Below are positions 1 to 64,000 of a stretch of DNA of 64,000 nucleotides, piece after piece (the first letter of the stretch is position 1; the number at the start of each line of letters is the position of its first letter). Origin of the DNA: Chloroflexota bacterium (GTDB taxonomy: Bacteria > Chloroflexota > Limnocylindria > Limnocylindrales > CSP1-4); contig VBEC01000023.1 of NCBI GenBank assembly GCA_005883615.1, positions 1-64,000 on the forward strand, in the 5' to 3' direction. Under the pieces are notes generated by a model that searched no databases, had not been told where the DNA came from, and worked only from the letters and a program-made list of their open reading frames with translations. The translations under genes were made by a program, and so were the position numbers.

Positions 1-499
1 GGGCACTGCGGAAGATGCCGACCCGGCGGAGGAGGTGCACGTACCCCGGCGGCCGAACGACGGCGACCAGCAGCGAGCTCACGAGGAGGCCAATGGCGAC
101 CAGCCCCACAACCTCGCCCACCGTCGCCGCCCCGACGCCGAAGGCGATGGCAGCCAGGAGCGCGACCGGTAGCGGGAGGACGAACCAGAAGATGGGTTCG
201 GCCCAGGCCCGGACGGGCCGGGCGACCATCCGCTCGCCGAGAAAATCGATGACCCCACCTGTCGGGTCCGTCAGGCCGGCGATGACGTTGAAGAAGGTGG
301 TCTTGCCGGCGCCGTTCGGGCCGATGAGGCTGACGATGGCGCCCGCCGGGACTTCGAAATCGATGTCCCGCACCGCGATCAGGCCGCCGAAGCGCTTGGT
401 GATTCGGCGGGCCCGCAGGATCGTCTCGCCCCGGCTGATCCCGCCGGCGAGCGTTGCATCCGCGACTGTCGCCGGCGGCGTCGCGGGCTCGGCAGTCAA
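1..499 (-). CDS. livG: Branched-chain amino acid ABC transporter ATP-binding protein LivG, partial, with hydrophobic insertion
   Basis: This is the N-terminal 166 codons of the cytoplasmic ATPase of a branched-chain amino acid (HAAT-type) importer; the gene runs off the left edge. The TTG at 499 overlaps the livM stop in a TTGA junction, so translation is probably coupled. Residues 30-50 show the usual LivG opening (RRITKRFGGL, AVRDIDFEV) and Walker A GPNGAGKTT is intact at 60-68. Oddity: after GLTDPTGGVIDFLGERM the protein does not go on to a Q-loop (LivG normally has GIARTFQN within about 30 residues). Instead residues 103-148 are strongly hydrophobic and read as two membrane helices, followed by RPPGYVHLLRRVGIFRSA at the edge. 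Walker B and the signature motif would lie outside the window. The family call is secure; the insertion is seen directly in the sequence. Confidence 0.9.
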   Translation of the reverse strand, partial: MTAEPATPPATVADATLAGGISRGETILRARRITKRFGGLIAVRDIDFEVPAGAIVSLIGPNGAGKTTFFNVIAGLTDPTGGVIDFLGERMVARPVRAWAEPIFWFVLPLPVALLAAIAFGVGAATVGEVVGLVAIGLLVSSLLVAVVRPPGYVHLLRRVGIFRSA

Positions 500-1671
500 G
501 TTTGACTCACTGCATCGGCCGCGGTCGCTTCGACCTCGGCTGCCGCCTCGTGCAGCTCCTCGCGGCGGCGGCGGCTCGGGAAGAGCCCTTCCGGACGCAG
601 CAGCATCATCAGCACGAGCGCCAGGCCGAACAGGAGGTACTGGTAGTTGATGAAGTTGATCGTGCTCAGGTCAAGGGTGATGGGACCAAGGGAAATCGGC
701 GGTGCGTGCAGCGATTTCGCGAAGGCGTCCAGCTGGTGGAGGCCCTGGCTCTGGATCTCGTAGACGATGAATGCCCCGAGGATCACGCCCCACGTGTTGC
801 CCATGCCGCCGAGGACGACCATCGCGAGCGCAGTGAACGACACCTGAAACTCGAACTGCTGCGGGGTGATCGAGGCGAGCTTCGCCGAGTAGAACACGCC
901 GGCCAGGCCGGCAGTGGACGCGCCAATGGCGAACGCCAGGAGCTTGGTGCTGACGGTGTTGATGCCCATGCTCGCGGCCGCGAGCTCATCTTCGCGCAGG
1001 GCGACCCAAGCCCGTCCGAGCCGGGAATCCTGGAGCCGGTACACCAGCATCGTCGCAATCGTGATGATCAGCAGCACCGTGATGTAGTACGGCCACGGGT
1101 TCGTGAATCCGAAGCCGTTGATGCCGGCGAGTCCATACAGGCTGGGCTGAGCGATGCCGGTGATCCCGTTCGTGCCGTTCGTGTAGGTATCGGCGTTGAG
1201 GAAGACGAGCGGAACGATCTCACCGAAGCCGAGCGTAACGATCGCCAGGTAATCCCCCCGCAGGCGAAGGGTAGGGGCGCCAAGCAGGAGGCCGAAGACG
1301 GCGGCCACGAACGCGCCTACCACGATCATGATCCAGAAGGGTGTGTCCAGCCCCGAATAGCCGGACGCTCCGTACGCCATCGTGTACGCGCCGATTGCGA
1401 AGAACGCTGCATACCCGAGGTCGAGCAGCCCGGCCAGGCCGACCACGACGTTGAGGCCGATGGCGAGAAGGACGAAGACGCCCGCGTCGGCAAAGCCACC
1501 GACGAAGTCTTTCTGCGTCCCGAAACCGTTGAACGGCGGGATCAGCACGATCAGCGGCAGCACGACCGCGGCGATGGCCATCCCGAACGTGATCGACAGC
1601 GACTGGTGTCCTCGGAGGAACTCGCGGGCGGGTCCGAGGCGCTGCCGGAGTCCTATACGCGTCGTGGTCAT
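496..1671 (-). CDS. livM: Branched-chain amino acid ABC transporter permease LivM
   Basis: Second membrane subunit of the liv importer, 391 aa, which forms the translocation pore with LivH. After a charged N-terminus there are about nine hydrophobic segments. The typical LivM stretch VGLAGLLDLGYAAFFAIGAY lies near residues 77-96. A cytoplasmic coupling loop reads LREDELAAASMGIN, the EAA-like contact for the ATPase. The C-terminus ends in a basic patch after LLRPEGLFPSRRRR, typical of the family, with an Ala/Glu-rich tail. The start overlaps the end of livH by four bases (ATGA at 1668-1671) and its stop overlaps the livG start, so H, M and G form one coupled unit. The substrate (Leu/Ile/Val, or another amino acid or urea-type ligand) cannot be told from the permease alone. 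Confidence 0.95.
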   Translation of the reverse strand: MTTTRIGLRQRLGPAREFLRGHQSLSITFGMAIAAVVLPLIVLIPPFNGFGTQKDFVGGFADAGVFVLLAIGLNVVVGLAGLLDLGYAAFFAIGAYTMAYGASGYSGLDTPFWIMIVVGAFVAAVFGLLLGAPTLRLRGDYLAIVTLGFGEIVPLVFLNADTYTNGTNGITGIAQPSLYGLAGINGFGFTNPWPYYITVLLIITIATMLVYRLQDSRLGRAWVALREDELAAASMGINTVSTKLLAFAIGASTAGLAGVFYSAKLASITPQQFEFQVSFTALAMVVLGGMGNTWGVILGAFIVYEIQSQGLHQLDAFAKSLHAPPISLGPITLDLSTINFINYQYLLFGLALVLMMLLRPEGLFPSRRRREELHEAAAEVEATAADAVSQT

Positions 1672-2702
1672 GCGCGATCCGCCAACTGCTGCCCGAGGAT
1701 GCCGGTCGGTCGGAAGATGAGGACGAGAATCAGCGTGCCGAACACCGCAGCCTCACTCCAGCGGCCATACCCGAACGAGGAAGCGAGCACCTCGATGAAC
1801 CCGATCACGAACCCACCGATCGCTGCGCCCGTCGTATTGCCAATGCCACCCAGCACGGCCGCGGTGAACGCCTTCAGGCCCGCCTGGAAGCCGATCTGGA
1901 AGTGCGTGACCCCGAAGTAGAGGCCCTGCACGACGCCCGCCGCACCCGCCAGAGCGGAGCCGATGAAGAAGGTCAACGCAATCGTGCTATTGATGTCCAC
2001 GCCCATGAGCTGCGCGGCCTCGCGGTCCATGGCGGTCGAGCGCATCGCCCGCCCAAGGGTTGTTCTCCGGACGAATACCTGTAGCGCGACCATCAGCCCG
2101 AGCGCCAGGACAATCACGAACAGGTTGATCTGGCGGATCGCGATCGGGCCGAAGGTCAGGGCCGTGTTGGGCAGGATCTGGGGGATCGTGACGATCGAGT
2201 TGCTGATCGTGACGAAAACGATGTTCTGGAGAATGAAACTCATCCCGATCGCGGTGATCAGCGGCGCGAGACGGGGAGCGTTGCGGAGGGGCCTGTACGC
2301 AACGCGTTCGATGACGACGCCAACGATGCCCATCACGACCATCGCGGTGATGAAGGTGAGCACGAGGACGCCGCCGAGGACGAGCGGGTCGCCGATGGCG
2401 CCGGTGAAGCCCAGCGTCGTCAGCAACCACCACGAGACGAATGAGCCGCACATGAAGATTTCGCCGTGGGCGAAATTGATGAGTTCGATGATCCCGTAGA
2501 CCATCGTATAACCGAGCGCGATAAGCGCGTAGACCGCGCCGATGGTCAGCGCGTTGATGAACTGATCCTGAGCCTGTGCGCCGGCCGACACGACCATGAG
2601 CGCATAGGCCGCCAGAAGAAAGCCGGCGACAACGATCGGACCACGCCAGCGACCGAAGTCGATCGCCATGCGGCGGCTCGGCGCGGCTGCGGCTGTTGTC
2701 AT
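1668..2702 (-). CDS. livH: Branched-chain amino acid ABC transporter permease LivH
   Basis: First membrane subunit of the liv importer, 344 aa, with about eight hydrophobic helices. Family landmarks are ALIALGYTMVYGIIELINFA near residues 61-80 and the coupling loop TAMDREAAQLMGVDI near 223-237, followed by GLKAFTAAVLGGIGNTTGA, a highly conserved LivH stretch. The ATG at 2702 has no clear Shine-Dalgarno sequence; an in-frame ATG eleven codons later is an alternative. It lies 96 bp downstream of livK, with a strong hairpin in that gap, so it is probably expressed at a lower level than the binding protein from the same transcript. Confidence 0.94.
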   Translation of the reverse strand: MTTAAAAPSRRMAIDFGRWRGPIVVAGFLLAAYALMVVSAGAQAQDQFINALTIGAVYALIALGYTMVYGIIELINFAHGEIFMCGSFVSWWLLTTLGFTGAIGDPLVLGGVLVLTFITAMVVMGIVGVVIERVAYRPLRNAPRLAPLITAIGMSFILQNIVFVTISNSIVTIPQILPNTALTFGPIAIRQINLFVIVLALGLMVALQVFVRRTTLGRAMRSTAMDREAAQLMGVDINSTIALTFFIGSALAGAAGVVQGLYFGVTHFQIGFQAGLKAFTAAVLGGIGNTTGAAIGGFVIGFIEVLASSFGYGRWSEAAVFGTLILVLIFRPTGILGQQLADRA

Positions 2703-2758
2703 CCGAACGTCACGGCCATCGGTTGGGGTAGACCCCCATGACGTAGAGGATGAAGTCC

Positions 2759-2784
2759 GGGGCGTTCCATCGGTCGAACGCCCC
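2759..2784 (-). promoter_or_regulatory. Intercistronic hairpin between livK and livH
   Basis: Perfect 9-bp stem (GGGGCGTTC / GAACGCCCC, 2759-2767 with 2776-2784) and an 8-base loop. On the minus transcript it follows the livK stop and an A-rich run, but no U-run follows it. This suits a 3'-end stabiliser or leaky attenuator that keeps binding-protein mRNA in excess over permease mRNA, as known for other binding-protein operons. That role is inferred. Confidence 0.6.
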
Positions 2785-2798
2785 AGCCTTCTTTTACG

Positions 2799-4061
2799 CT
2801 ATTTGACTGGGTCCGCGGTGAAGTCGCGCTGCTTGAAGTACGCCCAGTCCTTCTTGGTCGGGTCGAACTTGTAGTACGAGATTACGTGCTGGGAGGTGTC
2901 GCCGTCCTTGTCGAAGTTGAAGCTACCGAGCACGGTGTCGTACTTGTTCCCCGAGTCTGCGACATACGCCCGGATCTTCTCGCGGAGTTGTCCGAGGTCG
3001 GTCACTCCGCTCCCCACGGCCTTGAGGGCCTGGAGGAAGATCTGCGTGCATGCGTAGCCCGGTGCACTGTACGAACCGGGGTCGGTATTGAACTTGGCCT
3101 TGTACTTCGTGGCAAAGGCCGCAGCATCGGGAATGTCGTGGATCGCGGCGACGGTGCCGTACGAGTTGGTGTCGCCGTCTCCGGCGATCTGAAGGAACGA
3201 ACTGGCAGTCGCGAATGAGCCGTCGACGATGCCATCGCCGCCGACGAACGGAATGGTCTGCAGCCCCTGGGCAGCCATCTGCTTGCGGAACAGGCCGAGG
3301 CCCGAGGTGGTGACGCCGCCGTAGGCAACAACCGCTGGATTCAGGCCCTTGGCCGTGGTGACGTAACTCGTGAAGTCGGTCGTCTTGTCCGAGACACCAT
3401 CGCGCTTCAGGAGCGTGCCGCCGAACTTCGTGAAGGTGTTGGTGAACGCGTCGGCGAGGCCCTTGCCATACGTCTGCGTGTCGTCGAGGACGTACACGGA
3501 TTTGGCGCCGATCGTGTTGTAGGCGATGTCCGCCATCCCCGAGCCCTGGTTGTCATCGGTCGTTGCGACGCGGACGTAGGCGATCTTGTCGGGGTTCGTC
3601 TTCCGCAGGTCGGTCGGCTTGGCGCTACCCCAGGGCTTGGTCAGCTGAACCGCCGTATTCGCAGGACTGCATTGCATCAGGCCCGCGGCGTTGCTCACCG
3701 GGATCTCCGCCTGGGCGACGCTCGAGTTGTAGGGTCCGACGACGAACAGGACCTGGCTGTCATTGACGAGGGTCGACATGTTCTTGGCGCCCTGGGTCGC
3801 ATCGTGCTTGCCGTTGACCGCGTCGTCCTGCTGGCTGATGGTGACGGTGAAGCCGGGCACCTGGATGTCCTGGACCGCGAGCTGCACGCCATTCGCCGTC
3901 GGAACGCCATTCGGCGCCTCGCCGCCCGTCATGGGCAGCTCGATACCGATCTTGACCGCGATGCCCCCGCCGCCACTCGCACCGGGGCTTGCTGCGCCGC
4001 TGCACGCCCCGAACGCGATGACCGCGCCCATGCCGAACACGGCGAGCTTGGTGAACCTCAT
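2799..4061 (-). CDS. livK: Branched-chain amino acid ABC transporter substrate-binding lipoprotein (LivK-like)
   Basis: Extracellular solute receptor of the liv importer, 420 aa, periplasmic-binding-protein type I (Peripla_BP_6) fold. The start is ATG 4061, chosen because GAGGAGGAG sits just upstream and because it puts a signal peptide at the N-terminus: basic MRFTK, a hydrophobic core, then the lipobox FGACSGA with the lipid-modified Cys near residue 20. A Gly/Ser spacer follows. Typical family stretches are GIELPMTGGEAPNGV, VVGPYNSSVAQAEIPVSNAAG and the C-terminal half DGIVDGSFATASS. A longer in-frame reading from 4115 would bury the signal peptide and is unlikely. The receptor is the most upstream gene of the liv cluster, so the main promoter should lie in 4062-4300. 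Confidence 0.94.
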   Translation of the reverse strand: MRFTKLAVFGMGAVIAFGACSGAASPGASGGGGIAVKIGIELPMTGGEAPNGVPTANGVQLAVQDIQVPGFTVTISQQDDAVNGKHDATQGAKNMSTLVNDSQVLFVVGPYNSSVAQAEIPVSNAAGLMQCSPANTAVQLTKPWGSAKPTDLRKTNPDKIAYVRVATTDDNQGSGMADIAYNTIGAKSVYVLDDTQTYGKGLADAFTNTFTKFGGTLLKRDGVSDKTTDFTSYVTTAKGLNPAVVAYGGVTTSGLGLFRKQMAAQGLQTIPFVGGDGIVDGSFATASSFLQIAGDGDTNSYGTVAAIHDIPDAAAFATKYKAKFNTDPGSYSAPGYACTQIFLQALKAVGSGVTDLGQLREKIRAYVADSGNKYDTVLGSFNFDKDGDTSQHVISYYKFDPTKKDWAYFKQRDFTADPVK

Positions 4062-4466
4062 TTGCTCCTCCTCAAATCCGATCGTCCGATCGACGGACGC
4101 TTCCGGTCCGGCCACTTCGCCTCGTCGGGCTCATCTCCCGGCCGGTCTCGGTGCCCGGTGCCTGGTCCTTCCGAGAGAGTCATCCGACGGGTGACCGTTC
4201 GGGGATTCACGCGGGACATGGTGCGAACCGAAAACGGCGCAGACTCCCGAGCCTCGACGGCGCGCAGGTGGCCGCCGAAACGATGCCGTATCATAGGCAT
4301 CGGCAAGCCGATTGCAATACTGATCGCCGAGCGACCCGGGCGTGGCCCGCGAGCTTCCAGCTCCCGACCCCCGTGCGGCGCGCCGGCATCAGCGGACCCG
4401 ACCAGGCCAGGTTGGGATCAATTCCGGCTCCGGCTCTGTCAATCTTCTGAGGTTCGATTCGTCGGC
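4062..4466. other. Intergenic region upstream of livK and the GNAT gene
   Basis: About 400 bp between divergently read genes with no convincing coding sequence. It should hold the liv promoter (minus). A possible minus -10 is TATGAT at 4295-4290, inside a 6-bp inverted repeat (GATGCC at 4281-4286, GGCATC at 4295-4300) that could bind a regulator. On that reading the livK 5' leader would exceed 200 nt. A weak AATACT lies on the plus strand near 4316. None of these is certain, and I see no known riboswitch. Confidence 0.35.
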
Positions 4467-4931
4467 GTGGAATACCTGGTCCGGGAGGCACGCATCATGG
4501 ACATCGAGCGGATCGTCGCGCTGAGCGACGGGACGCTCCGAGCGGGAACCCGCGAGAGTCCGCTTGATGCGGCAGACCTGCTCCGGCAGCTCGTGTATCT
4601 GCCATCAGCCAGCATCTTCGTTGCCGAGGCGCGGCGGGAGGTCGTCGGGGGCGCCATGCTCGCGCTTCGGCCATCCGTCCGAGCCGGCGGCTTCGTGGGA
4701 ACGGTGGACTTCCTGGTGGTGGATCCGGGTCACGACGAAGACCGGGTGACCGACGCTCTTCTCGAAGACATCCTCAGATCGGCCCGGAACAAGGCCTGCA
4801 CCGTCGTCGAGGCGGGCGGGCTGACGGACCCCGCGGAGCGGACCCGCTGGGAGCGCCGCGGGTTCCAGGAAGCGGGTCCGCTCATGTATCGCACCGTCGC
4901 CGTGGAGAGGGCCGCCGCGCGCCGAAGCTAG
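4467..4931 (+). CDS. GNAT-family N-acetyltransferase
   Basis: Predicted 154-aa single-domain acetyltransferase using acetyl-CoA; the acceptor is unknown. The N-terminal strand-helix LVREARIMDIERIVALSDG matches the first beta-alpha unit of the GNAT fold. FVAEARREVVGGAMLALR is the beta2-beta3 hairpin, and TVDFLVVDPGHDEDRVTDAL is the beta4/motif-A region, though the R/Q-x-x-G-x-G/A pyrophosphate loop is poorly conserved. WERRGFQEAGPLMYRT is the usual C-terminal beta strand. GTG 4467 is chosen because the fold begins right after it; ATG 4497 would cut strand one. It sits alone before the NYN gene with a 70-bp gap. The weak motif A means a non-catalytic GNAT-like protein cannot be excluded. Confidence 0.75.
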   Translation: MEYLVREARIMDIERIVALSDGTLRAGTRESPLDAADLLRQLVYLPSASIFVAEARREVVGGAMLALRPSVRAGGFVGTVDFLVVDPGHDEDRVTDALLEDILRSARNKACTVVEAGGLTDPAERTRWERRGFQEAGPLMYRTVAVERAAARRS

Positions 4932-5001
4932 AACCAAGGAGCGCCTGCCGTGCTGCGAGCACGCGCCGGCCGGCCTCCGGCCAACCGACCAAGGAGTCAT
5001 C

Positions 5002-7077
5002 GTGAGCAAGAACGTGGCCGTGTTCGTGGATGTCGCGAACATCTTCTATGCGGCCAAAGCCGCCGGCGTCGACATCGATTACGTCACCCTGCTGAAGTCC
5101 GCCATCGCCGGCCGAGACTTCGTGCGGGCTTATGCGTACACCGGTCTGGATCCGGACAACGAAAACCAGCGCAACTTCCATTCCTTCCTTGCCCGTCACG
5201 GCTACAAGGTGGTCAGCAAGGACATCCGCAAGTACGGGGACGGCAAGGTCAAGGCCAACCTCGATATCGAGCTCGTTGTCGACATGCTGAAGACGGCCCG
5301 CAATCTCGATGTCGCGATCGTCGTGTCGGGCGACGGCGACTTCGCGCCAGCGATCCGGGCCGTCCAGGAGATGGGCGTCCGCGTGGAAGTCATCAGCTTC
5401 CGGGGCAACACCTCGTCGGACCTGATGGACGTCGCTGACAGCTTCACCGACATCGTGAACCTGGCGCGCGTCGAGAAGGGATCGTCCCGGTCGGGTCGGC
5501 GGGTCGCCGGAGACGAAGAGGACCTGTCCATGACGGAGGTGCCGGACAAGCAGACCGAGGGCACCGGCAGGGGCCGTGGGCGCGGCCGCGGACGGGACCG
5601 CGGGATCCCGGCCGAAGCCGAGACCGTGATGGCAGCCTCCGCCTCCGGCCGGCGGGGCGCTCGCCGCGGAACCGAGAGCGCGGCGGTCGCCGCCGGAGCG
5701 GCGGGCATGCTCGTCTTGCCCGGCGAGAGGCTCGCACGGGCGAGCGCGGCCCCGGGCGACGTGGAACTGCCGGGTCAGCCCGATGCCGCCGAGGCGGTCG
5801 GCGACATCCTCGCCCCGGTTGCGGGTGAGGCGGTCGAGGTGGACGAAAGCAGGCCGGAGTTCGCGGAAGGTGAGGCCGGACGCAGGCGCCGACGGCGCGG
5901 CGGTCGTGGCCGCGGCCGCGGACGAGGTCGCACCGACGAGGGTTTCGAGGGCGCCGAGCCGCGGCTTGATCGGCCGGAACGGATTGAGCGCCCAGACCGC
6001 ATCGAACGCCCCGACCGCATCGATCGCGTAGCTGCCTCGCGTCCTCTCGACGACCAGCCGCTGCCGGCCGCTCCTGGTCCCCGGACCACCCCCTTCGGTT
6101 CGGTTTGGGACTCGCAGCTCGGAGTGGATCGCGCGCCGGCCACAGGCCGGACACCTATGCGCGCCGAGGAGGACTTCGAGGACGAGCCGGAGATCCCCGA
6201 GTACCTCCTTGCCGAGCGGCGGAACAGGGGCGGTGGCGGCCAGGCCGGCCGGGGTGGCAGAGGCGGCCGCGGCCAGCGTAGCGCGTACAGCGCGGCGGTC
6301 GACCGCGAGCGGTACGGCCGCAGCGGGCTGACCGGCGGGCTGAACCGTTATCCGGACGTGAGCCGGACGACGGGCCGGCCTCCTCAGGGTGGCCGCGGCC
6401 AGGGATACCGGGAAGAACGCCAGCCGGGGTATCAGCGGCCGGAGCGTGTCGAGCGCCCGCCGAGGAGCTCGGCCGAGTGGAGTGAAGTGCCGCCAGAGGT
6501 CGAGGAGATGCTGCGCGCGCAACTCGCGGCCAAGGGCGGCAGCCAGCCCGCACGGAGCGATGCCGTCCGAGGCGAGACGCTCCGCAACGAGGCCCCAGTT
6601 CGTGCGATCGGTCCGTCCTCAGAAGCCGCGACGCAGCGGCCGGGCCGGGGTGGCCGCCGCGCCGGTGCTTCGGCCGCCCCGAGCGGGGCGCCGCAGGCGG
6701 TGGACGACGAGGCGGCGCGGACCGAAGGCGCTGAACCGGTGGCCGGCGCTGCGCCGACCCGTCGACGGACCGCCAGGACTCGGGCGGCCGGTGCGGGCGA
6801 CGTGGCGGTCGGATCCGCGGACTCGGCCGAGACTCCGGCCTCGACCGACGGCGCAACGACAACCGGGGCGACCTCGAAGCGGGCTCCGCGGGCCCGAGCC
6901 GCGGCGACCGCATCCCGCTCAACGGGCACTGCACGCCGGGGTAGCCGGAGCGCGGCCAGGGAGGGCGACGCCTCCTCCGGCACGACTCCGGCCGGGTCGT
7001 CGGACGCATCCTCGAACGGGGCCGAGGCGGCGCCAAAGCGACGGGCGACACGGCGCACGAAGTCCGAGTCGTCCTGA
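5002..7077 (+). CDS. NYN-domain (PIN-like) RNase-type protein with long Arg/Gly-rich disordered tail
   Basis: 691 aa. Residues 4-150 form an NYN domain (LabA/DUF88, PIN-like metal-dependent RNase fold). FVDVANI near 8-14 carries the first acidic residue, NLDIELVVDML near 86-96 the second, and VVSGDGDFAPAIR near 109-121 the SGDGDF box, so the acidic cluster for Mg binding looks complete. From about 180 to the end the protein is low-complexity. It has Arg-Gly runs (GRGRGRGRDRG; RRRRRGGRGRGRGRGR; GQAGRGGRGGRGQR), a six-residue repeat (RPERIE, RPDRIE, RPDRID) near 327-345, and a final Ala/Arg/Ser-rich basic region. The GTG start is supported by AAGGAG five bases upstream. The tail resembles RNA-binding RGG regions. 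An RNA-processing or RNA-binding role is inferred; the substrate is unknown. Confidence 0.85.
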   Translation: MSKNVAVFVDVANIFYAAKAAGVDIDYVTLLKSAIAGRDFVRAYAYTGLDPDNENQRNFHSFLARHGYKVVSKDIRKYGDGKVKANLDIELVVDMLKTARNLDVAIVVSGDGDFAPAIRAVQEMGVRVEVISFRGNTSSDLMDVADSFTDIVNLARVEKGSSRSGRRVAGDEEDLSMTEVPDKQTEGTGRGRGRGRGRDRGIPAEAETVMAASASGRRGARRGTESAAVAAGAAGMLVLPGERLARASAAPGDVELPGQPDAAEAVGDILAPVAGEAVEVDESRPEFAEGEAGRRRRRRGGRGRGRGRGRTDEGFEGAEPRLDRPERIERPDRIERPDRIDRVAASRPLDDQPLPAAPGPRTTPFGSVWDSQLGVDRAPATGRTPMRAEEDFEDEPEIPEYLLAERRNRGGGGQAGRGGRGGRGQRSAYSAAVDRERYGRSGLTGGLNRYPDVSRTTGRPPQGGRGQGYREERQPGYQRPERVERPPRSSAEWSEVPPEVEEMLRAQLAAKGGSQPARSDAVRGETLRNEAPVRAIGPSSEAATQRPGRGGRRAGASAAPSGAPQAVDDEAARTEGAEPVAGAAPTRRRTARTRAAGAGDVAVGSADSAETPASTDGATTTGATSKRAPRARAAATASRSTGTARRGSRSAAREGDASSGTTPAGSSDASSNGAEAAPKRRATRRTKSESS

Positions 7078-7087
7078 TCGATCGGCC

Positions 7088-8230
7088 GTGACGGCCGATG
7101 GCCTCTTGACCAGAGGCCATCCTCGAGCCATCGCGGCCGTCCGCCGGATGATCGTCGGCGGTGCGCCACATGCCCTGCTGCTCAGCGGGCCGGCCTCCGT
7201 CGGCAAGACCACGCTTGCCCTCGACCTCGCGGCGGGGCTGCTGTGCCTCGCCGAAGACCCTTCGGACCGGCCGTGCCGGGCCTGCCGTGCCTGCCGGCAG
7301 CTGGCGAGTGGAAATCATCCTGACCTGCATCGACTCGCGCCGGAAGGCCCCGGGGGCCAGGTCGGCATCGGCCAGGTCCGCTCGCTCAGCGCCGACCTCG
7401 CGCTGCTGCCGGTTGAGGGCCTGCGGCGCGTGGCAATCGTCGAAGCTGCCCACCGACTCAACGAGGACTCTCAGAACGCATTGCTCAAGACCCTCGAGGA
7501 GCCGCCGCCGGAGGTCACGATCATCCTGTGCGCCGACCAGGACGACCGACTCCTTCCGACCGTCCGCTCCCGCTGTGCCCGCCTGGTCCTCGGTCCGCTC
7601 AGCTCCCGGGAGATCGTACGTTTCCTCGACGAGCGGGCCATCGCCGACCCTCCGACCGCTGCGAGGCTGGCCCGTCTCTCGTCGGGCCGTCCGGGGGTTG
7701 CCATTGCGTTGGCCCGGGCGCCGGAAGCCGTCGCCGCGCGCGCGGAATTGAGCCGCCAGTTGATCGATCTGCTCAGGGCTCGCCCGGCCGCGCGACTCGC
7801 GGCGATGCGGGATCTTCTTGCTCGCGCCGCCGACCTCGCGAGGAGCATGGCCGCGGCCACATCGGGCGCCACGGGATCGCCTCCCGCGACGCTCTCCCCG
7901 GAGGATGAACGGGACGGCGAGCGACCCCCGGAGGCGGAGGTGCGAACGCCTGCGGCAGAGCGCCGCTATGCGCTGGCCCTCCTGCTCGACGCCTGGCGTG
8001 ATGTCGCGCGCGATCTCGCGCTCGTCGAGGTCGGAGACGTCGCCCATCTCCACGATCCGGCGATGCTGGAGGACCTGCACGATGCCGCCTCCGGCATCTC
8101 GGGAGTGGAGCTGCGCGACTTCCTGCACCGGCTGGAGCGGGCGGGCGAGCAGCTCGACCTCAACGTCAGCCCGGAGCTCCTGGGCGACGCACTGATCCTG
8201 GCCTGGCCCGGCAAGGGGAGCGCGGCCTGA
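7088..8230 (+). CDS. holB: DNA polymerase III subunit delta' (HolB)
   Basis: 380-aa AAA+ clamp-loader subunit that helps load the beta sliding clamp during replication. The N-terminal region begins with GHPRAIAAVRRMI, then LLSGPASVGKTTLALDLA (P-loop, near residues 30-47). The cysteines of the clamp-loader zinc module follow in CRACRACRQL. IGQVRSLSADLALLP, AHRLNEDSQNALLKTLEEPP (sensor and Walker B-equivalent region) and LPTVRSRCARLVLGPLS (sensor 2/SRC motif) follow in the expected order. An acidic insertion lies near residues 260-290. GTG 7088 lies ten bases after the NYN stop without a clear Shine-Dalgarno sequence; a longer in-frame extension upstream is out of character for the family. It abuts acyP with one base between. 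Confidence 0.9.
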   Translation: MTADGLLTRGHPRAIAAVRRMIVGGAPHALLLSGPASVGKTTLALDLAAGLLCLAEDPSDRPCRACRACRQLASGNHPDLHRLAPEGPGGQVGIGQVRSLSADLALLPVEGLRRVAIVEAAHRLNEDSQNALLKTLEEPPPEVTIILCADQDDRLLPTVRSRCARLVLGPLSSREIVRFLDERAIADPPTAARLARLSSGRPGVAIALARAPEAVAARAELSRQLIDLLRARPAARLAAMRDLLARAADLARSMAAATSGATGSPPATLSPEDERDGERPPEAEVRTPAAERRYALALLLDAWRDVARDLALVEVGDVAHLHDPAMLEDLHDAASGISGVELRDFLHRLERAGEQLDLNVSPELLGDALILAWPGKGSAA

Positions 8231-8231
8231 C

Positions 8232-8534
8232 ATGGCCGACGAGATGGCGCGCCTCGAGGCAGTCGTACGCGGACGCGTCCAGGGCGTCGGTTTTCGCTAC
8301 CTCGTCCTGGATTTCGCCTCGGAGATCGGGCTAACGGGCTGGGTCGCCAATGAGCGCGACGGATCGCTGCGCTGCGAAGCGGAAGGGAACCGGGCCAACC
8401 TCGAGCGCCTGCTCGAGCTTCTCGAGCGTGGTCCCTCCGGGTCTCGCGTCACGCACGTTGACCACAGCTGGTCCGAAGCGACTGGGCGATTCGCCGGGTT
8501 TTCCGTACGCTCCGGTCACCACCTGGGCGACTGA
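8232..8534 (+). CDS. acyP: Acylphosphatase
   Basis: 100-aa cytoplasmic enzyme that hydrolyses carboxyl-phosphate bonds such as acetyl phosphate or 1,3-bisphosphoglycerate. The signature GRVQGVGFR carries the catalytic Arg (R22), and GWVANERDG carries the catalytic Asn (N40). The C-terminal FSVRSG strand is as expected, and the length fits the usual 90-100 residues. The gene starts one base after the holB stop, so it is probably co-transcribed and translationally coupled. Confidence 0.95.
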   Translation: MADEMARLEAVVRGRVQGVGFRYLVLDFASEIGLTGWVANERDGSLRCEAEGNRANLERLLELLERGPSGSRVTHVDHSWSEATGRFAGFSVRSGHHLGD

Positions 8535-8576
8535 CCCCGGAACGCCAGGCCGGAACGCTCTGCTACGCTCGCCCGG

Positions 8577-9329
8577 ATGGGCGAATCGAGCCCCCTGGAA
8601 CGCCCCATCCACGGCTGGACCCGTCTGTGGAGCGCGCTCCTCTCGGCCCCCGACTACCCGCCCTCCTCGGACGATCTCCGCACGGTCTCAATCGCCGGGC
8701 TGCGAGTCCCTTTGCGAGCGAGCACCGCCATCGTGCTGTTCGTCCTGCTGGTCGTCCTCGACTACAACCGCTCGTTCTTTCCGGCGGGCATCCCACACGA
8801 TCAGTCGCCGACCGGCGTGCGTGCCCAAGCGATCGATCGAGCCATTCTCTTCGGGCTCTTCCCCCTGCTCACGATCCTGATCGCGTTTCGTGATCAGCCC
8901 GCCCGTTACGGCCTGCGGATCGGGGATTGGCGCGTGGGCATTCCGCTCGCCCTGCTTGGCTGCGTGCTGATGGTCCCGATTGTCATCGCTGCGGCCGGCA
9001 GCCCCGAGTTTCGGGCGTTCTACGGGCAGAGCGCGACCTCGCTGCCCGAGCTCGCCATCACGAACGTCCTGGACGTCGGTTCGGCCGAGTTCCTGTTCCG
9101 CGGATTTCTCATGTTCGCGCTGCTCCGGGCCGTCGGCCCGATTGGCGTTCTGCTGGTCATCGTGCCGTTCGTCTTCACGCACCTTTCGAAGCCGGAGGCC
9201 GAAACGCTGTCCACGCTCCTTGGTGGCTTCGCCTTCGGCTGGCTGAACTGGCGGACGGGCTCGATCCTGTACAGCGCTTCGGCGCACGCCTTTATCCTGA
9301 CCCTGCTCGTCGCCAACGCGACCGGCTAA
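8577..9329 (+). CDS. CPBP-family intramembrane protein (CAAX protease/ABI-like)
   Basis: 250-aa polytopic membrane protein with about seven hydrophobic segments. The C-terminal half matches the CPBP (Abi) fold: SAEFLFRGF at 169-177 for motif 1, FVFTHL with H202 for motif 2, and SASAHAF with H237 for motif 3. Motif 1 is normally EExxxR. Here the first Glu is Ala (A170), while E171, R175 and both His remain, so activity as a metal-dependent intramembrane protease is doubtful. A TACGCT hexamer seven bases before the ATG suggests a leaderless transcript. In some bacteria the family acts in prenyl-protein or bacteriocin self-immunity processing; nothing nearby identifies a substrate. Confidence 0.8.
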   Translation: MGESSPLERPIHGWTRLWSALLSAPDYPPSSDDLRTVSIAGLRVPLRASTAIVLFVLLVVLDYNRSFFPAGIPHDQSPTGVRAQAIDRAILFGLFPLLTILIAFRDQPARYGLRIGDWRVGIPLALLGCVLMVPIVIAAAGSPEFRAFYGQSATSLPELAITNVLDVGSAEFLFRGFLMFALLRAVGPIGVLLVIVPFVFTHLSKPEAETLSTLLGGFAFGWLNWRTGSILYSASAHAFILTLLVANATG

Positions 9330-9422
9330 CTTCCCAGGCCGGCGCACGGTCGGCACCCGCACCTCGTGGCCGCTATCCTTCGCGGGAATCCCACAGATGA
9401 TCAGTGGTTCAAGGTGGTGCCC

Positions 9423-10592
9423 ATGAAAGTCGGCGTCGCCAGGGAGACTGCGCCCGGCGAGCGGCGCGTGGCCCTGGTACCCGAGGCGCTCGGCAAGCTC
9501 CAGGCAGCCGGGCTCGAGATCCTGGTCGAAGCCGGCGCCGGCGCGGGCGCATCCATCCCGGACCAGGCCTACGCGGACGGCGGAGCCTCGATCGTCTCGG
9601 CGGACGAGCTGTATCGCCAGGCCGAGGTCGTCCTCAGGGTGCAAAAACCCTCGACGAAGGAGGTCGAGCGTCTCCACGAAGGACAAGTCGTGGTGGGCTT
9701 GCTGGCGCCGTTGATCGATCCGCAATTGGCCGCGACTCTCGCCGGCAAGGGCGTGACGGCGATCAGCCTCGACATGCTCCCGCGAACGCTGTCGCGCGCC
9801 CAGGCCATGGATGCGCTTTCCTCACAGGCAAACGTCGGCGGCTACAAGGCGGTGCTCATCGCTGCCAACGCGTTCGGACGGTATTTCCCGCTCCTGACAA
9901 CGGCCGCCGGGACTGCCAAGCCTGCCAACGTGCTGATCCTCGGCATCGGAGTGGCGGGCCTCCAGGCAATCGGCACGGCGCGCCGGCTGGGAGCGGTGGT
10001 CAAGTCCTACGACGTGCGAGCGGAGACGAAGGAGCAGGCCGAGTCCCTGGGAGCCACGTTCATCGTGCTCAAGTCGGTCGCCGACGCATCCGGCGAAGGC
10101 GGCTACGCCCGACAGCTCACGCCCGACGAGCAGAAGGCCCAGCAGGACGAGCTCAACGGCCACATCGCCGCGCAGGATGTGGTCATCACCACCGCGCAGG
10201 TTCCCGGCCGCCGGCCGCCCCTCCTGGTCACGGCTGCCGCCGTGGGGGCCATGAAGGCCGGCTCGGTGATCGTGGACATGGCCGCGAGTGCGCTCGGTGG
10301 CAACGTTGAGCTGTCCAGGCCCGGCGAGACTCTCGTGACCGACAACGGCGTAACGATCATCGCGCCCGACAACCTGCCGGCCACGATGCCGACAGGGGCA
10401 TCCGCCTTCTACGCCCGCAACATCGGCACGCTGCTGCTCCACTTCGTGAAGGACGGTGCGCTCGCCTTCGACCTCGACGACGAGATCCAGGCTGGCACCG
10501 TCATCACGCGCGGCGGGAAGGTGATCCACCCGGCAACCCAGAAGCTGCTCGAGCCCGCTCCTGCCGGCGCCCCCGGAGGTGCGTCTGCGTGA
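9423..10592 (+). CDS. pntAA: NAD(P) transhydrogenase subunit alpha part 1 (PntAA)
   Basis: 389-aa NAD(H)-binding dI component of the proton-translocating transhydrogenase, which drives hydride transfer from NADH to NADP+ with the proton gradient. It starts MKVGVARETAPGERRVAL, typical of the alanine dehydrogenase/PNT N-terminal domain. RAQAMDALSSQANVGGY is the RQD loop that contacts the nicotinamide, and LILGIGVAGLQAIG is the Rossmann GxGxxG loop. ATG 9423 has AAGGTGG upstream; earlier in-frame starts add residues the family lacks. The stop overlaps the next gene in GTGA. The split alpha (two genes) is common in Chloroflexota, Actinobacteria and Rhodospirillum. Confidence 0.95.
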   Translation: MKVGVARETAPGERRVALVPEALGKLQAAGLEILVEAGAGAGASIPDQAYADGGASIVSADELYRQAEVVLRVQKPSTKEVERLHEGQVVVGLLAPLIDPQLAATLAGKGVTAISLDMLPRTLSRAQAMDALSSQANVGGYKAVLIAANAFGRYFPLLTTAAGTAKPANVLILGIGVAGLQAIGTARRLGAVVKSYDVRAETKEQAESLGATFIVLKSVADASGEGGYARQLTPDEQKAQQDELNGHIAAQDVVITTAQVPGRRPPLLVTAAAVGAMKAGSVIVDMAASALGGNVELSRPGETLVTDNGVTIIAPDNLPATMPTGASAFYARNIGTLLLHFVKDGALAFDLDDEIQAGTVITRGGKVIHPATQKLLEPAPAGAPGGASA

Positions 10593-10903
10593 GCCCCGAA
10601 CTGCTGTCCGCGATCACGATCTTCGTGCTGGCAATCCTGGTGGGCTTCGAGGTGATCAGCAAGGTGCCGGCGACGCTGCACACGCCGCTGATGTCGGGGG
10701 CCAACTCGATCCACGGCATCGTGCTCGTGGGCTCGATGCTGATCGCCGCATCCGCCACCGAGCCGCTCAGCCAGATCCTGTCCCTGGTGGCGGTCGCCTT
10801 CGCCACGATGAACGTGGTCGGTGGCTACGTGGTGACCGACCGGATGCTCCAGATGTTCAAGAAGAAGCCCGCGGCTGTGGCAAAGCCAGAGGCCGAGGGC
10901 TGA
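10589..10903 (+). CDS. pntAB: NAD(P) transhydrogenase subunit alpha part 2 (PntAB)
   Basis: 104-aa membrane segment of the transhydrogenase (N-terminal part of dII) with three to four hydrophobic helices. TPLMSGANSIHGIVLVG is highly conserved in this subunit; the His lies in the proton path. MNVVGGYVVTDRMLQMFKKK is the usual C-terminal end, followed by a short charged tail. The GTG start overlaps the pntAA stop by four bases, and pntB begins two bases after its stop. Confidence 0.95.
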   Translation: MSPELLSAITIFVLAILVGFEVISKVPATLHTPLMSGANSIHGIVLVGSMLIAASATEPLSQILSLVAVAFATMNVVGGYVVTDRMLQMFKKKPAAVAKPEAEG

Positions 10904-10905
10904 CC

Positions 10906-12339
10906 GTGAACGCCCAAACCCTGGACACGATCGTCCGCCTGATCTACCTGCTCGCTGCGGCAGGCTTCGTCTTCGGTCTGCATCAGATGAACTCGCCGGC
11001 GACCGCCCGCAACGGCAACCTGCTGTCGGCCGGTGGCATGGCCCTCGCGGTGATCGCTACGGTCCTGCTGCTGGCCAGTGGCTCGGGCGGTGTGTCGAGC
11101 ACCGCCTGGCTGATCATCGGGTTGGGCATCCTGATCGGCGGCGGGCTGGGGCTCTACACCGCGCGGACCGTGAAGATGACCGCGATGCCGCAGCTCGTGT
11201 CCCTGTTCAACGCGGTCGGCGGCGGAGCGGCGGCACTCATCGCAATCGACGACTACATCCGCCTGTCCTCCGGCGGCGACGTGAGCGAGCTGCGCTCGCT
11301 GCAGTTCACCATTCCGACCGTTCTCGACGTGATCATCGGCTGCGTCACGTTCACCGGCTCCCTGGTGGCCTCCGGCAAGCTGCAGGGCCTGATCCCCGGG
11401 AAGCCGATCGTGGTGCCGGGCGGCCGGATCATCACATTCGGGGTAGCGGCCGTCGCGGCCATCGGGGCGCTTTACCTCTTCGCAGGCAACGTCAGCGTCC
11501 CGGTCCTTTTCCTCATCATCGCCGCCGGGCTGATCTTCGGAATCACCATGGTCCTGCCGATCGGGGGGGCCGACATGCCAGTAGTGATCAGCCTGCTGAA
11601 CTCGTTCACGGGCACGGCCGTCGCGATGGCCGGGTTCGTCATCGGCAGCAACGTCCTGATCATCGCCGGCGCCCTGGTCGGCGCCTCGGGCGCGATTCTC
11701 ACCAAGCTCATGGCCAATGCCATGAACCGCTCGGTGCTGAACATCATCGCGGGTGGATTTGGCGGGGGCGAGGGCACGGTCGGCGAGACCGCCAGAGGGT
11801 CAGGCGGATCCGTCCGCGAGGTCTCTGCCGACGACGTGGCGATCCAGCTGGCGTATGCCAGCAAGGTCATCGTCGTGCCGGGCTACGGCCTGGCGGTCGC
11901 CCAGGCCCAGCACCAGGTTCGCGAGCTCGCCGAGCTGCTGGAATCCCGCGGGGTTGTGGTCGAGTACGCGATCCATCCCGTCGCCGGCCGAATGCCAGGT
12001 CACATGAACGTCCTGCTCGCGGAGGCGAGCGTGCCCTACCCGCAGCTGAAGGAGATGGACGAGATCAACCCGGAGTTTCCTCGCGCCGACGTGGCGTTGG
12101 TGGTCGGTGCGAACGACGTCACCAATCCGGCCGCCCGATCGAACCCGGGCAGTCCCATCTACGGAATGCCAATCCTCGACGTGGACCAGGCCAAGTCAGT
12201 CGTTGTCATCAAGCGCTCGATGGGCCGCGGCTATGCCGGCATCGACAACGAGCTGTACACGAACCCGAAGACGGGGATGCTATTCGCCGACGCCAAGGAG
12301 GGCCTCGCCTCGCTCGTCGCGGCGGTCAAGGCGGTCTGA
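10906..12339 (+). CDS. pntB: NAD(P) transhydrogenase subunit beta (PntB)
   Basis: 477-aa beta subunit: eight or nine membrane helices (about residues 5-265, completing the proton channel), then the NADP(H)-binding dIII domain. Diagnostic dIII stretches are VPGYGLAVAQAQHQVREL, HPVAGRMPGHMNVLLAEA, VGANDVTNPAARSNPGSPI and VVIKRSMGRGYAGIDNEL, all in the expected order, with catalytically important residues present. The GTG start follows pntAB by two bases. With pntAA and pntAB this makes a complete enzyme, the likely NADPH source for the cell's anabolic and redox needs. Confidence 0.96.
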   Translation: MNAQTLDTIVRLIYLLAAAGFVFGLHQMNSPATARNGNLLSAGGMALAVIATVLLLASGSGGVSSTAWLIIGLGILIGGGLGLYTARTVKMTAMPQLVSLFNAVGGGAAALIAIDDYIRLSSGGDVSELRSLQFTIPTVLDVIIGCVTFTGSLVASGKLQGLIPGKPIVVPGGRIITFGVAAVAAIGALYLFAGNVSVPVLFLIIAAGLIFGITMVLPIGGADMPVVISLLNSFTGTAVAMAGFVIGSNVLIIAGALVGASGAILTKLMANAMNRSVLNIIAGGFGGGEGTVGETARGSGGSVREVSADDVAIQLAYASKVIVVPGYGLAVAQAQHQVRELAELLESRGVVVEYAIHPVAGRMPGHMNVLLAEASVPYPQLKEMDEINPEFPRADVALVVGANDVTNPAARSNPGSPIYGMPILDVDQAKSVVVIKRSMGRGYAGIDNELYTNPKTGMLFADAKEGLASLVAAVKAV

Positions 12340-12526
12340 GCGGCTGGTCGCGGTCCCGCAGCCAGCGCGCGGCCCTTTGCATTAGGGTCTGCCTAGTCGA
12401 CAGGGAATAGGACGGCCCTGCCTCCGCGCTCAGACCCGGGCCATTTGGCGCACCCTGGCGCCTGTCCACGCCACGTGGTCAGGGAATCCCATTCCGTGGC
12501 GAATAGGCCGGTGGTCGACGGCGAGC

Positions 12527-12610
12527 TCAGTCGGGCGGACTCAGTCGGGCGGACTCAGTCGGGCGGACTCAGTCGGGCGGACTCAGTCGGGCGGACTCAG
12601 TCGGGCGGAC
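12527..12610. repeat. Six tandem copies of a 14-bp unit overlapping a stop codon
   Basis: Six perfect head-to-tail copies of TCAGTCGGGCGGAC, starting at 12527, 12541, 12555, 12569, 12583 and 12597. Read on the minus strand, the last copy holds the final codons and TGA of the MgtC-like gene (Ser-Pro-Pro-Asp-stop), so the array looks like expansion of the gene's 3' end. Since 14 is not a multiple of three, the repeats place TGA in all frames. The region from 12340 to 12526, between convergent pntB and this array, has no clear terminator or gene. Confidence 0.95.
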
Positions 12611-13289
12611 TCGTCTCCATGACCTCGACTCCCTCGAGCTTGCTGATCGCTTCCACCGCGCCGGCGAGGCCCGAACCCGACCTGACCTTGAGCTCCATTT
12701 CGACCTCATAGGCAGCACCTGCCCGGCTGGTAGCCAGCCCGGACGTCTCGATTCGCTGGCTGGACAACTGGCGCGTGATCGATCCCAGCGATTCGAGACT
12801 GGCGACCTGAAGTCGCATGCGGACGGAGTCGGATCGCCCGACTGCCCTGATCCGGTCGGCGACCCTGTTGAGTGGCCACAGGGAGAACAGCACGATCGCC
12901 GTACCCACGGCACCGACGGCGTACTCGCCGGCTCCCACGGCGACACCCACCGCGGCCGTGGCCCATAGTGAGGCGGCCGTAGTGAGGCCCCGAATGGACG
13001 TCCCGGACTTGAGGATCGCGCCGGCGCCCAGGAAGCCGATGCCCGACACGATCTGGGCGGCGATCCTGGTTGGATCGGGTGGGCTGCCCTCGCCCGATGG
13101 GAGGACGCCCACGAAGCCGTAGATGGAGAGCACGGTGAAGATCGCCGAGCCTTCGCTCACGAGCAGGTGCGTCCGCATGCCCGCCGGGTGGGCGTGGATT
13201 TCCCGCTCGAACCCGATCGCCGCGCCGAGCACGGCTGCGACGAGCAGCCGGATGGCGAGCTCGAACTGGAGGGAGACGTCGGGCGGCAT
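12597..13289 (-). CDS. MgtC/SapB-family membrane protein
   Basis: 230-aa membrane protein with four or five helices in the first 140 residues and a soluble ACT-like C-terminal domain. Family landmarks are AAVLGAAIGFEREIHAHPAG near 18-37, GMRTHLLVSEGSAIF, IVSGIGFLGAGAILKSG and IRGLTTAASLWATAAVGVAV. Some MgtC proteins are linked to growth at low magnesium or to inhibition of the F1Fo ATPase, but many homologues have no tested role. ATG 13289 has GAGGG six bases upstream. The stop codon lies inside the sixth 14-bp repeat, so slippage there could change the 3' UTR without touching the protein. Confidence 0.92.
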   Translation of the reverse strand: MPPDVSLQFELAIRLLVAAVLGAAIGFEREIHAHPAGMRTHLLVSEGSAIFTVLSIYGFVGVLPSGEGSPPDPTRIAAQIVSGIGFLGAGAILKSGTSIRGLTTAASLWATAAVGVAVGAGEYAVGAVGTAIVLFSLWPLNRVADRIRAVGRSDSVRMRLQVASLESLGSITRQLSSQRIETSGLATSRAGAAYEVEMELKVRSGSGLAGAVEAISKLEGVEVMETSPPD

Positions 13290-13331
13290 CGAAACCCTCG
13301 CGGTCTGCCTTGGGCCGGATGGCTGGAGAGT

Positions 13332-14099
13332 CTAGCCCGCCGGGCTCGCGGCAGGCGGATCGACCAGCTCGATGCGGATGCGCTTGTTGATGCGGCCCTT
13401 GGACTCATAGCCGGTCACCCGGATGGCACCCACTTCGAGCGTGTTGGCGACGTGAGTTCCCCCGTCGGCCTGGAGGTCGAGCCCGACGATCTCGATGGTG
13501 CGAACCTCCGGGATGCCCTCAGGCAGCAGGTTGATTTTGGTCCGAATGAGGTCGGGGATTGCGAACGCCTCGTCGCGCGGCAGCACGTTCACGCGTACGT
13601 CGCGCCCGAGCGCCAGCTCGACGTTCACGCGCCGTTCGATCTCATCCACGAGATCCCCACTCATCCGCTCGAACTCGAAGTCCATCCGACCGGAGCCCGG
13701 CTCCATGTTGCCGCCGGTGACCATGGCGCCGTAATCGCGCCACACGACACCGCACAGGGCATGCAGCGCCGTGTGCGTCCGCATGAGCCGATAACGACGT
13801 AGCCAGTCGATGGCCACCTCCACCTGCTCGCCGATGTCGGGCGGCTCGTCGCCAGCCTCGAGCTCGTGGACGACGTCGGCTCCGGCGCGGCGCGCGCCCA
13901 CAATGGTTCGTGGCTGTCGGCCGCTTGCTCGAAGCAGCCCTCGGTCGGAAGGCTGGCCGCCACCACCGGGATAGAAGACCGTCCGGTCGAGGACGAGGTC
14001 GGTGGGCTCCTGGTCGACGTCTGACGCCGGCCGCAGGCTGATAACGATCGCTTCCGTGGATCGCGCGTACGCGTCCCGCGAGTAGAGCGGATCCGTCAC
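13332..14099 (-). CDS. Alanyl-tRNA editing protein (AlaX-like)
   Basis: 255-aa freestanding homologue of the alanyl-tRNA synthetase editing domain, expected to deacylate Ser-tRNA(Ala) or Gly-tRNA(Ala). The N-terminal barrel reads VLDRTVFYPGGGGQPSDRG. The zinc-site HxxxH is THTALH (H109, H113). The second metal motif is DGGTHV near residues 212-217, where many proteins have CGGTHV, so Asp replaces the usual Cys ligand; this variant is known in AlaX-type proteins. RVTGYESKGRINKRIRI ends the domain. The gene is four bases downstream of the cupredoxin gene on the same strand and may be co-transcribed with it. Confidence 0.9.
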   Translation of the reverse strand: MTDPLYSRDAYARSTEAIVISLRPASDVDQEPTDLVLDRTVFYPGGGGQPSDRGLLRASGRQPRTIVGARRAGADVVHELEAGDEPPDIGEQVEVAIDWLRRYRLMRTHTALHALCGVVWRDYGAMVTGGNMEPGSGRMDFEFERMSGDLVDEIERRVNVELALGRDVRVNVLPRDEAFAIPDLIRTKINLLPEGIPEVRTIEIVGLDLQADGGTHVANTLEVGAIRVTGYESKGRINKRIRIELVDPPAASPAG

Positions 14100-14103
14100 G
14101 TGG

Positions 14104-14601
14104 TCACTTGACCGTGAGGGTCCCCTTCATGTCCGGATGGACCACGCAGTAGAAGCTGTATACGGCGGCCGGTAGCGGGGTCACGTTGTAGGTCGTCTTG
14201 TTGACGCCCGTCACGATGTCCCCCTTCCAGAGCACCGAGCCCGCAGGGTCGGCGATCTGGATGTTGTGCTGCGTCGACTGGTCCTCGTTGTCGAAGTTGA
14301 TCTGGAACGACTTGTTGGCCGGGGCTTCGAGGCTGTCCACGTCGAATTTGAGGCCCGAGGCGGTGACGTTGAGCGCAGCTGCCGGGCTGCCCGCGACCGA
14401 GCCTGAAGGCAAGGGGCTGGCCGCGCTTGCCGCTGGACTGGCTCCGGCGCTCGGCGATGCGGACGCCGCAGCCGACGGAGCTGGGGTCGGTGACGGCGGC
14501 GGAGCGTATGTCCAGTTTGGCTGAGCAGAACTGCCGCACGCTCCGAGCACGATGGCAGTCACGGAGAGCAGAGCGCCAAGACGGGCACGCCGGGCAGTCA
14601 T
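14104..14601 (-). CDS. Cupredoxin-domain (plastocyanin-like) lipoprotein
   Basis: 165-aa predicted extracellular copper protein. A signal peptide ends in the lipobox VLGAC (Cys22). Residues 33-75 are an Ala/Ser/Pro-rich linker, and residues 77-165 form a cupredoxin domain. Type 1 copper ligands are all visible: H112 in STQHNIQI, then C152, H155 and M158 in FYCVVHPDMKG. Proteins of this shape carry electrons outside the membrane or bind copper. No oxidase or nitrite reductase lies nearby to name a partner. Confidence 0.9.
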   Translation of the reverse strand: MTARRARLGALLSVTAIVLGACGSSAQPNWTYAPPPSPTPAPSAAASASPSAGASPAASAASPLPSGSVAGSPAAALNVTASGLKFDVDSLEAPANKSFQINFDNEDQSTQHNIQIADPAGSVLWKGDIVTGVNKTTYNVTPLPAAVYSFYCVVHPDMKGTLTVK

Positions 14602-14717
14602 CGACGATCGAACCTCATCGGTAGCGGTGGGTGGGGAGGGGCCGTTCAGAGCCCGGGGTCAACTCTAGCCGTCACCACCGTAATGTGCCCGCCGGGAGCT
14701 TCACATCCACGAAATGC

Positions 14718-17700
14718 TCACGCATGCTCGGTCAACCCGAGCCGGATGGCGACGGCGGCCGCCTCGACGCGCCCCGAAACGTCGAGCTTTGCGAGGATGT
14801 TGCCTACGTGCACGCCGACCGTCTTCTGGCTGATGAACAGCCGCTCCCCGATCTCCCGGTTGGTGCGTCCCTGGGCGATCAGGTAGAGGACCTCCTTTTC
14901 GCGCGGGCTCAGGCCGAATGTGTCCTGCTTGCGGGCCGAGACCTCGCCAACGAACTCGCGCACCACCGACGATCCAGGGCCGCCCGAGCCGCCGACGGCC
15001 GGCGACGCGAGTGCCGCCCGGGTCGCTACGGCGAGGTCGGCCGCAAGCGACGGCGTCCCATTGCCATCGCTGCCGTGCCCGTTGCGATCCGTTGCAGATG
15101 AAGCCGGGACCTCCGCGCCGTCATGCCCGCCGAGTGCGGCGCGGCCGCCCACCGTCTCGCTCGGGGCCGACGTCTCCTCCACGGTGGGCTCGGGAAGGGT
15201 GATCAATGCCCGCCGGCCGAGCTCGCGGAGCTCCTTCATCAACGGCCGTGCCCCGAGCTCGCGGGCGATCTCGAACGATTCCAGGAGAGGGCCGCGAGCC
15301 GCGGTCCGCGCGACGCGAGCGTCGTCAGCCGCCGCCAGCGCGGCCTCCGCCTGACGCCAGCGGGCGGACGCCACCTGATAGCGCGCTCCGAGTGCCGCCC
15401 ACGTCTCGGCGGCCGAGGCCCAGACCGCAGGTTCGTAGCGATCGTCGCCGAGCATCCGGTGCGCCCGGGCCGTCGCGAGATAGGCGTCGGCCTCCCTCCG
15501 GGAGCCCGTCGTCCGCGGGACCCCGGCGCGATGGACCATCGCCTCTGCCTCCGCAAGAACGCGGGACGTGCGCTCACGCGCTGCGGCGATCGGGGCGAGA
15601 TCTCGTCCGCCACGGGCGTCCGCGACGACTGCGGCGTCGACCCGCGCCACCGTGGCGGCGAGCTTCGCCGCCAGCGCCCAGTCCTCGGTGACGCGCGTCA
15701 TCTCCCATGCGCGGGCCACGGCCCGACGGGCGTCGACCAGGTCGCCATGCCAAAGGGCGTAGGCGGCTGCTGCCTGGAAGATCGGCACGGCGAATTGAGC
15801 GTCGCCCAGGGTCTCCACCTGGAGCAGCAGCTGGCCAAGGAGCCGGCCGGCGAGCTCACCGCCGTCCGACTCGATCTCGACGGTGGCCAGGTTGCCCACC
15901 GAATTGATCAGTGCGAAGCCGGCCGGGCTCCACTCGAGCGCCGTGGCCGAGAGCTCACGCGATTCGCGCCAGCGGCCCAGGAGGAACAGCGAATCGGCGG
16001 CATTCCCGCGCAGGAAGTTGCCATACACGGATTCGAGGCCGCTGTCGCGCGCCTCGACGATCCCCCCGAAGGCGACATCGACCGCCTCTTCTCGACGGCC
16101 GAGCAGGTCCAGCACGGTTGTGAGGTTTGCCGTGGCGCGGAAGATGGCCTCGAGATCGCCGATTGCCTGCGCGCGCCGTCGAGCATCCGTTAGCACCGCG
16201 ACGCCGGATTCGGGATCGTCCCCCCAGCCCTTGCACACGCCGACCGTGATGAGGGCGTGAACCTCCTGGACCGCGCCGGCCTCGCCCATCGACCGCGCGA
16301 TCGACATGGCATCGGCTGCCAGTCGCTCGCCCTCCGAGAAGACGCCCTGGATCATCTTGACCTGGCCAAGCGAGCCCAGGACGGCAGCCCGCTCGACCGA
16401 GGCCTCGCGCGGCGTGAGCTCCACCGCCCGGCGGTGGGCAAGGAGAGCCCCATCGGTGTCGCCCGCGGCCCGCCGGTAACGGCCGAGTCGGTCGTACAGC
16501 CGGCCGAGGCTCGCCCGATCCCGTCGTTCGTCGGACCTGCTGATGGCGGCATCCGCAAAGGCCACTGCACGCTCGGGGTGTCCGGCGGCAAATGCCAGCT
16601 CCGCGGCGCGTGCCTGTAGCTCGTGCAGGACAGGCGGCGTGACGGAAACCAGGCCGCCTGCAGCTGGTTGACCCGGCAGCTCTGTTAATTCGAGCGCCAG
16701 CTCGAGGTGCTCAAGGGCGTCCTGGGGCGCATCGGCCTCTTCGGCGAGGACCGCTGCGTCCAGAGCCGCCGCACGGGCATTGATCGTGTCGTGCCCGGCA
16801 AGCCAGTAGCGCTCGGCGGCGAACGGCGATGCTGCGAGTCCGTGGGCCAGCGCCGAGAGGTGGCGGCGCCGCTGGAACGGAAGGAGGTCGGCCGCGACCG
16901 CACGAGCGATACCCACGTGGCGGAATGCGATGAGGCTGTCCGGCCGGAGTTCGCCGGCCTTCGGGAGGGCTCGCACCATGCCAGCCTCGACGGCCTCTGA
17001 CAGGCCGGCCAACAGGTCCGCGTCCAGCACACCCTCGCCCCTGCGAGGGCCGGTCGACGAACGCGGAGGCAGACCGACCCTGCCTTCCTCGAGGGCCCGG
17101 GCGGCTGTTGCGAGCTCGGTTGCTGTAAGGGCTGCTTCGGCCGGAGCAAGAAGCCGCAGCACGCGGCGGCACTCGGGAGAGCGAGTCGCCAGTCGCGCCG
17201 CCAGGATCTCGGCGAGCGAGCCGGTTGCGGCCGCCGGAAAACCCTCCCGACGTAGCGCGAGGAGCTCCTCGGCGATCAGCGGATTACCCCGACAGCGCTC
17301 CGTCAGGAGCAGCAGGACCGAGGCGGACGGCCGCTCGCCTTCGATCCCCTCGAACAGGGTGGCAAGCTCGTCGCGATCGAGTCCACCGAGGTCGATCTGC
17401 TCTGGTGGCCGCGGAGAATCGGCCATGAGAGCGAGGTCGGCGTGGAGGGCATGGGCGCGCGTGATCTCGTCCGGCTGGTAGGTGGCAATCAGGCACAGCC
17501 GCTGGGGACGCGAGACCCTGGCGAGGAACGCCGCGAGCGCTCTCGTGGCGCCATCGGCGGTATGAAGATCCTCGAGCATGAGCACGATCGGACGTTGCTC
17601 TCCGAGGCGCGTGAGCAATCCGTGGATGCCCTCCAGAACGCGACCCTGGCGCCGTTCGGGCGCGATGATCACCGGTCGATCCGGAAGGAGCCCGATAGCC

Positions 17701-18062
17701 TCGAGCCGCCTCGCGAGCCCCGGTACGAGCCGGGCCAGCGCAGGCGCCGCCGGTCCGGCAAGGTGGGACAGATCGTCATCCGAAGCGGCCTGGAGGACGG
17801 GCTGCAGTGCTGCGACAACCAGCGCGTATGGGCGCCCCAGGGTCGCGGCCGTGGGCTCGCCGCGAACCACGGTGAAGGGCTCGCTCATGCCGGCCAGGCG
17901 CTGCTGGGCTTCGGTCAGGAGCCGCGATACGCCGATGCCGCTGCTCCCTGCCACCAGGACAGTCGTGGGGCGTCCGACTGACGCCTGATCGAGCGCGATC
18001 GCAAGCTGAGTGAGCTCGCGCTCACGCCCGACGAACCGCGCGCTCGTGAAGCCAGCGGGCAT
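14718..18062 (-). CDS. Large ATPase-type LuxR transcriptional regulator (LAL-like), degenerate Walker A
   Basis: 1114-aa regulator in three parts. Residues 8-300 are a STAND/AAA-like NTPase domain starting FVGRERELTQL. A long Ala-rich helical region of TPR-like repeats fills about 420-950. A LuxR-type HTH at the C-terminus reads FGLSPREKEVLYLIAQG, then TNREIGERLFISQKTVGVHV. Walker B is intact (PIVLMLEDLHTAD). Walker A reads GSSGIGVSR at 39-47, with Val45 in place of the lysine that binds phosphate, so ATP hydrolysis is probably lost or altered. A TAGAAT hexamer ends six bases before the ATG, suggesting a leaderless message. It diverges from a DNA methyltransferase gene; the ligand and targets are unknown. 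Confidence 0.9.
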   Translation of the reverse strand: MPAGFTSARFVGRERELTQLAIALDQASVGRPTTVLVAGSSGIGVSRLLTEAQQRLAGMSEPFTVVRGEPTAATLGRPYALVVAALQPVLQAASDDDLSHLAGPAAPALARLVPGLARRLEAIGLLPDRPVIIAPERRQGRVLEGIHGLLTRLGEQRPIVLMLEDLHTADGATRALAAFLARVSRPQRLCLIATYQPDEITRAHALHADLALMADSPRPPEQIDLGGLDRDELATLFEGIEGERPSASVLLLLTERCRGNPLIAEELLALRREGFPAAATGSLAEILAARLATRSPECRRVLRLLAPAEAALTATELATAARALEEGRVGLPPRSSTGPRRGEGVLDADLLAGLSEAVEAGMVRALPKAGELRPDSLIAFRHVGIARAVAADLLPFQRRRHLSALAHGLAASPFAAERYWLAGHDTINARAAALDAAVLAEEADAPQDALEHLELALELTELPGQPAAGGLVSVTPPVLHELQARAAELAFAAGHPERAVAFADAAISRSDERRDRASLGRLYDRLGRYRRAAGDTDGALLAHRRAVELTPREASVERAAVLGSLGQVKMIQGVFSEGERLAADAMSIARSMGEAGAVQEVHALITVGVCKGWGDDPESGVAVLTDARRRAQAIGDLEAIFRATANLTTVLDLLGRREEAVDVAFGGIVEARDSGLESVYGNFLRGNAADSLFLLGRWRESRELSATALEWSPAGFALINSVGNLATVEIESDGGELAGRLLGQLLLQVETLGDAQFAVPIFQAAAAYALWHGDLVDARRAVARAWEMTRVTEDWALAAKLAATVARVDAAVVADARGGRDLAPIAAARERTSRVLAEAEAMVHRAGVPRTTGSRREADAYLATARAHRMLGDDRYEPAVWASAAETWAALGARYQVASARWRQAEAALAAADDARVARTAARGPLLESFEIARELGARPLMKELRELGRRALITLPEPTVEETSAPSETVGGRAALGGHDGAEVPASSATDRNGHGSDGNGTPSLAADLAVATRAALASPAVGGSGGPGSSVVREFVGEVSARKQDTFGLSPREKEVLYLIAQGRTNREIGERLFISQKTVGVHVGNILAKLDVSGRVEAAAVAIRLGLTEHA

Positions 18063-18152
18063 GCCGGCATTCTACGAGGGTCGGCGGGGCTCGATCCCCG
18101 ATTCGCCGGTAGGCGGTGCGGGAGGGCCACGCGGACCGGTAGGCTGGGCGGC
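18063..18152. promoter_or_regulatory. Divergent leaderless-type promoters between LuxR regulator and methyltransferase
   Basis: 90 bp between divergent start codons. Minus -10 candidate TAGAAT (18074-18069) ends six bases before the regulator ATG. Plus -10 candidate TAGGCT (18140-18145) ends seven bases before the methyltransferase GTG. Neither gene has a Shine-Dalgarno sequence here. -35 boxes are not obvious. Confidence 0.6.
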
Positions 18153-19064
18153 GTGGCGGCCACGCGACGTGCTCCTCATCCGGACAACACGCTCAACGAG
18201 CTCTCGGGTGAGGAGTGGCTCTACTTCACCAAGTCGGCCTGGTCGACCGCATACCCGTCGGAGCTGGGCCACGCGCTGCGCAAGGCGCACGGCGCGAACA
18301 AGCCGCCCCGCTTGATGGCGCGCCTGATCGAGTTCTTCACGCGGACGGGCGAGCTCGTGCTGGACCCCTTCGCCGGGGTGGGCGGGACCATGCTCGGTGC
18401 CGCCATTGCACGCGGGCCGCGTCGAGCGCTGGGGATCGAGCTGGATGCCCGCTGGGCGGCCGTGTTCGAGGCCGTCCTGCGCGAGGCCGTGGCGGAGCGC
18501 GATGGGCTTGGTCCCGTGCTGGCGGACCTGGGGCCGTCCGACCCGGTCGGGCCGCGAACCTTCGACGCCTCGGGGCTCGAGGTGCGGGTCGGGGACGCCC
18601 TGACGATCCTGCCCGGGCTGCCCGAAGCATCGGTCGATTTCGTCGCAACCGACCCGCCCTACAACATCCAGCTACCCATCACGATGTCGGGCGGCCGCCT
18701 CGCGGAGGCCCATGCCAATCGCCGCACCGACTACGCGATGGTGAGCGATCACCCCGCCGACCTGGCCAACAGCCCCGACTACGAGACCTACCTGGTGCGC
18801 ATGGAGCGCATCTTCCGGGAGCTGATTCGCGTCCTCCGTGCGGGCCGATATGCGGCAGTCATCGTGCGCGACGCTTATCAGGACGGCCGCTACCGCTTCG
18901 TCGCGGCCGACCTCGCCGAAAGGGCCGAACGGGCGGGCTTCGTCACGAAGGGCGACCTGGTCTGGTATCAGGCCGGCACGCGCCTTCGACCATACGGCTA
19001 TCCGAAGGTATTCGTGCCCAACATCACGCACCAGCACATCGTCATCCTCAGGCGCCCTGCCTGA
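18153..19064 (+). CDS. Solitary DNA methyltransferase (N6-adenine or N4-cytosine type)
   Basis: 303-aa predicted DNA amino-methyltransferase. The SAM-binding motif I is DPFAGVGGT at 71-79, preceded by a motif X-like helix near 52-62. The catalytic motif IV is TDPPYN at 166-171, with GIELDARWAAVFEAVL as motif II/III. The order motif I before IV separates it from beta-class (motif IV first) enzymes. VLRAGRYAAVIVRDAYQDGR and a C-terminal VFVPNITHQHIVIL strand resemble DNA methylase N-4/N-6 family proteins. No restriction endonuclease gene is adjacent, so it may be an orphan epigenetic methyltransferase. A bacterial RNA-modifying activity cannot be excluded from sequence alone. Confidence 0.82.
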   Translation: MAATRRAPHPDNTLNELSGEEWLYFTKSAWSTAYPSELGHALRKAHGANKPPRLMARLIEFFTRTGELVLDPFAGVGGTMLGAAIARGPRRALGIELDARWAAVFEAVLREAVAERDGLGPVLADLGPSDPVGPRTFDASGLEVRVGDALTILPGLPEASVDFVATDPPYNIQLPITMSGGRLAEAHANRRTDYAMVSDHPADLANSPDYETYLVRMERIFRELIRVLRAGRYAAVIVRDAYQDGRYRFVAADLAERAERAGFVTKGDLVWYQAGTRLRPYGYPKVFVPNITHQHIVILRRPA

Positions 19065-19110
19065 GGCCTGTTGTCAGCGCGTAGTCGGCGGCGAGCCCGG
19101 CGATCGCGAA

Positions 19111-20583
19111 TCAGCCTGCCTTTTCGGCCCGGAGGAACGACGAGAGCACGTCGTTGTCGGGTGTCGGGACATCGCCTTCGCCGCCGGATGACGGGCGGGC
19201 CGGGGCGACGGCCTCGTCCTCCTTGATGGCTTCGCCCAAGGTCATTCGGTGGAGCCAGCCTTCGTTGCCGTCCGGGCAAAGCACGCGCCAGAAGGCGCCG
19301 CTGCTCTCGAGCAGCTGGACTTCGTCGTCCCGGTCGAGCACGCCGATCTCGGTCCCTCGCAGCTCGTCCGGGGCATCCAACAGACGGACGACGCGATATC
19401 GGATCCGGCGTCGCTCCAGTCCGGCCACCGGTCCGACACTGCCGGTAGCGAAGGACAGGCTGAACGTGGTCGAGGCGGAGCGGAGCGGGTCCGTCTTGCG
19501 CGCCTGGAGGAGGGACGGACGGCGCCAGCGGGGCATGGCCAGCTCCGCGGCGTTGGCCCCCGCCTGCACGGCCGCAGAGACCGGGACGAGCAGCGCGGTG
19601 GCAGGGGACGGGCCGGCATTCGCGGCAGCCGCCTCCAGCACATCGTCGGGCGCGGGCTGCTCCTCGTCCCGCCGCCGCTTGCCGAAGATCAGGAACGCCA
19701 TCGCTGCCGTGGCCGCGCCCGTTGTCCCCATTGCCACGGCGAGGGCTCGCATCTCCGGGCTCACGCCACCCGGCCAGGCAAGGAGCTGTGCCGGGACCGC
19801 GATTGCGACGGCGGGTCCTTCCGCCGTCCGATCGCCGGCTTGAGGCCTCGAAACGGAGTCGGGGCTGCTGCCTTCCTCGACACCCGCGGGCGACGTCGAC
19901 GATCGCAGGCCAAGCCCGATTGCCTCGTCCACGAGCCGCCCCGCGAAACTGCCCGGCGCGAGTGACCTGGCCGCCCCGCTGGGACCCTCGACAGCCGAAG
20001 TGGACGACCCTCCAGGTGACTCGGTCGCGGCGGGCACGGCGCCGGCCGACGAGTTGGTGCCGGTGCCGTCGGCTGAGGTGCCGCCCGTCCCGGCTGGCCC
20101 GCCAGAGCCGGTTCCTCCGGTCGTCGTCGAGCCGCCGGGCGTAGTCGTGCCCCCGGTCGTCCCGCCGCTTGTTGCGCCGGCTGCGCGCGAGATCCTGACT
20201 GTGCCCCCCGGGGCCGTTGCAGAGAATCGTTGCCGGTCGGAAGCCTGGAAGGACACGGCGTGGCTGCCCGCCGCGAGCTTTGTGGTGTAGGCAAACCGGA
20301 CACCGGACTTGTAGTCAGGGCCTGTCCCGACCTGCGCCATGGCATGGGCCCGCCCATCGATCAGCACACGTACGCTGTCGGGCGAGGAGCCCTCCCGGTT
20401 GCGGTAGTCGATTGCGAACGAGATCGTGGTGGTCGTGGTCCCCGAACGCGGCGAGACCTGCGGGTTGCTCAGCTTCGTGGGGCCCTCGACCGCGCCGGCC
20501 GCCCCTGCCGCAACGGCAACCAGAAGGATCCCTCCGGACATCGCGGCGAACCAGGGTCGTGCATGTCGGCCGCGCGTGATCAT
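19111..20583 (-). CDS. Secreted/membrane-anchored protein with SH3-like C-terminal domain, unknown function
   Basis: 490 aa, function unknown. ATG 20583 starts a signal-like segment (MITRGRHARPWFAAMSGG, then a hydrophobic core ending near AAGAVEG). Residues 40-135 look like an Ig/FN3-type beta domain. Next comes a long Gly/Thr/Ser-rich linker (about 135-230). A single membrane helix (RALAVAMGTTGAATAAMAFL) lies near 280-300, followed by KRRRDEE. The cytoplasmic-side C-terminus contains an SH3b-like module: GTEIGVLDRDDEVQLLE and WRVLCPDGNEGWLHRM. This order (outside beta domain, one helix, inside SH3-like domain) suggests an envelope sensor or anchor. The SH3-like reading is by pattern only. 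Confidence 0.7.
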   Translation of the reverse strand: MITRGRHARPWFAAMSGGILLVAVAAGAAGAVEGPTKLSNPQVSPRSGTTTTTISFAIDYRNREGSSPDSVRVLIDGRAHAMAQVGTGPDYKSGVRFAYTTKLAAGSHAVSFQASDRQRFSATAPGGTVRISRAAGATSGGTTGGTTTPGGSTTTGGTGSGGPAGTGGTSADGTGTNSSAGAVPAATESPGGSSTSAVEGPSGAARSLAPGSFAGRLVDEAIGLGLRSSTSPAGVEEGSSPDSVSRPQAGDRTAEGPAVAIAVPAQLLAWPGGVSPEMRALAVAMGTTGAATAAMAFLIFGKRRRDEEQPAPDDVLEAAAANAGPSPATALLVPVSAAVQAGANAAELAMPRWRRPSLLQARKTDPLRSASTTFSLSFATGSVGPVAGLERRRIRYRVVRLLDAPDELRGTEIGVLDRDDEVQLLESSGAFWRVLCPDGNEGWLHRMTLGEAIKEDEAVAPARPSSGGEGDVPTPDNDVLSSFLRAEKAG

Positions 20584-20876
20584 GGAACCGGCAAACGGGA
20601 GCGCGAACGACGTCAAATGGCTGCCTCCGCTCGGGAAGTCACGTCCGGGCCCGGGCAGCATGCGAGTCGGTGGGCGGGAGTCGCAATGGTACGGGTGTCC
20701 CCCTCGCCTGGGTCGTGCCCTCGCGTCTCGGCGCTCGTGCGTGCACCAGTACCGGGACCTTTGAGCGGCATCAGCCGTTCAGGGTGGTGCGGCCGGGAAC
20801 CAGCCTGAGGGGTTGGGTGAGGTTTGCGGATCCCACGGGTCCGGTCCACGCTTGCGACTGCTAGCCCGAACTGGCC
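20584..20876. other. Divergent intergenic region
   Basis: Just under 300 bp between divergent genes (minus 20583, plus 20877). I see no coding sequence. A weak TAGCCC hexamer at 20862-20867 precedes the plus ATG by nine bases. No clear inverted repeat or terminator stands out. Confidence 0.4.
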
Positions 20877-21671
20877 ATGGCCTTCGCCGGCCCTTTCCGC
20901 CAAGCTCAGGCAATGCAGGTCATCCGTGCTCCCCGACGCCCGGGTTCGACGGTGTCCATGATCCCGATTCTCGCCGGCTTCCTGGTCGGTGCGGCCCTGC
21001 TCTTCGCCGGCGTGACGCTCGCCGCGCTGGCCTTTGGCACCTCATTCGCCGAGCGCTTGATGTCCCCGCGCCCAGGGATAACCCAGACGTTGGCGGGCGT
21101 ACTGGCGTGGACGCTTGCTCTCATCGCGCCTGGCGCGCTGGTGATCATCGGGCTGGCCCGTATCGGGGGCGTCCTCGAACGCCTGGCCATGACCCGGCCG
21201 CCGCGCAGCCAGCTGACCGCCTTCGCGAAGACTCTGCCGGACGAATTCGTTGCCGCAACCAAGGTCCAGCTGCCGGACGGGCAGGTCATTCCGGAGCTGG
21301 TCGTGGGGCCCCATGGTGTGGCCATCTTCGAGGTGCTTCCACCCCCCGGCCTCATTCGCTACGTGGCCGGCCGCTGGGAAATTCGTCTCGACCGTCGCCG
21401 CTGGCTGCCCACCGAAAATCCACTCGAGCGAGCGGCGCGCGACGCGGAACGCGTGCGACGCTGGCTCGCGGCCGAAGATCGCGACTTCGTCGTGAAGGTG
21501 CACGCGGCGTTGATCGCCCCGGACACCCGCGTCACCCGGACCGCCGCATGCGCAGTGATCACCCGCGACCAGGTCCCCGCGTACCTCGGTTCGCTGCCGC
21601 CGCAGCGGAGCCTGTCACCGTCTCGTCGCGAGCACATCGTCGAGCAGATCCGCCAGACAGTGTCCGGCTAG
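20877..21671 (+). CDS. Membrane protein with NERD-like soluble domain
   Basis: 264 aa. Two N-terminal membrane helices (about 28-55 and 72-98) are followed by a soluble domain. ELVVGPHGVAIFEVLPPPG, RWEIRLDRRRWLPTENPLER and ERAARDAERVRRWLA resemble the NERD (nuclease-related) domain pattern: a strand ending in a variable acidic residue, a W/R-rich hairpin, then the Asn-Pro helix. The usual VKNW-type lysine motif is replaced by EVLPPPG, so nuclease activity is doubtful. The start may be ATG 20877 or ATG 20913; only the first has a hexamer at leaderless spacing. It ends 15 bp before a convergent gene. Confidence 0.6.
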   Translation: MAFAGPFRQAQAMQVIRAPRRPGSTVSMIPILAGFLVGAALLFAGVTLAALAFGTSFAERLMSPRPGITQTLAGVLAWTLALIAPGALVIIGLARIGGVLERLAMTRPPRSQLTAFAKTLPDEFVAATKVQLPDGQVIPELVVGPHGVAIFEVLPPPGLIRYVAGRWEIRLDRRRWLPTENPLERAARDAERVRRWLAAEDRDFVVKVHAALIAPDTRVTRTAACAVITRDQVPAYLGSLPPQRSLSPSRREHIVEQIRQTVSG

Positions 21672-21686
21672 TTTTCCGGCGCGCCG

Positions 21687-22796
21687 TCAGCCCTGGCCGG
21701 GCGAGGTTGTCGGAGCCGGCGAGGCCCCCGGCAGGGGCGGAAACAGGCCTGCGTTGAATCTCCCGAAACCACGACCCGCGAGAACCGTGGACGCATCGAC
21801 GGACCCGTCGGCATTCCGCGTGCCTTCCACAACGATCGTCATCCCGACCGTTATGTCCGAGACGTTTGGATCGCTGACTCCCTGCACCCGGAACGTCGTG
21901 CCACTGCTCACCCGAACCTTGGCCATGGTTCCATCGAACTGTCTGATCGTCAGCGTGCTGCCGGTCCTGGCCGTTACCTGGCCCGCGATATGGGGCAGCA
22001 GGATGTGCACGGCCGCGGCGGTCAGCGAGTTGCCGGTTCCGCGAGTGCCTTCGACGAAGACCTCGCTACCGACCTTCACGTCGGACTTTGCGCCCGTGCC
22101 CTTGCTTCCCAGGCGGTAGCTGGTCGAGCCGTTGACGGCGATCGCCCAGGACGTTCCATCCCGGCTGTTCAGGGTGAAGCCGTCGCCGGTCACGGCTGTC
22201 ACCGTGCCCGCGACCTGCGGCAGCATGACGTCGATCTCATCGATCGGGTAGCTCCCGTCGGACGCTCGGGTCTCTCGAAACCGGATCGTGTCGCCCACGC
22301 TCAGGTCCCCCAGGCTGATCTTCTGGCCGGCCTTGAGGAGGGAGGTGGTGCTCCCGACGGTGATCGTCCGTGTCCAGCCGTCGTCGGTCCTCAGCGAAAG
22401 GTTCGAGCCGTCGATTGCGGTGATCGTGATCGGCCCGAATCCCGGACCCTTGAAGCCACGGCCATCGGCGAAGCCAGGCCCGCCGAACAGTCCCGGGCCG
22501 CGGAACGCTCCGGGGCCGTGGAGCCTGCCGGGGCCACCTTCGACTGTTCTCGGGGCGGTGCTCGCGGCTGGGGAGGTGCCGGGGCTCGGCGACGCGGCCA
22601 TCGTCAGCGCTGCGCTGACGAGCACGATGGCGAAGGCTCCCAGGACGACGGCGATCCGAAGGATATCGGGGCCCCTGAGCTTCCCGGAGAAGCTCGCGCC
22701 GGTCGGCTGGGCCGTCGGCGTGGGCTGGGCCGTCGGCGTGGGCTGGGCCGTCGGCGTCGGCTGGTTCGATTCGACGGGTGCGATTGGCTCGGTCAT
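21687..22796 (-). CDS. Membrane-anchored protein with repeated DUF5666-like beta domains
   Basis: 369 aa, function unknown. The cytoplasmic N-terminus carries a proline-rich repeat (PTPTAQ units, residues 13-31). A membrane helix IAVVLGAFAIVLVSAALTMA (48-67) is followed by a Gly/Pro/Phe-rich linker (GPGLFGGPGFADGRGFKGPG). The outer region has three related beta units: ITAIDGSNLSLRTDDGWTRTI, GTVTAVTGDGFTLNSRDG and GQVTARTGSTLTIRQFDG. Each is followed by a SVGDTIRF/KVGSEVFVEG/TVGMTIVVEG strand. This is the DUF5666 pattern, an OB-like extracytoplasmic module. AGAAGGA precedes the ATG. Confidence 0.75.
   Translation of the reverse strand: MTEPIAPVESNQPTPTAQPTPTAQPTPTAQPTGASFSGKLRGPDILRIAVVLGAFAIVLVSAALTMAASPSPGTSPAASTAPRTVEGGPGRLHGPGAFRGPGLFGGPGFADGRGFKGPGFGPITITAIDGSNLSLRTDDGWTRTITVGSTTSLLKAGQKISLGDLSVGDTIRFRETRASDGSYPIDEIDVMLPQVAGTVTAVTGDGFTLNSRDGTSWAIAVNGSTSYRLGSKGTGAKSDVKVGSEVFVEGTRGTGNSLTAAAVHILLPHIAGQVTARTGSTLTIRQFDGTMAKVRVSSGTTFRVQGVSDPNVSDITVGMTIVVEGTRNADGSVDASTVLAGRGFGRFNAGLFPPLPGASPAPTTSPGQG
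22705..22764. repeat. 18-bp minisatellite inside coding sequence
   Basis: Three near-perfect tandem copies of GGCTGGGCCGTCGGCGTG (22705-22758) plus a partial copy. They encode the PTPTAQ repeat of the membrane-anchored protein on the minus strand. The period keeps the frame, so copy number can vary without truncation. Confidence 0.95.
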
Positions 22797-22906
22797 TCCT
22801 TCTCCACCGCGCTTGGTGCCGGGCGCACGCCGCAGTCTCCCTCGCCACGGAAATCTGGCAGCCGAATCTGAAGATGTCCTGAGAAGCCGTTTCGTCGAAG
22901 AAATGG

Positions 22907-22983
22907 TGGTAGGGGAGGGTGGACTCGAACCACCGACAAGCGGTGTATAAGACCGCTGCTCTAACCCACTGAGCTACTCCCCC
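22907..22983 (-). tRNA. tRNA-Ile with anticodon UAU
   Basis: Complete 77-nt cloverleaf on the minus strand with encoded CCA. Acceptor arms are GGGGGAG and CTCCCCT, with a G-U pair at 1-72. The D arm is GCTC/GAGC with a 9-base loop. The anticodon stem GCGGT/ACCGC encloses the 7-base loop CTTATAC, giving anticodon TAT (UAU). The variable loop is TTGTC, and the T arm is GGTGG-TTCGAGT-CCACC. UAU reads the AUA isoleucine codon. Most bacteria read AUA with a CAU tRNA modified by TilS, so an encoded UAU anticodon is uncommon. Confidence 0.93.
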
Positions 22984-23184
22984 ACGCGGTCATTCTACGT
23001 TCCGGTTGGCTCATTCGGGCAGTGGGCTGTCCCGTTCGTCGGGACTTCGAGCAGCGACCCGGCGCAGCCGACATCCCACGTTCAGGGCCAAGCCGATCGG
23101 TAGCGCACTGGCCCGAGCCACGCCTGCCGGGCCACCGGGGAGCCCGCCGGATCTTGGGCTCGAGGGCGCGTGCAGGCGGTCGGG

Positions 23185-23514
23185 CTACTCGCCCCCGCGC
23201 AGGAGTCGGCTGGCGAGCGCCCGCAGGCGGAAGGGTCGCCCCAGCAGCATCGGACGTCCGTCGGATCGGTTGGCGCGGCCATTCCTGCGATGCCCGTTCG
23301 AGGCAAATGCCGGTGTGACACCGGACGCAGCTGCCTGCTCCAGGAGCTCGGCCAGGCTTCGCTCTTCCTCGGTCTGGGCGACCGCGAGGGGAAGCTCGTC
23401 GGGGTCGAACGGACGCGGTGTTTTTTCGTCCACGATCTTCGGCGGCCGGGCATAGGCCGGGGCCCCGTAAAGCTTCGGCAGTGCGACGTGCTGCTCTTCC
23501 GACGTGATGTTCAA
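23185..23514 (-). CDS. Small hypothetical protein
   Basis: 109 aa from TTG 23514, which has GAGGG about six bases upstream. I do not recognise a characterised family. The first half is coherent and acidic: ALPKLYGAPAYARPP, then RPFDPDELPLAVAQTEEERSL and LAELLEQAAASG. The C-terminus is basic (GRPFRLRALASRLLRGG). The abrupt acidic-to-basic layout and the clean composition in one frame suggest a real gene, but the start is uncertain; the same frame stays open to 23655. The 200 bp between it and the tRNA gene shows nothing recognisable. Confidence 0.5.
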   Translation of the reverse strand: MNITSEEQHVALPKLYGAPAYARPPKIVDEKTPRPFDPDELPLAVAQTEEERSLAELLEQAAASGVTPAFASNGHRRNGRANRSDGRPMLLGRPFRLRALASRLLRGGE

Positions 23515-23649
23515 GAGGCCCTCGCGAAGGCGTCCGTCAGGGATTTCCCTTACGCACCGGGATGATAAGGGCGGGAGGGTATCGCGGAACGGTACCAAAC
23601 GACTAGTCCGGTACTGGTCCCTGTGCTGCAATCGCGTTGCGTGGATGCG

Positions 23650-23693
23650 ACACACGCCACCTCAAACGAAGAAACACACGCCATCTCAAACGA
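23650..23693. repeat. 24-bp direct repeat spanning a stop codon
   Basis: Two copies of ACACACGCCAYCTCAAACGA (23650-23669 and 23674-23693; Y is C then T), period 24. The second copy overlaps the last codons and TGA of the membrane protein gene on the minus strand, so the gene's 3' end is duplicated into the spacer. It resembles the 14-bp array at 12527 in position but not in sequence. Confidence 0.9.
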
Positions 23694-24081
23694 GGAACGG
23701 CTTCAGGATCTGCACGACCAGGACGAGGGTCAGGTAGGCGATCGGCACGCCGGCCAGGAATCCGAGGGCCGCGCTCCAGGTGCTGCGCATCGGGCGATTC
23801 GAGCTGCCCGTCGGCTGTGGAACGATCACGTACGTCACCAGGCTTCCGGCCACCAGGATGCCCAGCACGAGCCCGGCGACCGCGAGCGTTCGAAGGTCAC
23901 CACCCGGCAGGCGCGCCCCACGGCTCAAAGCCACGTCGTAGGCGAGATACGCGGTGCCGAGGACGGCCGCGACCCCGGCGTCCGCCGCGACCGCGCGGAA
24001 GACCGGCCTGGGAGCATTACGGAACTGCCGCCAGCGGATCTCAGCCCAGGAGCGAGCCCGGACCGGCGGGCGCACCGTCAT
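23686..24081 (-). CDS. Small membrane protein, unknown function
   Basis: 131 aa with three predicted helices: AGVAAVLGTAYLAYDVAL (36-53), LAVAGLVLGILVAGSLVTYV (66-85) and AALGFLAGVPIAYLTLVLVV (104-123). Its N-terminus is basic (VRPPVRARSWAEIRWRQFRN). I recognise no family. The ATG overlaps the end of the class V aminotransferase gene by four bases (ATGA, 24078-24081), so the two are coupled. The stop codon lies in a duplicated 24-bp element. Confidence 0.7.
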   Translation of the reverse strand: MTVRPPVRARSWAEIRWRQFRNAPRPVFRAVAADAGVAAVLGTAYLAYDVALSRGARLPGGDLRTLAVAGLVLGILVAGSLVTYVIVPQPTGSSNRPMRSTWSAALGFLAGVPIAYLTLVLVVQILKPFLV

Positions 24082-25322
24082 CCCGCGTCGCTCGAGAGGA
24101 TCGTCAGTGTCGGCCGCCTCGGCAGCGTTGCCGGAGTGGCGTCTGCCAGCTCGGCGACAGCTTGGGCCAGTCGCTCGAGCTCCGCCTCTGTGTTGAAGAA
24201 GCCGACGCTGAGGCGGATGGCCTCCAGCTCAGGGATCGTTCGGGCGATGGCAAAAACGCGGCCGCCCAGCTCCTCGAGCGCGGTTTCCGCGGGCCAATCC
24301 GCGATCCGAAATGTCACCAGGGTGGCCATCTGGTCTGTTGGGGTCACGAGCTCGACGCCCGGGATGGCTCCTAGCAAGTCCGCTGCCCGGCGGGCAAGCG
24401 CCACGCCGCGACCGTAGACCCACTCGAGACCCACGTACATCGATAGCCAGCCGCAGCTGCGCGCCATCCCCACGACCGATGGTCGGTGGTAACCGGAGGT
24501 CTGGAACCGGCGCGCGTCGCCGAAGTGGCGACCCGTGCCATCCGAATCGACCAACTCGTAGCCGAACCAGCCCGCGAATGTCTGGCACGCGCGTTCCAGG
24601 ACGGTGGGCGCCACATACAGGGCGCCCATCCCCTCGGGTCCGAGGAGCCACTTCTGCGCGGATGCGGCGAAGAAGTCCGCGCCCAGCTCGCCGACGTCCA
24701 CCGGTATGGCACCTGCCGACTGCGCCCCGTCGAGGACCACCCAGGCGCCCCTGTCGTGGGCCATCCGGGCGATGCGAGCGACGGGCAGCACAGCTCCGGT
24801 CGACCAGCTCACGTGCGACAGCGCGACGAGCCGGGTCCCATGCACGATCGCCCGGTCGAACGCAGCCAGCGTCCGATCGTCGTCCCCGCCGGCTCCGACA
24901 TCGACCATCGCGAGCTCTACGTCGAGTCGATCGCGCAGCGTATACAGGGGCCCCAGGCCGCCAGGATGCTCGAGCCTGGTGGTGACGGCGCGATCGCCCG
25001 GCCGCCAGTCGACCGACCAGCAGGCGATGTTCATTGCCTCGGTCGCCGAGTGCGTCAACGCAATCGAATCCACGTCCGTTGACAGGATCGCGGCGATCCC
25101 CGCGCGCGCTTCGTCCATTCGCAGCAAAGCCTCGTCGAGTACGGCAGAGCTGGCCCTGCCGGTCCGCAGCTCCCACTCGGCGATCTCGTTCATCGCCTGC
25201 GCGGTCTCGCGCGGCAGTGGGCCGACCGAGCCGGTATTGAGGTAGATGCCGGCGCCCGTGGCGGGAAGGGCCTCCCGTACCGCGGCGACCTTCTCGGCGT
25301 CCGGGAGAAACGGCGAGACCAC
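24078..25322 (-). CDS. Class V aminotransferase (cysteine desulfurase/epimerase-like, PLP enzyme)
   Basis: 414-aa PLP-dependent fold type I enzyme. Residues near 16-30 read GIYLNTGSVGPLPRET, typical of the isopenicillin-N epimerase/cysteine desulfurase-like branch. LTHSATEAMNIACWSVDW positions the cofactor, and HPGGLGPLYTLRDRL, SHVSWSTGAVLPV and VVLDGAQSAGAIPVDV follow (the last with the PLP pyridine-binding Asp). The Schiff-base Lys lies in ASAQKWLLGPEG. No desulfurase Cys loop is evident near the C-terminus, so sulfur mobilisation is not assured despite the rhodanese next door. GTG 25322 follows TATCAT by six bases, suggesting a leaderless message; longer in-frame readings upstream overlap the divergent gene. 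Confidence 0.85.
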   Translation of the reverse strand: MVSPFLPDAEKVAAVREALPATGAGIYLNTGSVGPLPRETAQAMNEIAEWELRTGRASSAVLDEALLRMDEARAGIAAILSTDVDSIALTHSATEAMNIACWSVDWRPGDRAVTTRLEHPGGLGPLYTLRDRLDVELAMVDVGAGGDDDRTLAAFDRAIVHGTRLVALSHVSWSTGAVLPVARIARMAHDRGAWVVLDGAQSAGAIPVDVGELGADFFAASAQKWLLGPEGMGALYVAPTVLERACQTFAGWFGYELVDSDGTGRHFGDARRFQTSGYHRPSVVGMARSCGWLSMYVGLEWVYGRGVALARRAADLLGAIPGVELVTPTDQMATLVTFRIADWPAETALEELGGRVFAIARTIPELEAIRLSVGFFNTEAELERLAQAVAELADATPATLPRRPTLTILSSDAG

Positions 25323-25340
25323 GTTCGTATGATACCGACG
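25323..25340. promoter_or_regulatory. Overlapping divergent leaderless promoters (aminotransferase / rhodanese)
   Basis: Plus strand TATGAT (25328-25333) and minus strand TATCAT (25334-25329) overlap by five bases. TATCAT ends six bases before the aminotransferase GTG. TATGAT ends seven bases before an ATG at 25341. Only 18 bp separate the two start codons, so one site may serve RNA polymerase in both directions. Confidence 0.55.
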
Positions 25341-25379
25341 ATGCCTTGCGCCACCCTCCGTCACGGCGGCTCGCAATGA
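25341..25379 (+). CDS. Putative leaderless 12-codon upstream ORF (MPCATLRHGGSQ)
   Basis: ATG seven bases after the TATGAT hexamer opens a 12-codon frame, MPCATLRHGGSQ, whose TGA overlaps the rhodanese ATG as ATGA (25376-25379). The layout predicts a leaderless upstream peptide that is translationally coupled to the sulfurtransferase. It has a Cys codon at position 3. Cys-containing leaderless upstream frames are known to regulate sulfur genes in mycobacteria; a similar role here is speculation. Confidence 0.35.
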   Translation: MPCATLRHGGSQ

Positions 25380-26218
25380 GCGGCTACGCTCGGCCCGAGC
25401 TGCTCGCATCGACGGAATGGCTCGCCGACAACCTGGGGCGGCCGGAGGTCCGGGTGGTCGACGTCCGCTGGCGACCGGATGGGTCGGGACGGCAGGTCCA
25501 CTCGACTGGCCACGTCCCGGGGGCTGCGTATCTGGACTGGGCGAACGATCTCGTGGACACCGACGACGAGGCGGGGCTGTTCCTGCTCGCTCCGCCGGAC
25601 AAGCTGGGCCGGGCGCTCGCCAACGTCGGGGTCGGGGACGGCACGACGGTCGTCCTGTACGACGATACGATGGCGCTCTTCGCCGGCCGTGCGTGGTGGA
25701 GCCTGCGAGCGTACGGGTTCGATTCGACGCGCGTGCTCGATGGTGGCTATCTGGCATGGCTGGCAGAGGACCGGCCGGTTTCGAGCGCTCAGCCGAGCCT
25801 CCAGCATGCGACCTTCACTCCCCGTGCGCAGCTGCGCCTGCGCCTGACCACCTCCGATATCCGGGGATTGCTCGGTTCGCCCGACCTGATGCTGCTGGAC
25901 GCTCGAGCGCCCGCCGAGTATCGAGGCCTGGAGGGCAACACCAGGCGGCTTGGTCACATCCCCGGCGCGATCAACGTGCCGGTCGGCGCGATGAACCGCC
26001 CAGGCGACCAGCGCTTCCGCGACGGCGAAGAGCTGCGCGCCCAGCTGCTGCGAGCGAACGTCACCCGCGGCCGCCGGATGGTGTGCTACGACGGATCTGG
26101 CGTGGGCGCGGCCAAGCTTGCCTTCGTGCTCACCCTTCTGGGCTACGACGACGTCGCCGTATACGACGGGGGTTGGGCGGAATGGGGCGACCGGCTCGAT
26201 CTGCCCGTCGACCGCTGA
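25376..26218 (+). CDS. Two-domain rhodanese-like sulfurtransferase with Asp at the catalytic Cys position
   Basis: 280 aa with two rhodanese domains (about 8-135 and 160-275), the layout of thiosulfate/3-mercaptopyruvate sulfurtransferases. Landmarks are VVDVRWRPDG, HVPGAAYLDWANDL and VLDGGYLAW in the first domain, and LLDARAPAEYRG, HIPGAINVPV and VYDGGWAEWG in the second. The active-site loop of the second domain should read YCGSGVTA. Here it is CYDGSGVGA, with Asp239 where the persulfide Cys belongs and a Cys two residues earlier (C237). The enzyme may be inactive or use the displaced Cys. ATG 25376 overlaps the stop of the 12-codon frame; TTG 25346 is the alternative start. Confidence 0.85.
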   Translation: MSGYARPELLASTEWLADNLGRPEVRVVDVRWRPDGSGRQVHSTGHVPGAAYLDWANDLVDTDDEAGLFLLAPPDKLGRALANVGVGDGTTVVLYDDTMALFAGRAWWSLRAYGFDSTRVLDGGYLAWLAEDRPVSSAQPSLQHATFTPRAQLRLRLTTSDIRGLLGSPDLMLLDARAPAEYRGLEGNTRRLGHIPGAINVPVGAMNRPGDQRFRDGEELRAQLLRANVTRGRRMVCYDGSGVGAAKLAFVLTLLGYDDVAVYDGGWAEWGDRLDLPVDR

Positions 26219-26265
26219 CCGATTTCGGCCCGAGTCGACCTGTCGCCGACAGCGGTATGTGCGCC

Positions 26266-26946
26266 TCAGCCGGTGGTTCGGTCACCCCATGGGTTGGCGA
26301 CGCCGGACTCGCCCCACGGGTTGGCGGCAGGTGCGGGCTCGACTGCCACCTGCTCGACTGGCGCTGGTGCAGCGGGCTGGCGGTCCCCCGCCGCGCCGGC
26401 CTCTCCCGCGATCGCGCCCCGATCCAGTCCGGCCCACGGATCGACCTCGCGATGGGGAGCCATGATGTGCGCGCGTGAGTGGTTCACCGCCACCATGTTG
26501 GCTTGCTGCTTCGCCTCGCCGACCACATCGGACCAGTAGCTCGCCTCGGTGACCGGCAGGAATCGCCCGGTGAGCTCGTTCAGCGCCTCACGCAGGTCGC
26601 GGTTGGGCAGAAGGTGGATGCGCCCGGTGATCTTGAAGGGCGGCACGGAGATCAGCGCCTGCTCCGCGATCTTGGGGGTGCGCAGCTCGGGCAGGGTTTC
26701 GACGTTGAGGTCCGCCACCCCGAAGATCACCGTGGCGAGGTTCACCTGCGCGAATTCGGAGCGAGCCGCCTGGCTGTGCGAGCCGAACTCGTCGATCACG
26801 ACGTCCGACAGGACGATGAAGTCGTAATCGGTCTGATTGAGGATGTCCGACAGTCGCCGTTGCCTTGTCGCCAGAGTGCCGCGGACCACGAAGGCGTCGG
26901 TGTACAGCGTGATCGTGACCACCTGTTCCGCCATGGGCTCGAACAT
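26266..26946 (-). CDS. Conserved-looking protein of unknown function with C-terminal NPWG repeats
   Basis: 226 aa with no firm family assignment. The first 150 residues look like a compact alpha/beta or Sm-like fold: VTITLYTDAFVVRGTLAT, then RRLSDILNQTDYDFIVLSDV and PELRTPKIAEQALISVPPFK, where hydrophobic strands alternate with charged turns. Residues 150-226 are a disordered Ala/Pro-rich tail with DPWAGLD and a doubled ANPWG motif (AANPWGESGV, ANPWGDRTTG). TATCCT ends seven bases before ATG 26946, suggesting a leaderless message. A second in-frame ATG four codons later is possible. Confidence 0.65.
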   Translation of the reverse strand: MFEPMAEQVVTITLYTDAFVVRGTLATRQRRLSDILNQTDYDFIVLSDVVIDEFGSHSQAARSEFAQVNLATVIFGVADLNVETLPELRTPKIAEQALISVPPFKITGRIHLLPNRDLREALNELTGRFLPVTEASYWSDVVGEAKQQANMVAVNHSRAHIMAPHREVDPWAGLDRGAIAGEAGAAGDRQPAAPAPVEQVAVEPAPAANPWGESGVANPWGDRTTG

Positions 26947-27012
26947 GCGCCATAGGATACGGGGGCGCAGCCGGCCCGAAACATCGTTTTCGAACTGGAC
27001 CCCGCCCCGGTA

Positions 27013-28713
27013 CTACTTCCTGGCGCCGGCGGTCACCAGGTGCTCGGCGCCCTGCTGGAGGCCGAGGTACAGCCGTTCCACGGTTTCGAGCGTGTCGATC
27101 TCTGCAGCCGACTTGTCCGTTCGCAACTGGACGATCCGCGGGAAGCGCAGCGCGAAGCCGGAGCGGTGACGATTGGAACGCATGATGACGTCGAAGGCGA
27201 CCTCCACCACCACGGTGGGCTCGACCTGGCGATAGCGCCCGAACTGGGCGATCGTGTGAGATTCGAACCAGCGCGTCATCTCGGCAATCTCGGCGTCCGT
27301 CAGTCCGCTGTAGGCCTTGCCGATGTTCACCAGCCCACCGGTCGCCTCGTCGCGGACGGCAAACGTGTAGTCCGATAGCACGCCATGGCGCTTGCCGTGG
27401 CCGACCTCGACGCCGACGACGACGCAATCGAGCGTGGCCAACGCCTTCTTCATCTTCAGCCAGCCCAGGCCGCGCCGACCCGGCGTATACGCGCTGTCCG
27501 GGTCCTTCACCATCAGCCCTTCGTTATTGCGGGCCCTCGCCTCGGCGAATACGCGCTCCAACCCATCGGCCGAGTCGACGGTCATCAGGTGTGATAGCGC
27601 GAAGACGCCACCGTCGTCGGCGAGCGGCAGCTGCAACGCCTCAAGGCGGCGGCGCCGCTCGCGAAGGGGCACCGTTAGGAGTGGCTGCAGCTCGCTGCCC
27701 GGGCCGGCCTCGTTCAGCACAAGCGCGTCCCAGGCCACGAAGATCACCGGGACGGTCGCCTGCAGGGTGAGCGACGGGTCCTTCCGGCCGAGGCGGGTCT
27801 GGAGCGCCAGAAACGGCAGGACGTTGCCATCGAGATATGCCAGGACCTCCCCGTCCAGGATGCCTTCCCAGGCGAGATCGGCTGCGCCCCGCACGATTTC
27901 GGGAAACTGGCCGGAAACGTCATGGAGGTCCCGGCTGTAAAGACGAGCGCTGCTCCCCCGGCGGTGGAGCTGGGCCCTTATCCCGTCGTACTTGTCCTCC
28001 ACCCACACCGTGGGGCCAAGCCGAGCGATGATCTCGTCTGCATCCTCGGCCGGGCTGGCGAGCATGTATTTGAGCGGGTGGAAGAGCGTCGGCGCCGCCT
28101 CTGCAAGGCGATCGGTCGCGGCGAGCACGGCCGTCTCGCCGATGTCGCCGATCAGCATGCCGGCCGTCTTGACTTCATCGATCGGGCGCCCGAACGCCCT
28201 GGCGACGGCAGCCTCGAGCAACCCTTCGCGCAGCCCGATGCGGAGCTCGCCGGTGAGGACCTTGACCACGTACTTCGCGGTCAGTGGATCGCAGCGCGTC
28301 AGGAGCGCCTCGAACAGGGCGCGCTTCGCGGCCGGCCCCGAAGCGGTCTCGAGCGTGGCGAAGACCGCCGCCACTTCGGCGAGCGACGGTGCCACGTCCC
28401 CGGCCGGCTGCGCTGCTCGGAGGGAGAGCACGGCCGCCACGGCCTGCCCCAGATCGGAGCTCCGGTCATACGCCCGCGCGATTGCGTCGGCCGGCGCGTC
28501 GGAGGCACGGGTCACGGCCGTTGCGATCGTGGCCCAGCCCAGCCCCGTGGCGCGCTGGTCGGCCTGGGCGAACGGGCGACCGCTGAAGAAGACGGCAGCC
28601 GTGGGGAGGTCCGTGGCCGGCAGGCGGCCCAGGTAATCGGCCAGAAGGGCGGTCTTTTCGGAGGTCCGTGTCGTCGCTGCAACGCGCTCGGCGACCTCGC
28701 TCCAGCGGCGCAT
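27013..28713 (-). CDS. ATP-dependent DNA ligase (archaeal-type)
   Basis: 566-aa ligase with the three-domain layout of archaeal/eukaryal replicative-type enzymes. An N-terminal helical DNA-binding domain fills about 1-215. The adenylation domain has motif I EDKYDGIRAQLH, with the nucleophilic Lys near 241. The OB domain ends with FALRFPRIVQLRTDK. Motif III (SARLYSRDLHDVSGQFPEI), motif IV (EGILDGEVLAYL) and motif V (GLMVKDPDSAYTPGRRGLGW, LKMKK) are all present. Most bacteria also have an NAD-dependent LigA, so this is probably a repair ligase. ATG 28713 is chosen because the helical domain starts there and a TATACC box lies nine bases upstream. Confidence 0.93.
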   Translation of the reverse strand: MRRWSEVAERVAATTRTSEKTALLADYLGRLPATDLPTAAVFFSGRPFAQADQRATGLGWATIATAVTRASDAPADAIARAYDRSSDLGQAVAAVLSLRAAQPAGDVAPSLAEVAAVFATLETASGPAAKRALFEALLTRCDPLTAKYVVKVLTGELRIGLREGLLEAAVARAFGRPIDEVKTAGMLIGDIGETAVLAATDRLAEAAPTLFHPLKYMLASPAEDADEIIARLGPTVWVEDKYDGIRAQLHRRGSSARLYSRDLHDVSGQFPEIVRGAADLAWEGILDGEVLAYLDGNVLPFLALQTRLGRKDPSLTLQATVPVIFVAWDALVLNEAGPGSELQPLLTVPLRERRRRLEALQLPLADDGGVFALSHLMTVDSADGLERVFAEARARNNEGLMVKDPDSAYTPGRRGLGWLKMKKALATLDCVVVGVEVGHGKRHGVLSDYTFAVRDEATGGLVNIGKAYSGLTDAEIAEMTRWFESHTIAQFGRYRQVEPTVVVEVAFDVIMRSNRHRSGFALRFPRIVQLRTDKSAAEIDTLETVERLYLGLQQGAEHLVTAGARK

Positions 28714-28739
28714 GGCGGCGATGGTATACCGTGACCTGA
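28714..28739. promoter_or_regulatory. Symmetric divergent promoter core GGTATACC between ligase and GNAT genes
   Basis: The perfect palindrome GGTATACC (28723-28730) is centred between two divergent ATG codons, with exactly nine bases on each side. Read either way it offers TATACC as a -10 box at leaderless spacing. Neither gene has a Shine-Dalgarno sequence in the gap. Confidence 0.6.
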
Positions 28740-29375
28740 ATGCACCCTCGCGCGTGGTTTCCCGAGCAGCTGATCGGGCACCGCGTCGTTCTTCGACGAC
28801 ACGGGCCGGGCAATCTGGCGGCATTCAAACGCTGGTACAGCGACCCCGACATTGCGCGCCTGACGCGCTACCAGGAGGGGCCGATGCATCCGGCCGAGAT
28901 CGAGCGGTTCTTCGCGGCCCGGGTCGTTGGACCCGACTCGATGGCTCTGGCGGTCCACCTCCGAGATTCGGGGCGGCTCATCGGCAGTTGCGCGCTGAGT
29001 CAGCTCGATGGCGACAACGGCTCAGCCCTGTACCACATCACGCTCGGCGAAAAGGACACGTGGGGACAGGGCTATGGCACGGAGGCGAGCGAGCTCATGC
29101 TCGAGCATGCCTTCCGGGTCCTCGCCCTGCATCGCGTCGCCCTGTCGGTCTTCGAATTCAACGAGCGTGCGGTGAAGTCGTACCTCAAGGTGGGCTTCGT
29201 CATCGAGGGCCGCGCCAGGGACGCAATCTGGCGTGATGGGCGCTACTGGGACGAGATCTCGATGAGCATCCTCGAGTCGGACTGGCGTCACCGCGAAAGC
29301 GTGCCCGCGCCCGACGAGCCGGGTCGCCGCACGACTCGGCCCTGGGACAAGCTCACGGCCGGGATCGGCCGATAG
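28740..29375 (+). CDS. GNAT acetyltransferase, RimJ/RimL-like
   Basis: 211-aa acetyl-CoA-dependent N-acetyltransferase of the Acetyltransf_3 branch (ribosomal-protein or small-amine acetylation). It opens LIGHRVVLRRHGPGNLAAF, then WYSDPDIARLTRYQEG, the typical RimJ/RimL start. The acetyl-CoA loop is WGQGYGTEASELML, with the Q-x-x-G-x-A-like signature as GQGYGT. AFRVLALHRVALSVFEFN and RAVKSYLKVGFVIEGRARD are the conserved C-terminal strand and helix. After the domain there is a short basic, Pro-rich tail. The target is unknown. Ten bases separate it from the small gene downstream. Confidence 0.9.
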   Translation: MHPRAWFPEQLIGHRVVLRRHGPGNLAAFKRWYSDPDIARLTRYQEGPMHPAEIERFFAARVVGPDSMALAVHLRDSGRLIGSCALSQLDGDNGSALYHITLGEKDTWGQGYGTEASELMLEHAFRVLALHRVALSVFEFNERAVKSYLKVGFVIEGRARDAIWRDGRYWDEISMSILESDWRHRESVPAPDEPGRRTTRPWDKLTAGIGR

Positions 29376-29384
29376 CCGGCAGGG

Positions 29385-29663
29385 GTGGCGAGCTCGGGCC
29401 CACAGGCGGAGGTGGCGCGCGCCCAGTTTCGGGAGAGCCTCGAGGCGAAAGGCCACGCCGTCGACAACGCCCGCCAGGCCATGGCGGTGCTCGAAGGCGC
29501 GTTCGCATCGGGTGCCCTGGGACGGACGCCACGACTCGATCAGATGCTCGATGACCTGATGGTTGCCCTCGAGCAGGACGAGGGGCAGAAGCTCGGCGGC
29601 AAGAGCGCCGAGGCGGCGCGATTCATCCTGCGTGCGATCTCCCGCGAGCTGGACAACGCCTGA
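29385..29663 (+). CDS. Small helical hypothetical protein
   Basis: 92 aa from GTG 29385, predicted all-helical with no recognised family. EVARAQFRESLEAKGHAV, NARQAMAVLEGAFASGAL and LDQMLDDLMVALEQDEGQ read as three amphipathic helices, and a final helix reads AEAARFILRAISREL. There is no signal peptide and no Cys. It lies between the GNAT and F420-type genes on one strand and may be co-transcribed; composition matches its neighbours. Confidence 0.65.
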   Translation: MASSGPQAEVARAQFRESLEAKGHAVDNARQAMAVLEGAFASGALGRTPRLDQMLDDLMVALEQDEGQKLGGKSAEAARFILRAISRELDNA

Positions 29664-29727
29664 CGAGAATCCGGACGAAGGCCCACCGGATTCGGCCCGC
29701 GCGCACGGACAACAAGGAAGGGACGAG

Positions 29728-30675
29728 GTGACAGACCTGAAGCTCGGGATCCTCCTGTGGAGCCAGGCGACCGAATGGCGGCCGATGCTCGAAACAGCTC
29801 GCCGGCTCGACAAGCTCGGCTATGACCACCTGTGGACATGGGACCACATCTACGCGATCTTCGGCGACCCATCCCAGCCGATCTTCGAGGGTTGGTCAGT
29901 CCTTTGCGCCTGGGCTGCCGTGACCGAGCGGGTCCGATTGGGCCTGCTGGTCGGCGCCAATACATTCCGGAATCCCGGCCTGGTCGCAAAGCAGGCCGCC
30001 ACGCTCGATCACATCTCGGGCGGTCGGGCAATCGAGGGCATCGGCGCTGCCTGGTTCGAGCTCGAGCATCAGGCCCACGGCCTGGAGTTCGGGCGCAGCC
30101 CGGGCCAGCGCCTGGACTGGCTCGACCAGTCTGTGGGGGTCATCCGTCAGCTGCTCGACGGCAAGGAAGTCACCCACCACAGCGAGAAGTACGACTTCGA
30201 GCGGCTGGTCCACCACCCGCTGCCCGTCCAGCCTCATCTGCCGATCATGATCGGGGGCTCGGGCGAGAAGAAGACGCTGCGGACCGTGGCCAAATACGCG
30301 GACATGTGGAACGGCATGGGCCCGCTGGACATGATGGCCCACAAAGTCGACGTCCTGAAGCAGCACTGCGCCGACGTCGGCCGGGACGTCAACGAGATCG
30401 AGTTCACGCTGGGCGTGAAGCTCACGATCCGGGACTCCGAGGCAGAGGCGGTTCGAGTGTGGAAGGCCGCCATGGAGGCCAATCGGACGCCCATGTCGCG
30501 GGTCGATCAGGACAGCACGTTCTGGAACGGCACGCCGGAACAGATCGCCGAGCGGCTGCGACCGTACATGGATCTCGGCTTCCGAACCGTCATCTCCGAA
30601 CAGCCGGCGCCTTACGACACGGAGACGCTCGAGCGCTTCATCGGCGAGGTCAAGCCGATGGTCGAGAAGGCCTGA
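29728..30675 (+). CDS. F420-dependent (LLM-class) oxidoreductase
   Basis: 315-aa bacterial luciferase-like monooxygenase-fold enzyme of the F420-dependent branch. It has KLGILLWSQATEWRPMLETA at the N-terminus, LGYDHLWTWDHIYAI (cofactor-site strand), RVRLGLLVGANTFRNPGLVA with the non-prolyl cis peptide region, and LDHISGGRAIEGIGAAWFELE, the most diagnostic stretch. HLPIMIGGSGEKKTLRTVAKYAD is the other LLM hallmark. The GTG start has GGAAGGGA upstream. F420 use (rather than FMN) is inferred from subfamily look. The reaction is unknown. Confidence 0.85.
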   Translation: MTDLKLGILLWSQATEWRPMLETARRLDKLGYDHLWTWDHIYAIFGDPSQPIFEGWSVLCAWAAVTERVRLGLLVGANTFRNPGLVAKQAATLDHISGGRAIEGIGAAWFELEHQAHGLEFGRSPGQRLDWLDQSVGVIRQLLDGKEVTHHSEKYDFERLVHHPLPVQPHLPIMIGGSGEKKTLRTVAKYADMWNGMGPLDMMAHKVDVLKQHCADVGRDVNEIEFTLGVKLTIRDSEAEAVRVWKAAMEANRTPMSRVDQDSTFWNGTPEQIAERLRPYMDLGFRTVISEQPAPYDTETLERFIGEVKPMVEKA

Positions 30676-30692
30676 GGGCCGGCGCTCGCATC

Positions 30693-31922
30693 GTGAGCAG
30701 CATTAACGCCGCCACCGGGGGAGGTGGCGCCCCTGTCCCGACTCCCACAGGAACTCGTGCCGCAACAGTGGAGCTGCGGCACGTCACCAAGCGCTACGAG
30801 GCCGGCGCGAAGGGGACGCCGGGCGCCGTCAATGATCTCTCGCTGTCCGTCCCCGCCGGGAAGATCTGCGTGCTGGTTGGGCCGTCCGGCTGTGGCAAGA
30901 CGACGACGCTCAAGATGGTCAACCGCCTCATCGAGCCGACGTCCGGCGACATCCTCATCGATGGACGGGCCGTCCTCGAGGAAGAGGTCACGACGCTCCG
31001 CCGGCGGATTGGCTACGTCATCCAGCAGACGGGCCTGTTCCCGCACTTGACGATCGGCGACAACGTGGCAGTCGTCCCTCGCCTGCTCGGCTGGCCCAAG
31101 GAACGGCAACGCCAGCGCAGGGACGAGCTCCTTGCGCTCGTCGGGCTGGAGCCCGGCGCCTACCGCGATCGCTACCCCGCGCAGCTGTCGGGTGGGGAGC
31201 GCCAGCGGGTCGGCGTCGCCCGGGCCCTGGCGGCGGATCCCCCGGTCATGCTCATGGACGAGCCGTTTGGAGCGGTGGACCCCATCGTTCGCGAACGCCT
31301 CCAGAACGAGTTCCTCCGGCTCCAGGAGGAGCTGGCCAAGACGATCCTGTTCGTCACCCATGACATCGACGAGGCGATCAAGATGGGCGACCTCGTCGCG
31401 GTCATGCAGCTCGGCGGGATGCTCGCCCAGTTCGGCCCGCCCGACGAGATCCTGGCGCACCCTGCTTCCGACTTCGTTGCCCGCTTCGTCGGCGCGGATC
31501 GTGCCTTGAAGCGCCTGTCGCTCAACCGCGTCGGCGAGCTGCCCCTCGAACCCGCCGTGACGGTGACGCCGGGCGACGACACGGAGCTGGCCCGCGAGCG
31601 CGTTCGATCGGCGCCCTTTCCCTACCTGCTGGTCGTCGACGCCGATCGCCGGCCGCTCGGCTGGCTGCCGGCGGACCGCATAGCGGCGCAGGGGCACATC
31701 GATCCGTCCCTTGCCATTTCGATGTCGCCGCTGCTCGATCGGGAGACGACACTGAAGGACGCCCTTTCGATGATGCTCGACGCTGATGTTCAGACGGGCA
31801 TCGTGGTCGACCGCGACGGGCGGGTGCAGGGACTGCTGACCGTGGAAGCGATCGGAGTGGCTCTCCGTCCCGAATCGAACCCGGCCGTGCTCGCGCCGTC
31901 GGCCGCTGCCGCGGCGTCCTGA
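30693..31922 (+). CDS. opuCA: Glycine betaine/osmoprotectant ABC transporter ATP-binding protein (OpuCA-like)
   Basis: 409-aa ATPase of an OpuC/ProU-type importer. After a 28-residue Gly/Pro/Thr-rich leader come VELRHVTKRYEAGAKG, Walker A GPSGCGKTTT, Q-loop VIQQTGLFPHLTI, signature LSGGERQRVGVARAL, Walker B VMLMDEPFGAVD and the switch His in LFVTHDIDEAIKMGD. The C-terminal third holds two CBS-like halves (PYLLVVDADRRPLGWL; TGIVVDRDGRVQGLLTV), a known sensor of osmotic or nucleotide state in this family. GTG 30693 begins 18 bp after the upstream gene. Neighbouring permeases and binding protein complete the transporter. Confidence 0.93.
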   Translation: MSSINAATGGGGAPVPTPTGTRAATVELRHVTKRYEAGAKGTPGAVNDLSLSVPAGKICVLVGPSGCGKTTTLKMVNRLIEPTSGDILIDGRAVLEEEVTTLRRRIGYVIQQTGLFPHLTIGDNVAVVPRLLGWPKERQRQRRDELLALVGLEPGAYRDRYPAQLSGGERQRVGVARALAADPPVMLMDEPFGAVDPIVRERLQNEFLRLQEELAKTILFVTHDIDEAIKMGDLVAVMQLGGMLAQFGPPDEILAHPASDFVARFVGADRALKRLSLNRVGELPLEPAVTVTPGDDTELARERVRSAPFPYLLVVDADRRPLGWLPADRIAAQGHIDPSLAISMSPLLDRETTLKDALSMMLDADVQTGIVVDRDGRVQGLLTVEAIGVALRPESNPAVLAPSAAAAAS

Positions 31923-31934
31923 GGCCGCCGTCGT

Positions 31935-32615
31935 ATGGACGTCGACTGGGGCTGGATCACGGACCATCTTGGAGCCCTGGCCGAGCGAACGGGTCAGCAC
32001 CTGTACCTGGCCGGGATCGCCGTCGCAATCGGCTTCGCAATCTCATTCCTGCTCGCGATCGCGGCGATACGGCGACGGGTCGTCTACCCGCCGATCGCGG
32101 CGGTCGCCGGGCTCGTCTACACGATTCCCAGCCTGGCGCTCTTCGCGGCGCTCGTGTCCATCACGGGGATCAGCATCGTGACCGCTGAGGTGCCCCTGAT
32201 CCTGTACACGTTCGTGATCCTCATCCGGAACATCGTTGCCGGCTTCGACAGCGTTTCGCCGGATGTCATCGAGGCCGCCGATGGGATGGGCTACACCCGG
32301 AACCAGCGGCTCTTGCGCGTCGAGCTGCCCCTGGCCATTCCCCTGATCGTCGCCGGGCTGCGGGTCGCCAGCGTGTCGACCATCGGCCTCGTCACGATCA
32401 CGGGGACCCTGGGCGACCGTTTCGGCGGGCTCGGCTTCTTCATTTTCGAGGGGATTTCGCGCGACTTCACGACGGAGATGCTGTTCGGTGCCGTGCCCTC
32501 CATCCTGCTGGCACTGGTCATCGACCTGCTCTTCACGCGGGTACAGGCAGCGGCGACTCCCTGGACCCGTCGACGTGCCGTCCTGACGCCCGAGGGGTCC
32601 GAGGTGCCCGTCTGA
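31935..32615 (+). CDS. opuCB: Osmoprotectant ABC transporter permease (OpuCB-like)
   Basis: 226-aa BPD_transp_1 permease with five or six helices. LVYTIPSLALFAALVSITGI and the EAA loop VIEAADGMGYTRNQRLLRVE are typical of OpuC permeases, as is TITGTLGDRFGGLGFFIFEG. The gene begins 12 bp after opuCA, and its TGA overlaps the next ATG (TGATG). It would pair with OpuCD to form the pore. Confidence 0.93.
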   Translation: MDVDWGWITDHLGALAERTGQHLYLAGIAVAIGFAISFLLAIAAIRRRVVYPPIAAVAGLVYTIPSLALFAALVSITGISIVTAEVPLILYTFVILIRNIVAGFDSVSPDVIEAADGMGYTRNQRLLRVELPLAIPLIVAGLRVASVSTIGLVTITGTLGDRFGGLGFFIFEGISRDFTTEMLFGAVPSILLALVIDLLFTRVQAAATPWTRRRAVLTPEGSEVPV

Positions 32616-33355
32616 TGAACATCGTGACGACCACCCTGGACTGGTTTGCTGATCCGACCCACTGGGAGGGGCCGAACGGCATCCCGATCCGGCTCTTCGA
32701 GCACATATCGTTATCGGCAGCGTCGATGCTGATCGCGGTCCTGATCGCCCTGCCGGTCGGCTTCCTCATCGGCCATACGGGCAGGGGCGTGCGCTTCGCC
32801 GTCGGCCTGGCGAACCTCGGCCGTGCTGTGCCGACCCTGGCGGCGATCACGATCGTGCTGCCCCTCACGTCCGCCCTCGACCCCCAGAACGGGTTTCGTG
32901 TCTACCCGACGGTGATCGCCATGGTCCTGCTGGCCGCCCCGCCGATCCTGGTGAATGCCTATACGGGCATCTCACAAGTCGATCGGGACCTGGTCGAGGC
33001 GGCGCGGGGAATGGGCATGAAGGAGCTTCAGCTGCTCACCGGGGTCGAAATCCCCCTGTCGCTGGCGGTCGTGCTTGCGGGCATTCGCTCGGCGTCGGTC
33101 CAGGTGATCGCGACGGCCACCCTGGGCGCCATTTTTGGGTTCGGTGGATTGGGGCGATTCCTCGTCGATGGAATTGCGAATCAGGATTCGGGCGAGATCT
33201 ACGGAGGGGTGGTGCTCGTCGGGGCGCTCGCGCTGTCGAGCGAGGGCGTCTTCGCACTTCTGCAGCGCCTCCTCACGTCGCCCGGCCTGCAACGGGTGGC
33301 GGCCCCAGGGCGAGTGGAAATCTCGTCGAATGAGGCAGGCGCCGCCGCCCAATAG
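32615..33355 (+). CDS. opuCD: Osmoprotectant ABC transporter permease (OpuCD-like)
   Basis: 246-aa second permease of the OpuC system, about six helices. Landmarks are ALPVGFLIGHTGRGVRFAVG, NLGRAVPTLAAITIVLPL, the EAA loop DLVEAARGMGMKELQLLTGV and TLGAIFGFGGLGRFLVDGIA. It starts on the last base of opuCB. Its paralogue shares the same topology, as in other heterodimeric OpuC pores. Confidence 0.93.
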   Translation: MNIVTTTLDWFADPTHWEGPNGIPIRLFEHISLSAASMLIAVLIALPVGFLIGHTGRGVRFAVGLANLGRAVPTLAAITIVLPLTSALDPQNGFRVYPTVIAMVLLAAPPILVNAYTGISQVDRDLVEAARGMGMKELQLLTGVEIPLSLAVVLAGIRSASVQVIATATLGAIFGFGGLGRFLVDGIANQDSGEIYGGVVLVGALALSSEGVFALLQRLLTSPGLQRVAAPGRVEISSNEAGAAAQ

Positions 33356-33469
33356 ATGACAGCCCACGTCCGAAATGCCGTGGAGACTGCCTTCCTCCAG
33401 TCGCTGGTAGAGTTGCGCGGCTCGACGCCCGACAAGCGCGGCATTCCACAACAGCAGAGGAGGAAACCC

Positions 33470-34444
33470 ATGCGGCTATCCCGCACGCTCGCCCTCGGGG
33501 CGTCCGTGCTGGTGCTCGTCAGCGCCTGCACGACGGGAGGGGGCAGCAGCCCGGCGCAGTCGGTCGCGACTGCCGGAACGTCGCCGTCCCCGGCGGCTTC
33601 GCCCTCCCCACCACCCACGATCAAGATCGGTTCGGTCGGCTTCTATGAGGCCAAGATCGTTGCGGAAATCTACGCCCAGGCGCTCGAGGCCAAGGGCTAC
33701 ACCGTGGATCGAGCCGGGATCGGCCTCGGCACGCGCGACGTGCTGCTCCCCGCCCTCGAAAGCGGAAAGATCGATCTGCAGCCCGAGTACATCGGCAGCG
33801 GTCTGTCCCACTACGAACCTGGCAAGCAGACCGGCGACCCGAAGGCCAACCAGACGGAGCTTCAGAACGCGCTGACTGGCAAGGGCGGCGGGATAACCGT
33901 CCTGGATTACACGCCGGGCTTCGACCAGAACGCCTTCGTCGTTCGCAAGGACACCGTCGATCAGTTACATCTGGCGAAGATGAGCGACACGACCGCGGTG
34001 CAGAACCAGCTCAAATGGGGTCTCGCAACGGATTGCAAGACCAACCCGGTCTGCGCCAAGGCACTCAAGGACGCCTACGGCCTGGCACCGACCAACGTCA
34101 CGTACCTGTCGGCGTGCGACACGCCAATGGCGAAGGCGCTGCTCAACAAGACCATCGACGTCGGCGAGCTGTGCTCGACCCAGCCTGACATCCAGGCGAA
34201 TAGCTGGACCGTCCTCGAGGACGACAAGCACACCCAGCCCGCCGACAACATCGCGCCGCTGGTGCGGAACGACTACCTGGCCAAGCTGTCGGACAAGGCA
34301 GGCTTCGAGAAGACCCTGAACGACGTCTCGGCCAAGATCACCACTGACGGGCTTCTGAAGATGAACGCGGCGTTCGCCCTCGACAAGAAGGACGTTAAGG
34401 CGATCGCGACTCAATGGCTCAAGGACAACGGGTTCATAAGCTGA
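33470..34444 (+). CDS. opuCC: Osmoprotectant ABC transporter substrate-binding lipoprotein (OpuCC-like)
   Basis: 324-aa extracellular receptor of the OpuAC/ProX-type fold for glycine betaine, choline or carnitine. ATG 33470 is chosen because AGAGGAGGAAA precedes it and a lipoprotein signal follows: MRLSRTLALGASVLVLVSAC, lipobox LVSAC. A Ser/Pro linker leads to IKIGSVGFYEAKIVAEIYAQ, GKIDLQPEYIGSGLSHYEPG and VLEDDKHTQPADNIAPLVRN, all typical of the family. The aromatic cage residues cannot be assigned without a structure. The gene closes the operon before a strong terminator; the same frame is open upstream to 33356 but without a signal peptide. Confidence 0.93.
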   Translation: MRLSRTLALGASVLVLVSACTTGGGSSPAQSVATAGTSPSPAASPSPPPTIKIGSVGFYEAKIVAEIYAQALEAKGYTVDRAGIGLGTRDVLLPALESGKIDLQPEYIGSGLSHYEPGKQTGDPKANQTELQNALTGKGGGITVLDYTPGFDQNAFVVRKDTVDQLHLAKMSDTTAVQNQLKWGLATDCKTNPVCAKALKDAYGLAPTNVTYLSACDTPMAKALLNKTIDVGELCSTQPDIQANSWTVLEDDKHTQPADNIAPLVRNDYLAKLSDKAGFEKTLNDVSAKITTDGLLKMNAAFALDKKDVKAIATQWLKDNGFIS

Positions 34445-34464
34445 CGCCAGGCCTCTGATAAGTG

Positions 34465-34496
34465 AAAACCCCGGAGCAAAAGAGCTCCGGGGTTTT
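34465..34496. terminator. Bidirectional intrinsic terminator
   Basis: Perfect 13-bp stem AAAACCCCGGAGC / GCTCCGGGGTTTT with a 6-base loop (34478-34483), ending in a T-run on the plus strand and a T-run (from the A-run) on the minus strand. It ends the opu operon 20 bp after its stop and can also end the convergent membrane-protein gene on the minus strand. Confidence 0.95.
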
Positions 34497-34512
34497 TCGA
34501 TTCCGCGGAGTC

Positions 34513-35529
34513 TCAGTCCTCGGCGGACCTGCCGCTGAGGACGGGCGGAGCCGCCGGATCATCCGGACGGCCCTCTCCGGCCGGGCGAGCCCAGCCAAGA
34601 CGCAGCAGTGCGACCGAGCCGGCCACGGTCGTCACCAGGAGTGTGGAGGCGTGCGTGATCAGCGCGATGGCGAAGGCCGTATTGACCGGCACGCCCAGCG
34701 TCTGGGCGATCGTCGCCGCCGCCAGGTCGTACGTCCCCAGGTTTCCCGGTCCGGCGGGGATCGCGGTGGCGAGGGCTGTGCCGGACGCGAGCAGAGCGGC
34801 CTGGGCGAGCGTCAGCTGGACGCCCAGCGCCTGAGCGCCGGCGGCGAAGCCGAGGATCGTGGCAGTCCACGCGGCGGCCGACAGAATGATTGCTTGGGCA
34901 AGTGTGCGCGGCTTGCCGGCGACGGCGAGCCCGCCATGCAACTTGCCGGCGAGATCCTGGACCCGTGGCCAGCGGGCAGCGAAGGACGTGACCCGGTCTG
35001 CGCCCGGCAGCCGGTGCGCCACGATCAGGAACGCGAGCAGCACCACGAGCAGCCCTACGACCGCAAGGCCGATCAGGACGGCGTTTGCGATGAGGCCCCT
35101 GACCTGCAGGATGACGATCGACAGGGAAGCGATGGCCACGACCATGCCCGTGTCGACCACCCGCTCGACGACCACGGTCCCGAGCGTCGTCGTCCGGCTG
35201 ATGCCCTCGCGGTCACCCAGGTAGTGGCTCCTGACCAGCTCGCCGAGGCGCGCCGGGAGCACGTTGTTGGCGGCGTATCCGACCGCCAGGTAGGCGAACA
35301 TGCGAGGCACCCGGACGAGGTGGATCGGAGCCAGCAGTCGCTGCCAGCGCCATGCGCGAAGGACCAGGTCGGCCGACGTCATCCCGACCATGAAGGCAAC
35401 CCAACCGGGGTTGGCCGTCGCCAGGACGTCGGCCGTGCGGGCCAGGTCGACCTGGCGCAGGATCAGGGCGAACGCCGCGACCGAGATGGCAATTCCGATC
35501 AGGCCCCTGACCAGGCCCGAGCGTGCCAT
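34513..35529 (-). CDS. Flippase-like membrane protein (LPG_synthase_TM / YbhN family)
   Basis: 338-aa polytopic membrane protein with eight or nine helices. The family (UPF0104, the membrane part of lysyl-phosphatidylglycerol synthases) is recognised from VLRAWRWQRLLAPIHLVRV, YLAVGYAANNVLPARLGELV with the conserved R-x-G-E motif, SRTTTLGTVVVERVVDTGM and AIPAGPGNLGTYDLAAATIA. It has no C-terminal synthase domain, so it is more likely a lipid-linked transport or flipping protein. It is two bases from the glycosyltransferase gene that precedes it, which points to envelope glycolipid assembly. Confidence 0.9.
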   Translation of the reverse strand: MARSGLVRGLIGIAISVAAFALILRQVDLARTADVLATANPGWVAFMVGMTSADLVLRAWRWQRLLAPIHLVRVPRMFAYLAVGYAANNVLPARLGELVRSHYLGDREGISRTTTLGTVVVERVVDTGMVVAIASLSIVILQVRGLIANAVLIGLAVVGLLVVLLAFLIVAHRLPGADRVTSFAARWPRVQDLAGKLHGGLAVAGKPRTLAQAIILSAAAWTATILGFAAGAQALGVQLTLAQAALLASGTALATAIPAGPGNLGTYDLAAATIAQTLGVPVNTAFAIALITHASTLLVTTVAGSVALLRLGWARPAGEGRPDDPAAPPVLSGRSAED

Positions 35530-35531
35530 CT

Positions 35532-36356
35532 CTACGAGTCCGGCCGGCGGGCGCGTAGCTTGCGGGAGCGCACCGCTCCGATCCGATGGAGCAGGTATCG
35601 CGCGACCACGCGCATCGTCGAGAGGCCGTACACGATGCTCCGCCGGAACCCGACCGAGCTGGCTTCCTGGAAGTAGCGCGTTGGCACGGCAATCTCGCCG
35701 ATCTTGAACCCGCCCGCAGCGACCACCTGCGCGATCAGCTCCTGGTCGAAGACGAAGTCGTTGCTGTTGAGCTGGTAGGGGATGGTCTCGAGCAGGCGCC
35801 GGCTATAGGCCCGCAGCCCCGTGTGGTACTCGGACAGGTGCAGTCCGAAGACGAGGTTCTCGACCGTCGTGAGAAAGCGGTTGCTGAAGTACTTGTAGCG
35901 CGGCATGCCACCCGCCAGCGGATCGCCCAGGAAGCGGCTGCCCAGCATCAGGTCGGCCTGGCCCGTCAGGATCGGCTCGATGAGGGCCGGGATGCGCGTT
36001 GCGTCGTACTGGTAGTCGGGGTGGAGCATGACGACGACGTCCGCGCCGGCCTCGAGAGCGGCCCGGTAGCAGGTCTTCTGGTTGCCGCCGTAGCCCAGGT
36101 TCTGGCGATGGATGATCACGTCCAACCCCAGGTCATGGGCGACGTCGACGGTCTCATCCTGCGACACATCGTCCACGAGGATGATCCGATCGATGATCTC
36201 GTGCGGGATGTCCTGGTACGTCCGCTCGAGCGTCTGGGCCGCGTTGTAGGCCGGCATGACGATGACGACGCGTTGCGTCGCCACGGCAGCCTCGGCCGGT
36301 GGCCTTTCGGACGCGGGCAGCGGAGCCGCGACCGAACCGGCCTCGTTGGGCGACAT
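35532..36356 (-). CDS. Family 2 glycosyltransferase (dolichol-phosphate mannose synthase-like)
   Basis: 274-aa GT-A fold enzyme. VVIVMPAYNAAQTLERTYQD opens the fold; RIILVDDVSQDETVDVAHDL has the nucleotide-binding Asp. GADVVVMLHPDYQYDATRIP carries the metal-site region, and LMLGSRFLGDPLAGGMPRYK is typical of DPM1/undecaprenyl-phosphate glycosyltransferases. QLNSNDFVFDQELIAQVVAA follows. It likely makes a polyprenyl-phosphate sugar for a GT-C enzyme such as the divergent membrane protein. ATG 36356 follows TATTCT by seven bases (leaderless-type). Confidence 0.9.
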   Translation of the reverse strand: MSPNEAGSVAAPLPASERPPAEAAVATQRVVIVMPAYNAAQTLERTYQDIPHEIIDRIILVDDVSQDETVDVAHDLGLDVIIHRQNLGYGGNQKTCYRAALEAGADVVVMLHPDYQYDATRIPALIEPILTGQADLMLGSRFLGDPLAGGMPRYKYFSNRFLTTVENLVFGLHLSEYHTGLRAYSRRLLETIPYQLNSNDFVFDQELIAQVVAAGGFKIGEIAVPTRYFQEASSVGFRRSIVYGLSTMRVVARYLLHRIGAVRSRKLRARRPDS

Positions 36357-36454
36357 CCCGGACAGAATACGCGAACGACCCACCACCCGAGCCGCGCCGG
36401 GCAGGCCGGACACCCACCCCGGCTCCGGGCGATGGGTATGCCACAATCGCCGGC
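36357..36454. promoter_or_regulatory. Divergent promoter region of glycosyltransferase genes
   Basis: Minus -10 candidate TATTCT (36369-36364) ends seven bases before ATG 36356. Plus -10 candidate CACAAT (36442-36447) ends seven bases before GTG 36455. No operator is obvious. Confidence 0.5.
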
Positions 36455-38086
36455 GTGCTCGGACATCCGCCCGTGAGGCGAGACGCACTCCTGGCGGCGG
36501 GCGCGTTCCTTCTCGCGGCGGCGACCGCGTTTCTTGTCATCAGACCGATTCACGCTGCGGCCGTGGATTTCGACAGCGCCGCGTCGGTCGTCTACTTCGA
36601 CCGAATCATCTCGGGGCGCCATCTCGAGGCCAACCTGGGCGCCACGCCGAAGCCCTTCCTGACCGTGGTGTTCGGAATTCTCTACGACATCTTTCATGAC
36701 TGGCGGGTGCTCGTCTGGGCAACCATCGGCGCGTACGCCTCGGGGATCTCAGTGGCTGCGCTGGTGGCGCGGCGCGTTGCTGGCCTCGGAGCTGCCGCAT
36801 TCGCGACCATCGCGCTGATCGCCTCAAGCGCCCTGCTCATCGACGTGTCGCGCGGCTACGCCGTGGCGTGGGCCTTGCTTGGCTGGGCCGCAGCCGGGCT
36901 GGCGGTTACCGCGCAGCGCCCGCGCTACGACATCGCGGCGACGGCTCTGTTTCTGGCGTCGCTGGCTCGGATCGAAACCTTCATGGTGCTCGCGACGGCT
37001 GCGGCCGCCCTGTTGGCCGCGTCCGTGCTCGGCCGGCATCGCGCGGAACTCGCGCCGCCTCGATCGGCGTGGGTGCTTCTGGTCGCCTTCCTCGCACTGC
37101 CGGTCATGCTGCTGCACGACTGGCTCCTGATCGGTGACCCGCTCTACTTTGCCGCCGTATCGGCAAGGTTCTCAGCCGCCGTCCCCGACGTCACCGCCGG
37201 CCAGACGCCCTCCTACATGGCCGGCTGGGTCACGAGGTTCATCCTCGGGTTCGGGGCCGTAACGGCCCTTGCGATCCTCGGTCTCGTCCTGCTCATTCGC
37301 CAGCGCCAGAATCGACTGGTGCTCGGGCTGCTCGCGCTGGGGCCCGGCGTCGGCGCGTTTCTCGTCTTCCTGACGGTTCGGGGGACGTACGTCTCCACCA
37401 GGTACGCGATGCCCATCGAATTAGCGATCCTGTTCCTGGCGGGCGTCGGATTTGGGGCCCTCCGTGTGCCCTGGCTGGTGGCCTGGGTGCGAGACCTCAT
37501 GCGACATCGACCGGCCTGGCGGTCCAACGTCGGGATCGCCGTGCCCGTTTTCGCGGTCGTCGTGGCCGTCCTGTGTGCGGCCCTGATGGTCAGGCCGTTC
37601 GGACCTGGTGACGTGGGGACGAACCGGAGCATCCACACCCAGCTCAACATGGCGGCTGACGGGGACCGGCTCGTTCCGCGCATTCGGGATGCGCTTCGAT
37701 TGGTGCCCGGCGCGTTCGACTGGCCGCCGTACTCGAGCGTGCCGGCGGAGGAGCCGACGCCTTCGATGATCCTCCTGGACGTGCCGGCCCTCGAGCAACC
37801 GCGTTTTGCCCTGGATCTCGACTTGCCGCTGTTTCGTATCGCCGCGACCTCCCAATCAGCGATCACTCCAGAGGCCCTCGCGGCCGCCCCCGGGCGGGTC
37901 ATCTACCACGACCGGCGCGGTGACACGGGCGCCGACCTGAGAGGCCTGGAGTCGACGTCACAGACGATTACGCTGAGTGGCGTTACGCTCGTCCTGCTCA
38001 CCGCGGACCCGGAGCGAGGCTACTGGCTGTGGCAGGTCGCGCCGCGCGGGACCGCCAGCCAGCCACAGGGTCCGGCGGGAAGCTGA
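36455..38086 (+). CDS. Polytopic membrane glycosyltransferase-like protein (GT-C type), unknown acceptor
   Basis: 543-aa protein with about eleven helices and a C-terminal soluble domain. The N-terminus reads HPPVRRDALLAAGAFLLAAA, then an outside loop AAVDFDSAASVVYFDRIISG containing the acidic residues that GT-C enzymes use to bind lipid-linked sugars. Later helices include ALARIETFMVLATAAAALL-type segments and a Gly-rich loop. The last 120 residues (from about 420) form a soluble domain of unknown fold. GTG 36455 is chosen because a CACAAT box lies seven bases upstream. It diverges from the GT2 gene, so they may work in one pathway. Confidence 0.75.
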   Translation: MLGHPPVRRDALLAAGAFLLAAATAFLVIRPIHAAAVDFDSAASVVYFDRIISGRHLEANLGATPKPFLTVVFGILYDIFHDWRVLVWATIGAYASGISVAALVARRVAGLGAAAFATIALIASSALLIDVSRGYAVAWALLGWAAAGLAVTAQRPRYDIAATALFLASLARIETFMVLATAAAALLAASVLGRHRAELAPPRSAWVLLVAFLALPVMLLHDWLLIGDPLYFAAVSARFSAAVPDVTAGQTPSYMAGWVTRFILGFGAVTALAILGLVLLIRQRQNRLVLGLLALGPGVGAFLVFLTVRGTYVSTRYAMPIELAILFLAGVGFGALRVPWLVAWVRDLMRHRPAWRSNVGIAVPVFAVVVAVLCAALMVRPFGPGDVGTNRSIHTQLNMAADGDRLVPRIRDALRLVPGAFDWPPYSSVPAEEPTPSMILLDVPALEQPRFALDLDLPLFRIAATSQSAITPEALAAAPGRVIYHDRRGDTGADLRGLESTSQTITLSGVTLVLLTADPERGYWLWQVAPRGTASQPQGPAGS

Positions 38087-38114
38087 ATGTGGACGGTGCC
38101 GGTTTGGAGACCAG

Positions 38115-38717
38115 ATGTTCGAGCGGTTGTTCGGCTCCAAGGAACAGGACCCTGAGGTCGCCGCGCGAATTCCACCCGGTCAATACCGGACCCTGAAGTT
38201 CCCGGTCCTCCATTACGGATCGGTGCCGCATACCGACCTCGCAAAGTGGGACTTCAAGGTCTACGGTGAGGTGGACAGCCCTTTCACGTTGACCTGGGCG
38301 GCGTTCAAGCAGCTACCGCGCAAAACCGTCGGGGCAGACATCCACTGCGTGACGCGCTGGAGCAGGCTCGACACGACGTGGGAAGGCGTGCCGATCCACG
38401 AGATCCTGAGTCGCGCCCAGCTCAAGCCGAAGGCGAGGTTCGTCCTCGCTCATTGCGAGCAGGGCTATACCGCGAACCTGCCGCTCGATGTGCTCGACGA
38501 CGACGATGTTCTTCTCGCCGACACCTTCGGTGGCGAGCCGTTGGAGCTCGAGCATGGCTGGCCTCTCCGGCTGCTGGTTCCGAAGCGCTACTTCTGGAAG
38601 AGCGCGAAATGGATCCGCGGCCTCGAGTTTCTGGACCACGACATCCTCGGGTTCTGGGAGCGCTACGGCTACAACAACGACGCCGATCCCTGGAAGGAAC
38701 AGCGTTACTCCGAGTAG
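38115..38717 (+). CDS. Sulfite oxidase-like molybdopterin oxidoreductase (cytoplasmic form)
   Basis: 200-aa protein with the Oxidored_molyb (SUOX/YedY-type) domain. FKVYGEVDSPFTLTWAAFKQ begins the fold. IHCVTRWSRLDTTWEGV carries Cys78, the expected molybdenum ligand, and LAHCEQGYTANLPLDVLDDD plus GWPLRLLVPKRYFWKSAKWI, GLEFLDHDILGFWERYGYNN finish it. No twin-Arg signal is visible, unlike YedY, so it is probably cytoplasmic. The substrate is unknown; sulfite oxidation is only the family name. Confidence 0.9.
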   Translation: MFERLFGSKEQDPEVAARIPPGQYRTLKFPVLHYGSVPHTDLAKWDFKVYGEVDSPFTLTWAAFKQLPRKTVGADIHCVTRWSRLDTTWEGVPIHEILSRAQLKPKARFVLAHCEQGYTANLPLDVLDDDDVLLADTFGGEPLELEHGWPLRLLVPKRYFWKSAKWIRGLEFLDHDILGFWERYGYNNDADPWKEQRYSE

Positions 38718-38750
38718 GCCTGCGATCCGGTCCGGCCACAGAACGGTCGG

Positions 38751-39632
38751 TCAGTTCTTGCGGGTTGCCAGCAGGCGTCCGTCGGGGCTGTAGTTGCGGA
38801 GGCGGCGCCGAAGAAGGTCGATCTCACGCTCCAGGATGCGTCCGAGGGCAGTCAGCCGGTCGGCCGTCGTGGCTGCCTGCAGTAGCTCCTGGCGCCGTGG
38901 CAACTCGACCTGGACGATGCCGCTGAGCAGGTAGGAAAGCACGGTTGGATCGTCCGGGATGGTCAGGCGTCGGGCGGCTTCATCCAGGCGAGCCATCTGC
39001 TCGGGATCGCGAAGATCGCCAGAGGCGAAGCCCGCGGCCGGCTCACCCGGCCCGCCGCGCAGCGGATCCCCCTCGAGGAGGCCGGCCTCCTCGTCGGACG
39101 CGCCCTCCAGGAAGGCGGCCTCGCGCAGCTCGTTGGGATCGACCTGCTCCGGATCCTCCTCGACGACGTCGACCTCCACCTGGACGTCGAGCTCCTCGAC
39201 CGTCTCCCCCTCCTGGGGCTGCATCAACTCGAGATAGGTGATGAATCGCCGCGTGACGCGATCGGTCAGCCGGCGCGCCTCCTTGACGTCCCCGATGACC
39301 TCGTCCAGTGGTGATACATCGCCAACGAGGTATGGCTCTCGATCCGTGTTGACATCGTCGATCGAAAACCTGCGTGTGCCGACGACCAGGAGATCAAAGC
39401 GGCCGTCCTCATGGCGGCCGGCCTCGCGGATCTCCGCCAGCGTCCCGACCCCCGCCAGCGCCAGCCCGCCGCCGCCGACTTCGCGGCCTTCTCGAATCAG
39501 GACGACCCCGAACGGCGAGCCCTCGGCAAGGCAGCGTTCGGTCATCTCGCGGTAGCGTGGCTCGAAGATGTGGAGCGGCAGCGCGACTCCGGGGCAGAGG
39601 ACCGTATGGAGCGGGAAGAGCGGGACCTCCAT
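38751..39632 (-). CDS. Lon-protease N-terminal domain protein (LON substrate-binding domain only)
   Basis: 293 aa. It starts MEVPLFPLHTVLCPGVALPL, then HIFEPRYREMTERCLAEGSP, the signature of the Lon LAN domain, and carries FDLLVVGTRRFSIDDVNTDR and the helical bundle RLTALGRILEREIDLLRRRL. An acidic insertion near 150-215 (EELDVQVEVDVVEEDPEQVD) is unlike Lon itself. There is no AAA or protease domain, so this is a stand-alone substrate-recognition or adaptor protein; role unknown. TAGACT lies ten bases before the start. Confidence 0.9.
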   Translation of the reverse strand: MEVPLFPLHTVLCPGVALPLHIFEPRYREMTERCLAEGSPFGVVLIREGREVGGGGLALAGVGTLAEIREAGRHEDGRFDLLVVGTRRFSIDDVNTDREPYLVGDVSPLDEVIGDVKEARRLTDRVTRRFITYLELMQPQEGETVEELDVQVEVDVVEEDPEQVDPNELREAAFLEGASDEEAGLLEGDPLRGGPGEPAAGFASGDLRDPEQMARLDEAARRLTIPDDPTVLSYLLSGIVQVELPRRQELLQAATTADRLTALGRILEREIDLLRRRLRNYSPDGRLLATRKN

Positions 39633-39687
39633 ATGCCCGGCCAGTCTACGCGGGAGGCGTTCCGAGCCTGGGCCGGTTCCATGGCGG

Positions 39688-39725
39688 CCAAAAGGGAAGC
39701 CGCCGGTGGTCGGGCCGGCGGCTTC
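39688..39725 (-). terminator. Intrinsic terminator downstream of erpA
   Basis: Perfect 11-bp stem GAAGCCGCCGG / CCGGCGGCTTC (39696-39706 with 39715-39725), 8-base loop. On the minus strand CCTTTTGG follows, a short T-run. It lies about 50 bp after the erpA stop and upstream of the Lon-domain gene. Confidence 0.75.
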
Positions 39726-39772
39726 GGGGGAGTACGGAGACGACCGCTTCTGGCGGTCAGGTGGTCACGACG

Positions 39773-40153
39773 TCAGTGGGCGCAGCTCCGGGCGCTGCCA
39801 GAGTCGTCGGCGGTTCGGAACGAGGAGCCGCAGCCGCACGCCGCGACCGCGTTGGGGTTGTTGACCGTGAAGCCGGCGCCCATCAGGGTGTCGACGTAGT
39901 CGATCTGCGAACCCTGCAGGAGGTCGACGCTCTTGCCGTCGACGTATACGCGCACGCCATTGGCCTGCAGCACGCGGTCCTCGTCGGTGGGGGCATCCTC
40001 GAGCATCATCCCGTAGCGGAACCCGCTGCAGCCGCCGCTGTATACGTAGACCCGCAGGCCGATGTGCGGATTCGCTTCTTCGGCGGTGAGCTCGCGGAGC
40101 TTCGTCGCCGCTGCGTCGGTCAGGCTCACGACCGTTGGCTGGGGGTCGATCAT
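39773..40153 (-). CDS. A-type iron-sulfur carrier (ErpA/IscA-like)
   Basis: 126-aa HesB/IscA family protein that delivers Fe-S clusters to target proteins. The three conserved cysteines are present: C42 in YSGGCSGFRY and C106, C108 in ACGCGSSF. VDGKSVDLLQGSQIDYVDTL and MGAGFTVNNPNA are typical A-type sequences. A 14-residue Ser/Ala/Asp tail extends beyond the usual end. GGAG lies ten bases upstream of the ATG. The phenylacetate-cluster thiolase lies 130 bp upstream and a terminator downstream, so it is probably transcribed on its own or as the last gene of that run. It may supply clusters generally. Confidence 0.93.
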   Translation of the reverse strand: MIDPQPTVVSLTDAAATKLRELTAEEANPHIGLRVYVYSGGCSGFRYGMMLEDAPTDEDRVLQANGVRVYVDGKSVDLLQGSQIDYVDTLMGAGFTVNNPNAVAACGCGSSFRTADDSGSARSCAH

Positions 40154-40283
40154 TTCCGGAGAGCTCCTTCGACGGGAGGTTCGAGTGCGCGGTCGCGTAG
40201 CGACCGCTCAAATCGTACGCAACGCAACTGATTTCGGCAAGGCCCCCTCAGTACCCCGGATTGTCGCACGCGCGGGCCAACAG

Positions 40284-41513
40284 CTAGGCCTCCACGTTCT
40301 CTACGACCGTCGCGATTCCCTGCCCCACACCAATGCACATCGTGGCAAGCCCGTAGCGCCCGCCACGCAGTCGCAACTCGTGCACCAGCATGGTCACGAG
40401 GCGACCGCCGCTCGATCCGAGGGGATGCCCCAGCGCGATCGCACCCCCGTTCACGTTGACCCTCGTCGGGTCCAGCTCGAGCTCGTTGATGCACACGATC
40501 GATTGGCTCGCAAAGGCCTCGTTCAGCTCGACCAGGTCCACATCCTTCACTGTCAGGCCCGCTCGCGCGAGCGCCTTCCGTGTGGCCGGGATCGGCCCGA
40601 TACCCATGACTGCCGGGTCGACCCCCGCCACGGCCGTCGAAAGGATCCTGGCCATCGGCTTCAGCCCGAGCGCTCGCGCCCTTTCGGCCTCGACCACGAG
40701 CACGGCGGAGGCGCCGTCATTGATGCCGGACGAGTTCCCGGCCGTGACGGTGCCGCCCTCTCGGAAGGCCGGCTTCAAGTGGCCCAACCCTTCGCGGGAG
40801 GTGTCTGCTCGGGGAGGCTCGTCGCGCGACACCAGCACCGGATCGCCTCGGCGCTGGGGCACCGGAACAGGGACTATCTGGGCGTCGAAGCGGCCCTCCT
40901 CGATCGCGGCCAGCGCGCGTCGTTGGCTCTCGAGCGCGAACCCGTCCTGCAGGTCACGGCCGACCTCCCAGCGTTCGGCCACGTTCTCGGCTGTCTCGCC
41001 CATCGAGTAGGGGTAGTGCATCGACGCGAGCTTTGGGTTGACGAGCCGCCAGCCGAGGGTCGTGTCGAAGACCTCGCGGTTGCCCCGATCGAAAGCTGCC
41101 TCCGGCTTGGCCATGACGTAGGGCGCACGGGTCATTGATTCGACGCCACCGGCGATGAACACATCGCCGTCGGCCACCGCGATCGCATGGGCAGCCGAGT
41201 TGATTGCCTGGAGCCCGCTCCCGCACAGCCGATTGACGGTCAGACCGCCGATCTCCACAGGCAGTCCAGCCAGGAGCAGCGCCATGCGCGCCACGTCGCG
41301 GTTGTCCTCACCGGCCTGGTTGGCGCAACCGAGGATGACGTCCTCGACGAGGGCCGGATCGATCCCGGACCGGTCGACTACCGCACGCACGACGAGCGCG
41401 GCTAGATCATCCGGTCGGACCGCAGCGAGAGCTCCGCCGTAGCGACCGATGGGCGTGCGAACGGCCTCGACGATCCAGGCCTCGCGCACTGGTCGGTGCA
41501 GGTCTCGAGTCAC
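40284..41513 (-). CDS. Acetyl-CoA acyltransferase / thiolase (PaaJ/PcaF-like)
   Basis: 409-aa biosynthetic/degradative thiolase. The nucleophilic Cys is C97 in [14 protein letters not shown]. The C-terminal catalytic motifs are [18 protein letters not shown] with the catalytic His, and [14 protein letters not shown] with the second Cys. [16 protein letters not shown] and [19 protein letters not shown] are typical. Position beside the paa genes fits 3-oxoadipyl-CoA/3-oxo-5,6-dehydrosuberyl-CoA thiolase, the last step of phenylacetate breakdown, though a generic acetyl-CoA acetyltransferase is possible. GTG 41513 follows TACAAT by six bases, a strong leaderless-type promoter. Confidence 0.88.
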
Positions 41514-41567
41514 CGCCCGATTGTAGTAGGGGATCGGCTCAGCCCCGGCGAATGCCGGGGCCGAGCC
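41514..41567 (-). promoter_or_regulatory. Thiolase promoter with upstream hairpin
   Basis: On the minus strand a near-perfect hairpin (41536-41567; GCCCCGGC/GCCGGGGC plus GGCTC/GAGCC with one A-C mismatch, GAAT loop) is followed by TACAAT (41525-41520) and, six bases later, the thiolase GTG. The hairpin lacks a T-run, but it sits at the end of the lipoprotein gene and may weakly end that transcript. Confidence 0.6.
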
Positions 41568-41591
41568 GCAGGCCCCGAGTGAGTCGCTGAG

Positions 41592-42245
41592 TCAGGGCAG
41601 CTTGCTGAAGACCTCGTTCAGCAGAGCGTCCGAATCCGCCTGCACGAAGAACATGACGTCGCCGTGGGCGTACACGTAGGTCGGCTTCGTTTCGCTCGGG
41701 TCCACGACCTTCTTGACCGACTTCCCGCTCATCGACGCGTCGCTCACAGTCGTGCCCGGATTGGCCTTTTGCCCGGCCTGGATGAACGCCGACACGACGT
41801 TGTTGGCGTCGGCTCCGTTCACGCGGAAGGCGCCGATCGTCACGCCGCTGTCCGTGCTCGCCGCGACCGCGAAGCTGACGTCGTTCGGGGATTTTCCGAT
41901 CTGGCCGAGGGCATCCTGAAGCTCCTGCGAGCCGGACGCGCCGCTCGAAAAGGCTCCGGCACCCTGGAAGCTGAACTTCTGCAGCGTCGTACCGCCTACC
42001 TGGTCGGGCAGCATGGCTTCCAGCGCGGCGTCGCCGTGGAGGCTGAGCGACGGCAGCACGCCGGCCGACGCACTCGCGGCGGCGGGCGACGGGCTGGACG
42101 CCGAAGCGGGACTCGGCGACGGACTCGCCGAGGTCGCCGACGGCGAGGTCACTGCAGCCGGGCTGGGCGAGGCGGCGCCGCTGCAGGCGGCCAGGGCGAG
42201 GCCGAGCGTGGCCCCGAGGACGAGAACAGACCGGGATCGGCGCAT
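41592..42245 (-). CDS. Ser/Pro-rich lipoprotein, unknown function
   Basis: 217-aa predicted lipoprotein. The signal peptide MRRSRSVLVLGATLGLALAA ends in lipobox LAAC (Cys21). An Ala/Ser/Pro linker (23-63) is followed by a 150-residue domain with no recognised family: LPDQVGGTTLQKFSFQGAGA, then DVSFAVAASTDSGVTIGAFR, then KPTYVYAHGDVMFFVQADSD. Proteins of this type in related lineages are surface-exposed and poorly known. It lies between the paa dehydrogenase and thiolase genes on the same strand, a place that is probably coincidental. Confidence 0.75.
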   Translation of the reverse strand: MRRSRSVLVLGATLGLALAACSGAASPSPAAVTSPSATSASPSPSPASASSPSPAAASASAGVLPSLSLHGDAALEAMLPDQVGGTTLQKFSFQGAGAFSSGASGSQELQDALGQIGKSPNDVSFAVAASTDSGVTIGAFRVNGADANNVVSAFIQAGQKANPGTTVSDASMSGKSVKKVVDPSETKPTYVYAHGDVMFFVQADSDALLNEVFSKLP

Positions 42246-42338
42246 GGAATCTCCCCCAGAGTTGGGCTGAGTCGGGCTCGCTGGACGCGAGCGGATCAGA
42301 GGATCCTAGCCGGGCGGGCCGATTGCGTCACTTCCGGC

Positions 42339-43532
42339 TCAAGAGGCGGCAATCAGCGCCGGGGCGGGCGTGAAGCGTGGACCGAGACGCTCCGACAGCG
42401 CCTCAAGCCCAGAAAGCACCGCCGATCGGCCACCGAGCAGCTTTGCCTGCTCGAAGGGGCCCCGGGGGTGCCCCGCGCCAAGCCGGAGCGCCAGGTCGAT
42501 GTCGGCACGCGTCGCGACCCGTTCGCCGAGGGCGAAGTAGGCCTCGTTAACAACGGCCAGCACGATCCGTTCGACGATCGCGGCCGCCCCTGGAGCGGAG
42601 GCCGGCCGCCGTTGGAAGCCCCGACCTGGACCGAGCGGCGCGCCGTCAGCCGCGTACCGATAGAAACCCTCACCGGCCTTCCGGCCGAACCGGCCTTCCT
42701 CTGCCAGCCGGGCCTGCGTCGCCGATGGCTGGAAGCGCGGCTCCCGATCGAAACGCTCGTACAGGCTGGTCGCGACGGCCAGGTTCACGTCGATCCCGAT
42801 CAGGTCCATCAACGCGAAGGGTCCCATCGGAAAGCCCGCATCGACGATGGCGCGATCGATCTGCTCCACGCTCGCCTCGTCCTCGTCAAGCATGCGCAGC
42901 GCCTCGAGGGTGAACGGTCGATTGACGCGGTTGACCACGAAGCCGGGCGCGTCGGAGCTGCGAATTGGCGTCTTGCCCCAGGTCGTGACGGCCTCGGTCG
43001 CGAGGGTGGCCACTTCGTTGGCCGTATTCGAGCCGGCCACGACCTCCACGAGTTTCATGACGGGCGCGGGATTGAAGAAATGGAGGCCGAGCACACGCTC
43101 CGGATGCGCCGTCGCTGCAGAGATCGCCTCGATCGAGAGCGCGCTGGTGTTGGTCGCCAGGAGAGTCTCCGGCGACGATGACTCGTCGAGGCGACGAAAG
43201 AGTGTGCGTTTGAGCTCGAGGTCCTCGATCGCCGCCTCGATCACCAGGTCGGCTTCGACGGCCAGCCCGTCGATGGACGTGATCTCGCGCATCCTCGACA
43301 GGCGCTCGCCCAGCCAGGCTGCCTGATCGTCCTCGTCGATGCCCAGCTTGGTCATCCGGCGCCGAAGCCCATCCTTGATCCGCTGGCGACCTCCACGCGT
43401 CGCCTCGGCGTCGACGTCGTAGATCGCAACCTCGTGGCCCGCCTCGAGTGCCACCTGGGCGATTCCGGCGCCCATCGTCCCGGACCCGACCACCCCGATC
43501 AACCATCCGTTGGGGCCGTCCCGATCGCCCAT
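42339..43532 (-). CDS. paaH: 3-hydroxyacyl-CoA dehydrogenase (PaaH-like)
   Basis: 397-aa NAD-dependent dehydrogenase. The Rossmann loop is IGVVGSGTMGAGIAQVALEA; AIYDVDAEATRGGRQRI follows. LLATNTSALSIEAISAAT and RVLGLHFFNPAPVMKLVEVV contain the catalytic His-Glu region. Then VVNRVNRPFTLEALRMLDED and GPFALMDLIGIDVNLAVATS form the C-terminal domain. An extra 110 residues at the C-terminus resemble a second, partial dimerisation domain. It is ten bases downstream of paaD, so it belongs to the paa operon, oxidising 3-hydroxyadipyl-CoA-type intermediates. Confidence 0.92.
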   Translation of the reverse strand: MGDRDGPNGWLIGVVGSGTMGAGIAQVALEAGHEVAIYDVDAEATRGGRQRIKDGLRRRMTKLGIDEDDQAAWLGERLSRMREITSIDGLAVEADLVIEAAIEDLELKRTLFRRLDESSSPETLLATNTSALSIEAISAATAHPERVLGLHFFNPAPVMKLVEVVAGSNTANEVATLATEAVTTWGKTPIRSSDAPGFVVNRVNRPFTLEALRMLDEDEASVEQIDRAIVDAGFPMGPFALMDLIGIDVNLAVATSLYERFDREPRFQPSATQARLAEEGRFGRKAGEGFYRYAADGAPLGPGRGFQRRPASAPGAAAIVERIVLAVVNEAYFALGERVATRADIDLALRLGAGHPRGPFEQAKLLGGRSAVLSGLEALSERLGPRFTPAPALIAAS

Positions 43533-43542
43533 CCGGCCGCCC

Positions 43543-44043
43543 TCAGACGGACTTGAACTGCTCGAAAGGCTGCCGGCAGTTCGTGCAGTAGTAGATCGAG
43601 CGGCACACAGTCGGGCCGAATGCGTTCTCGAGGACCGTGCGGCGGGAGCCGCAGTACGGGCAGGCAGTGGCGGGCAGGAGCGGAATGATGTCCGCCACTG
43701 CGCCCACCGGTCCGGGCGGTCCGAAGCCGCTGCCCCGCAGGCGTCGGCGCCCCTCGGGGGTGATCCGGTCGCTGGTCCACGGGACTTCGAAGGTGACGTC
43801 GACCTCGACCCGCCGCGCAAGGCCCGCCAGCCGCTCCTGAATTGCATTCCGCATCGCGTCGATTGCCGGGCAGCCTATGAACGTCGGCAGAATCTCGATG
43901 CGGATCGCGCCGGGAGACGTCTCGATGCGATGGACGATGCCCAGGTCAACGACCGAGACGGCCGGAATCTCCGGATCCATGACCTCGCCGAGCGCGGCCA
44001 GGATCTGCCGCTCGTCAAGGGTGGCGGCAGCTGTTGGGGTCAC
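43543..44043 (-). CDS. paaD: Phenylacetyl-CoA epoxidase assembly subunit PaaD
   Basis: 166 aa. The N-terminal DUF59/MIP18 domain (VMDPEIPAVSVVDLGIVHRI, ILPTFIGCPAIDAMRNAIQE) is followed by a zinc-ribbon tail with CPYCGS and CTNC. This matches PaaD, needed for maturation of the epoxidase reductase and Fe-S cluster. GTG 44043 overlaps the paaC stop as GTGA; GTG 44046 is an equally possible start. Confidence 0.9.
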   Translation of the reverse strand: MTPTAAATLDERQILAALGEVMDPEIPAVSVVDLGIVHRIETSPGAIRIEILPTFIGCPAIDAMRNAIQERLAGLARRVEVDVTFEVPWTSDRITPEGRRRLRGSGFGPPGPVGAVADIIPLLPATACPYCGSRRTVLENAFGPTVCRSIYYCTNCRQPFEQFKSV

Positions 44044-44825
44044 CACGTCGCGCCTCGATCGAGCTGCCTAACCGATGTGAATTCGCCGTGCAGCCAGCGG
44101 AATGCGTCGGAGTGATTGGTGCGCGCACGGTCCGGGTCCCGGGTGGGCGGAAGTGGCGGCAAGTCGAAGCGAGCGAACGTCGGCGCGAGGGATGCCCGCC
44201 AGCGAGCCTCGAGCTCGGCCAGAGGCGCCGCCACGATGGCCGCCATCTCGAGTGCCAGCTCGGTCGGCAGCGGCGACAGAACGGTGCCGGCATCCGGGCC
44301 CATCTGTTCGAGTGCATCGAGGAGACGTCCTCGAGCCTCGCCGCCGGAGCCCGCCAGGCGCTCGAACCAGGTCGTCACGTGCATGACGTGATAGCGCTCC
44401 TCCCGGCGGACCTTGTCCACCACCTCGCGCAACGGAACGAACGACGAATTGGCCAGGGCCTCGAGGCGTACGGCATCGGCCGTGTCGTACAGGAAGCGGC
44501 GCGCGATGGTGTGCGCCCAGTCGCCCCGCGGATGGTCGAGTAGCCGGGCGTGGTAATAGCCCTCGGGCGGGCGATCGAAGGCGATCGCGTCGGCGTCGCG
44601 GCCGTCGGCCACGACATCGGCCAACAGGCGGTACAAGGCCTGGGCGTGCCCCAGCTCGTCCTGGGCGAGGGAGCTCATGGCCACGTCCTCTTCGAGGAGC
44701 GGCGCAATCCCCGTCCACTCGGAGTCGCTGAAGCCGATGACGAACTCGTCGTCCGCCATCGAGAGCAGCAGCAGCGACAGGGCGTTGCGTGTGGCCGGAA
44801 CCAGGTCCGCGCCCGCCGTTGTCAT
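44040..44825 (-). CDS. paaC: Phenylacetyl-CoA 1,2-epoxidase structural subunit PaaC
   Basis: 261-aa all-helical ferritin-like subunit. Diagnostic are LLLLSMADDEFVIGFSDSEW near 20-39, SSLAQDELGHAQALYRLLAD and KVRREERYHVMHVTTWFERL. PaaC forms the complex with PaaA; the PaaA subunit carries the active diiron site. ATG 44825 overlaps the paaB stop (ATGA, 44822-44825). It ends in an overlap with paaD. Confidence 0.92.
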   Translation of the reverse strand: MTTAGADLVPATRNALSLLLLSMADDEFVIGFSDSEWTGIAPLLEEDVAMSSLAQDELGHAQALYRLLADVVADGRDADAIAFDRPPEGYYHARLLDHPRGDWAHTIARRFLYDTADAVRLEALANSSFVPLREVVDKVRREERYHVMHVTTWFERLAGSGGEARGRLLDALEQMGPDAGTVLSPLPTELALEMAAIVAAPLAELEARWRASLAPTFARFDLPPLPPTRDPDRARTNHSDAFRWLHGEFTSVRQLDRGATW

Positions 44826-45226
44826 CCTTCGTGACTCTTCCGTGTCGGGGGCGGTGCACTGCGAGGCCGTCCGCCCGAGGGCTTCTCCTGGCCTGAGCGT
44901 TCGCGTGCTGCCGCCAGCTTGTCGCGCATGACGTAGCCGCCCGGCTTCTTGAAGGACCGGTCCAGTGGTGGCTGGAGGAGGTCCGGGTCGTCGAGCTCGC
45001 GAATGTCCGAGCGGCGAACGACCCACAGCCTGATGCTCTCTTGCCGCCTGCCGTACATTTCGCGCGCGTAGTGGACCGCCAGCTCACCGTCGGGCGCCAT
45101 GACACTGCCACCGTGGCGCATCGCGTCGCCTTCCTTCTCCTGGCGGAATACCTCGAACGGTTCGAGCAGCGCCCCGTCCCCAGCCGATTCCCCCGCCGGC
45201 GGCAGGTAGCTGCCGTGCTCCGTCAC
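44822..45226 (-). CDS. paaB: Phenylacetyl-CoA 1,2-epoxidase subunit PaaB
   Basis: 134 aa; the typical PaaB core spans residues 15-100. LLEPFEVFRQEKEGDAMRHG, GSVMAPDGELAVHYAREMYG and SIRLWVVRRSDIRELDDPDL define it. The remaining 35 residues are a basic Pro/Ser-rich tail (KPSGGRPRSAPPPTRKSHEG) not essential in the family. GTG 45226 overlaps the paaA stop as GTGA. It probably bridges PaaA-PaaC units. Confidence 0.92.
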   Translation of the reverse strand: MTEHGSYLPPAGESAGDGALLEPFEVFRQEKEGDAMRHGGSVMAPDGELAVHYAREMYGRRQESIRLWVVRRSDIRELDDPDLLQPPLDRSFKKPGGYVMRDKLAAARERSGQEKPSGGRPRSAPPPTRKSHEG

Positions 45227-46166
45227 GCTGCGGCTCCTCTGGCACCAAGCACGATCGCACGGACCCACGCCGTGTCCGCCCAGTTCTCTCGCCGGAAGGC
45301 CAGACGTTCCTGGGACCTGGGCCCGTGGTTGGTGACCACGGTGCGCAGCTCCTGCCAGTCCGGCTCGGAGTAATGCCAGACGCCATCTTCCCGGTCGCGT
45401 CGCAGCTCGGGATCCGGCAAAGTCAGGCCCAGCTCCCACACACGAGGCACGTAGATCGAAAGAAATTCCTGGCGCAGCTCCTCCGACGTCTTGGCCTTGA
45501 TCCGCCAGTAGATATCGCGGTCCCTGGCGCGATCGCTGCGCGGGCCGTGCATCTGCATGAGGGGGCCCCACCAGCGATCGAGCGCCTCCTGGACCATGTC
45601 GCGCTGGGCCTGCGTCCCGTTGACCATCGTCACCACGACGTCCCGGCCGTGCATGATGTGGACCGACTCCTCCCAGCAGATCTTGCGCATCGTCCGGGCG
45701 TACGGCGCATAGCTCGAGTCACGCAGCGCCTGCTGAGCCACGATCGCAGCGGCGTCCACGAGCCACGCGATGACACCCACGTCGGCCCAGCTCCGGGTCG
45801 GATAGTGGAAGACGTTGTGGAACTTGGTCTTGCCGGCGAGCAGGTCCTCGATCATCTGCCCGCGCGACTTTCCGAGGTCCTCCGCCACGCGGTACAGAAG
45901 CTGGGCATGACCGACCTCGTCCTGGACCTTGGCGGTCAGGGCCAGCTTCCTGCGAAGGGTCGGTGCCCGGAGGATCCACTCGCGCTCGGGCAGGACGCCC
46001 ATGAGCTCCGAATTCGCGTGCATCTCGACGAAGCGCAGGACGCCCTGCCGGTATTCGTCGGGCATCCAGTCGCCGGCCTCCCGTCGTGAGGAAGGTCTTC
46101 GTTGAAAAGCAGGCGTCCCCGTTCACGCGACGAGAGGATCGGCTCCAACGAGATCGGGTCGGTCAT
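45223..46166 (-). CDS. paaA: Phenylacetyl-CoA 1,2-epoxidase catalytic subunit PaaA, with apparent frameshift
   Basis: Catalytic diiron subunit that epoxidises the aromatic ring of phenylacetyl-CoA. Visible iron ligands lie in KVQDEVGHAQLLYRVAEDLG and CWEESVHIMHGRDVVVTM. In the main frame the protein begins at ATG 46065 (MPDEYRQGVLRFVEMHANSE), about 30 residues short of the usual N-terminus. The expected upstream start is ATG 46166, which overlaps the regulator stop as ATGA. That frame reads MTDPISLEPILSSRERGRLL, but is lost in a G-run at 46080-46082. One extra G there would join it to the main frame at EAGDWMPDEYRQG. So it is either a sequencing error or a real one-base deletion. Confidence 0.88.
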
Positions 46167-46771
46167 CGGGCTTCCTCCAGGCTGGCTACGCGTGCGGCGC
46201 GAAGCGCAAGGTTCGTATACGTATCGGCGATCATCTCGGGCGACGATCGGCCATCCGGGCGATACCACGTCGCGATGCCGTTCAGGGCGCTCAGGATGAA
46301 TGTCGCGGTGAGGACCGGGTCGCCTGGCTCGAATTCTCCGGAATCGACTCCCGCGCGGATGAGGTCCCGGACGCGTGCTTCGTATCGGTCGCGGCGGGCG
46401 AGCACGTCGGCGCGCCGACGGCCGTTCAGCTGGCGCCACTCATGGACGAACACGACCGCGGCACCCGGGTCCTCCATGATGACCCCCACGTGCCCGCGGA
46501 CGAGTCCAGTAAGGCGCCCCGCCGCACTGCCCTCCGCCCGGGCAGCCGCATCGGCGGCGTCCTCGAATCGGGCTGCAGTCCGATCCACGATGGACCACAG
46601 GACGTCTTCCTTCGATGCCACGTGCGCGTACAGGCTTGCGCCTCGCAGATCGAGCGCCCGCGCGATCTCGCGAACGCTCGTCGCCGCGTAGCCCCGTTCT
46701 CGAAAGAGGGCCGTCGCCACGTCGTCGATCTGCACACGCCGGGTTTCAGTCAGGCTGGAGTCTCCTAACAA
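46163..46771 (-). CDS. TetR-family transcriptional regulator of the phenylacetate genes
   Basis: 202 aa. N-terminal HTH: VATALFRERGYAATSVREIA, then ALDLRGASLYAHVASKEDVL, the classical TetR pattern. The C-terminal ligand domain is helical (AVVFVHEWRQLNGRRRADVL; DPVLTATFILSALNGIATWY). Its position directly before paaA with an ATGA overlap suggests a PaaR-type repressor, which would respond to phenylacetyl-CoA or another ligand. The start TTG 46771 sits inside the palindromic operator; a start further in (GTG at residue 13) would cut the first HTH helix. Confidence 0.85.
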   Translation of the reverse strand: MLGDSSLTETRRVQIDDVATALFRERGYAATSVREIARALDLRGASLYAHVASKEDVLWSIVDRTAARFEDAADAAARAEGSAAGRLTGLVRGHVGVIMEDPGAAVVFVHEWRQLNGRRRADVLARRDRYEARVRDLIRAGVDSGEFEPGDPVLTATFILSALNGIATWYRPDGRSSPEMIADTYTNLALRAARVASLEEAR

Positions 46772-46785
46772 TCGTTCGTTAGGAG
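46762..46785. promoter_or_regulatory. Palindromic operator candidate for the TetR-family regulator
   Basis: CTCCTAAC (46762-46769) and GTTAGGAG (46778-46785) form perfect 8-bp arms around an 8-base spacer. The centre, CTAACAATCGTTCGTTAG, is a near-palindrome, resembling PaaR-type TetR operators. It overlaps the annotated TTG start, so the regulator would repress itself and the paa operon from here. Confidence 0.7.
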
Positions 46786-46855
46786 CACCTTAGTCCGCGC
46801 TATCCATGTGCGTCAACCGCCCACCGGATGCGGAGCAAGGCGGCGTACCGCCCGG

Positions 46856-48178
46856 TCAGCCGGCCGCTTCGGACTCTTGCCCGGCGCCGGATGTTGGTTC
46901 GAGGCCGGGCTGCGTGCCTACCCTCCGCGCTGCCTTTGCCCTGGCCGCCTCCTCGACCACCTCCGGCCACGGCTCGAGGACGTCCGCCAGGGGGTGCAGC
47001 TCCTCGCGGGTCGAGCTCCGGCGAAGGGCCGGGACGTACCAGCTCGCAATCAGGAGCGCAATCGCCAGCCACCAGCCCAGCCCTGGTGCAACGCCAGTGA
47101 TCGCGATGGCGGTCCACAGCCAGACGGATCGCAGCGACAGATACGCGGGCGTGGCGACGACGAAGCCGTGCGCGTAGAGCGACGGAGACGCAATGACCGT
47201 AGCCAGGCCGAGCCTCGTCAGCCCTTCCCGGCCGCGGGCCATGAGCGCAAGGACAACCACGACAGTCGCGACGAGAAGCCACAGCCACTCGGGGGCGTAA
47301 TGAGGTAGCCCGATCCCGTAGAGCGAGTTTGGCAGCACCGGCTGCGACTCACGGTACAGCCCCAGCCCCTTGAGCCAATCACTCCAGAGACCTACCCCTA
47401 CCATTGGCAACGTCGCTAACGCGACAAACACGACGAATGCGCCACCAACGGCGAGCTCCAGCAGCCGGCCCTCGCGAATGAGCCACAGGGTCGTGATCGC
47501 GCTGTAGATCTTGAAGACCGGAGCGACGGCCAGACCGGCCGCGCGACGGGCGAACGGCGCCGCCGCGAACAACGCCACCAGCGGGACCATCACGTTGCCG
47601 ACATAAAGGCCCTGCATGAACGGCGGCCACAAGAGCGCCGCAAGGGTCCATCGCCAGCTCAGCCCGAACCGACGCAGGGACCACACCGCGATAGCGGTTG
47701 AGGCAGCGAGCCAGGCGGCGTCGACGAGCGGCCATGGAAAGGGTGACAGGAGGGCAAACGCCGGCAGCGTGAGGGGCGGATATAGGAATGGGTAGTTCGA
47801 GAGGTCGCCGGGCCGGGCCCGCAACGGTTCGGTCAGGTAGACCGCTTGCCCATCGATGAAGTGCTGCCCGGCCTTGAGGTAGATGTGGAGGTCGCGCAAG
47901 GCCTGGCTCGTGAAGTTGGTGGAGTCTGTGAGCAGGATTCCCCAGATCGCCGCGATCGCGATGTAGGCAACCGGCGTGATTCCTCTGCGGACAGCCAGCC
48001 AGAGCACACAGGTGAATCCCACCAGGGCCTCCCACAACGGCACCAGGAGGGGCCCATCCGGGGTCGGCACATGCCAGGTGTCGGTGGCGAGGATGACGTA
48101 GCCGGTGACGAGGAGGGCCAGCAGCCAGCCCGGATCGAACCTGGCGGTCACTCGGCGGAGCACGCTCGCGGCGTTCAT
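46856..48178 (-). CDS. GT87-family (DUF2029) membrane glycosyltransferase
   Basis: 440-aa polytopic protein with about ten helices, recognised as DUF2029/GT87, a family of alpha-mannosyltransferases that use polyprenyl-phosphate mannose. LHIYLKAGQHFIDGQAVYLT is the conserved outside loop. NYPFLYPPLTLPAFALLSPF, PPFMQGLYVGNVMVPLVALF, VFKIYSAITTLWLIREGRLL and the YGIGLPHYAPEWLWLLVA region also match. The C-terminus is soluble and charged. TAGCCT lies eight bases before the ATG. It is upstream of the paa regulator on the same strand but separated from it by the operator. Confidence 0.85.
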   Translation of the reverse strand: MNAASVLRRVTARFDPGWLLALLVTGYVILATDTWHVPTPDGPLLVPLWEALVGFTCVLWLAVRRGITPVAYIAIAAIWGILLTDSTNFTSQALRDLHIYLKAGQHFIDGQAVYLTEPLRARPGDLSNYPFLYPPLTLPAFALLSPFPWPLVDAAWLAASTAIAVWSLRRFGLSWRWTLAALLWPPFMQGLYVGNVMVPLVALFAAAPFARRAAGLAVAPVFKIYSAITTLWLIREGRLLELAVGGAFVVFVALATLPMVGVGLWSDWLKGLGLYRESQPVLPNSLYGIGLPHYAPEWLWLLVATVVVVLALMARGREGLTRLGLATVIASPSLYAHGFVVATPAYLSLRSVWLWTAIAITGVAPGLGWWLAIALLIASWYVPALRRSSTREELHPLADVLEPWPEVVEEAARAKAARRVGTQPGLEPTSGAGQESEAAG

Positions 48179-48203
48179 CGCGCCCTAGGCTAGCGTCGGC
48201 GCC

Positions 48204-49013
48204 TTACTCCCCCGTGAAACGTGGTGTCCGTTTGTCCATGAATGCCATAACGCCTTCACGGTGGTCCGCCGACCGACCGGCGATCCCTTGGAGGGATGCC
48301 TCGTATGCGAGGGCATCCTCGAGCCCGACCTCCTGGGCGCGAGCAAGCGCGCGCTTGGTCATGGCCATGGCGAGTGGCGCGGACGTCGCAAGTCGCCCAG
48401 CCAGCGCGCGGGCCTCGTCCATCAGGCTCTCGCCCGGCACGACGCGGCTGACCAGGCCGAGCCGTGCCGCCTCATCGGCGGGGAGGGGATCGCCCGTGAA
48501 CATCAGCTCGGCTGCCCGCGCCGGCCCGATCAAGCGGGGCAGGAACCAGGTGGAGCCGCTGTCGGGGACAAGACCCACGCGTCCGAATGCGAGCACGAAG
48601 GTCGCGCCATCCGAAGCGAGCCGGAGGTCGGCGGCAAACGCCAGGGATGCGCCGGCGCCCGCGGCCACCCCGTTCACCGCGGCAATCACGGGCTTGCCGA
48701 GCCGGCGAATGGCCAGGATCAGCGGGTTGTAGCGGGCCCGCAGCTCTTCGGCGAGTGTCGGTTCGTTGCCTCCGAATGTCTCGCGCAGGTCCTGCCCGGC
48801 CGAGAAGGCCCGACCCGCGCCGGTGAGGATCACGACCCGCACGGCGCGGTCCCGCCCGGCCCCCCTGATCGTCGCCAGGAGCTCGTCTTTCATCGTGCGA
48901 TCCAGTGCGTTCAGCGCATCAGGCCGCGCGAGCGTGATGACGGCGATCGAATCGGCGACGTCGTAGTGGATCGTGCTCAAGGTCGACTTCGAGCCAGAGC
49001 CCGAGCCGGCCAT
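48204..49013 (-). CDS. paaG: Enoyl-CoA hydratase/isomerase (PaaG-like)
   Basis: 269-aa crotonase-fold protein. The CoA oxyanion hole and active site are LTGAGRAFSAGQDLRETFGG and VAAGAGASLAFAADLRLASD. FGRVGLVPDSGSTWFLPRLI carries the PaaG-type Asp in place of the second Glu of hydratases, favouring the isomerase that opens 1,2-epoxyphenylacetyl-CoA to the oxepin. Its ATG overlaps the upstream gene by one base (TGATG). It is likely part of the second phenylacetate gene run. Confidence 0.87.
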   Translation of the reverse strand: MAGSGSGSKSTLSTIHYDVADSIAVITLARPDALNALDRTMKDELLATIRGAGRDRAVRVVILTGAGRAFSAGQDLRETFGGNEPTLAEELRARYNPLILAIRRLGKPVIAAVNGVAAGAGASLAFAADLRLASDGATFVLAFGRVGLVPDSGSTWFLPRLIGPARAAELMFTGDPLPADEAARLGLVSRVVPGESLMDEARALAGRLATSAPLAMAMTKRALARAQEVGLEDALAYEASLQGIAGRSADHREGVMAFMDKRTPRFTGE

Positions 49014-49798
49014 CAGGCGGCGAACTCGACCAGCTGGCCGTCCACGAGCTCGAACACCCGGCGGTCGATCGGCTCGTCGGCAGCTCCGGAGTGTTCGAGG
49101 ACGAACTCCCCGAACAGCGCAGCAAACTCCTCGTCGCCCGGACGAAGGCTGCCGGCCAGCAAAAGGAGCCGTTCGGGCAGGCCGATCAGGACCCGGCCGC
49201 CCTCTCCCAGTTCGCGCACGAGATGCGCTCGGACCTCGGGCAGGAGGATCCGCGCCGCATCGTTCCCCTCGCCCGTGTCCGATGACAGGAGGCGGCGATG
49301 CCCCGAAACTTCATCGGTCCAGGGAGCGGTCGCCGACCAGGCCGCCAGGTTGGCGATCGCCGCGTCCTGGATGTCCTGCGGGGTAATCCGCCAGGACAGC
49401 AGGTGATCGCCGTTGACGATGATGTCGAAGCCACCGGCGGACATGGCGTAGACGACCGCGAGGCCGCACGGGCCTTCGTCGAGCAGCGGCTGCGTGTAGC
49501 TCTTTCCCTGGGCCGCCGCGAGAGCTTCCAGGTCGACGGCCTCGATCGGCATCCCCTGCGTTCCAACCGGGCGAAAGGCCGGGAGGATCAGACCCGCTGC
49601 GGCGCTCCAGTCGTGCTCAGGCGCCAGGGCGGCCGAGCGATGGGCGGACTCTGCGGGGGGAACGTGGCCGCTGACCGGGGCGTTTGGATCGATTGGCGCG
49701 AGTGGATCGGGCGGGGCGTCGCGCAAGGCTCCTTCCGGCGCAACGTCGTCCAGTTCCGCCGGACGGTGATCCAGGGTCCTCTCAGGGTCGATGTCCAT
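49013..49798 (-). CDS. Conserved hypothetical protein, DUF1444-like
   Basis: 261 aa, function unknown. Residues 1-70 are acidic and disordered. The rest looks folded: AGLILPAFRPVGTQGMPIEA, GPCGLAVVYAMSAGGFDIIV and ARILLPEVRAHLVRELGEGG, then LIGLPERLLLLAGSLRPGDE and EFAALFGEFVLEHSGAADEP. The last two stretches resemble DUF1444 proteins, but I cannot confirm that. GGAGG precedes ATG 49798, and the stop overlaps the paaG start, so it is coupled to paaG. A phenylacetate role is only suggested by position. Confidence 0.65.
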   Translation of the reverse strand: MDIDPERTLDHRPAELDDVAPEGALRDAPPDPLAPIDPNAPVSGHVPPAESAHRSAALAPEHDWSAAAGLILPAFRPVGTQGMPIEAVDLEALAAAQGKSYTQPLLDEGPCGLAVVYAMSAGGFDIIVNGDHLLSWRITPQDIQDAAIANLAAWSATAPWTDEVSGHRRLLSSDTGEGNDAARILLPEVRAHLVRELGEGGRVLIGLPERLLLLAGSLRPGDEEFAALFGEFVLEHSGAADEPIDRRVFELVDGQLVEFAA

Positions 49799-49807
49799 CA
49801 GATCCTC

Positions 49808-49839
49808 CGTGCGTCCCGGATCCGCGTGCGTCCCGGATC
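49808..49839. repeat. 17-bp-period direct repeat in the leader of the DUF1444-like gene
   Basis: Two copies of CGTGCGTCCCGGATC (49808-49822 and 49825-49839) lie between the stop of the crotonase gene and the Shine-Dalgarno of the next gene. It is probably a slippage duplication in a spacer. No function is seen. Confidence 0.9.
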
Positions 49840-49858
49840 ATGCCCATCCCGGAATGGC

Positions 49859-50698
49859 TCAGCCGCCCCTGAAGGCCGGCGCCCGTTTCTCGACGAAGGC
49901 AGCCATCCCTTCGGACTGGTCGTCCGTCGCGAACAACAGGAAGAAATTGCGTCTCTCCAGCTCGAGCCCCACCGACAGCGGCAGCTCGAACGCGCCGTTG
50001 ACCGCATTCTTGGCGGCCATCACGGCGAGAGGCGCCTGCGCCGAGACGCGGCCGGCGAGCTCGAGCGCGGCGTCCAGCGTCTCCTCGGCGGGGACGACCG
50101 CGGTCAACAGGCCCATCAGCTCGGCCTCGCGAGCGGTCATGGTCCGCCCGGTCAGGATGAGCTCCATCGCCCTGGCCTTTCCGATCGCCCTGGTCAACCG
50201 TTGCGTGCCGCCCGCCCCAGGCATCACCCCGAGGCGAATCTCGGGCTGCCCGAACTGCGCGTCCTCGGCCGCCACGATCATGTCACAGGCCATCGCGAGC
50301 TCGCAGCCGCCCCCCAGGGCGACGCCACGGACGGCCGCGATAAGCGGTGTGCGCACCGCCTTGATCCGCTCCCAGCGCGCGAACTCGTTGTTGCCGAGCA
50401 GGGTCACGGGTGTCTGCCGCGCCAATTCGCGAATGTCCGCTCCGGCGGCGAATGCCCGCTCGCCAGAGCCGGTGACGACGATGCAGTGGCAGGCGGGATC
50501 GGCATCGAGCGTCTCGAGCGCGTCGACGAGTTGCCTGAGCAGCTCGAAGTCGAGGGCATTCAATACGTCGGGGCGATCCAGGGTGATCAGCGCGACGTGC
50601 TCCATGGATGCCGCCCGCTGCGTCCCGCCGCCCGATGGCGCAGGCGCAGGGAAGTCGACCCGGATGTAGCGTGCCACGCCCGTCGTCGCCTCCGTCAC
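49859..50698 (-). CDS. Enoyl-CoA hydratase (PaaF-like)
   Basis: 279-aa crotonase. ALITLDRPDVLNALDFELLR opens the fold; TGSGERAFAAGADIRELARQ and VRGVALGGGCELAMACDMIV form the oxyanion hole with the first Glu. FGQPEIRLGVMPGAGGTQRL has the second Glu and the classical hydratase motif. Both catalytic acids are present, so this is a true hydratase, likely acting on 2,3-dehydroadipyl-CoA. The first 30 residues are a Pro/Gly-rich leader; GTG 50698 or a start near residue 32 are both possible. Confidence 0.88.
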   Translation of the reverse strand: MTEATTGVARYIRVDFPAPAPSGGGTQRAASMEHVALITLDRPDVLNALDFELLRQLVDALETLDADPACHCIVVTGSGERAFAAGADIRELARQTPVTLLGNNEFARWERIKAVRTPLIAAVRGVALGGGCELAMACDMIVAAEDAQFGQPEIRLGVMPGAGGTQRLTRAIGKARAMELILTGRTMTAREAELMGLLTAVVPAEETLDAALELAGRVSAQAPLAVMAAKNAVNGAFELPLSVGLELERRNFFLLFATDDQSEGMAAFVEKRAPAFRGG

Positions 50699-50785
50699 CC
50701 AGTGCCTCCCTCGCGGTGCCTGTCCCGCGACAGTATCTCCCGCCCGTGTCCGCCCTGTCGTGGCCTGCAGGCCAGGTCAGCCCGG

Positions 50786-51601
50786 CTAGCGGCCTGCCCG
50801 ATCATCGGCGATCTCTTCGGTGCTGCGATAGAAGGCTGCCGCGGCCTCATTGAACAGTCCCGGGCGGCGAGAGACGACTTCGTGCGGGCAGTCGGGCACG
50901 ACGAGCAGGCGACCGTCCGGCAGGGTGCGCGCCAGGCCCCACGCGTGGTCGACCGGGGTGAACGGGTCTCGGTCACCAACTGCCACGAGAGCCGGGGCGT
51001 CGGCCCCTCGAAGGTCGCGTGACGACAGCAGCGGCTGCGTCCGAACATCTTCCGAAATGGCCGGCAGGAGGTTGCGCCAGGCATCGGTTCCCTGGTACGG
51101 ATCGTGCCTTCGCGCGAGGATCCCCGCCCGGGCCGGGTCGTTGCGGTCGATCCACTCGGGATCCATCAGCCGTCGGGCCACGCTCGCCCGCGGCTCCCGT
51201 TCGGTGGTGATGCCGATGACGATCAGCGTGCGGACCCGTTCCGGGTGGCGAGTGGCGAAAGTCAACGCCGTCATTGCGCCCATCGAGAACCCGAGGAGGT
51301 GGAAGGTGTCGAGGCTGAGCGCGTCGGCGAACGCGCCAAGGTCCTCGACGAGCATCTCCGTCGAGAAGCCGAGTCGGGCGTCCCACGGAGTCGTCGCGTG
51401 GCCGCGGGCGTCCGGCAGGTAGCACCTGAAGCCCCTGGCAAACAGCGGCAGCTGCGCGGCGAAGTCCTCCCGGCCGCTGGAGGTGGCGCTGTGAAGGAGG
51501 ATCACCGGCGGCCCGCTGCCGTGAGCGTCGTAGCCGACCTGGAGCTCGTTGGCCTGGACCGTGAACATCGGTGCGCTGGGCACCGTCGCGGGATGGGCCA
51601 C
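50786..51601 (-). CDS. Alpha/beta hydrolase
   Basis: 271 aa with the full catalytic triad: Ser in LLGFSMGAMTALTFATRHPE, Asp in VGDRDPFTPVDHAW and His in PDCPHEVVSRRPGLF. The oxyanion region is PPVILLHSATSSGREDF. It resembles 3-oxoadipate enol-lactonase and related esterases; the substrate is not evident. GTG 51601 overlaps the flavin reductase stop by one base; ATG 51568 is a shorter alternative. Confidence 0.85.
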   Translation of the reverse strand: MAHPATVPSAPMFTVQANELQVGYDAHGSGPPVILLHSATSSGREDFAAQLPLFARGFRCYLPDARGHATTPWDARLGFSTEMLVEDLGAFADALSLDTFHLLGFSMGAMTALTFATRHPERVRTLIVIGITTEREPRASVARRLMDPEWIDRNDPARAGILARRHDPYQGTDAWRNLLPAISEDVRTQPLLSSRDLRGADAPALVAVGDRDPFTPVDHAWGLARTLPDGRLLVVPDCPHEVVSRRPGLFNEAAAAFYRSTEEIADDRAGR

Positions 51602-52125
51602 TAGTCCGCTTTGCCCTCGGGCACCACGCTCTCTGCTCGTTCGACCCGCAGATACCGACGCCGGTAATAGAGCAGCGGCATCGCGTGGTGCTCCTGGTTG
51701 GCAAGCGAATCGACCCGCGCGATGAACAGGTCGTGGTCTCCCACCGAATACCTCTCCGCCACGGTGCACTCCAGGGTCGCGATCGACCCATCGATCAGCG
51801 GCAGGCCCGTCGGCCCGGGGTGCCATCGGGTCCCGCAGAACTCGTCCCGCCCGGGCGAAACCGGGGCGCCGGCGAAGCAGTCGGCGATCGCCTGCTGGTC
51901 CTCCCCCATGACGTTCACGGCGTACCGTCCGGCGGCGCGAACCGTCGGCGTGATCTTGCGCCGCCGATCGAGGGCAACCATGACCAGCGGTGGCTCGAGC
52001 GAGACCGAGCTCAGCGCGTTTACTGTGATGCCCCATGGCCGCTCGCCTTCGAGCGCCGTCACCACCGTCACGCCGGTCGCGAAATGGCCCATGACCTTGC
52101 GAAACGTGTCGGCGCTGAACTCCAT
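51601..52125 (-). CDS. Flavin reductase-like (HpaC-type) protein
   Basis: 174-aa FMN/FAD-binding protein of the flavin reductase family. MGHFATGVTVVTALEGERPW and GITVNALSSVSLEPPLVMVA are the diagnostic flavin-binding start. AAGRYAVNVMGEDQQAIADC, GRDEFCGTRWHPG and GDHDLFIARVDSLANQEHHA follow. Such proteins supply reduced flavin to a monooxygenase. TACACT lies seven bases before ATG 52125 (leaderless-type). It is the first gene of this minus-strand run. Confidence 0.9.
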   Translation of the reverse strand: MEFSADTFRKVMGHFATGVTVVTALEGERPWGITVNALSSVSLEPPLVMVALDRRRKITPTVRAAGRYAVNVMGEDQQAIADCFAGAPVSPGRDEFCGTRWHPGPTGLPLIDGSIATLECTVAERYSVGDHDLFIARVDSLANQEHHAMPLLYYRRRYLRVERAESVVPEGKAD

Positions 52126-52177
52126 CGCTCCCAGTGTAGGAGAGGGGATCGCTCGGGCCCGCCTCTACAATCCGTGC
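52126..52177. promoter_or_regulatory. Divergent leaderless-type promoters between flavin reductase and fumC
   Basis: 52 bp between start codons. Minus TACACT (52138-52133) ends seven bases before ATG 52125. Plus TACAAT (52166-52171) ends six bases before ATG 52178. Confidence 0.6.
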
Positions 52178-53608
52178 ATGCCCGACCCGTCAGATACAGC
52201 CGGTCCGACCCGCACGGAGACACGCATGGAGCGCGACTCGATGGGCGAGGTCCAGGTGCCGGCTGACGCGCTTTACGGCGCTTCGACGCAGCGCGCGGTG
52301 CTCAACTTCCCGATCTCGGGCCAGTCCTTTCCGCGGCGCTTCCTGCGCGCGATGGCGTTGATCAAGCGAGCCGCGGCCGAGACGAACGCAGACCTGCGAC
52401 TGCTCGACCAGGCGAAGGCGGACGCCATCGCTTCGGCGGCGGCCGAGGTCGCCGAGGGGGGCAACGACGATCAGTTCCCCATCGACGTGTATCAGACCGG
52501 ATCCGGCACGTCCACGAATACGAACTTCAACGAGGTGATCGCCCACCTCGCCACGGAGCGGTTGGACGGAGGCGCGACGGTCCATCCCAATGACGACGTC
52601 AATCGCTGTCAGAGCTCCAACGATGTCGTGCCGACGGCGATGCAGCTGGCGGCCGCGATGGCGATCGAGGAGGAGCTGCTGCCGGCCCTCGAGCGACTGC
52701 GTACTGCTATCGAAGCCAAGGCCGACGAGTTCTGGCCGATCGTCAAGACGGGGCGCACGCACCTCCAGGACGCAACGCCGATCCGACTTGGCCAGGAATT
52801 CCGGGGTTATGCAGGCCAGCTCGAGGAGTCGATCCGTCGGGCGAAGGCCGCCCAGTCGGAGCTGCTCGTGGTCCCTCTTGGTGGGACGGCAGTGGGAACG
52901 GGGATCAATGCACATCCCGAGTTCGCGAAGCGCACGACGCGTCGGCTCTCGAAGTCGACAGGACTCGAAGTCCGGGAGGCCGAAAATCACTTCCACGCCC
53001 AGGGCTCCCTGGACGCGGTGATTGCCGCTCACGGCGGCCTGCGAACGATCGCGCTGTCGCTCTGGAAGATCGCCTCCGATGTCCGGCTGATGGGAATGGG
53101 GCCACGGGCGGGTATCGGCGAGCTCGCCCTGCCGGAGACGCAGCCGGGGTCCTCGATCATGCCTGGCAAGGTGAATCCGGTGATCGTCGAGAGCCTGACG
53201 ATGGTCGTGGCGCGCGTCGTCGGCAACGACGCCACCATCGCCTTCTGTCAGACCGGCAGCTTCCTCGAGTTGAATGTGATGATGCCTGTGGCCGCCGTCT
53301 CGCTGCTCGAGTCCATCTCGTTGTTGGCCGCCTCGGCGCGGAATTTCGCGACGCGCGCGATTGACGGGCTGCAAGCCACGGACCGCGGGCCTCACCTCGT
53401 CGAGCAGGGCTTGATGCTGGCCACGGCGCTCGCTCCCGTCATCGGTTACGACGAAGCCGCCAAGCTCGCCAAGGAAGCACTGCGCACGGGGCGCACCATT
53501 CGCGAACTGGCGGTCGAGCGTGGCATCGCTGCCGATCGCCTGGACGAGATCCTGGATCCCGCCCGAATGACCGAGCCGGGCTTCGACCATGGCGGAGAGG
53601 GCGGCTGA
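52178..53608 (+). CDS. fumC: Class II fumarate hydratase (fumarase C)
   Basis: 476-aa enzyme of the TCA cycle, interconverting fumarate and L-malate. The class II signature GSSIMPGKVNPVIVESLTMV is present, with the flexible loop Ser. TGSGTSTNTNFNEVIAHLAT, HPNDDVNRCQSSNDVVPTAM and KTGRTHLQDATPIRLGQEFR are the other three substrate-binding regions. The first 18 residues (MPDPSDTAGPTRTETRME) are an extension. TACAAT ends six bases before the ATG, a clear leaderless-type promoter. Confidence 0.95.
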   Translation: MPDPSDTAGPTRTETRMERDSMGEVQVPADALYGASTQRAVLNFPISGQSFPRRFLRAMALIKRAAAETNADLRLLDQAKADAIASAAAEVAEGGNDDQFPIDVYQTGSGTSTNTNFNEVIAHLATERLDGGATVHPNDDVNRCQSSNDVVPTAMQLAAAMAIEEELLPALERLRTAIEAKADEFWPIVKTGRTHLQDATPIRLGQEFRGYAGQLEESIRRAKAAQSELLVVPLGGTAVGTGINAHPEFAKRTTRRLSKSTGLEVREAENHFHAQGSLDAVIAAHGGLRTIALSLWKIASDVRLMGMGPRAGIGELALPETQPGSSIMPGKVNPVIVESLTMVVARVVGNDATIAFCQTGSFLELNVMMPVAAVSLLESISLLAASARNFATRAIDGLQATDRGPHLVEQGLMLATALAPVIGYDEAAKLAKEALRTGRTIRELAVERGIAADRLDEILDPARMTEPGFDHGGEGG

Positions 53609-53669
53609 CCCCCAGCCTTCGAGACTCAGCCTTCGAGGCGACGGACCGGTCACGTTACAATCCCGCCCG

Positions 53670-54452
53670 ATGACGGAGCCTCGCGCCTGGGATCGCGCTG
53701 CGCTCGTGCCCGCCCCGCGCGAAGGCAGGCGGCCACGGCCGGAGATGGTCGCGCTCGAACCTGGCATCCCGACCGTCGCCCAGCTGTTCACCTTCATGCG
53801 CGATGCCGAACTGCGCTTCGACGCACTGCGCATGCGGATCGAGGAGCACACCGCCACGGCGCGCGGCGACCACCTCGTCGTGATGAATCTCCTGATGCGC
53901 CATCCCGGCCAGGCGCGCGTCACCACCTCGGAGCCCGAGCGCGGCATAGCCAGCAACTTCGACCTCTGGATCTCCGACGGTGAGACGGTTCGGACCTACT
54001 CCGCTCAGCACAAGCTCGGCACCGAGCGGCCGGTTCGCCATGCCGTGCGCGGCCTGGACGGGGACTTTCCCGGCATGTCGCGCGTCTACTGGCCGCGCAC
54101 GACTTTGCCCATGGAGACGCTGCCGGATCTTTTCGTCCATCCGGCCGGCTACTGCCAGAACGTCCTCGCCACAGGCCGGTGTCACATTGCGGGCACCGCG
54201 GAAGTGCTCGACCGTGAGGCAATCCAGCTGGATTGCGAGCATCCCCGGACCATCGAGGTCTCCGCCGACAGGCCTGACTTCCGCATTTCGATGACGGTCG
54301 ATCGCGCCACCGGCATCATCACCCGCCTGATCGAGTCGATCGGCGGCGAGGTCACCCGCCTTGCGGAGGTGGTCGATCTCGGCCCCGACGCTCCGCTGCC
54401 GCCAACGGCCTTCGAGTTCTCGTTCCCATCGGGAACGACGATGCTCTTCTAG
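53670..54452 (+). CDS. LolA-fold-like protein, unknown function
   Basis: 260 aa, no known family with certainty. The sequence follows the pattern of outer-membrane lipoprotein-sorting (LolA/RseB-like) folds: MRDAELRFDALRMRIEEHTA, then FDLWISDGETVRTYSAQHKL, LPDLFVHPAGYCQNVL and FRISMTVDRATGIITRLIES, ending PPTAFEFSFPSGTTMLF. There is no signal peptide or membrane helix, so it would be cytoplasmic, unusual for this fold. It contains two Cys near 168-174. TACAAT ends eight bases before ATG 53670. Confidence 0.6.
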   Translation: MTEPRAWDRAALVPAPREGRRPRPEMVALEPGIPTVAQLFTFMRDAELRFDALRMRIEEHTATARGDHLVVMNLLMRHPGQARVTTSEPERGIASNFDLWISDGETVRTYSAQHKLGTERPVRHAVRGLDGDFPGMSRVYWPRTTLPMETLPDLFVHPAGYCQNVLATGRCHIAGTAEVLDREAIQLDCEHPRTIEVSADRPDFRISMTVDRATGIITRLIESIGGEVTRLAEVVDLGPDAPLPPTAFEFSFPSGTTMLF

Positions 54453-54686
54453 CGCGGGCGGACGGTCCTCGGCTCTCGGTCAGTGGGGGCTTGCGCCCTC
54501 TCGTATAGTCGCCGCATTGCAGCCGGCCACCCCCGGCGCAGTGGAGGTCGAGGGAACGCCGCGGGACCGGCGCGAGTGGTGGCTCGATTCCGTCCCGGTG
54601 CAAGGAGGTCTCGCCACGCGGGCGAGGTGAAGCTGCGGATAGCGTCCTGCGGCAGCCTTTCGCTCGTCGTTGAGAGGGAGGATTCC
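54453..54686 (+). promoter_or_regulatory. Long 5' leader and promoter of the amino acid permease gene
   Basis: A -10 candidate TATAGT (54504-54509) predicts a start near 54516, giving a leader of about 170 nt. The leader has a perfect AAGGAGGT (54602-54609), then a 6-bp hairpin CTCGCC/GGCGAG (54610-54626), then a GTG (54627) in frame with the permease. The likelier start ATG 54687 has its own AGAGGGAGGA. No known riboswitch class is recognised. Confidence 0.45.
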
Positions 54687-56375
54687 ATGGCTCAGACCCG
54701 CGAGCAGCAGATCCAGCAGGACGTCAAGGATCTGCACACGCTCGGCTACGCGCAGGAGCTGTTCCGTTCGATGGGCGGCTTCAGCAACTTCGCGATCAGC
54801 TTCTCGATCATCTCGATCCTTACGGGTGCGGTCATCCTGTACGACTACGGGCTGGCCTGGGCGGGTACGGCCGCGGTGCTGATTGGCTGGCCCCTGGTGA
54901 CCGTCTTCGTGCTACTGATCGCGGCGTCCATGGGTGAGATCGCCTCGGCCTATCCCACCGCTGGCGGTCTGTACTACTGGGCGTCCAGGATGAAGAACAA
55001 GAACTGGGGCTGGTGGACGGCGTGGCTCAATCTCATCGGCCAGTTCGCCATCGTGGCCGGCATCAACTACGCCGCCGCGGGCTTCATCAACGGCACGATC
55101 GTCACGCCCCTGCTCGCCAACGCGGGCGTCGCGTACGGCAATACGTCTGCAGTCCTTGGGCAGACATGGCTGACCGGCCAGCTCGTGACGATGGGCCTGA
55201 TCATGCTCGTCCAGCTCGCCCTGAACGTGGTCGGGGTCAACCTCGTGTCCTTCCTGAACCAGGTGAGCGTGTGGTGGCATATCGCCATCGTCGCGGCTGT
55301 GGTCGTCCTCATCGTCCTGGTCGGCAAGCCCGACATCTCAGGGCTGAAGCTCTTTGCGATCCAGCCACTCGACACCGCAGGCTCGTGGGCCAACAACATC
55401 GGGCCCGTCAGCCTCAATTACGGTGCCGCGACCAGCTACCCGCTGATCCTGGCATTTTTCTTCTCGCTGCTCCAGGCGAACTGGACGTATACGGGGTATG
55501 ACGCATCGGCCCACGTGGCCGAGGAGACAGTCGGTGCGCGGGTCTCGAGCGCGTGGGGCGTTTTCCTGTCGGTGGCCGTCTCGGCGGTCGTCGGGTTCGT
55601 GTTCCTGCTCGCGCTGACGACCCACCTGCCCAATCTCGGTGCGCTCTTTCCAGCCGACCCAAAGGCGCTCGGCGGCGCAGATTCGAGCCAGTACTACTTT
55701 GGTGGCGGAGTCGCCGTGATCTCGATCCTGAAGTACAACCTGGACCAGATCGCGATCCTGGGGGTCGGGCTTGGAGACTTGCTCGCCGCCGGTATTGCCA
55801 TCGCCATGTGGTTCTGCGGCCTGGCTTCGATCGCCGCAGCCGGCCGGATGCTGTTCGCCTTCAGTCGTGACGATGGGCTGCCGGCAGCCGGCTGGCTCAA
55901 GAAGGTTTCGCACCGCTACCGGACGCCCACCAACTCGCTGATTGCGATCGTTCTCGTGGCGTGGCTGTTCACCCTCGCGGCCGGCGTCGTGGGCGGCGGT
56001 CAGGCCATCGTCATCGTGACGGCCGTGAGCACCATCTTCCTGTACGCCGCGTACGGGATCTGCATCTACCTGGGTGCGACGACCACCGACTGGCTCAAGG
56101 AGCGGGTGTGGAGTCTGGGCCGCTGGTCCAAGCCGGTCGCTTGGTTGGCCGTCTTCTGGGTCGTTGTCCTGATGGTCCTGTTCTCCTTCCCAACGTCGGG
56201 CAACATCTCCTGGCCGTTCATGGCAGTCACGGGCTTGTTCCTGCTCATCTACTACTACGGCTGGGCCCGCGCTCGCTTCCAGGGCCCGCGGGTGATGGGC
56301 CAGGAAGAAGAGCTCACGGAAATCGAGCGCGAGTTCGAGCACGCGGCCGAGCAGCTGGGCGGTGCGCCCGCCTGA
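54687..56375 (+). CDS. APC-superfamily amino acid/polyamine permease
   Basis: 562-aa permease with about 12-14 helices. LGYAQELFRSMGGFSNFAIS (residues 19-38) is the typical first-helix entry of the amino acid-GABA permease branch. ASMGEIASAYPTAGGLYYWA is the helix-3 substrate-binding consensus; NWTYTGYDASAHVAEETVGA and GRMLFAFSRDDGLPAAGWLK are conserved later. The C-terminus is acidic and helical. It sits 136 bp upstream of a glutamine-synthetase-family gene, which fits uptake of an amine or amino acid that is then gamma-glutamylated. The exact substrate cannot be told. Confidence 0.9.
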   Translation: MAQTREQQIQQDVKDLHTLGYAQELFRSMGGFSNFAISFSIISILTGAVILYDYGLAWAGTAAVLIGWPLVTVFVLLIAASMGEIASAYPTAGGLYYWASRMKNKNWGWWTAWLNLIGQFAIVAGINYAAAGFINGTIVTPLLANAGVAYGNTSAVLGQTWLTGQLVTMGLIMLVQLALNVVGVNLVSFLNQVSVWWHIAIVAAVVVLIVLVGKPDISGLKLFAIQPLDTAGSWANNIGPVSLNYGAATSYPLILAFFFSLLQANWTYTGYDASAHVAEETVGARVSSAWGVFLSVAVSAVVGFVFLLALTTHLPNLGALFPADPKALGGADSSQYYFGGGVAVISILKYNLDQIAILGVGLGDLLAAGIAIAMWFCGLASIAAAGRMLFAFSRDDGLPAAGWLKKVSHRYRTPTNSLIAIVLVAWLFTLAAGVVGGGQAIVIVTAVSTIFLYAAYGICIYLGATTTDWLKERVWSLGRWSKPVAWLAVFWVVVLMVLFSFPTSGNISWPFMAVTGLFLLIYYYGWARARFQGPRVMGQEEELTEIEREFEHAAEQLGGAPA

Positions 56376-56385
56376 GCGACCGAAG

Positions 56386-56404
56386 GCCGGGCAGGCTGCC
56401 CGGC
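56386..56404 (+). promoter_or_regulatory. Hairpin between permease and glutamine-synthetase-like gene
   Basis: Perfect 8-bp stem GCCGGGCA/TGCCCGGC with a 3-base loop directly after the permease stop. No T-run follows, so it is a weak attenuator or mRNA stabiliser at most. A further GC-rich inverted stretch lies near 56425-56452. Confidence 0.5.
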
Positions 56405-56511
56405 AGCGAAAACAGATGCTTCGAGGGGCCGGCCGGCCAGTCTGGTCGGCCCTCCGAATCGACGGAGCCGGACCGAGCCGGAGGAAGTCGGGTGGAGCCG
56501 CAGGAGATGCC

Positions 56512-57936
56512 ATGACCACGCTCGAAGCGCAGAGCGATCACGCGAACCGGAGCGGTCACGCTGCGAAGCACCCGCGACAGCAAGAGCTCGAGGCGATGAT
56601 CGGCGACGGGCGCGTCGACACGCTGATCGTGGCCCTCACCGACATGCAAGGCCGCCTCATGGGCAAGCGGGTCCAGGCCGAGGCGTTCATGAAGGGCGTG
56701 ATCGACCACGGCGCCCACTTCTGCACGTACCTCCTGGGCACCGACATGGAGATGAACACACCGGAAGGCTTCCGGCTGATGAACTGGGAGACTGGCTATG
56801 GCGACTGGATCGCCGCTCCGGTGTGGGACACGTTGCGCGTCCTGCCCTGGCTGGAGAAGACCGCCCTCGTTCTGTCTGACACGATCGACGAGGAGACACA
56901 CGAGGAGATCCCCGTCAGCCCGCGGACCATCCTCAAGCGCCAGGTGGCACGGGCTGCCGCAATGGGCTATGCGGTCAAGGCCGGCTCGGAATTCGAGTAT
57001 TACGTGCTCAAGGACAGCTGGGACGATCTGAATGGCAAGGGCTGGACCGTGCCCGAACGGTTCGGCTACTACAACGAGGACTACCACCTGCTCCAGGCGA
57101 CCAAGGCGGAGCCGCTCCACCGCCTCCTCCGAAACCACATGACCGCGGCGCGCATCCCCGTCGAGTTCTCGAAAGGGGAGGCGGCCCCGGGCCAGCACGA
57201 GGTCAACATCCGCTACGACCACGTCCTCGAGTCGGCCGACCGGAGCGTGCTGTTCAAGCACGGCGCCAAGGAGATCGCCTACCTGAATGGCTGGGGCCTG
57301 ACGTTCATGGCCAAGCCCGATCACACCTGGACGGGCTCCTCGGGACACCTCCATATGAGCCTGTGGGATATGTCCGACGACCGGCCGCTCGCATCCGATG
57401 CCGATACGGGCCTGCCCTACGGCCTGTCCAAGGTCATGAGCCACTTCATCGCCGGGATGATGGCGCTATCGCGCGAGCTCGCTGTCTTCGTCGCCCCGAA
57501 CATCAATTCCTACAAGCGCTACGCCTCACTTTCCTGGGCGCCGGTCAACGTGGTCTGGGGACGGGACAACCGGACGACGGGCTTCCGGCTGGTCGGGCAC
57601 GGTCCGTCCCTGCACGTGGAGAATCGCTTTCCGGGCGGCGACATGAACGCCTATCTGACATACGCCGCCGTGGTCGGCGCGGGCCTGTACGGCATCGAGC
57701 ACGAGCTGCTGCTCGCGCCCGAATTCAAGGGCAATGGCTATGTGGCAACCGGCGTGCCACGCATGCCGCGGGCGCTCTACGAAGCCATCCGCGAGCTGGA
57801 GAGCTCGCGCGCCGCCGTCGAGATCTTCGGGCAGGACGTCGTCGACCATTATCTGAACGCCGCTCGCGTCGAGCAGGAGACCTACGACTCGGTCGTCCAT
57901 CCGTGGGACCGGGAGCGTTACCTGGAGCGAAGCTAG
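56512..57936 (+). CDS. Glutamine synthetase family protein (gamma-glutamylamine synthetase-like)
   Basis: 474-aa enzyme with the GS beta-grasp plus catalytic domains. MQGRLMGKRVQAEAFMKGVI is the N-terminal part typical of PuuA-like proteins. AGSEFEYYVLKDSW has the metal-binding Glu; EAAPGQHEVNIRYDHVLESA, WTGSSGHLHMSLWDM and DNRTTGFRLVGHGPSLHVEN supply the ammonium/glutamate and phosphate site residues, and RFPGGDMNAYLTYAAVVGAG follows. It is longer and more divergent than assimilatory GlnA and lies behind a permease, so gamma-glutamylation of a polyamine or amino acid is likelier than ammonia assimilation. AGGAG precedes the ATG. Confidence 0.88.
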   Translation: MTTLEAQSDHANRSGHAAKHPRQQELEAMIGDGRVDTLIVALTDMQGRLMGKRVQAEAFMKGVIDHGAHFCTYLLGTDMEMNTPEGFRLMNWETGYGDWIAAPVWDTLRVLPWLEKTALVLSDTIDEETHEEIPVSPRTILKRQVARAAAMGYAVKAGSEFEYYVLKDSWDDLNGKGWTVPERFGYYNEDYHLLQATKAEPLHRLLRNHMTAARIPVEFSKGEAAPGQHEVNIRYDHVLESADRSVLFKHGAKEIAYLNGWGLTFMAKPDHTWTGSSGHLHMSLWDMSDDRPLASDADTGLPYGLSKVMSHFIAGMMALSRELAVFVAPNINSYKRYASLSWAPVNVVWGRDNRTTGFRLVGHGPSLHVENRFPGGDMNAYLTYAAVVGAGLYGIEHELLLAPEFKGNGYVATGVPRMPRALYEAIRELESSRAAVEIFGQDVVDHYLNAARVEQETYDSVVHPWDRERYLERS

Positions 57937-58002
57937 GCCGGGACAACCGATGCCCACGCTCCGGTTTTCCACGACGCCGAGGCTGGACCCCATACTGCTC
58001 GA

Positions 58003-61000
58003 ATGACTGCCCCCGTCCAGCCTTCGGAGGACCGCGCCGAGGACCTCGAGATCGAGCGCGAGCGCCAAGCGCGAGTCCAGTCGGCGCTGTATCGGATCGC
58101 CGAAACGGCGAGCGCCGCGCACGACATGGGCGAGTTCTACGCGTCGATCCACGCGATCGTCGGCGAGCTCATGTACGCCGAGAACTTCTACGTCGCGCTG
58201 TATGACGAGGACCGGCAGCGCGTGAGCTATCCCTTCCATGTCGATGAACTCGACGAGGAGTGGCCCGCTCCAAACGTGTGGGACGAGATGGGATCCGGCC
58301 AGGCGACCGGCACGACGGCCTGGCTGTTTCGGACGGGCCACCCGGCGCTCCTGGACAACGCTGCACTGCACGCTCTCATCGACAGCGGTGAGGTCGCTGT
58401 GCTGGGCGTTGAGTCGGTCGACTGGCTCGGAGTGCCACTGAAAGTTGGCGGCCGCACGATCGGCGCGGTCGTCACCCAGAGCTACAGTGAGGCACACCGC
58501 CATACTCGGCAGGATCTCGACCTGCTGACCTTCGTGGGCCAGCACATTGCGACGGCTCTCCAGCGGAGCCGTGCGATCGAGGAAACCCGACAACGAAACG
58601 CCGAGCTTGCAGTCATCAACGAGATCGGCACGGCGTTGGCCAAGCAGCTCGATTTCCACGCAATCGTGGATCTTGTGGGGGAGCGTATCCGCTCGATCTT
58701 CGAAGTCCGGACTGGCTTTATTTCGCTGTACGACGCGGCAACCTCGGTCGTGTCGTTCCCCTACTTCATCGACGAGGGCGCTCGAATCCAGCCGAAGCCT
58801 TTGGCACTCGGGCCGGGGTTGACCTCGACGGTCATCTCGACACGGCAACCGCTGCGCCTGAACACGGCCGCTGAGACGAGCGCGCATGGGGCCATCACGG
58901 TTGGGAGCGAGCTCGCCGAATCGTGGCTCGGAGTGCCGATCCTCGCCGGAGAACGCGTTCTGGGGGTGATTGGGCTCGAGCGGCTCGAGCAGTTTGGCTT
59001 CACTGAATCTGACGAGCGCCTGCTGGGCACATTGGCCTCGAGCATGGGCGTCGCCCTCGAGAACGCCCGCTTGTTCACCGAGACGAAGAACCTCCTCGCG
59101 GAGACCGAACAACGGGCCGCGGAGTTGGCCGTCATCAACGAAATCGGCGCTGCTCTTGCGAAGCAACTCGACTTCGACGCGATCATCGAGCTCGTCGGTG
59201 AACGGCTCCGGGCGATCCTTTCCGCGCAGGCGCGCCACATCTTCATCGCCCTGTATGACAGGCGATCGAATCGTCTGACCTTCCCTTATCAGGTCGAAGA
59301 CGCGAAACGGCTTCGTGAGGATGCGATCGACCTCGGGCAAGGCCTCACTTCGGTCGTGGTCCAGTTACGACGACCTTTGCGCCTGGGCACGCTGGCCGAG
59401 CAGCTCGCCCTCGGCGCTTTCGTTGCGGAAGGCGCGACTACCACCGAGTCATGGCTGGGCGTCCCGATTGAAGCGAGCAACGAGGTCATCGGCGTGATCG
59501 TGGTCGGCCACCCGGAGCCCCACGCGTATAGCGACGCCGACGAGCGATTGGTCTCGACCATCGCGTCGAGCATGGGCGTGGCCCTCGAGAACGCCCGCTT
59601 GTTCAACGAGACGAAGCGCCTCCTCGCCGAGACGGACGAGCGTGCGTCAGAGCTGGCGATCATCAACGAGATCGGTCAGGCGCTCGCGAAGCAGCTCGAT
59701 TTCGACGCGATCATCGAGCTCGTCGGAGAACGCCTGCGGGCGATGTTCGCCGAGCAGGCGCGGGACATGTTCGTTGCAACGTACGACGCGAAGACGAAGG
59801 TGATCAACTTCCCGTACTGGATCGAGAATGGCGAACGTTTCCAATCCGAGCCGATCCAGTTTGGTGAGGGCCTCACCTCGATCATCATTCGATCGAAGAG
59901 GCCGCTGCGGCTGGACACGCTCGAGGCGGCCATGAAGATGGGGGCGATCTTTCCCCAAGGGGCGAGCTTGACCGAGTCGTGGCTCGGTGTGCCGATTCCG
60001 TCCGGGAATGATGTCATCGGCGCGATCATGCTCGCCCATCCAGAGCCCGCGGCGTATAGCGAAGCCGATGAGCGGCTCGTCTCCACGCTCGCCTCGAGCA
60101 TGGGCGTTGCGCTCGAGAATGCCCGCCTGTTCGATGAGACGAAGCGCCTCCTCACCGAAACGGACGAGCGCGCCGCCGAGCTGGCGATCATCAATAGCGT
60201 CCAGGAAGGGCTGGCGGAGCGGCTCGACATGCAGGCCATGTACGACCTGGTCGGCGACAAGATTCGCGAGATTTTCGATGCCCAGGTCGTGGACATCAGC
60301 GTCTATGACCGCGAGAACGCGACCATGCGGTTTCCCTTCGCGATCGAAGACGGCATTCGCTTCGATCGTGAGCCCACCCCGCCGATGGGCGCCCGCCGCC
60401 ACGTCATCGAGAGCCGTGAGCCGCTGGTAATCAACGAGGATTTGACCAGACGCCTCCTCGAGGAGTTCGGCCAATCTGCGCGGACGTGGGGCACTCGAGA
60501 GGCGAAGTCGGCCGTGCTTGCGCCCCTTCTCGCGGGCGGCGAGGCGAAAGGCGTCATTTCAATCCAGAACCTGGACCGCGAGCTTGCCTTCAGCGAGTCG
60601 GATGTCCGATTGCTCACGACGGTCGCGGCGAGCCTGAGCGTGGCACTCGAGAACGCCCGCCTGTTCAACGAGACCACGCGCCTCCTTACCGAGACCGACG
60701 AACGGGCCGCCGAGCTGGCGATCATCAACAGCGTCCAGCAGGGGCTGGCTGAGCGGCTGGACATGCAGGCGATGTACGACCTCGTCGGGGACAAGATCCA
60801 GGAGATCTTCGATGCGCAGGTCGTCGACATCGCCGTCTACGACCCCGAGGAGGAGCGCCTGCGTTTCGCGTACACGATCGAGCGAGGCGTCCGCTTTCAC
60901 GACGAGCCAATGGCCCTGATCGGTTTCCGCCGGCATGTGGTGGAAACTCGCGAGCCCCTTCTGATCAACGAGCGGGCGATGGCCCAGGCCGAGGAATACG

Positions 61001-63861
61001 GCCAGCCGGGTGTGCTCTCAGGTGAGCCCGCCAAGGCGGTGCTCTTCGCGCCGCTCATCATCGGCGACCGAGCCAAGGGCGTGATCTCGCTCCAGAACCT
61101 CGATCGCGAGAACGCGTTCTCCGAGGCCGACGTGAAGCTCCTCACGACTCTCGCCGCGAGCCTGAGCGTAGCGCTCGAGAATGCTCGCCTGTTCGACGAG
61201 ACGCGCCGGCTGCTGGCCGAGACCGACCAGCGGGCCGCCGAGCTGGCAATCATCAACGGCGTCCAGAAGGGTCTTGCGCAGCAGCTCGACATGGAGGCGA
61301 TGTACACACTCGTCGGGGACAAGATCCGGGACATCTTTGACGCGCAGGTGGTCGACATCTCGGTCTACGACCCGGAGGCGGACGTTGTCCGTTTCCCCTA
61401 TATGATCGAGCGCGGCGTCCACGTGGCGGATCTGACGATCCCGTTGATCGGCTTTCGGCGGCATGTGTTCGAGACCGGCAAGCCGATCCTGGTTGACGAC
61501 TTCCCGCGCCAGGCGCTCGAGTACGGCAATCCGCTTGTGATCACCGGCGAGCCGCCCAAATCGGCCCTGTTCGTGCCACTCGTGGTCGCCGACAAGGTCG
61601 AAGGCATCGTCTCCCTCCAGAACCTCGATCGCCTGAGCGCATTCGGCCCGTCTGACCTCGACCTCCTGCTCACCCTCGCGGCCAGCCTGAGCGTGGCGCT
61701 CCAGAACGCCCGCCTCGTCGAGGAGACCCGGCAGCGAGCGGCAGAGCTCGCGATCGTCAACCAGGTGGGGCACGCCGTTGCCGCGCAGCTCGACCTGGAT
61801 GGCCTGATCAACCTTGTCGGCGAGCAGATGCGCGAGACGTTCGAGGCCAACATCGTGTACCTGGCGTTCCTCGACGAGGACACCGGGCATATCGAATTCC
61901 CGTACTACGTTGAGGACGGGCGCCACGAGCCTCAGCGCTCGATGCAATATGGCGAAGGGCTGACCTCGCGGATCATGGAGTCGCGGCAGCCTCTCCTGCT
62001 CAATCGCGAGGAGCATTTCCGGGATCGCGGTTCGACCGTCATCGGAACGCCGGCCCGCTCGTATCTCGGCGTACCGATCTTCGTCGGTGACAAGGCCATC
62101 GGCGTCATCAGCGTACAGAGCACGCAAGAGGAGGGCCGCTTCGGCGACTCGGATTCCCGCCTGCTCTCCACGCTGGCGGCCAATGTCGGGGCGGCGATCC
62201 AGAACGCCCGCCTGTATGCCGAGGCAAGAGAGGCCAAGAACTCGGCGGAACAGGCAAACGAGGCAAAGAGCACGTTCCTGGCGGCCATGAGCCACGAGAT
62301 CCGAACGCCGCTCAACGCCATCATCGGGATGAGCGGCCTGCTGGTCGATACCCCACTCGACGCCGAGCAGCACGATTTCGCCGATACGATCCGAACCTCC
62401 GGCGATGCGCTGCTGACGATCATCAACGACGTCCTGGACTTCTCGAAGATCGAAGCCGGTCGAGTCGAGCTGGAGGCTGCTCCGTTCGCCCTGCGCGAGA
62501 CTGTGGAAGCGGCTCTGGACATCCTGGCGCCGAGCGCCGTCGATAAGGGCATCGAGCTTCTGTACTCGATCGATGACGATGTGCCGAATACCCTGGTCGG
62601 CGACGCGGGGCGCCTGCGGCAGGTGGTCCTCAACCTGCTTTCGAATGCGGTCAAGTTCACCGAGCAGGGCGAGGTCGTGTTGAGCGTCAGCGGTCGGGCG
62701 CTCCCGGCAACCGGCCGAGGTTCGGCCGGTCCTCGCTGGGAGGTCCGAGTCGACGTGCGGGACACCGGGATCGGCATTCCGCCGGACGCGATGGGCCGGC
62801 TGTTCCAGTCGTTCAGCCAGGTCGACGTCTCGATTTCCCGACGCTACGGCGGCACGGGCCTGGGTCTCGCCATCAGCCGCCGGTTGGCGGAATTGATGGA
62901 AGGCTCCCTCGAGGCGGAGAGCAGCGGACAGCCGGGCGAAGGTAGCTCGTTCCATTTCGTGTTCCAGGCGCCGGCTTCCGCCGAACAGGCGCGTACGCAC
63001 GCACCGCACTCTGAGGTCGATCTGGACGGCCGCACGGTCCTCATCGTCGACGACAACGCCACCAATCGGCGCATCCTCGTTGCCCAGACCAGCCGATGGG
63101 GCATGGTGCCCAAGCAGACCGGCTCTCCGACCGAGGCATTGGCCTGGGTCAAGGCCGGCGAACGGTTCGACATCGCGCTCGTGGACCTGATGATGCCGGA
63201 GCTGGATGGAATCGAGCTGGCTGCCCGGATCGCCAAGGGGCGACGGCGGCCGCCCATCCCCGTGATCATCCTGTCCTCGGTCGGCCAGCGAGACCGCGAA
63301 GGCGCGAAGGTCTCGGCCTGGCTCGCCAAGCCGGTCAAGCCGTCCGCGCTGCACGACGCGCTCGCGACTGTCCTCTTCGGCCGGGCGGTCCTGACTCCTG
63401 TGCGGCAGATCGAACGGCCCGGCGGGCCGCCCGATGCAACCCTGGGTGCGAGCCACCCTCTTCGGATCCTGCTCGCAGAGGACAACGCGGTGAACCAGAA
63501 GCTCGCGCTGCGCCTGCTTGCCCAGCTCGGCTATGGAGCGGATCTCGCGGGCGATGGCCTCCAGGCGATCGAGGCGCTCGAGCGTGAGGAGTACGACGTC
63601 GTGCTCATGGACGTGCAGATGCCCGAGCTGGATGGTCTCGCGGCGACCCGCCAAATTCGCGCCCGCTGGCCCGATAGGTCGACGACGATCGTGGCCATGA
63701 CCGCAAACGCCATGGCCGGCGACCGCGAGGCATGTCTGGCCGCCGGTATGGACGACTATGTCAGCAAGCCCATTCGACCAAAGGAGCTGGCGGCTGCCCT
63801 TGCGCGAGTCCCGCCGTCCGAGGCCGCGCGTTCGCGCATCCGGGCCGCGATCGATGCCTGA
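58003..63861 (+). CDS. Hybrid sensor histidine kinase with eight GAF domains and two receiver domains
   Basis: 1952-aa cytoplasmic kinase with no membrane helix. Eight tandem GAF domains start near residues 20, 200, 372, 548, 725, 904, 1080 and 1247. They are joined by near-identical signalling helices such as [20 protein letters not shown]. GAFs 2-4 and 5-7 form two more similar groups, pointing to internal duplication. HisKA has phospho-acceptor H1431 ([12 protein letters not shown]). HATPase_c has the N box [21 protein letters not shown] near 1587 and [13 protein letters not shown]1 (D1728, [10 protein letters not shown]) and REC2 (D1870, [11 protein letters not shown]) follow. CATACT ends six bases before the ATG. 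The stop overlaps an Hpt gene by eight bases, completing a phosphorelay. Confidence 0.93.
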
Positions 63862-64000
63862 TTCTGATCCGCCCGTCTTCGACCCCGCCGTCCTCGACGA
63901 ACTGCGCCGTGCGACCGGCGGAGATGACGCCTTCGTCAAGGAGCTCATCGGCACGTATCTGGCCGATGGCGCCGTGCTCCTCGAGACGATCGCGGCCGCG
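63854..64000 (+). CDS. Histidine phosphotransfer (Hpt) domain protein, partial
   Basis: The first 49 codons of a gene that runs off the right edge; its ATG overlaps the kinase stop by eight bases. The reading [19 protein letters not shown], then [19 protein letters not shown] fits the first two helices of an Hpt domain. The phospho-accepting His (usually in HxxKG) would lie beyond the edge. It is the expected partner of the upstream hybrid kinase in a phosphorelay. Confidence 0.85.

Follow-up and report, generated by a model that had tools for sequence, protein, structure and literature searches.

Most bacteria read the isoleucine codon AUA via tRNA-Ile2(CAU), in which lysidine is made by TilS. 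An excerpt of PMC11938285 describes TilS as essential and widely distributed. As far as excerpts of the relevant sources go, Mycoplasma mobile has tRNA-Ile(UAU) and no TilS (Taniguchi 2013; PMC4013482, PMC4014445), M. mobile and three hemoplasmas are without TilS (PMC4014445), and TAT tRNAs occur in 19 species (PMC4013482). Similarly, tRNA-Ile3(UAU) replaces tRNA-Ile2(CAU) in 17 bacterial genomes, of Bifidobacterium, Mycoplasma, and Neorickettsia species (excerpt of PMC8450103), and Lactobacillus plantarum has redundant tRNA-Ile with CAU and UAU anticodons (cited in an excerpt of PMC9976931).

Here, we describe a tRNA-Ile(UAU) gene in a 64,000-nucleotide stretch of DNA (the window) from a Chloroflexota bacterium of the order Limnocylindrales. 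We regard it as a working AUA-decoding tRNA-Ile with an encoded UAU anticodon that would need no lysidine, in a lineage that appears to have lost both TilS and tRNA-Ile2(CAU); the probability of this reading is put at about 0.86. The system would do the same job as the standard lysidine system, reading AUA as isoleucine, but no TilS and no CAU isoleucine tRNA were found, and its AUA reader is without C4-G69 and C5-G68. As in M. mobile, an encoded UAU anticodon is combined with loss of tilS and with AUA kept as isoleucine, the last point coming here from a small alignment sample. In M. mobile, the setting of the loss is the reduced Mollicutes, and the excerpts available describe the tRNA as a C-to-U change at position 34. 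In contrast, genomes in the order measure about 3 Mb in some cases and 1 Mb in others, and its tRNA body lacks both the TilS pairs and A38. Its IleRS is of type 2, which we take to be unlike the M. mobile enzyme. The species of Bifidobacterium, Mycoplasma, and Neorickettsia share with the order a UAU tRNA in place of the CAU isoleucine tRNA, although they belong to different phyla. L. plantarum likewise is a bacterium with an encoded UAU tRNA-Ile, but its partial description places a CAU tRNA beside the UAU one, whereas neither tilS nor tRNA-Ile2(CAU) was found in the genome studied here.

A limited literature search on lysidine, tilS, and UAU tRNA in this order found no report, which is weak evidence of absence, and the main text of PMC13212565 on Limnocylindria makes no mention of tRNA, tilS, or anticodon. 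The replacement at this locus is thus of a known kind, and the search found no report of it in this order; the tRNA body is unusual and the IleRS is of type 2.

The tRNA-Ile(UAU) gene

The original prediction placed at this locus a tRNA with a UAU anticodon, in the loop CTTATAC closed by a perfect 5-bp anticodon stem. All three are present, on the minus strand, by ARAGORN, Rfam, and the sequence itself (Table 1). ARAGORN calls a minus-strand tRNA-Ile with anticodon tat, the sole tRNA gene in the window, and the Rfam model RF00005 scores it at 71.1 bits (gathering score 29, E 1.6e-13). In the minus-strand reading, the anticodon stem is GCGGT/ACCGC (5 bp around the loop), the T arm is GGTGG/CCACC, a D arm is present, and the acceptor stem GGGGGAG/CTCCCCT contains a G1-U72 pair. 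The gene stands alone; a DUF5666 gene (21690-22796) on the same strand starts 110 bp downstream.

Table 1. Features of the tRNA-Ile(UAU) gene, in positions of the window.
Feature	Position	Strand	Basis or remark
tRNA-Ile(UAU) gene, 77 nt including encoded CCA	22907..22983	-	ARAGORN, Rfam
Anticodon TAT (UAU), positions 34-36	22947..22949	-	ARAGORN and sequence reading
Anticodon loop CTTATAC (C32 ... A37 C38)	22945..22951	-	Sequence reading
5' acceptor strand GGGGGAG	22977..22983	-	G4, G5 versus C4, C5 of lysidine-type tRNA-Ile2
3' acceptor strand CTCCCCT, U72 opposite G1	22911..22917	-	Sequence and relatives
Discriminator A73	22910	-	Directly after the 3' acceptor strand
Encoded CCA end	22907..22909	-	Sequence reading
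TAGAAT, possible -10 promoter element, 8 bp before the tRNA gene	22992..22997	-	By eye only

Elsewhere in the window, this bacterium carries on the minus strand a gene for an ATP-dependent DNA ligase (27016-28824), in which N-terminal, catalytic, and C-terminal domains are all recognized by Pfam. A 1114-aa ORF on the same strand (14718-18062) begins like an ATPase and ends in a helix-turn-helix of LuxR type, as judged by eye.

Conservation of the gene was followed in 36 UAU tRNAs of the order, out of 45 distinct ones. Of 756 stem cells in these relatives, 99.3% pair, as against 44-58% when one side of the stem is slid by 1-3 columns. Both sides have changed in 11 of the 21 pairs (7.8 in shuffles), and the covariation score is 0.409, compared with 0.114 for shuffles and at most 0.085 for the slid controls. 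Variation is greatest in the anticodon arm and the T arm, where it occurs by paired changes. Because the stems covary, the gene is judged to be functional.

A different view would make the gene a pseudogene or inert copy, with AUA read in some other way or hardly used. AUA is indeed very rare, with 13 occurrences in 22,387 sampled codons of this genome (0.58 per 1000, by simple gene picking), a consensus scan around the gene found neither a promoter nor a terminator, and the minimum free energy fold of the tRNA taken alone shifts the D arm, although it keeps the acceptor, anticodon, and T stems (z -2.63; 3 of 200 shuffles fold equally well). Against this stand the order-wide conservation with its two-sided changes, the intact CCA end and T and D loops, and the fact that AUA does occur in genes, which a GAU anticodon should pair with poorly. 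We consider an inert copy scarcely credible.

The G1-U72 pair had also been pointed out as unusual. The pair is there, but it is no oddity in this lineage: the 36 relatives have G-U in 31, G-C in four, and A-U in one. The elongator tRNA-Met of the same genome likewise has G1-U72, and U72 occurs in 11 of the 12 elongator tRNA-Met genes of the order that were read (this genome's and ten of 11 others). With G-U at this position in 31 of 36 relatives, G1-U72 as the mark of a defective tRNA was ruled out; on these comparisons, it is a lineage trait and not a defect.

tilS and CAU tRNAs in the genome, the order, and the phylum

The draft genome (3.06 Mb, 112 contigs, 94% complete) yields 45 tRNA matches. 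Two have a CAU anticodon, one of initiator type (CGCGGGG...) and one of elongator Met type (GGCGGAG...CTCCGCT); a third CAU gene, or any lysidine-type tRNA-Ile2(CAU), is absent among the 45 tRNAs of this 94%-complete genome. No tilS match exceeds the cut-off in the genome, the best match to the TilS model reaching 20.3 bits against a cut-off of 93.6, and this weak match is the GMP synthase GuaA (792 bits). The check that the original prediction proposed, a search for tilS and an isoleucine-type CAU tRNA, therefore found neither, both CAU tRNAs being Met types. tRNA-Ile(GAU) and tRNA-Ala(UGC) were also not found in this draft. Their genes usually lie within the rRNA operon and are often missed by drafts. 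As a result, a single absence is weak, and it is the order-wide pattern that carries the case.

That pattern was sought in 177 genomes of the class, mostly drafts, of which 126 belong to the order and 51 lie outside it. The exact UAU-tRNA pattern occurs in 109 of the 126 and in none of the 51; a rescan allowing two mismatches, applied to the 17 misses of the order only, added at least seven (with T-arm mismatches), giving at least 116 of 126. The ten order genomes without a UAU match are each listed as less than 90% complete, whereas all 40 that are at least 90% complete have the UAU tRNA, two of them by the mismatch rescan. TilS over the cut-off is found in none of the 126 order genomes, as against 38 of the 51 outside, which supports the lysidine-free reading beyond the single genome. 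Weak TilS matches (19.7-27.6 bits) occur in 42 of the 126; of these 42, five were checked and proved to be not divergent TilS but GuaA (three) or LarE (two). Since the 126 genomes share ancestry, the swap should be counted as a single event and not as 126.

The genomes of the order vary in size. In the sampled families, those of f1, to which this genome belongs, are mostly 2-4 Mb (68-71% GC in the sampled stretches) and those of f2 are 0.8-1.2 Mb (62% GC). For Limnocylindria, an excerpt of PMC13212565 gives 2.4-3.2 Mb and 68% GC for the families P2-11E, QHBO01, and CSP1-4, and 1.3 Mb and 63% GC for Limnocylindraceae, the sister of CSP1-4. The tRNA-Ile(GAU) pattern is present in 12 of the 126 order genomes, and 11 of the 12 loci read as tRNA-Ile(GAU), each beside tRNA-Ala(UGC); the order therefore does have tRNA-Ile(GAU).

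ARAGORN labels any CAU tRNA as Met, and CAU tRNAs were typed from their strings and genes. The order genomes have 0 to 3 CAU matches each. Among the matches listed (G000-G098), the strings are of initiator or elongator type and none is of Ile2 type; in the three-CAU genomes G046, G052, G072, G073, and G085, the extra match is a second copy of the initiator or elongator type. Of 12 CAU stretches that were read, 11 gave a non-initiator CAU gene, none with C4. The sister families have a third CAU tRNA that begins with GGGCC, seen as strings in 12 of the 31 genomes scanned and read whole as five genes, which we take for tRNA-Ile2. It was picked by its GGGCC start, so that C4 and C5 in it are no independent result. 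At L082-L085, L219, L223, L229, and L230, all from sister families, tilS is closely preceded by a CAU tRNA read as elongator Met. Two order contigs carry two UAU tRNA matches each, 6.5-9.4 kb apart (G003:C11 at 55046 and 64461; G066:C95 at 9205 and 15722). The same tRNA body occurs in the public Chloroflexi/Chloroflexota loci L115, L122, L171, L185, and L197.

A sample of 400 genomes drawn evenly from the phylum (38 of the order and 362 others) gave the exact UAU pattern in 34 of 38 and 25 of 362, and TilS over the cut-off in none of 38 and 323 of 362, respectively. Ten of the 25 UAU-bearing genomes outside the order keep TilS, and the other 15, in the families f44 (nine), f11 (four), and f75 (two), have no TilS match. 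A UAU tRNA alone is therefore no proof of TilS loss.

This bears on the view that the draft has missed a lysidine system, to which the UAU tRNA would be a redundant addition, as in L. plantarum. Apart from these ten genomes, such a view could draw on the 94% completeness of the genome, which also lacks tRNA-Ile(GAU) and tRNA-Ala(UGC), and on two order genomes (G116 and G122) with three CAU matches each, CAU types having been read among the matches listed (G000-G098). It is nevertheless very unlikely, given the contrast in tilS between the order and its class relatives, which are mostly drafts too, and given that no CAU string of Ile2 type appears among the matches listed for the order. The original prediction had held that tilS together with a lysidine-type tRNA-Ile2(CAU) elsewhere would make this a redundant or non-functional copy. 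That test was run and did not refute the lysidine-free reading; with its occurrence across the order, its conservation, and its covariation, the UAU tRNA does not look redundant or dying.

tRNA body, IleRS, and the meaning of AUA

Based on these comparisons, the preferred reading, a lysidine-free tRNA-Ile, would work as follows. The encoded UAU anticodon would pair with AUA directly, so that lysidine at position 34 would be unneeded, and TilS and its substrate tRNA-Ile2(CAU) would have been lost. U34 in place of C34 would set the UAU tRNA apart from elongator tRNA-Met(CAU); MetRS should reject it and the type-2 IleRS should charge it with isoleucine. tRNA-Ile(GAU) would read AUC and AUU, and misreading of AUG by U34 would somehow be kept low. 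The swap would go back to a single event in the ancestor of the order, made easier because AUA was already very rare.

The body of the tRNA was compared in 47 UAU genes (45 distinct sequences) from 51 order loci. Each of the 45 carries G4-C69 and G5-C68 in place of the TilS-recognized pairs C4-G69 and C5-G68; position 38 is C in 24, U in 21, and A in none. A38 is an isoleucine determinant. TilS binding is reported to need C4-G69 and C5-G68 of tRNA-Ile2 (excerpt of PMC12069591), and C4-G69 is counted among the isoleucine determinants in the available part of PMC9976931. The tRNA-Ile(GAU) of the order has C4 in four of four distinct copies. By sequence, then, the AUA reader of the order carries none of the TilS marks, and 4-69 sets it apart from its partner tRNA-Ile(GAU). 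With neither C4-G69 nor A38 present, charging of the UAU tRNA by IleRS is assumed.

Outside the order, 11 of the 14 distinct UAU tRNA copies from Chloroflexota carry C4, and A38 is seen in 24 of 25 genomes. In a midpoint-rooted tree of the short tRNA genes, 13 of these 14 group with five tRNA-Ile2(CAU) of the sister families (bootstrap 81), as expected from a plain C34-to-U change, whereas the UAU tRNAs of the order fall outside this group with weak support (67). UAU tRNAs of f44, f11, and f75 (L335-L342, L352, and L353) look like tRNA-Ile2 with a plain C34-to-U change, without a TilS match. Within this genome, the tRNA nearest to the UAU tRNA is the elongator tRNA-Met (83% identity), with the next at 73%; the UAU tRNAs of some relatives in the order are nearest to tRNA-Ile2(CAU) of the sister families, at up to 82% identity. 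Position by position, 3-70, 28-42, and 43 are Ile2-like in most order tRNAs, 5-68 is like both tRNA-Met and tRNA-Ile(GAU), and 72 is Met-like.

Such similarity to tRNA-Met raises the question of whether AUA has been reassigned to methionine, with a tRNA-Met copy that acquired U34 still charged by MetRS, as in many mitochondria. The meaning of AUA was examined by aligning order frames (13 f2 stretches; 36 f1 loci and the window) to 20 stretches of the sister families, with the best-scoring frame kept at each place. In f1, the residues aligned to AUA in 16 rows are Ile in 50.0%, Leu in 29.5%, and Val in 12.5%, with Met outside the six commonest residues; these rows represent 15 distinct sites (L296 and L238 of G031 share one), and 12 of the 16 rows come from G036 (L300), none from the genome studied here. 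For comparison, f1 ATC sites align with Ile in 47.0%, Leu in 20.2%, and Val in 17.3%, and f1 ATG sites with Met in 47.1%. In f2, 28 AUA sites, 11 or 12 of them from one stretch (L287), align with Val in 21.5%, Ile in 20.6%, and Leu in 16.4%, a weaker isoleucine signal than at ATC sites, which align with Ile in 44.2%. Met is the majority residue at only two of the 28, which represent a single protein position seen in two genomes. An AUA count over all frames, which gave mostly Val, was rejected, since antisense and shifted frames turn the Tyr codons TAT and TAC into ATA and GTA.

In this thin sample, which comes mostly from two genomes, AUA looks like Ile and seldom like Met. The small sample, the 83% identity to tRNA-Met, and the G1-U72 pair common to the UAU tRNA and the elongator tRNA-Met are what a reassignment to methionine has in its favor; the alignments and the need of MetRS for C34 weigh against it and make it highly improbable. 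Per 1000 codons of the sampled stretches, AUA occurs 1.12 times in other f1 genomes, 1.06 times in f2, and 0.57 and 0.73 times in sister families. Because it is rare in the order as well as in the sister families, AUA was probably rare already when TilS was lost.

The IleRS of the order (a 1167-aa frame in L050) scores 622.9 against the ileS cut-off of 621.4, a narrow pass. Its nearest solved relatives are the 1032-residue IleRS entries 8c8u to 8c9d, followed by 1ile and larger enzymes, some of them named as cytoplasmic. The IleRS of the sister families is of the same kind, with 44-56% identity among the matches listed, so that the type-2 enzyme is probably older than the AUA switch. Comparison of 49 order sequences with ten of f5 and ten of f3/f4 found 33 columns that separate the order from the sisters. 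Fifteen lie in a 46-residue insert (191-236 in L050), present in the 49 order sequences and in none of the 20 sisters. Another small insert (516-531) accounts for five, and the C-terminal domain PF19302 (978-1142) for three (1056, 1085, and 1091). Position 1085, in the motif EG-x-xRE, is Asp in 49 of 49 order sequences and Leu in 19 of 20 sisters; in solved enzymes it is Val (8c8w) or Leu (8wnd). Asp1085 is put forward as a candidate for the residue that reads U34; it is a candidate and not evidence.

A fuller scenario can be offered only tentatively, and we think it rather unlikely to hold in all its parts. A single ancestral switch to lysidine-free AUA decoding, order-wide and in full-sized genomes, might have come about without a simple C34-to-U change in tRNA-Ile2. 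A different body (G4-C69, G5-C68, C/U38, G1-U72), possibly that of an elongator tRNA-Met after duplication or of some other donor, would have been taken up, and the C-terminal domain of the type-2 IleRS would have been retuned for U34 (Leu/Val to Asp at 1085).

Wider distribution and significance

In public genomes, UAU tRNAs with C or U at position 38 were found at at least 116 loci (L086-L201), 113 of 116 being read as tRNA-Ile(UAU). Many of these loci are labelled as Patescibacteria (Nomura-, Taylor-, Kaiser-, Uhr-, Saccharibacteria, among others), with a small number from archaea or elsewhere. In Patescibacteria, AUA may commonly be decoded without lysidine. An IleRS-like stretch occurs at two of these loci, L146 and L154; L154 is a 5.1-kb Diapherotrites contig on which such a stretch (29.5% over 871 residues) accompanies a UAU tRNA.

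The replacements that excerpts of the sources describe form limited groups, of 17 bacterial genomes (PMC8450103) and of 19 species (PMC4013482). Here, the swap is seen in nearly all of 126 genomes from one order, both in its family of about 3 Mb and in that of about 1 Mb. Since the family with genomes of about 3 Mb shows it too, TilS loss would have needed no genome reduction. With further UAU-bearing families in Chloroflexota and with Patescibacteria, how IleRS learns to accept a UAU anticodon becomes testable across several events. The finding also advises caution against taking tilS as a universal bacterial marker or target.

Follow-up and report, generated by a model that had tools for sequence, protein, structure and literature searches.

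Divergent junction of the rhodanese and aminotransferase-like genes

The window analysed here (i.e., the whole stretch of 64,000 nucleotides, taken from a 3.06-Mb MAG) carries a divergent gene pair, in which a two-domain rhodanese on the plus strand faces a class-V aminotransferase-fold protein on the minus strand (Table 1). The rhodanese scores 142 bits against NCBIfam PRK11493, under the cut-off of 250, and the minus-strand protein shows only sub-threshold similarity to cysteine desulfurases. Both gene starts (25376 on the plus strand and 25322 on the minus strand) were picked by a home-made gene caller based on codon usage, a model that is blind to promoters. Further along the minus strand, a predicted 131-aa hydrophobic protein (23686-24081) has a 4-nt overlap with the upstream aminotransferase-like gene, giving the divergent unit a further stop/start overlap. 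Near the end of the window, the plus strand holds a very long predicted gene of about 1,950 codons (58003-63861).

Table 1 Features at the divergent junction and the basis of each assignment.
Feature	Position	Strand	Basis
Plus -10 box TATGAT	25328..25333	+	Sequence; present in 82/84 orthologous junctions; spacing equals the genome-wide leaderless peak
Divergent -10 box TATCAT	25329..25334	-	Sequence; five bases in common with the plus box
Predicted leaderless uORF of 12 codons, MPCATLRHGGSQ, stop TGA	25341..25379	+	Sequence; out-of-frame start at equal spacing in 20 loci including this one, all ending in NTGA
ATGA stop/start overlap, uORF to rhodanese	25376..25379	+	Sequence; ATGA, GTGA or TTGA in 20/20 uORF loci
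Rhodanese, two-domain, 3-mercaptopyruvate-sulfurtransferase-like, 280 aa	25376..26218	+	Pfam Rhodanese, E 2.3e-34
Class-V aminotransferase-fold protein, predicted leaderless, start GTG 25322-25320	24078..25322	-	Pfam Aminotran_5, E 2.6e-48

The two genes are separated by the near-symmetrical heptamer TATGATA (25328-25334), whose two strands, read directly, give TATGAT (plus) and TATCAT (minus). The plus ATG (25341-25343) lies 7 nt from the plus box and opens a short frame whose TGA (25377-25379) overlaps the rhodanese ATG (25376-25378), and the minus GTG (25322-25320) lies 6 nt from the minus box. On re-reading, we found the original prediction exact in its anatomy, that is, overlapping divergent -10 boxes with five common bases, a GTG at 6 and an ATG at 7 nt, and a 12-codon plus frame from 25341 whose TGA overlaps the rhodanese start. 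In both directions the box-to-start spacing is typical of leaderless genes, and the divergent start codons predict transcript starts 19 bp apart. A TTGACA-like -35 element was searched for at the plus promoter and none was found.

Bidirectional promoters with symmetrical -10 elements have divergent TSSs 7-25 bp apart, with 18 bp being typical (Warman, Grainger and colleagues; PMC12825309, PMC10268837). TATGATA likewise combines overlapping, near-symmetrical -10 elements with predicted starts at 19 bp, suggesting that RNA polymerase may use it in both directions as a bidirectional promoter with a shared -10. The junction differs from those promoters (PMC12825309, PMC10268837) in that both products here are predicted leaderless mRNAs of protein genes, so that the promoter would be nearly the whole intergenic region. 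No second double-leaderless promoter between divergent genes was found in 740 kb of the host genome or in 400 kb of a relative (G006).

Leaderless-like starts in the host genome

We sampled the same 740 kb and 400 kb for start signals genome-wide. In the host sample, the motif TANNNT is most frequent at 6-7 nt ahead of gene starts, where 23 and 37 of 647 genes have it (versus 1-6 per spacing for permuted motifs), an enrichment that is repeated in G006. A stricter count in the host classed 53 of 639 genes as leaderless-like and 131 as having a strong Shine-Dalgarno sequence (SD), with one gene in both groups. Leaderless-like and strong-SD starts are nearly mutually exclusive, coinciding in 1/53 of the leaderless-like starts in the host sample and 2/38 in the G006 sample, suggesting that both initiation routes are widely used in the Limnocylindrales family.

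The genome-wide excess of NTGA-type uORFs was small and not clearly above controls in the 740 kb of the host, and none was clear in the 400 kb of G006. Two further uORF candidates in the host, named from sequence reading, were set aside: a glycosylase-like gene (L160), which has too few orthologues, and an LLM-oxidoreductase-like gene (L180), which is mostly SD-led or unclear in relatives and hence not conserved.

Three predicted start modes behind one promoter box

To place the junction in its family, which belongs to Ca. Limnocylindrales (Chloroflexota), we compared it across 84 genomes, classified by script; these are MAGs that are related by kinship and thus not independent. One member of the same genus (G001) contributes no junction because its contig begins inside the rhodanese. 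The -10 box was matched near the start in 82 of the 84 orthologues, counting one atypical match (L059). The seventh A (25334), which is used by the minus box alone and was not part of the search pattern, is kept in 79 of 81 relatives (a count that omits L059). On the other strand, 80 of 82 loci offer an open start codon for the minus gene at 6-10 nt from its box.

Behind this box, the rhodanese starts fall into three modes, namely direct leaderless (37 genomes), leaderless uORF (20) and SD-led (27). In the direct mode, the rhodanese start lies 6-8 nt past the box (slightly further in L019), and three loci (L007, L035 and L058) carry an in-frame N-terminal extension. In the uORF mode, an out-of-frame ATG or GTG 6-7 nt past the box opens a short ORF that ends in NTGA at the rhodanese-frame start; one locus (L016) was assigned here by hand, as its first NTGA leads into a second, 5-codon frame. 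SD-led loci have longer leaders, each bearing a strong SD, and all but a few lack a start codon where a leaderless one would sit. The median SD hybridisation energies were -2.35, -2.4 and -10.0 kcal/mol for the uORF, direct and SD-led loci, respectively, and an energy of -6 kcal/mol was reached by 0/20 uORF loci versus 27/27 SD-led loci, where the SD is the best among possible in-frame starts, a choice that somewhat favours the SD-led group. One point against the coupling reading comes from L002, where weakly purine-rich bases ahead of the rhodanese ATG give -5.0 kcal/mol.

The original prediction had looked to relatives for conservation of the frame, and this expectation holds in part. Many relatives are without the uORF, and those without it have either a rhodanese start at the leaderless position or an SD, a pattern suggesting that the uORF serves as a ribosome entry device.

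Probable coupling of the uORF to the rhodanese start

The strongest regularity among the uORF loci is the way in which the frame ends. NTGA closes the uORF in 20/20 of these relatives, versus 6/48 pseudo-uORFs in SD-led relatives (i.e., frames from a start imagined at the same place in their leaders) and 3.6% of random leaders. Since the uORF loci come from seven genera, even one count per genus (7/7) is very unlikely by chance. The uORF leaders range from 17 to 41 nt and are all 2 mod 3 in length, and the second rhodanese codon begins with the A that NTGA demands in 20/20 uORF loci versus 7/37 direct loci.

These numbers bear on the idea that the uORF is a bystander and that the rhodanese starts independently, either from an in-frame TTG (25346) or through ribosomes that bind directly at its ATG (25376). 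The TTG is indeed open and in frame, and a weak purine-rich stretch precedes 25376. However, the TTG lies 12 nt past the box, where the genome-wide start spacing has no peak, and an NTGA ending in 20/20 loci is not expected of a bystander frame. Moreover, no in-frame start is available between the box and the NTGA in several uORF relatives, L004, L010, L011 and L031 among them. We rejected TTG 25346 as the rhodanese start, given that it has no spacing peak and is not common to relatives, and we regard the bystander reading as a whole as improbable. It is even harder to see the promoter-like and frame-like strings as chance occurrences without function: every element is short, but the box, the spacing and the NTGA are conserved family-wide, and we consider this explanation highly unlikely.

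Peptide content and the question of cysteine sensing

The original prediction also proposed that the uORF tunes sulfurtransferase synthesis and may sense Cys-tRNA. Such an attenuator would alter rhodanese transcription or translation when the uORF's Cys codon is decoded slowly. Codon 3 of the host uORF is its single Cys, a gene of sulfur transfer follows, and there is a precedent in mycobacteria, where cysA2 is preceded by a leaderless uORF with a Cys cluster and a conserved sequence (PMC4633059). Both cases share a leaderless uORF (predicted here) 5' of a sulfurtransferase gene, although the mycobacterial uORFs conserve their sequence and the Cys cluster (PMC4633059), whereas here there is one unconserved Cys. 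Only 3 of the 20 uORFs contain Cys (3 per 184 codons, where about 5 are expected from base composition, and thus no excess), each at a different position, so that a conserved Cys-codon cluster is missing both at this locus and among the 20 uORFs. We looked in the leader for a terminator-like hairpin and found none, and for an Rfam element, without a match; a leader structure or terminator acting as the switch is accordingly absent, although this feature is not defining in all descriptions of cysteine attenuators.

The peptide itself turns over freely. The uORFs range from 6 to 14 codons and vary by whole codons, and 3/3 changed uORF codons between the sister species at L042/L047 and 7/8 between those at L039/L045 are nonsynonymous. 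Based on the Cys counts, the lack of a terminator or RNA family, and this turnover, we rejected Cys-tRNA attenuation, which we hold to be very unlikely. One half of the proposed tuning is well supported, namely the coupling (leaderless entry and stop/start overlap, across 84 junctions), and the other half, Cys-tRNA sensing, is not, given the 3 Cys in 184 codons and a peptide that is not kept. The least probable reading of all is that the 12 residues function as a small protein in their own right, as the frame is kept in 20 relatives but its sequence and length vary even between the sister species above. Because the arrangement is kept in relatives but the peptide is not, the uORF most likely acts as a translation coupler rather than as a cysteine sensor. 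As a warning, cysteine sensing cannot be concluded from a lone Cys codon in a uORF, even close to a sulfur gene.

Proposed mechanism and known systems

Overall, the junction is best explained by a bidirectional promoter followed by a uORF that is leaderless and translationally coupled, a reading in which we have good confidence. The plus transcript would begin at about 25341, such that its first codon is AUG, and this 5'-terminal AUG would bind a 70S ribosome. The ribosome would then read 12 codons, whose amino-acid content would be irrelevant, terminate at the UGA, and reinitiate at the overlapping rhodanese AUG, which is without a strong SD. In this way the uORF would stand in for an SD. We infer the transcript 5' ends, the translation of the uORF, and reinitiation with its efficiency from sequence features, and the same applies to the argument that the promoter is pinned. 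According to this argument, the opposite leaderless gene would pin the promoter, so that the plus transcript start could not move; with that start fixed, a displaced rhodanese start would have to be made good by an SD, by extending the N-terminus in frame, or by a frame ending exactly in NTGA.

Two steps of this route have been documented elsewhere. 5'-terminal AUGs with an effect on a downstream gene are bound by 70S ribosomes (PMC4965119), and termination-reinitiation at stop/start overlaps is possible without an SD (PMC6728339). As in the E. coli 5'-terminal uAUGs (PMC4965119), which bind 70S and can affect the downstream gene, a 5'-terminal AUG would open a uORF here, but the main gene in E. 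coli has its own SD, whereas no strong one is present at this locus. Similarly, ATGA/TGATG overlap reinitiation (PMC6728339) shares the stop/start overlap and a dispensable SD, with the difference that a full gene takes the upstream position there, and a 12-codon frame predicted to be leaderless does so here.

The closest parallel is found in mycobacteria, where Shell et al. (2015) described leaderless small ORFs that are coupled through RTGA and encode unconserved peptides (PMC4633059). Our locus resembles these in its predicted leaderless start, its short frame, its RTGA overlap and a linkage that is kept without conservation of the peptide (PMC4633059). Both the RTGA overlap and the retention of the linkage while the peptide is not retained were found here, and judging from these testable features the Chloroflexota locus would belong with the coupled leaderless small ORFs of Shell et al. 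It differs from them (PMC4633059) in its phylum, in its predicted shared bidirectional promoter, and in that orthologues swap the uORF for direct leaderless or SD-led starts. A limited literature search turned up no account of a whole family that exchanges direct leaderless, uORF-coupled and SD-led starts behind a fixed bidirectional promoter.

Switching between start modes

On a quick maximum-likelihood rhodanese tree (83 rows, with many weak inner branches), at least 12 mode changes are required, and the starred branches alone force at least three changes for the uORF label. Switching is visible even within a single genus (g14), which contains 11 uORF loci, two direct loci (L009, and L058 with its in-frame extension) and one SD-led locus (L057). 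Compared with its neighbour L012, L009 is missing a 17-nt uORF segment and has a direct leaderless start. The sequence anatomy, its conservation, the exclusivity of the modes and their recurrent switching are shown by the sequences.

Two uORF loci carry tandem repeats of the rhodanese start. At L004 (G012), the 6-codon uORF (MNAFAP) repeats 17 nt of that start imperfectly and in tandem (14/17), which appears to be a visible birth route for such a uORF. At L016 (G032), 14 bp of the rhodanese start are duplicated exactly and in tandem, which places GTGACGGGGTTCCC twice between the -10 box and the rhodanese and yields a chain of two NTGA-coupled short frames, of which the sister locus L017 (G006) has one. 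Whenever 3n+2 bases are duplicated at a start codon followed by A, an NTGA uORF arises automatically. We looked for a copy signature in the remaining uORF leaders and found none, and duplication is accordingly one route only.

Here, we extend the leaderless, stop/start-coupled uORF of mycobacteria, as a predicted arrangement, to Chloroflexota. The 84 orthologous starts form a natural series, in which mostly one promoter feeds three alternative initiation modes, so that a small set of reporters could test how genes pass from leaderless to Shine-Dalgarno initiation or back. We slightly favour a broader view, in which a leaderless, throw-away NTGA uORF at a doubly pinned promoter would be a heritable and interchangeable SD substitute, and lineages would switch among direct, uORF-coupled and SD-led starts, partly via small duplications and deletions of 3n+2 bases. 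If this view is true, such duplications and deletions at the start codon would represent a concrete route between leaderless and leadered genes.
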